13,648 nt of DNA from Candidatus Delongbacteria bacterium (lineage in GTDB: Bacteria; UBA4055). A program made the translations under genes and the position numbers. Under the pieces are notes generated by a model. That model was not told the DNA's origin and searched no databases. It saw nothing but the letters and a program-made list of their open reading frames with translations. The DNA is taken from assembly GCA_022013635.1 (NCBI GenBank), contig JAKLPX010000211.1:1-13648 (forward strand), given 5' to 3'. Positions 1-13,648 of the stretch are shown piece by piece; the first letter of the stretch is position 1; every line of letters starts with the position of its first letter.

Positions 1-1
1 G

Positions 2-694
2 AAAGATGTTATTATTAAGGGTTTTTCGGAATTAAAGACAGAAATGAAAAGGGATTATCCGAAAATATTTATTATTTTGGGAAACGATGACGGCAAATAC
101 GATGAGGACAGGATAGTTAAAGCAGAATCAAAAGGAATTTGGTCGTATATTCATAATAAAGAAGTTGAATTCAACGGGAAAAATATTTTCGGATATTCAT
201 ATATTCCTCCGACCCCTTTTCTGATAAAAGACTGGGAAAAATATGATGTTTCAAGATATACCGATCCTGGATGTATTTCTCCCGAAGACGGCAAAAGAAC
301 TGTTCATGTCGAACCCAATATAATAAGGTATTCCACGATAAAAAAGGATCTTGAAGATTTGTTTGAAAACAAAGATTTGTCAAAAGCCATAATTTTATTC
401 CACTCTCCGCCATATAAAACAAATCTCGACAGAGCAGATTTAGATGGGAAATTCTTCGATTCCGCTCCTCTGGATGTTTTCGTCGGAAGCATAGCTATTA
501 AAGAACTGATTGAAGAAAGACGGCCTTATGTTACTCTGCACGGCTATATTCACGAATCGGTCGGAATAACAGGCTCATGGAATGATAAAATAGGCAGAAC
601 TATTCTTTTTTCCGCTGCTCATGATGGAAAAGAGCTTGCTGTGATAAAATTCGACATTGACGATCCTTCTTCCGCGTCTAGGCTTCTTTTATAA
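2..694 (+). CDS. Metallophosphoesterase, calcineurin-like (5' end outside window)
   Basis: The frame is open to the left edge, so the Met at 44 is probably internal and the true start lies upstream. The visible part is about 230 codons. It has the third block of calcineurin-like phosphoesterases (ILGNDD, a GNxD form with Asp where many members have His), then FHSPP..TNLD, which supplies another metal-binding His, then VGSIAIKELIEE and LHGYIHES near the end. The DxH and GDxxD blocks that start the fold should be upstream of the window. In this family the last block is normally GHxH; here the first His is Tyr, although neighbouring His residues remain. Such enzymes hydrolyse phosphoesters with two bound metals; the substrate here cannot be told. 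It is the only + strand gene, and its last 17 bp overlap the end of the convergent gene. The family call is firm, activity less so. Confidence 0.8.
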   Translation, partial: KDVIIKGFSELKTEMKRDYPKIFIILGNDDGKYDEDRIVKAESKGIWSYIHNKEVEFNGKNIFGYSYIPPTPFLIKDWEKYDVSRYTDPGCISPEDGKRTVHVEPNIIRYSTIKKDLEDLFENKDLSKAIILFHSPPYKTNLDRADLDGKFFDSAPLDVFVGSIAIKELIEERRPYVTLHGYIHESVGITGSWNDKIGRTILFSAAHDGKELAVIKFDIDDPSSASRLLL

Positions 695-3600
695 CCGTTC
701 TTAACTGTAACGGTCTCGCCGCATCGGTCAATGCGCCTATCTTTAACGCATAAGATGTCTTTTTTGCTATATCCTTGTCTGTGATGAAATGAACATCAAG
801 GATTTTTCCCATTTTATGCCCTGTATTAAAGTAATTTACTCTTGAAAGGCATTGATCCCAGCCATCAAGCCAATTTGAAAGATCATTTTTCTGTTCTTCC
901 GAACCTGAAAAATGAATAATAATATCAATATCGCTTGACGGTACGGCAGTAGCGTTTTTTACGCTGCCGAAAATATAAAAAGCTTTTACGCCGAATCTTT
1001 CGGTGTCTATTGCTAATGCTATTTCTTGGGCGTAACTTAGGCGCCACTTCCAATGCAGATCGCTTTTTATTCTCTTATATTCCGAACCTGCCTTCTTTCT
1101 CTTTAAAGAAATATTTCCAGTCGGTTCTAAAAATACTGCAACTGCTTTAGGTATCTCGGAATTCATGAATATATGAAGATTATTACCATTTGTAGTTTCG
1201 GAAATATCAATTACCTTGATAACATTTTCCAAATAAGCATAATCCGGCAGTATTTCAGAAAGATGATTTTTTGAACGCATAAAATATTTTTCATTAAAAA
1301 TTGATTTTCCGTCGTCGGGATAAAGAGGAAGATATTTAATATTTGCTTCAACAAGATCCTGAAAGAAATGGGTGCCGAACGACAGATCGGGAACATATTC
1401 ATCCATCTTTTTGGCGATTTCGATGAGCATCGAAGTGTTATTTATATCGGAATAAGTGATATTTACGCCCAATTTAATATCTCCTCTGCTGCCCCATCTG
1501 CCGGGACCTAAGAGGATAAACTGTCTTTTGGGTAATATTTTATTTAACTTCCCGACGACTTTGCCTACGGTCATCAGGTCTTCATGTGATTCGATTTCAG
1601 AGTATGCCGCAGGATCTACATAAACTATATGCGTAATATCCGAAACCAAACCGTTGGAGATGTGCTTATCGGCCGAAAACAGGATATCTTTGTCGAGAGT
1701 ATTATCCGGTATTTCAACAGGATGATTATCTTCATTAAAGCTCTGAGGTCTGCATTGCAAGATATATAAATCTTTTCCGTCATGGGCAAATTCAATATCT
1801 ATAGGACTGTTATATTTCTCCTTAAATATATTGAGCAGCTCCCTGATATCGCTGATAACTGCAGTTTTGGTCGTCAAACCCTCAAAAGTAACTATGTGCA
1901 GGTTCTTTTTATAATCGTGTCCGATCAGCCGCGGTATTCTCAGGTATCTGTCCTCAAGCTCGGATACTATATTGTGTATGAACGGATACTCGTTTCCGTG
2001 CTTTTCGAGTAATTCCCGCAGTTCAATTGTCTCGAATTTTCTTGTTTTAAGATTTATTACATCTAATTTTTTCGGCGAATCTTTTATTTTTTCCTCAATT
2101 GTCGAATTGACTCTCAGATCGGGTTTCCCCGGAGATATCATTGAAGGATAATCGTCTGAAATCCTGTCAACCGCCCTTGTGCCGAGACCCGGCACAACCC
2201 TGATAAGACCGTCGTCTCTTTCAAGTCTTGGCGACCATCTGTACTCGTTATTGCTGAAAGCCACTCCCGCAAATGACGGTAAAAAATAATGACCGACCTT
2301 ATTTCCCACCACCTGCTGGATTATTATTCCCATTTCTTCAAGATAGTCCAGCAAAGAGTGTTCGTCCCTGTATTCTATAGGGTCAGGACCGAAAGTAGAG
2401 GCATACACCTCGGTTACGGCATCGGTTAACTGCTCAAGCCGTTCTTCTTTCGTGCCCTGATTAGCAATAAATAAACTTTTATATTTGCCGGCAAAGCTTG
2501 TTCCCAATCTATCTTCCAAAAGGCTTGAACTTCTCACGATAAGCGGATCATCTCCCAAATCCTCCAAGGCCAGAGACAGCCCTTTTACAATATCAGGAGG
2601 AAAAGAAGAGTTCTTAAATACATGAATTACATACGGGTATTCCTGCCTGACCTGACTGATATCTTTATATTTCTGCTCTACGATATCTTCAAGGCTGTTA
2701 TAATTCATAAACTCCAAGAGTCCGTCCGAAGCGATGTACCATGATTTCGGGAATTTTACTCTCTTGGCAATTTCCTTATCCTCAACGGAATTTTTTAATA
2801 TGTGTTGAGCCAAAAATAATCCACTGCTTTTACCACCTACCTTTCCATGACTGCCTGAAGGATGAATTATCGTTTTCATCAGATTATTGAAATCGTCAAC
2901 CCTGATGTGTTCTTTCGCAATTTCGATAAAACCGGGCTGATCTGTTAAAATTCTTCTCGTTAAGGCTACTCTGAAGCTTTTAGCTCTCGGTTTCGAAAGT
3001 TCCAGTCCCTGAGTTGAAAGGTGATGATACCTTTCGATCGCATTGCTAATATCGGATAGCGAAGAACTCGTATTCTCCAGCATGTTAACCATAAATCCGG
3101 AACGATCTTCCTTTATCCATTTCTGAATGCTGTCCAGAATATCGCCTTCGCTTATGTGTCTTGAAGCTATATCAAAAACGAAAGTGCTTTTATTCAATAT
3201 GTCATAAGTTTCTACGACTGACATCGGGAAATTATTATCCTTGAAAAGTTCGGTTTTCTTCTTAAAAGAAGGATTGAATTCATCGAGAAATTTTTCCGCT
3301 TCGGCTATCCCGCTCAAGCAAAGATAATTGAGCATTTTCTGGGCGATATTTACCAAAAGCCTCGGATCGGTTCTTTTCAGAAGATCTAAAATTATCCACC
3401 ACTCGCTTTTCATTTCCTTTACTTTTAGTTGTCCCTCTTCAAAAACGGATTTCAATTGTTTATGAAGGATTTGCATACCTAACTGATCCGAAATCGAATC
3501 AAGAAGTTTTCTTTCGTCTTTTAAAAAAGCACCTTCGTCCTCATTCGGTCTTTCTTCTGTATAAAATACTTTTATCTGACCTACTATTTCGTTCCTTACA

Positions 3601-3860
3601 ATGATCTTAGAATTCAATTCCCACTTTGTTTCCGAAAATTTTTTATAAAAAAACTGCTTATTGTTAAATATTATCTTCACTTTACATACATCGGGATATT
3701 GAAAACCTTGAGGAATTATTTTAACGATCTTGTTGCATAATTCTTCAGAACTTAATGATTGATTATTTAATAATTCCTGAACTTGATAAAGACATTTGAT
3801 TTCTTTAGCTCTCTCTCTAAGACTTCTTATCAGCTGTCCTAAGGATTCTTTATTTTCCAT
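678..3860 (-). CDS. GAF-like / PPDK_N ATP-grasp / nucleotidyltransferase fusion protein
   Basis: This encodes a protein of 1060 aa. Residues about 15-135 look GAF-like and are followed by a helical stretch to about 330. The ATP-binding half of PEP synthase/PPDK follows: VGGKSSGL near 340, VRSSSLLED near 443 with FAGKY, and LQCRPQS near 704. Next comes a module with IVYVDP, LLGPGRWGS (about 783) and FGTHFF (about 828). Residues about 955-1060 are a Pol-beta-type nucleotidyltransferase: FGS, SSDIDI and a third Asp in ILDVHF. The phosphohistidine swivel domain (GGxTSHAA type) and the PEP barrel are absent, so this is not a working PEP synthase or PPDK. ATG 3860 is preferred because AAGG lies 6 nt upstream; a TTG at 3866 is in frame but overlaps that site. 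It lies 13 nt after its shorter paralogue and is probably in the gdhA operon. The substrate is unknown; an ATP-dependent or nucleotidylating regulatory role is inferred. Confidence 0.8.
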   Translation of the reverse strand: MENKESLGQLIRSLRERAKEIKCLYQVQELLNNQSLSSEELCNKIVKIIPQGFQYPDVCKVKIIFNNKQFFYKKFSETKWELNSKIIVRNEIVGQIKVFYTEERPNEDEGAFLKDERKLLDSISDQLGMQILHKQLKSVFEEGQLKVKEMKSEWWIILDLLKRTDPRLLVNIAQKMLNYLCLSGIAEAEKFLDEFNPSFKKKTELFKDNNFPMSVVETYDILNKSTFVFDIASRHISEGDILDSIQKWIKEDRSGFMVNMLENTSSSLSDISNAIERYHHLSTQGLELSKPRAKSFRVALTRRILTDQPGFIEIAKEHIRVDDFNNLMKTIIHPSGSHGKVGGKSSGLFLAQHILKNSVEDKEIAKRVKFPKSWYIASDGLLEFMNYNSLEDIVEQKYKDISQVRQEYPYVIHVFKNSSFPPDIVKGLSLALEDLGDDPLIVRSSSLLEDRLGTSFAGKYKSLFIANQGTKEERLEQLTDAVTEVYASTFGPDPIEYRDEHSLLDYLEEMGIIIQQVVGNKVGHYFLPSFAGVAFSNNEYRWSPRLERDDGLIRVVPGLGTRAVDRISDDYPSMISPGKPDLRVNSTIEEKIKDSPKKLDVINLKTRKFETIELRELLEKHGNEYPFIHNIVSELEDRYLRIPRLIGHDYKKNLHIVTFEGLTTKTAVISDIRELLNIFKEKYNSPIDIEFAHDGKDLYILQCRPQSFNEDNHPVEIPDNTLDKDILFSADKHISNGLVSDITHIVYVDPAAYSEIESHEDLMTVGKVVGKLNKILPKRQFILLGPGRWGSRGDIKLGVNITYSDINNTSMLIEIAKKMDEYVPDLSFGTHFFQDLVEANIKYLPLYPDDGKSIFNEKYFMRSKNHLSEILPDYAYLENVIKVIDISETTNGNNLHIFMNSEIPKAVAVFLEPTGNISLKRKKAGSEYKRIKSDLHWKWRLSYAQEIALAIDTERFGVKAFYIFGSVKNATAVPSSDIDIIIHFSGSEEQKNDLSNWLDGWDQCLSRVNYFNTGHKMGKILDVHFITDKDIAKKTSYALKIGALTDAARPLQLRTVIKEA

Positions 3861-3873
3861 TTTCAACCTTATT

Positions 3874-5607
3874 TTACGGTTTTATGATCCCTCTTCCTGT
3901 TTTTCCGTCAACTTTTATCGTTATAGGTTTTTTACATTCGACATGAACTACATTCTCGCTCTCGGATATGACCTTTTGCTTTTTTAAAAAATTCCAGTTT
4001 ATCTCATACTCGTAATAGGCAGGCACTGAAAAGTAATTTACACCAAAGCATGTCATATTGTGGAAAAAATGAGACCCCTGACTCAGTTCGACATTCATGT
4101 TCGGAAGTCCGGCTTCCACTATAGTTTGAACATTAGATATCTGACTCCAATTTACAGGAATTCCGAGCCAATGATCGGAGCTTCCCCAGCGCCCGAAACC
4201 GATCAGCAGATATTTTCTGTTTTTAACGGTAAGAATAGAATTGAATTTTTCAATCTCGACCGCTATTTTTTTGGTATTCTTAGCGTCAAAAACATCGGGT
4301 TTTACATATACTATGTCTTTAATCATTTCGGAACAGCCGTTGCCGAGAACAAATTCGGATGATACGATATTTTCTTCATCGTCAATTTCGTGGCTCTCAA
4401 TTTTAACATTCTCGTCAGAAACCACCATCGGACGGACTTGTAGAAATCCGAACCTTCCGGTCGCATCGTAACCTTCGCCTGTCGTGGTAACTGCAAATTC
4501 GATCTCTACAGGTGTATTGAATTTTTCAGCGGAATTTTTCAGCAGATCTTTTACGATATCGTTCAACGGAAGTAATTCCAGCTTTAATATCGGAGCGAAG
4601 TTTATTATCCTCGGTCCGTCAGAACCTATTCCGGGTGTTACCCTTCCCGAATCGCTTACTGTTGATGCAGCAAATGAGACTGCCGAGTCCTTTTCTGCTT
4701 TCTGAATGTTGTTTGTACGCATAAACTCAGTTTCATTTATCGGATCGTATTCTTCCGGCTCGCTCATTTTTATATGCCAGAATTCAGTCTGGGTATTTTT
4801 GAGCATATCGCTTACCGAACCGAAAGGAGGAGTCAGTGTCGGGTCTTCGGGCGAATATGTCCACGATATTCCTCCGTCAACTATCGTTTTTCCTAATCCT
4901 ACCGCAAGATTAACAACGCCTTCTTCGGGCTTTGACCTTCCCATAGGGTAAAAATTATAAGATCTTGCCACTCCCGATATGTCGGGATAAAACCTGTCGT
5001 CGTGTTTTCTGCCGATAACTTCCTGAATAATAACCGCCATTTTTTCTTCTTTAATATCGTGTTTAGTCGCCTTCATATAGTCTTTCGGAGCTTTAAAAAA
5101 TGCAGAAGCATAGATTAATTTTACGGCTTCGTATAATTTTCGGCATCTTGTGTCTATATCGAACTGGTTGTTGGAAAGCATTTTTGTGGCGTATATCCCT
5201 GCAAAAGGTTCGAATTTTGCGTCTTCGAGCAGGCTGGATGACCTTATAGCGAGAGGTTTATTGGCTTTCGTTATTAAATCTCTCAGGTCTTTCAGGATTT
5301 CAAACGGGAGATCTGCTTTCTGGAATTCGTGGGCAATACGGCTGTCGTTGGCATCGCTTAGAGCTGTCTTATAAAGATCGTTCATCTGCATGAATGTGTC
5401 GAAAACACCTGTTCTGAGAACAGTAAATTTAGGGATGTCAATAATAAACGAAGGATATTTCCCTTTAGAATTTATTTTATTTACGATTTCATCCGCAATA
5501 ATCAAACCGTGAGCTTTACCGCCGACTTCGCCGAAACCGATATATTCGATCTGAGCACCTTTTTTCGGATTCTCGTCCAATGAGCCTATAAAATCAAATT
5601 CCTTCAT
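3874..5607 (-). CDS. PPDK_N (PEP/pyruvate-binding-like) ATP-grasp protein lacking His and PEP domains
   Basis: This 577-aa protein is a shorter paralogue of the next gene downstream. It has FGEVGGKAHGL (about 24-34), IRSSSLLED (about 121-129) with FAGIY, a GVARSYNFYP-type middle part, and LQVRPM (about 390), the usual ATP-grasp landmarks of the PEP synthase/PPDK N-terminal domain. The C-terminal module holds IVYVKP, LLIGFGRWGS (about 468-477) and SQGSHFF (about 508-514), matching the neighbour. It lacks the GAF-like and nucleotidyltransferase ends and has no phosphohistidine or PEP-barrel domain. I start it at ATG 5607, 2 nt after the gdhA stop with AGAGGA upstream. In-frame ATGs at 5634 and 5619 lie inside gdhA; the first has no good SD and the second has the SD touching it. 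Tight spacing implies co-transcription and perhaps translational coupling with gdhA. The fold call is firm; the reaction is unknown. Confidence 0.82.
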   Translation of the reverse strand: MKEFDFIGSLDENPKKGAQIEYIGFGEVGGKAHGLIIADEIVNKINSKGKYPSFIIDIPKFTVLRTGVFDTFMQMNDLYKTALSDANDSRIAHEFQKADLPFEILKDLRDLITKANKPLAIRSSSLLEDAKFEPFAGIYATKMLSNNQFDIDTRCRKLYEAVKLIYASAFFKAPKDYMKATKHDIKEEKMAVIIQEVIGRKHDDRFYPDISGVARSYNFYPMGRSKPEEGVVNLAVGLGKTIVDGGISWTYSPEDPTLTPPFGSVSDMLKNTQTEFWHIKMSEPEEYDPINETEFMRTNNIQKAEKDSAVSFAASTVSDSGRVTPGIGSDGPRIINFAPILKLELLPLNDIVKDLLKNSAEKFNTPVEIEFAVTTTGEGYDATGRFGFLQVRPMVVSDENVKIESHEIDDEENIVSSEFVLGNGCSEMIKDIVYVKPDVFDAKNTKKIAVEIEKFNSILTVKNRKYLLIGFGRWGSSDHWLGIPVNWSQISNVQTIVEAGLPNMNVELSQGSHFFHNMTCFGVNYFSVPAYYEYEINWNFLKKQKVISESENVVHVECKKPITIKVDGKTGRGIIKP

Positions 5608-5609
5608 AA

Positions 5610-6896
5610 TTATACCCATCCTCTTTCTCTGCATGCCACGGCGACGCGGTCAACAGCGATTATATATGCCGCTTCCCGCATATTCATTTTATTTTTCTTG
5701 GCAAATTCGCTTATCGAAATATAAGCTGCGGTAATTTTCTGATCCAGTTTGCCGAATACCTCGTTTTTATCCCAATAATAATTCATATTGCTCTGCACTT
5801 GTTCGAAATAAGAGCATATCGCTCCGCCTGAATTTGCCAGTAGATCCGGTATCAGTTTTATATCTTTTGTATGGATTCTCGGTTCGACTTTCGGATTTGT
5901 CGGACTGTTGGCTCCTTCCGCTATAATTTTGACTTTCTCCGATATCAATTCTATATTATCTTCGTTGATCTGATTTTCAACGGCAGCCGGAACAAGGATA
6001 TCTACATTCTTTTTAATCCATTCATTTCCGGCAATAACCTGATATCCTAAATCCTTCGCTTTTATCTTATCAATCCCGCCAAACGGATCTGCGATTTTCT
6101 TTAATTCTAAAAGGTCTATCCCGTCTTCTTTACAAAATGATATTTCCTCCATATCCTGCTGATTCCAGCTTGAAACGCATAGGATTTTCCCGCCCATTTT
6201 AGTGTATAGTTCTATGGCATTCTGAGCGACATTTCCGAATCCCTGAAAGCTTGCTGTGGTATTTGAAGGTTTAATGTTTAATTCTTTCAATGCTTCTCTC
6301 ACACAGAGCATTACTCCGTAACCAGTGGCTTCTTTTCTGCCAAGCGACCCGCCCATTCCGACAGGTTTTCCAGTAATAAAACCAGGCTGTCTTTCGCCTG
6401 TAATAGTTTCATATTCGTCAAGCATCCAAAGCATGTGCTGAGCGTTTGTCATAAGTTCCGGAGCAGGCACATCAATATTTGCTCCGATATTCTTGAAATT
6501 CTGCCTTACCCATCCCCTGCAAATCTGCTCCTGTTCATTCAGGGACAGATCGTGAGGATCGCAGATAACTCCTCCCTTTCCTCCACCTAATGGTAAATCC
6601 GCAACAGCAGTTTTCCAGCTCATCAGCATTGATAATGCCCTCATAGTATCAACCGTTTCGTGCGGATGAAATCTGATCCCGCCTTTTGCCGGACCTCTGG
6701 CGTCGTTATGCATTATCCTGAAACCTTTGAATATCCTACGGATGCCATCGTCCATTCTGACAGGAATGCTGAAATGAAATTCCTTCATCGGAGTTCTCAG
6801 AAGATCTCTTGACGCTTTATCAAGATTCAGAATATCCGCCGCTTTGTCAAACTGCTCTTGAGCTATCGTATAGGGATTATATGCAGAATTCGCCAT
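5610..6896 (-). CDS. gdhA: Glutamate dehydrogenase (Glu/Leu/Phe/Val family)
   Basis: The enzyme interconverts glutamate and 2-oxoglutarate plus ammonia using NAD(P). At 428 aa it has the usual length of the hexameric bacterial/archaeal type. Substrate and catalytic segments are GPAKGGIRFHP (about 68-78), SWKTAVADLPLGGGKGG (about 93-109, with the catalytic Lys) and DVPAPE (about 142-147). The Rossmann nucleotide site is FQGFGNVA (about 217-224), followed by LVPAAVENQI, EGANSPTNP and LANSGGAICSYFE. The glycine in GGGKGG replaces the more common Ala. A leucine or phenylalanine dehydrogenase is less likely given the complete GDH motif set. Whether it uses NAD or NADP cannot be settled by eye. AGAGG lies 6 nt before the ATG. 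It is the first gene after a 110-bp gap holding a promoter-like sequence and a 9-bp dyad, and leads the operon with the two PPDK_N proteins. Confidence 0.93.
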   Translation of the reverse strand: MANSAYNPYTIAQEQFDKAADILNLDKASRDLLRTPMKEFHFSIPVRMDDGIRRIFKGFRIMHNDARGPAKGGIRFHPHETVDTMRALSMLMSWKTAVADLPLGGGKGGVICDPHDLSLNEQEQICRGWVRQNFKNIGANIDVPAPELMTNAQHMLWMLDEYETITGERQPGFITGKPVGMGGSLGRKEATGYGVMLCVREALKELNIKPSNTTASFQGFGNVAQNAIELYTKMGGKILCVSSWNQQDMEEISFCKEDGIDLLELKKIADPFGGIDKIKAKDLGYQVIAGNEWIKKNVDILVPAAVENQINEDNIELISEKVKIIAEGANSPTNPKVEPRIHTKDIKLIPDLLANSGGAICSYFEQVQSNMNYYWDKNEVFGKLDQKITAAYISISEFAKKNKMNMREAAYIIAVDRVAVACRERGWV

Positions 6897-6923
6897 GCCG
6901 TACCTCTGAAATTAAGTTTTCCG

Positions 6924-6954
6924 TTTCGGTATGTTAATATATTCTATACCGAAA
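6924..6954. promoter_or_regulatory. Perfect 9-bp inverted repeat, candidate operator for gdhA
   Basis: TTTCGGTAT (6924-6932) and ATACCGAAA (6946-6954) are perfect inverted repeats separated by 13 AT-rich bases. Their centres are 22 bp apart, about two helical turns, as expected for a dimeric regulator binding one face. The dyad sits 28-58 nt upstream of the gdhA ATG and straddles the best -10 candidate. It could instead form a weak hairpin if it were transcribed. I saw no second copy in the other gaps of this window, so the regulator cannot be named. Confidence 0.5.
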
Positions 6955-6964
6955 TAGAAGTAAA
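6936..6964 (-). promoter_or_regulatory. Candidate promoter for the gdhA operon
   Basis: On the - strand TTTACT (6964-6959) and TATATT (6941-6936) are separated by exactly 17 nt, giving a housekeeping-sigma-like promoter. The -10 matches the consensus at 5 of 6 positions and the -35 at 4 of 6. Transcription would start near 6929, leaving a leader of about 32 nt with AGAGG ahead of the ATG. The region is very AT-rich, so a chance match is possible. The overlapping dyad raises its plausibility. Confidence 0.35.
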
Positions 6965-7006
6965 ATTTTTATAAATATTTTTAATGATTTTTGAAGTGGT
7001 TTTGTT

Positions 7007-8110
7007 TTATCCAAAAAATATGCCGTGTATTTTCTGAATTATTGCTTTGTCTATTTGATTTTTAACAAATATCTCAAATTTCAGATCTGAAATATCAAAA
7101 GCTAAGATTTCATTATTATCAAACAAAATATTCCGCATAAGCAAAAGTTTATCTCCTTCGCTTCTAATTCCAGAACTGACAATAGAAAGCGAACAGCATT
7201 TTTCGGAATCACTGTTAGAATACAGTTGATTAAAAATAACCATTCCGCCTGATCCGCTTTTTTGAAAATATCTGATTTTTGAAAGATTATCAAAAATGGA
7301 GTCTTCCTTGTATAGAATTTTATAACTAAGCTTGTCGTTATAAACCAGCGAAACGAATTTGTTTCGGTCTAATGCTGCGGAGTTTGATATTATTGTGCCT
7401 AATTCGCCGGATGAATTTAATCCGGTTGATATTTTTATATTCAGTCTGTGAGCATATTCCACCGCGGCGTCTTTTAAGACTTTTGCTCCTAAAGACGATA
7501 TGGTCAGCATGGTTTCGTAATCAAGTTCTTTATTGAGTACAGCCGATTCGCATAACCTCGGATCAGCGCTATAAACTCCGGTCACATCGCTGTATATTTC
7601 GCATATATCAGCATTTAATGCCGCCGTTACGGCGACTGCCGTTGTGTCGGATCCGCCTCTGCCCAGCGTAGTAATCTGCTTTTCCGTGCTCACTCCCTGA
7701 AATCCTGCAATAACCGGGATTTTACATTTTTCTAAGGCCTCGACCAAACGATCGCCTTTTATTTCAAGTATTCTTGCATTTCTATGATTCGTGTCGGTAA
7801 TCAAACCTATCTGCGAACCGGTAAATGATATTGCAAGACCGGGTCTAATTGAATTTATGGCTATTGTCATCAGCGAAATTGATTCTCTTTCGCCGACTGA
7901 TATAAGCATATCCAACTCTCTCGCATCCGGATTCGGCGAAAGCTCGAACGCTTTCTTTTCCAGATTGTCTGTCGTCTGTCCGACTGCGGATACTACTATA
8001 ACAAGCTTTGTGCCGGAGTCGTATCTTTCGATTATTCTTTTGGCTAAAGATTTTATCTTTTCAGGCGTGGCAAGACTGCTTCCGCCGTATTTCTGAACAA
8101 CAAGCGGCAT
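7007..8110 (-). CDS. lysC: Aspartate kinase with divergent C-terminal ACT region
   Basis: The enzyme phosphorylates L-aspartate with ATP, the first step toward lysine/diaminopimelate, threonine and methionine. The kinase domain (about 1-235) is well preserved: KYGGSS at 7-12 (usually KFGGTS), SVGERES at 71-77, GFQG at 136-139, TLGRGGSDTTA at 148-158 and SDVTGVYSADPR at 174-185. The C-terminal part (about 250-367) should hold two ACT domains. It is short and divergent: the VxGIAxxxN-type start of ACT1 is missing, and the STSEIKIS-type segment of ACT2 reads DISDLKFEIF. At 367 aa the protein is shorter than the roughly 400 aa of monofunctional aspartokinases, so feedback control may be altered or lost (inference). 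It starts 3 nt after the tdh stop, with GGGA 7 nt before the ATG, so it is co-transcribed with tdh. No homoserine dehydrogenase fusion is present. Confidence 0.9.
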   Translation of the reverse strand: MPLVVQKYGGSSLATPEKIKSLAKRIIERYDSGTKLVIVVSAVGQTTDNLEKKAFELSPNPDARELDMLISVGERESISLMTIAINSIRPGLAISFTGSQIGLITDTNHRNARILEIKGDRLVEALEKCKIPVIAGFQGVSTEKQITTLGRGGSDTTAVAVTAALNADICEIYSDVTGVYSADPRLCESAVLNKELDYETMLTISSLGAKVLKDAAVEYAHRLNIKISTGLNSSGELGTIISNSAALDRNKFVSLVYNDKLSYKILYKEDSIFDNLSKIRYFQKSGSGGMVIFNQLYSNSDSEKCCSLSIVSSGIRSEGDKLLLMRNILFDNNEILAFDISDLKFEIFVKNQIDKAIIQKIHGIFFG

Positions 8111-8113
8111 TAT

Positions 8114-9145
8114 TTATTCCCATTCCAGGATAACTTTGCCCGAATTACCTGTTTCCATTACATCAAAACCTTTTTGGAAATCATCTACTTTAAAATGATG
8201 AGTGATTATCGGAGAAAGATCTAATCCTGCGATCAGCATTTGCTCCATTTTATACCATGTTTCGAACATTTCTCTGCCGTAAATTCCTTTTAAAGTAAGC
8301 GCTTTGAAAATTATATCGCTCCACGCAACCTGGGTATTTGAAGGCAATATTCCGAGAAGTGCGATTTTTGAACCGTTATACATACTAGAGATCATATCAT
8401 TAAACGCGATAGGCGATCCGGACATTTCTAATCCTACATCAAACCCAACCATGCCTAATTCTTTCATGACATCTTTAATATTTATATTCATGGTATTAAT
8501 TGCTCTTGTTGCTCCCATTTTACGGGCAATATCAAGCCTGTATTCGCTGATGTCTGTTACAACTATATGTCTCGCTCCCGCAAATCTTGTAATAGCTACT
8601 GCCATACTTCCTATCAGACCGGCGCCGGTTATTAAAACATCTTCACCGATTACCGGAAAAGACAAAGCGGTATGTGTCGCATTTCCGAACGGGTCCATTA
8701 TCGCGATATAGTCGTCGGGGATGCTTGAGTTTATTTTCATGACATTTTCATACGGAACTTTTAAATATTCCGCAAATGCGCCGTCAATATTAACTCCGAT
8801 GCCTACAGTATTTTCGCAGACATGTTTTTTGCCTCTCCTGCAATTCCTGCAGTTTCCGCAGGCAATATGACCTTCTCCTGTCACTCTTTCGCCGATTTTG
8901 AAATGTTTAACGCCTGAACCCATCATGGCAACCGTACCTACATATTCATGCCCGATAGTCTGCCCGGGTCTGATCGTTCTCTGCGACCACTCGTCCCATT
9001 TATAGATGTGAAGGTCTGTTCCGCAGATAGCGGTTTTTTTTATTTTAATCAAAACATCGTTAATTCCGATTTCAGGAATATCTTTTTCAGTCATCCAAAG
9101 CCCTTTTTCGGCTTTAACCTTCGCCAAAGCTTTCATTTTTGACAT
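8114..9145 (-). CDS. tdh: L-threonine 3-dehydrogenase (zinc, NAD-dependent)
   Basis: The enzyme oxidises L-threonine to 2-amino-3-ketobutyrate, which KBL lyase (not in this window) splits to glycine and acetyl-CoA. At 343 aa it has the length of the bacterial enzyme. It shows the catalytic zinc site [14 protein letters not shown] and GHEYVG, and the structural zinc cysteines in [15 protein letters not shown]. It also has a Rossmann GAGLIGSMA and the [13 protein letters not shown] segment typical of Tdh rather than of general alcohol or sorbitol dehydrogenases. The start at 9145 is supported by GGAG 5 nt upstream; an internal Met three codons later has no better site. It lies 3 nt before lysC and 59 bp after prmA. 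That 59-bp gap contains a 12-codon ORF with its own SD, which may be a leader peptide. Confidence 0.93.
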
Positions 9146-9155
9146 AATTACTCCA

Positions 9156-9194
9156 TTAATTGCTTAATTTGTTAATAAGTAAGTTTAAATTCAT
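9156..9194 (-). CDS. Possible 12-codon leader peptide upstream of tdh
   Basis: Between prmA and tdh an ATG at 9194 opens a frame reading [12 protein letters not shown] and ending with TAA at 9158-9156. GAGGAG (9206-9201, overlapping the prmA stop codon) lies 6 nt before the ATG, as strong an SD as any real gene here has. The frame ends just before the SD of tdh (GGAG, 9154-9151) and is not in frame with tdh, so it does not extend it. Four of twelve codons are Leu and four are Asn. I saw no attenuator hairpin. It could be a chance ORF behind a useful SD, a translational-coupling device or a leucine-responsive leader. No homologue can be judged at this length. Confidence 0.3.
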
Positions 9195-9204
9195 TTTATT
9201 CTCC

Positions 9205-10068
9205 TCAATCCTTCACAAGCCTGATACAACACCACTCGTTCATTTCATAATAGCCGTCGGTGATAAGTCCGCCGATATCGTGGACTTTCTGATACATTCT
9301 TGCATTCTCCTCAATAAGGATTCCCGACAGAATTATCAAACCTTTAGGTTTAACGATTTTCTTAAATTTAGGAATTAATTCATCGAGAACGATTCTATTA
9401 ATATTCGCAAGCACAATATCGTAAGTATTTTCGACATCGTAATCACTGTCGTCAGTAAATTTTGTATGAATTTTCGTATCTACTTTATTCAGATGAGCGT
9501 TTTCCTTGCAGTTATCGTAGCTCTCTTCGTCTATATCAACCGCAGTTACGCTTTCCGCTCCATTCAAAACGGAAGCGATAGATAAGATTCCTGAGCCTGA
9601 TCCTGCCTCGAATACTTTTTTTCCTGTAAAGTCGTGTTTGCTTATCTCCTCAAGCATAAGTTTTGTGGTTTCGTGAGTTCCCGTACCGAACGCCATTTTA
9701 GGTTCGATAAGTATCTTTATTTTATCCGATTCTATCTCCTGCCATGCGGGAACCACGATGAACTTTCCCGCCTCAACCGGCGAATAAGTCTTTTTCCATT
9801 CCTCACGCCAATTTATGTTTGGAATTTTTTCATATTTCATTTCTGGAATTTCTTCAAGTTCGTTCTCGGTAAAAAACAATCTCAATGAATTAATTATCAT
9901 CTGAGGATCTTCGTCTTCCTCAAAAAACAGTCTTAACCCACTTGCATCTTCAAATGTCGTTTCGTCAAGATCTTCGATCCCTTTGCATCCGATCGAAAAT
10001 ACGAAGTCTGATAAAATATCTCTTAATATCTCGTCATTTATTTTAACATCAACAGAATACCATTCCAT
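9205..10068 (-). CDS. prmA: Ribosomal protein L11 methyltransferase
   Basis: PrmA methylates ribosomal protein L11 in the cytoplasm using S-adenosylmethionine. The 287-aa length is typical. The N-terminal L11-binding domain begins EWYSVDVKI. The linker NWREEWKKTYSPVEAGKFIVVPAW (about 85-110) and EPKMAFGTGTHETTKLML (about 122-139) are hallmarks of the family. The SAM-binding block is VFEAGSGSGILSIAS (about 152-166), followed by VTAVDID and the substrate-side block DIVLANI. The Asp usual in motif I (DxGxGSG) is Glu-Ala here. The ATG is one base after the stop of the upstream oxidoreductase, with AAGGAAA about 11 nt upstream, so the two genes are co-transcribed. Essentially ordinary apart from the neighbours. 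Confidence 0.93.
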   Translation of the reverse strand: MEWYSVDVKINDEILRDILSDFVFSIGCKGIEDLDETTFEDASGLRLFFEEDEDPQMIINSLRLFFTENELEEIPEMKYEKIPNINWREEWKKTYSPVEAGKFIVVPAWQEIESDKIKILIEPKMAFGTGTHETTKLMLEEISKHDFTGKKVFEAGSGSGILSIASVLNGAESVTAVDIDEESYDNCKENAHLNKVDTKIHTKFTDDSDYDVENTYDIVLANINRIVLDELIPKFKKIVKPKGLIILSGILIEENARMYQKVHDIGGLITDGYYEMNEWCCIRLVKD

Positions 10069-10069
10069 A

Positions 10070-11056
10070 CTAATTATTTTCCTTAAATTGGTTTGCTATT
10101 TCACTCAAAATCTTATCCGCCACTTCAAGAGCTTTTAATCCGTCTTTGCCCGTTACTTTGACAGGTTTGCCTTTTGATATAGATTCGACAAAATCCCTGT
10201 TCTCTTCCAAAAGCGCATTGACTTCAACTTTTTCTTTTTTGGAATATACAATTTTCTTATTAACATAATCAAGGTTCCCCACAGCCATGCCGTCTTTGAT
10301 CTCGGCATCTTTATCCGCGAGGTAGAAAATATCCGCGATTCCCGTATCAAGATCAAGCGACAGATATTTTTCCTTCTGGAATATTCTGAACTTCCGCATT
10401 TTCTTCAAGCTCATTCTTGAAGCTGTAAGATTCGCGACTGCTCCGTTTTTGAATTTGATTCTCACATTGGCAATATCTGCAGTATCCGTAATGACTGCTA
10501 CTCCTGCGGCATCTATTCTTTCTATATCCGATTTAATCAGACTTAGTATCAGGTCAATATCGTGAATCATAAGATCCAATACGACCGACACATCAGCGCC
10601 TCTCGGATTGAATGTAGCTAATCTGTGAGCTTCGATAAATTTAGGTTCAATTTCGAAGTTTTTTAATTGCGAAAATGCAGGATTATACCTTTCGATCTGC
10701 CCGACCTGTATGATAAGACCTTTTTCTTTCGCCATTTCAACAAGTTCACGCCCTTGTTCGACGGTTGCAGTAATAGGTTTTTCAATAAAAACATGCTTTC
10801 CTGCGATCAGACATTTTTTCGCAACTTCATAATGAGCCTGAGTAGCAACAGCAACAACAACCCCGTCAACCTGAGAGATCATCTCGTCCAAATTATCAAA
10901 ACCTTTACAGTTGTATAGTTCCGATGCCGTTTTAACTGCTTCACTATTAATATCATAAACCCCGATAAGTTCTGAAATATCCGAAAGCATCGTATGCATT
11001 TTTGTATGAATTTTGCCTAAGTGACCGCATCCGGCTATTCCTATTCTTGTTCTCAT
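10070..11056 (-). CDS. Gfo/Idh/MocA family NAD(P)-dependent sugar oxidoreductase
   Basis: This 328-aa protein has a Rossmann N-terminus, RIGIAGCGHLGKIH (about 4-17), and the family's catalytic-site motif IEKPI (about 91-95). A C-terminal alpha/beta domain contains LDLMIHDIDLIL (about 161-172), whose HDxD replaces the more usual GxHxxD. The HRLATFNPRG and RMSLKKMRKFRIF segments resemble what I recall of GnnA-type proteins, which oxidise UDP-GlcNAc at C3 for 2,3-diamino lipid A. I cannot confirm this and no lpx or transaminase gene is in view. An in-frame ATG at 11152 would add a 32-residue Phe/Tyr/Asn-rich stretch and overlap the upstream gene. ATG 11056 is preferred because it starts directly on the Rossmann fold with GGAG 3 nt upstream, a slightly short spacing. 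It probably begins the operon with prmA, tdh and lysC. Confidence 0.82.
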   Translation of the reverse strand: MRTRIGIAGCGHLGKIHTKMHTMLSDISELIGVYDINSEAVKTASELYNCKGFDNLDEMISQVDGVVVAVATQAHYEVAKKCLIAGKHVFIEKPITATVEQGRELVEMAKEKGLIIQVGQIERYNPAFSQLKNFEIEPKFIEAHRLATFNPRGADVSVVLDLMIHDIDLILSLIKSDIERIDAAGVAVITDTADIANVRIKFKNGAVANLTASRMSLKKMRKFRIFQKEKYLSLDLDTGIADIFYLADKDAEIKDGMAVGNLDYVNKKIVYSKKEKVEVNALLEENRDFVESISKGKPVKVTGKDGLKALEVADKILSEIANQFKENN

Positions 11057-11101
11057 AATCTCCATAGAATTTTTTATCCATAAATATAAGTTAAAATCAT
11101 T

Positions 11102-11122
11102 AAAAAAAACAATAAATTTGTT
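11102..11122 (-). terminator. Weak candidate terminator after the FGE-fold gene
   Basis: On the - strand, 11 nt past the stop at 11133, AACAA (11122-11118), a 5-nt loop and TTGTT (11112-11108) form a perfect but purely weak stem with one G-C pair, running straight into a tract of Ts (to 11102). It has the right arrangement for a Rho-independent terminator, but the stem is poor. The 76-bp gap here also has to hold any promoter for the oxidoreductase-prmA group. I see no convincing -35/-10 pair. Confidence 0.3.
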
Positions 11123-11132
11123 ATACTCGTGA

Positions 11133-12236
11133 TTAAGGAGTTCTCGAAACACGGAAACCTACGCTGTAAAGACTGCGGAATGACGGTCCGTAGTAATAGC
11201 GAACCGCAATGCGACAGTCGTCTGCAGCAGAGTTCCAATATCCGCCGCGGGCGTCTCGGCGGGAACCTATATCAGGGCCATAAGGATCAGTAACGATTCC
11301 GAGATCGTTACAGGCCGTGTAATAGCTTTTTCCATACCAGTCCCAGCACCATTCCCAGACATTACCGTTCATATCATAGATACCAAGCTGATTAGGAGCC
11401 TTTGTGCCGACTGGATGACACGGTCCGGTGTAATTTCCATAATACCATACATAATTAGTTAAATCTGCTTCATTAACACACCCGCTATATCTGCAATTGT
11501 CCGTCCAGTTCGTTCCGCCCCTTGCGGCATATTCCCATTCGGCTTCTGAAGGGAGCCTGTAGCCATTTACGCTCCAATTGCAAGTAACCGAGTTCCAAGT
11601 AGAATTCGTGTTTGTCGGTACCTCTCCCCAGTCTGCCGGATCAGTAGAACCACTAATAGTGTAGCATGGCGTGATTCCTTCCGCCATACTGCGCAGATTG
11701 CAATAGACCAATATTGCATACCAGCTTACATAGTAAACCGGATAATTCTCGCCTACTCCATAATCATAAGTATTCACAGGCATATACTGCGCCCATTCAG
11801 GTTGTGTTACCTCGTATTTACCTATATGAAAATCGCTTAAAGTCACGCTGTGGACAGGCAGTTCGTCACTATCGCCTTCTAAATAGTGGTCGCCCATGTC
11901 AAAAGTTCCGCCTTCGACAAAAACCATACCGGCAGGAACTGTAATTATTGCTGTAACTACAAAAAAATACTTGTTTTCTGTAAAATTATCAGTCCAAGTT
12001 GTTAAATTTGTGCTATCTAATAGTGTCTGATCGTCGTAGGGATTATTTTTACCGTAAATGTAATATTTATCGGCACTGCTTACTGAATCCCATTGTAAGG
12101 TAACAAGACTGTCATCGTAATTTATGCTTAGATTTGGAGGAGGCTTCAGTTTATTGCCTATGCTAATTTTATCGGCTGTCTCTGTGCAAAGAACCCCCGC
12201 AAGAATACAAATAATAATTAGTACGCACTTCTTCAT
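11133..12236 (-). CDS. Exported fibronectin-III plus FGE-sulfatase-fold (SUMF1-like) protein
   Basis: This 367-aa protein starts with a signal peptide (KK, then CVLIIICILAGVL, probable cleavage near 17-22). Residues about 32-100 form a fibronectin type III-like domain. Residues about 101-366 form a formylglycine-generating-enzyme fold: VEGGTFDMGD (about 107-116), EVTQPEWAQYM, YRLPSEAEWEYAARGG (about 226-241), YDMNGNVWEWCWDW (about 287-300), RGGYWNS (330-336) and GFRVSRTP at the end. True FGE uses a Cys pair spaced C-x4-C after the GG. Here only the second position is Cys (341) and the first is Ser336. Sulfatase activation is therefore unlikely, and a ligand-binding C-type-lectin-like role is more probable. 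Many other cysteines suit a disulfide-bonded exported protein. The SD AAGGAGG is 5 nt before the ATG. The last 33 residues before the tail look like a variable region (separate entry). Confidence 0.85.
   Translation of the reverse strand: MKKCVLIIICILAGVLCTETADKISIGNKLKPPPNLSINYDDSLVTLQWDSVSSADKYYIYGKNNPYDDQTLLDSTNLTTWTDNFTENKYFFVVTAIITVPAGMVFVEGGTFDMGDHYLEGDSDELPVHSVTLSDFHIGKYEVTQPEWAQYMPVNTYDYGVGENYPVYYVSWYAILVYCNLRSMAEGITPCYTISGSTDPADWGEVPTNTNSTWNSVTCNWSVNGYRLPSEAEWEYAARGGTNWTDNCRYSGCVNEADLTNYVWYYGNYTGPCHPVGTKAPNQLGIYDMNGNVWEWCWDWYGKSYYTACNDLGIVTDPYGPDIGSRRDARGGYWNSAADDCRIAVRYYYGPSFRSLYSVGFRVSRTP
11151..11249 (-). other. Variable-region-like 3' segment of the FGE-fold gene
   Basis: The segment encodes residues 330-362, from RGGYWNS to GFR. 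It keeps the fixed framework known from FGE-fold targets of diversity-generating retroelements (RGG.W, CR, A.R, P, R, GFR). Between these it has Tyr, Ser, Asp, Phe and Leu, including YYY and SLYS. At the 13 positions that are Asn in the framework I recall, 12 codons end in C or T, as expected if they derive from AAC/AAT by adenine-directed change. The same residues also occur in ordinary FGE-fold families. No reverse transcriptase or template repeat is in this window. Confidence 0.35.
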
Positions 12237-12258
12237 AGCCCCCTCCTTACATTTTAAC

Positions 12259-12279
12259 TTATCCGCTTGTAGTCTTCAT
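12259..12279 (-). other. SD-preceded 6-codon mini-ORF in gap before the FGE-fold gene
   Basis: In the 85-bp gap between the barrel protein and the FGE-fold gene, AGGAG (12292-12288) lies 8 nt before an ATG that reads MKTTSG and stops at TAA (12261-12259). The real gene's SD (AAGGAGG, 12248-12242) follows. It may be a chance match, a relic of a start, or a short leader. Otherwise this gap shows no clear terminator and no convincing promoter. Confidence 0.15.
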
Positions 12280-12321
12280 CAATGTTTCTCCTAAATCATA
12301 TTTTCAATAATCAACCCTTGC

Positions 12322-13648
12322 TTACCAGTAAATTTTCTGACCTATCGCAAAACTCAATCCCTTAGAGCTGTCTCCGTAAAAATATTTATTCTCTATGGCA
12401 AAATCCATAGAATAGTGTTTAAATGCTGTGCTGAATCCTGCGGCAGATGAATATAATGCGTCTCCTCCGAGCGTTATACCGCTTCTGAACCTAAACCACT
12501 TTGCAGAATTATGGTACCACTCGAAACCTGTTGAAAATTTAGGCATTGTCGTAGAGGTCAACTCGTTTTTAAATCCTTGCTTGTAAGCCGATGTCCAAAA
12601 CAAATTTTGATTTTCCGGATAGAATTTCCACACATAATCAAGTTTAAGCTCAATAGGAAGCGTAGTGTAAAACGAACCGTCTTTGGTAGTCTGAATATCG
12701 GCAAATAAAGAATCATCGGAATCATCCATGTCGCTTAAAAGAAGTCCGTTCATCTTATATTCGTACTTATAAATTTTACTGTTCTTATACCAGTCAATGT
12801 AAGAAAACAGATCAATAAAACTGAGTCCGATCGTCATTTTGTCATTTATTATTCCAGCCATGGCTAAATCGGTTGCAAAACCCATTCCGGCTTCAGAAAC
12901 CAACACTTCAAAAGATCCTTTTACCTGAGTTGCTCCTTCATCGGGAGAGTTCTCGTCTGTAATATCGTGAGCGACTATATAAGAATCTACATTTTTGATC
13001 TTAAAATATGCAGGACTGATTTTTTCTTCGCTGTCTTTTTCAAAATCATCCATTTCTGCTCCGGGTAGAGAATGAATCAATCTTATCGTTCCTCCGACGG
13101 AGAATTCTTGAAAATACTTATCAATCCAGCGATGGTTGATCGTATGAGCGTAAGATAAATCTAAAGATACGCTGCTGAAAGATTCCCCGTCAAATTCTTT
13201 GGCATCGTAAACTTTACCTGTTTCATTGCCTTTCAGCACTAATTCTAAAAGCTCTTTAGGCACGGATATATTTTGAATGGAATTTGCCGCTATAGAAAAT
13301 CCCATATTATGGTATGTAAGACCGAAAATGTCAAAATTGAGTTCGTTTTGAATTCTCCATTTATCATCCAGCTGGTCTAAAATTTTATCAACATCGCTTG
13401 AAGACCATGAATTATCTCCGCTTTTAGATATATAGTCATTATAAACATTTAATGAAAATGAATTTTCAAGCACATAACTAAGGTTAGGCATAAAAAAAAA
13501 TACATTCAAAGAACCTTGCACATTATCCGATAATCCCAAATTGGCAGGGTTATTTCTAATGGCGTCAAATCCCCTTAATATGGTTCCGTTACTCCATGAC
13601 GAGCCCATGATTGTAGGGTTGTTCCCTCCTGCAGACACTGTTGAAATA
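12322..13648 (-). CDS. Probable outer-membrane beta-barrel protein (5' end outside window)
   Basis: The frame stays open past the right edge (ISTVSAGGNN...), so the GTG at 13638 is probably not the start; the visible ISTVSA may be the end of a signal peptide. About 442 codons are seen. An early FDAIRNNPANLGL resembles the NPA.L segment near the start of many FCB-group barrel proteins. The rest alternates polar and aromatic/hydrophobic residues in strand-sized units (for example LSLDLSYAHTI-like and FSTGFEWYH). It has Asp-rich loops and ends in GQKIYW, whose terminal aromatic residue fits the signal used for BAM-mediated insertion. The cargo or substrate is unknown. I would place it loosely with FadL/PorV-like or DUF5723-like proteins. 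It lies 85 bp upstream of the exported FGE-fold gene, so both products act at or beyond the outer membrane. Confidence 0.65.
   Translation of the reverse strand, partial: ISTVSAGGNNPTIMGSSWSNGTILRGFDAIRNNPANLGLSDNVQGSLNVFFFMPNLSYVLENSFSLNVYNDYISKSGDNSWSSSDVDKILDQLDDKWRIQNELNFDIFGLTYHNMGFSIAANSIQNISVPKELLELVLKGNETGKVYDAKEFDGESFSSVSLDLSYAHTINHRWIDKYFQEFSVGGTIRLIHSLPGAEMDDFEKDSEEKISPAYFKIKNVDSYIVAHDITDENSPDEGATQVKGSFEVLVSEAGMGFATDLAMAGIINDKMTIGLSFIDLFSYIDWYKNSKIYKYEYKMNGLLLSDMDDSDDSLFADIQTTKDGSFYTTLPIELKLDYVWKFYPENQNLFWTSAYKQGFKNELTSTTMPKFSTGFEWYHNSAKWFRFRSGITLGGDALYSSAAGFSTAFKHYSMDFAIENKYFYGDSSKGLSFAIGQKIYW

Follow-up and report, generated by a model that had tools for sequence, protein, structure and literature searches.

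Paired dikinase-like proteins encoded behind glutamate dehydrogenase in a Candidatus Delongbacteria genome, and the apparently undescribed family to which they belong

Genes and domains at the locus

The window, by which we mean the whole stretch of 13,648 nucleotides analysed, is an entire single contig from a Candidatus Delongbacteria genome of 413 contigs that is estimated to be 82% complete. The genes for a glutamate dehydrogenase (GDH) and for two proteins termed B and A are consecutive on its minus strand in the order GDH, B, A (Table 1), and the coordinates confirm the gaps of 2 nt and then 13 nt that a preliminary description of this DNA had reported behind GDH. The dehydrogenase, of type GDH1, matched the NCBIfam model GdhA_Arch with 406 bits, which is below the equivalog cut-off of 750. 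A metallophosphoesterase gene overlaps the 3' end of the A gene by 17 nt, and its fragment in the window had no match in Pfam. Positions 11133-12236 encode a protein with an FGE-sulfatase (SUMF1-like) domain and a signal-like start, whose N-terminal region, judged by eye, may be Fn3-like. Relatives of B with a name attached come from Candidatus Delongbacteria (two assemblies, 82 and 76% identity), from two assemblies labelled just 'bacterium' (75 and 73%) and from 'bacterium BMS3Abin03' (58%).

Table 1. Positions of the genes and domains of the GDH, B and A set in the window.
Feature	Position	Strand	Remarks
GDH (GDH1, 428 aa)	5610..6896	-	first gene of the set; Pfam ELFV_dehydrog_N and ELFV_dehydrog above cut-off
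Protein B, 577 aa	3874..5607	-	ATP-grasp (PPDK_N) and putative divergent swivel-like domain; ATG at 5607
B residues 26-395, PPDK_N ATP-grasp	4423..5532	-	PF01326, 123 bits; GGK, RSSSLLED, E370, LQVRP
B residues 410-577, putative swivel-like domain	3877..4380	-	GFGRWGS and SQGSHFF; structure alignment, conservation
B H513 codon	4069-4071	-	within SQGSHFF
Protein A, 1060 aa	678..3860	-	GAF-like, helical region, PPDK_N, putative swivel-like, nucleotidyltransferase; ATG at 3860
A residues 9-145, GAF-like sensor domain	3426..3836	-	
A residues 340-718, PPDK_N ATP-grasp	1707..2843	-	PF01326, 189 bits
A residues 722-905, putative swivel-like domain	1146..1697	-	GPGRWGS and SFGTHFF
A H831 codon	1368-1370	-	within SFGTHFF
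A residues ~940-1040, nucleotidyltransferase	741..1043	-	motif FGSVKNATAVPSSDIDI; Pfam NTP_transf_2, Polbeta
Metallophosphoesterase gene, convergent	2..694	+	5' end cut by contig start; homologue L064:11915-12787 is Metallophos PF00149

The ATP-binding landmarks of PEP synthase and PPDK that had been read beforehand in the two adjacent proteins were found in both. PF01326 (PPDK_N) matched A and B above its Pfam cut-off of 27 bits, GGK and RSSSLLED were present, and the LQxRP motif reads LQCRPQ in A and LQVRPM in B. The ATP-site residues to which functional roles are assigned (the Lys of GGK, the Arg of RSS, a Glu, and the Gln and Arg of LQxRP) occur in both proteins. The absence of the PEP/pyruvate barrel was likewise upheld, as PF02896 was unmatched in A and B in a Pfam scan. 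Apart from these, the C-terminal part of A matched the Pfam families NTP_transf_2 (27.3 bits, cut-off 21) and Polbeta (27.2 bits, cut-off 26.9), and in NCBIfam it gave a weak MntA match (21.4 bits against a cut-off of 60).

The preliminary description had also held the phosphohistidine swivel domain to be missing, which is probably wrong. The predicted model of B can be aligned structurally with 2ols and 1dik across their swivel region, and residues 301-911 of the predicted A model align with residues 15-467 of 2ols; structure prediction had been proposed as a check and, for the single proteins, both models give a swivel-like alignment. The best structural matches are canonical relatives, namely PEP synthase and rifampin phosphotransferase (RPH). 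The near-invariant histidine of the C-terminal domain sits in an SxG[ST]HF motif and occupies the second position of a helix in the models (512-520 in B, 830-838 in A), flanked by or lying in a loop with pLDDT below 50 (508-512 in B, 821-831 in A). By sequence, the Pfam matches listed for 15 relatives, with E allowed to reach 10, did not include PF00391, hhalign of the C-terminal domain with PF00391 gave a probability of at most 0.3% with small and deep alignments, and a PDB profile search with this domain gave a best E of 0.15 or worse, which was taken as chance. As a structural claim, the C-terminal domain of A and B seems to be a divergent phosphohistidine swivel domain. To our knowledge, its near-invariant GRWG and Glu are not a feature of canonical swivel domains, and its chemistry may therefore differ from that of the canonical enzymes. 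'Dikinase without an acceptor barrel' is probably a better fit to these proteins than the earlier 'half-dikinase without a swivel domain'.

PPDK_N, being common to both, would also suit a split PEP synthase or a phenylphosphate-synthase-like enzyme, with the His/PEP part encoded by a separate gene elsewhere. This reading was rejected and is, in our estimate, extremely improbable. Besides A and B, PPDK_N occurs in one further gene of the source genome, on contig C191, and the only PF00391 match lies in that same gene, which encodes a complete PPDK (PPDK_N, PF00391 and PF02896, the last with 259 bits); no second gene with His and PEP domains was found in the genome at its completeness of 82%. 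Each protein, moreover, seems to have a swivel-like domain of its own, and there was no barrel gene among the recurrent neighbour clusters when a single example of each was inspected by eye.

Types, spread and residue conservation of the family

A search with the profile of the C-terminal domain in a first, domain-wide sample of 386 genomes gave 136 module matches in 83 genomes, of which 132 were fetched (G009:C387, G009:C236, G010:C169 and G012:C23 were left out) and assigned by best match to the types A, B, C, D and E. Many of the genomes compared are draft assemblies. Type B is the module alone. Type A has a GAF-like or shorter N-terminus and occurs with or without the nucleotidyltransferase; types C and D are mostly of about 980-1050 aa and have receiver-like regions (Response_reg above cut-off in 4 of the 7 scanned and below it in 3); type E is mostly of about 860-920 aa, with an N-terminus that is KaiC-like by eye only. 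The barrel for the substrate (PEP/pyruvate) was unmatched in the family proteins scanned by Pfam. A FastTree tree built from 180 modules separated A and E (62/62) from B, C and D (118/118) with support 1.0 and had B as one clade (25/25, support 1.0); neither A alone (41 of 46 in the best clade) nor C/D alone (54 of 93) gave a clean clade.

Some variation was seen within the types. The N-termini of two E-type proteins (L058:7608-10208 and L059:3696-6410) look KaiC/RecA-like by eye, seemingly without the Walker A lysine, and PPDK_N was their sole match in Pfam. A C/D-type protein (L064:12915-15878) has two receiver-like regions within residues ~30-330; judged by eye, the first of the C/D receiver-like regions is without the Asp that usually accepts the phosphoryl group, and the second retains an Asp. 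Two A-type proteins, L010:11679-14432 (917 aa) and L219:4814-7555 (913 aa), end before the nucleotidyltransferase and retain GDH and B, so that the nucleotidyltransferase seems dispensable for the pairing.

An A gene follows B in 18 of the 20 cases of the first sample, the exceptions being G003 and G007, and many genomes with a module of type E or of the ~1000-aa type D have a single one. The possibility raised earlier that homologues occur singly is thus contradicted for B and describes many of the D- and E-type genomes. In the phylum of G066, which differs from and is smaller than the phylum of G074 considered below and was left out of the linkage counts, the module was present in 184 of 245 genomes. 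A and B are members of a widespread family that is apparently undescribed; no description of it was found in the open-access literature among the titles and abstract openings of the matches listed. An anti-phage system was considered and rejected, as the PADLOC matches were weak and confined to A (five in the nucleotidyltransferase part, E 5.9e-8 to 0.0066, and one to Cas11e, E 6.3e-4), and neither B nor a C-type protein had any.

Residue conservation was counted in B numbering over the 132 modules with gaps omitted; at the histidine, G066 and G108 are gaps and G125 is mis-cut. The ATP-site residues K31 (123/124), R122 (127/127), E370 (127/128) and Q390 (127/128) are kept in the aligned modules, R392 being less strict (119/128), and in the C-terminal domain the same holds for R473 (129/130), E498 (130/130) and H513 (129/130). 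As the ATP-site residues and the histidine are near-invariant, there is a good case, argued from sequence conservation, that the A/B family would be catalytic.

These counts bear on the reading of A and B as a sensor of adenylates or of phosphate, or as an assembly factor, without catalysis of its own, which would bind GDH and alter its activity but transfer nothing. More losses would be expected in a scaffold than are seen here, with K31, R122, E370, Q390 and H513 each kept at 99% or above and R392 at 93%, and the nucleotidyltransferase motif G[SG]...DxD is present in 19 of 39 A-type proteins, that of the window (FGSVKNATAVPSSDIDI) included. We therefore hold such a sensor to be quite unlikely, even if it would agree with the GAF-like and receiver-like sensor ends and with the absence of a recognisable acceptor domain in the Pfam scan. 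A helper required for GDH activity would also suit the title of Baggio and Morrison (1996), which, as given in the reference list of PMC4539542, speaks of trans-acting genes downstream of Bacteroides gdhA that affect GDH activity.

Gene neighbourhood and glutamate dehydrogenase

The comparison of gene order across genomes that had been proposed earlier showed homologues to lie often, and not rarely, near gdhA. In the first sample, GDH was within 100 nt of a module gene in 31 of 83 genomes, within 1 kb in 45 and within 5 kb in 49; without the window's own family, the counts were 36 of 71 genomes within 1 kb and 40 of 71 within 5 kb. The fetched stretches of 34 of the 83 genomes, some of them truncated by contig ends, held no GDH within 5 kb; G065, G130, G202, G231 and G340 are among the clear unlinked exceptions, and 9 of the 16 E-type modules were unlinked. 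Fifteen of the 20 B genes are directly downstream of a GDH1 gene and one is 4.3 kb from GDH1 and convergent; for the other four, GDH was not seen within 5 kb, a contig end cutting two of them and lying less than 150 nt from the other two.

When the 784 ORFs of the neighbourhoods were clustered, GDH was the commonest neighbour with a count of 41 (genomes outside the window's own family, plus one), and the next commonest, a metallophosphoesterase, reached 8 by the same counting; in 13 of the first-sample genomes, a member of this second cluster was no more than 6 kb from a module. As a control, canonical PF00391 genes were compared with modules in 15 shared genomes: at least 32 of 40 modules shared a contig with a listed GDH as against 0 of 37 PF00391 genes, GDH having been taken from the best 80 of the 83 module-bearing genomes (the weakest matches, in G018, G166 and G305, are out) and from the stronger GDH matches in these, so that these counts are lower bounds.

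The type of GDH within 5 kb also differed. Outside the window's own family, 25 of 27 A/B cases involved GDH1 and 19 of 24 C/D cases involved GDH2 (Fisher p 1.4e-7, uncorrected for relatedness), and all 10 GDH2 proteins examined scored above the NCBIfam cut-off for NADP-specific GDH. The orientations of module and GDH differ, which argues that the linkage is not merely one inherited operon.

The second sample was the phylum of G074 with 395 genomes, which we call 'Bacteroidota-like' on the SusD marker (PF07980) alone. At E 0.001, Bacteroides ihuae was the one genome among 14 named controls in which SusD was found, and three (G066, G086 and G227) of the 71 module-bearing genomes covered, out of 83, also had it; at E 1e-60, it marked G074 and G215 of the 386 genomes and none of the controls, so Bacteroides ihuae was missed too. 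G074 and G215 are themselves without the module. In the phylum as a whole the module was present in 68 of 395 genomes and 55 of 171 genera, with a GDH match within 6 kb for at least 97 of 117 modules and in at least 57 of 68 genomes; a listed GDH was lacking within 6 kb in 11 of the 68. Chance would be expected to account for about 1% of modules by our own arithmetic, taking two to three listed GDHs per ~3.7 Mb genome.

From this phylum, 40 loci were fetched because module and GDH were both there, and they are accordingly no sample of linkage. Two modules alternate with two or three GDHs in 9 of the 40. The locus L196 (1367-13985), from a one-contig genome, reads GDH2-D-(two ORFs)-GDH2-D-GDH1, and alternating arrays of GDH and D-type genes were also seen in L197-L204. 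As GDH and D-type genes alternate in these arrays, it is suggested that GDH paralogues have module partners of their own. The order of the window, GDH1-B-A, is repeated in 5 of the 40 loci, and a metallophosphoesterase lies beyond A in 6.

There is a strong case that the A/B family is dedicated to GDH. The earlier proposal of a putative regulator or modifying enzyme tied to GDH gains support from this comparison, through linkage in distant lineages, in several orientations and with GDH as the commonest neighbour. The same evidence weighs on another reading, in which A and B are small-molecule phosphotransferases whose substrate is either a signalling nucleotide or some metabolite in the GDH reaction. 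The divergent C-terminal domain or the A/B interface would then form the acceptor site, and the link to GDH would be one of pathway. PEP synthase and rifampin phosphotransferase, the best structural matches, do have small molecules as substrates, and a substrate site could be built from the near-invariant GRWG, Glu and His. However, the substrate barrel was unmatched in the proteins scanned, no other neighbour cluster approaches the frequency of GDH, and the preference of A/B and C/D for different GDH types, along with the nine alternating loci, fits enzyme partners better. We consider a small-molecule acceptor unlikely.

Proposed mode of action

The reading we favour, and regard as somewhat probable, is that A and B are GDH-dedicated, ATP-driven regulators with a histidine relay, in which the swivel hands a group to GDH and so sets its activity. 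The ATP-grasp would load a phosphoryl (or pyrophosphoryl) group onto the swivel histidine, H513 in B and H831 in A, and the swivel would pass it to a separate acceptor. The likeliest acceptor is the adjacent GDH, whose activity would be set by the transfer. The sensor ends, GAF-like in A and receiver-like in the ~1000-aa C/D relatives, may control the timing or rate. The nucleotidyltransferase of A could add a second mark, and the neighbouring metallophosphoesterase could remove the first, as a possible reversing enzyme. The case for phosphoryl transfer to GDH is moderate to weak; we infer that the histidine would be phosphorylated, that GDH would be the acceptor and that the effect would be activation and not inhibition, and the roles given to the accessory enzymes are equally conditional.

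Of the systems already described, PEP synthase (pyruvate, water dikinase) and PPDK are alike in the PPDK_N ATP-grasp with its conserved ATP-site residues, and the C-terminal domains of the predicted A and B models align with their phosphohistidine swivel domain. They are unlike in the PEP/pyruvate barrel, for which A and B gave no match, and in carrying GGxT[SC]HA where the A/B family has SxG[ST]HF, unrecognised by PF00391; the family further adds sensor and nucleotidyltransferase domains and is tied to GDH. The NCBIfam model of RPH matched the ATP part only, with 28.9 bits for A and 16.7 for B against a cut-off of 999. Dedicated partners of central nitrogen enzymes are GarA with PknG, which act in GDH regulation, and the adenylyltransferase GlnE of glutamine synthetase. 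By this description they resemble the present case, in that a dedicated protein partner sets the activity of a central nitrogen enzyme. Unlike GarA/PknG, A and B had no FHA match in Pfam, and unlike GlnE, the nucleotidyltransferase of A had a weak NCBIfam match to MntA only; it is of the Pol-beta type, a superfamily that also includes GlnE and GlnD. We know of no counterpart to the ATP-grasp/swivel engine in systems of the GarA/PknG or GlnE type.

Tentatively, A and B could represent a new class of protein-modifying enzymes, in which the swivelling phosphohistidine of a barrel-less dikinase serves to modify another, metabolic enzyme as its partner, with copies cognate to GDH paralogues and with the nucleotidyltransferase of A and the metallophosphoesterase gene as further parts. 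In the 1996 work on Bacteroides, some 3 kb of DNA on the downstream side of gdhA reportedly restored GDH activity in E. coli in trans, and a segment of this size would suit a ~1000-aa D-type protein. In the SusD-marked phylum, D-type genes adjoin the genes for GDH2, which makes a D-type protein a candidate for the Bacteroides trans-acting factor. A query of the open-access literature with putative B. thetaiotaomicron locus tags returned nothing.

GDH links carbon and nitrogen metabolism. If the A/B family are dedicated partners of it, there would be a layer of control on GDH in many bacteria which is missed when GDH is expressed alone, and the family may help account for the published trans effect downstream of Bacteroides gdhA. 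If the proposed mechanism is true, a reversible covalent switch of GDH would exist across several bacterial groups, the 1996 trans-acting factor would be explained, and the ATP-grasp/swivel engine that serves PEP synthase and antibiotic phosphorylation would have been reused on proteins.
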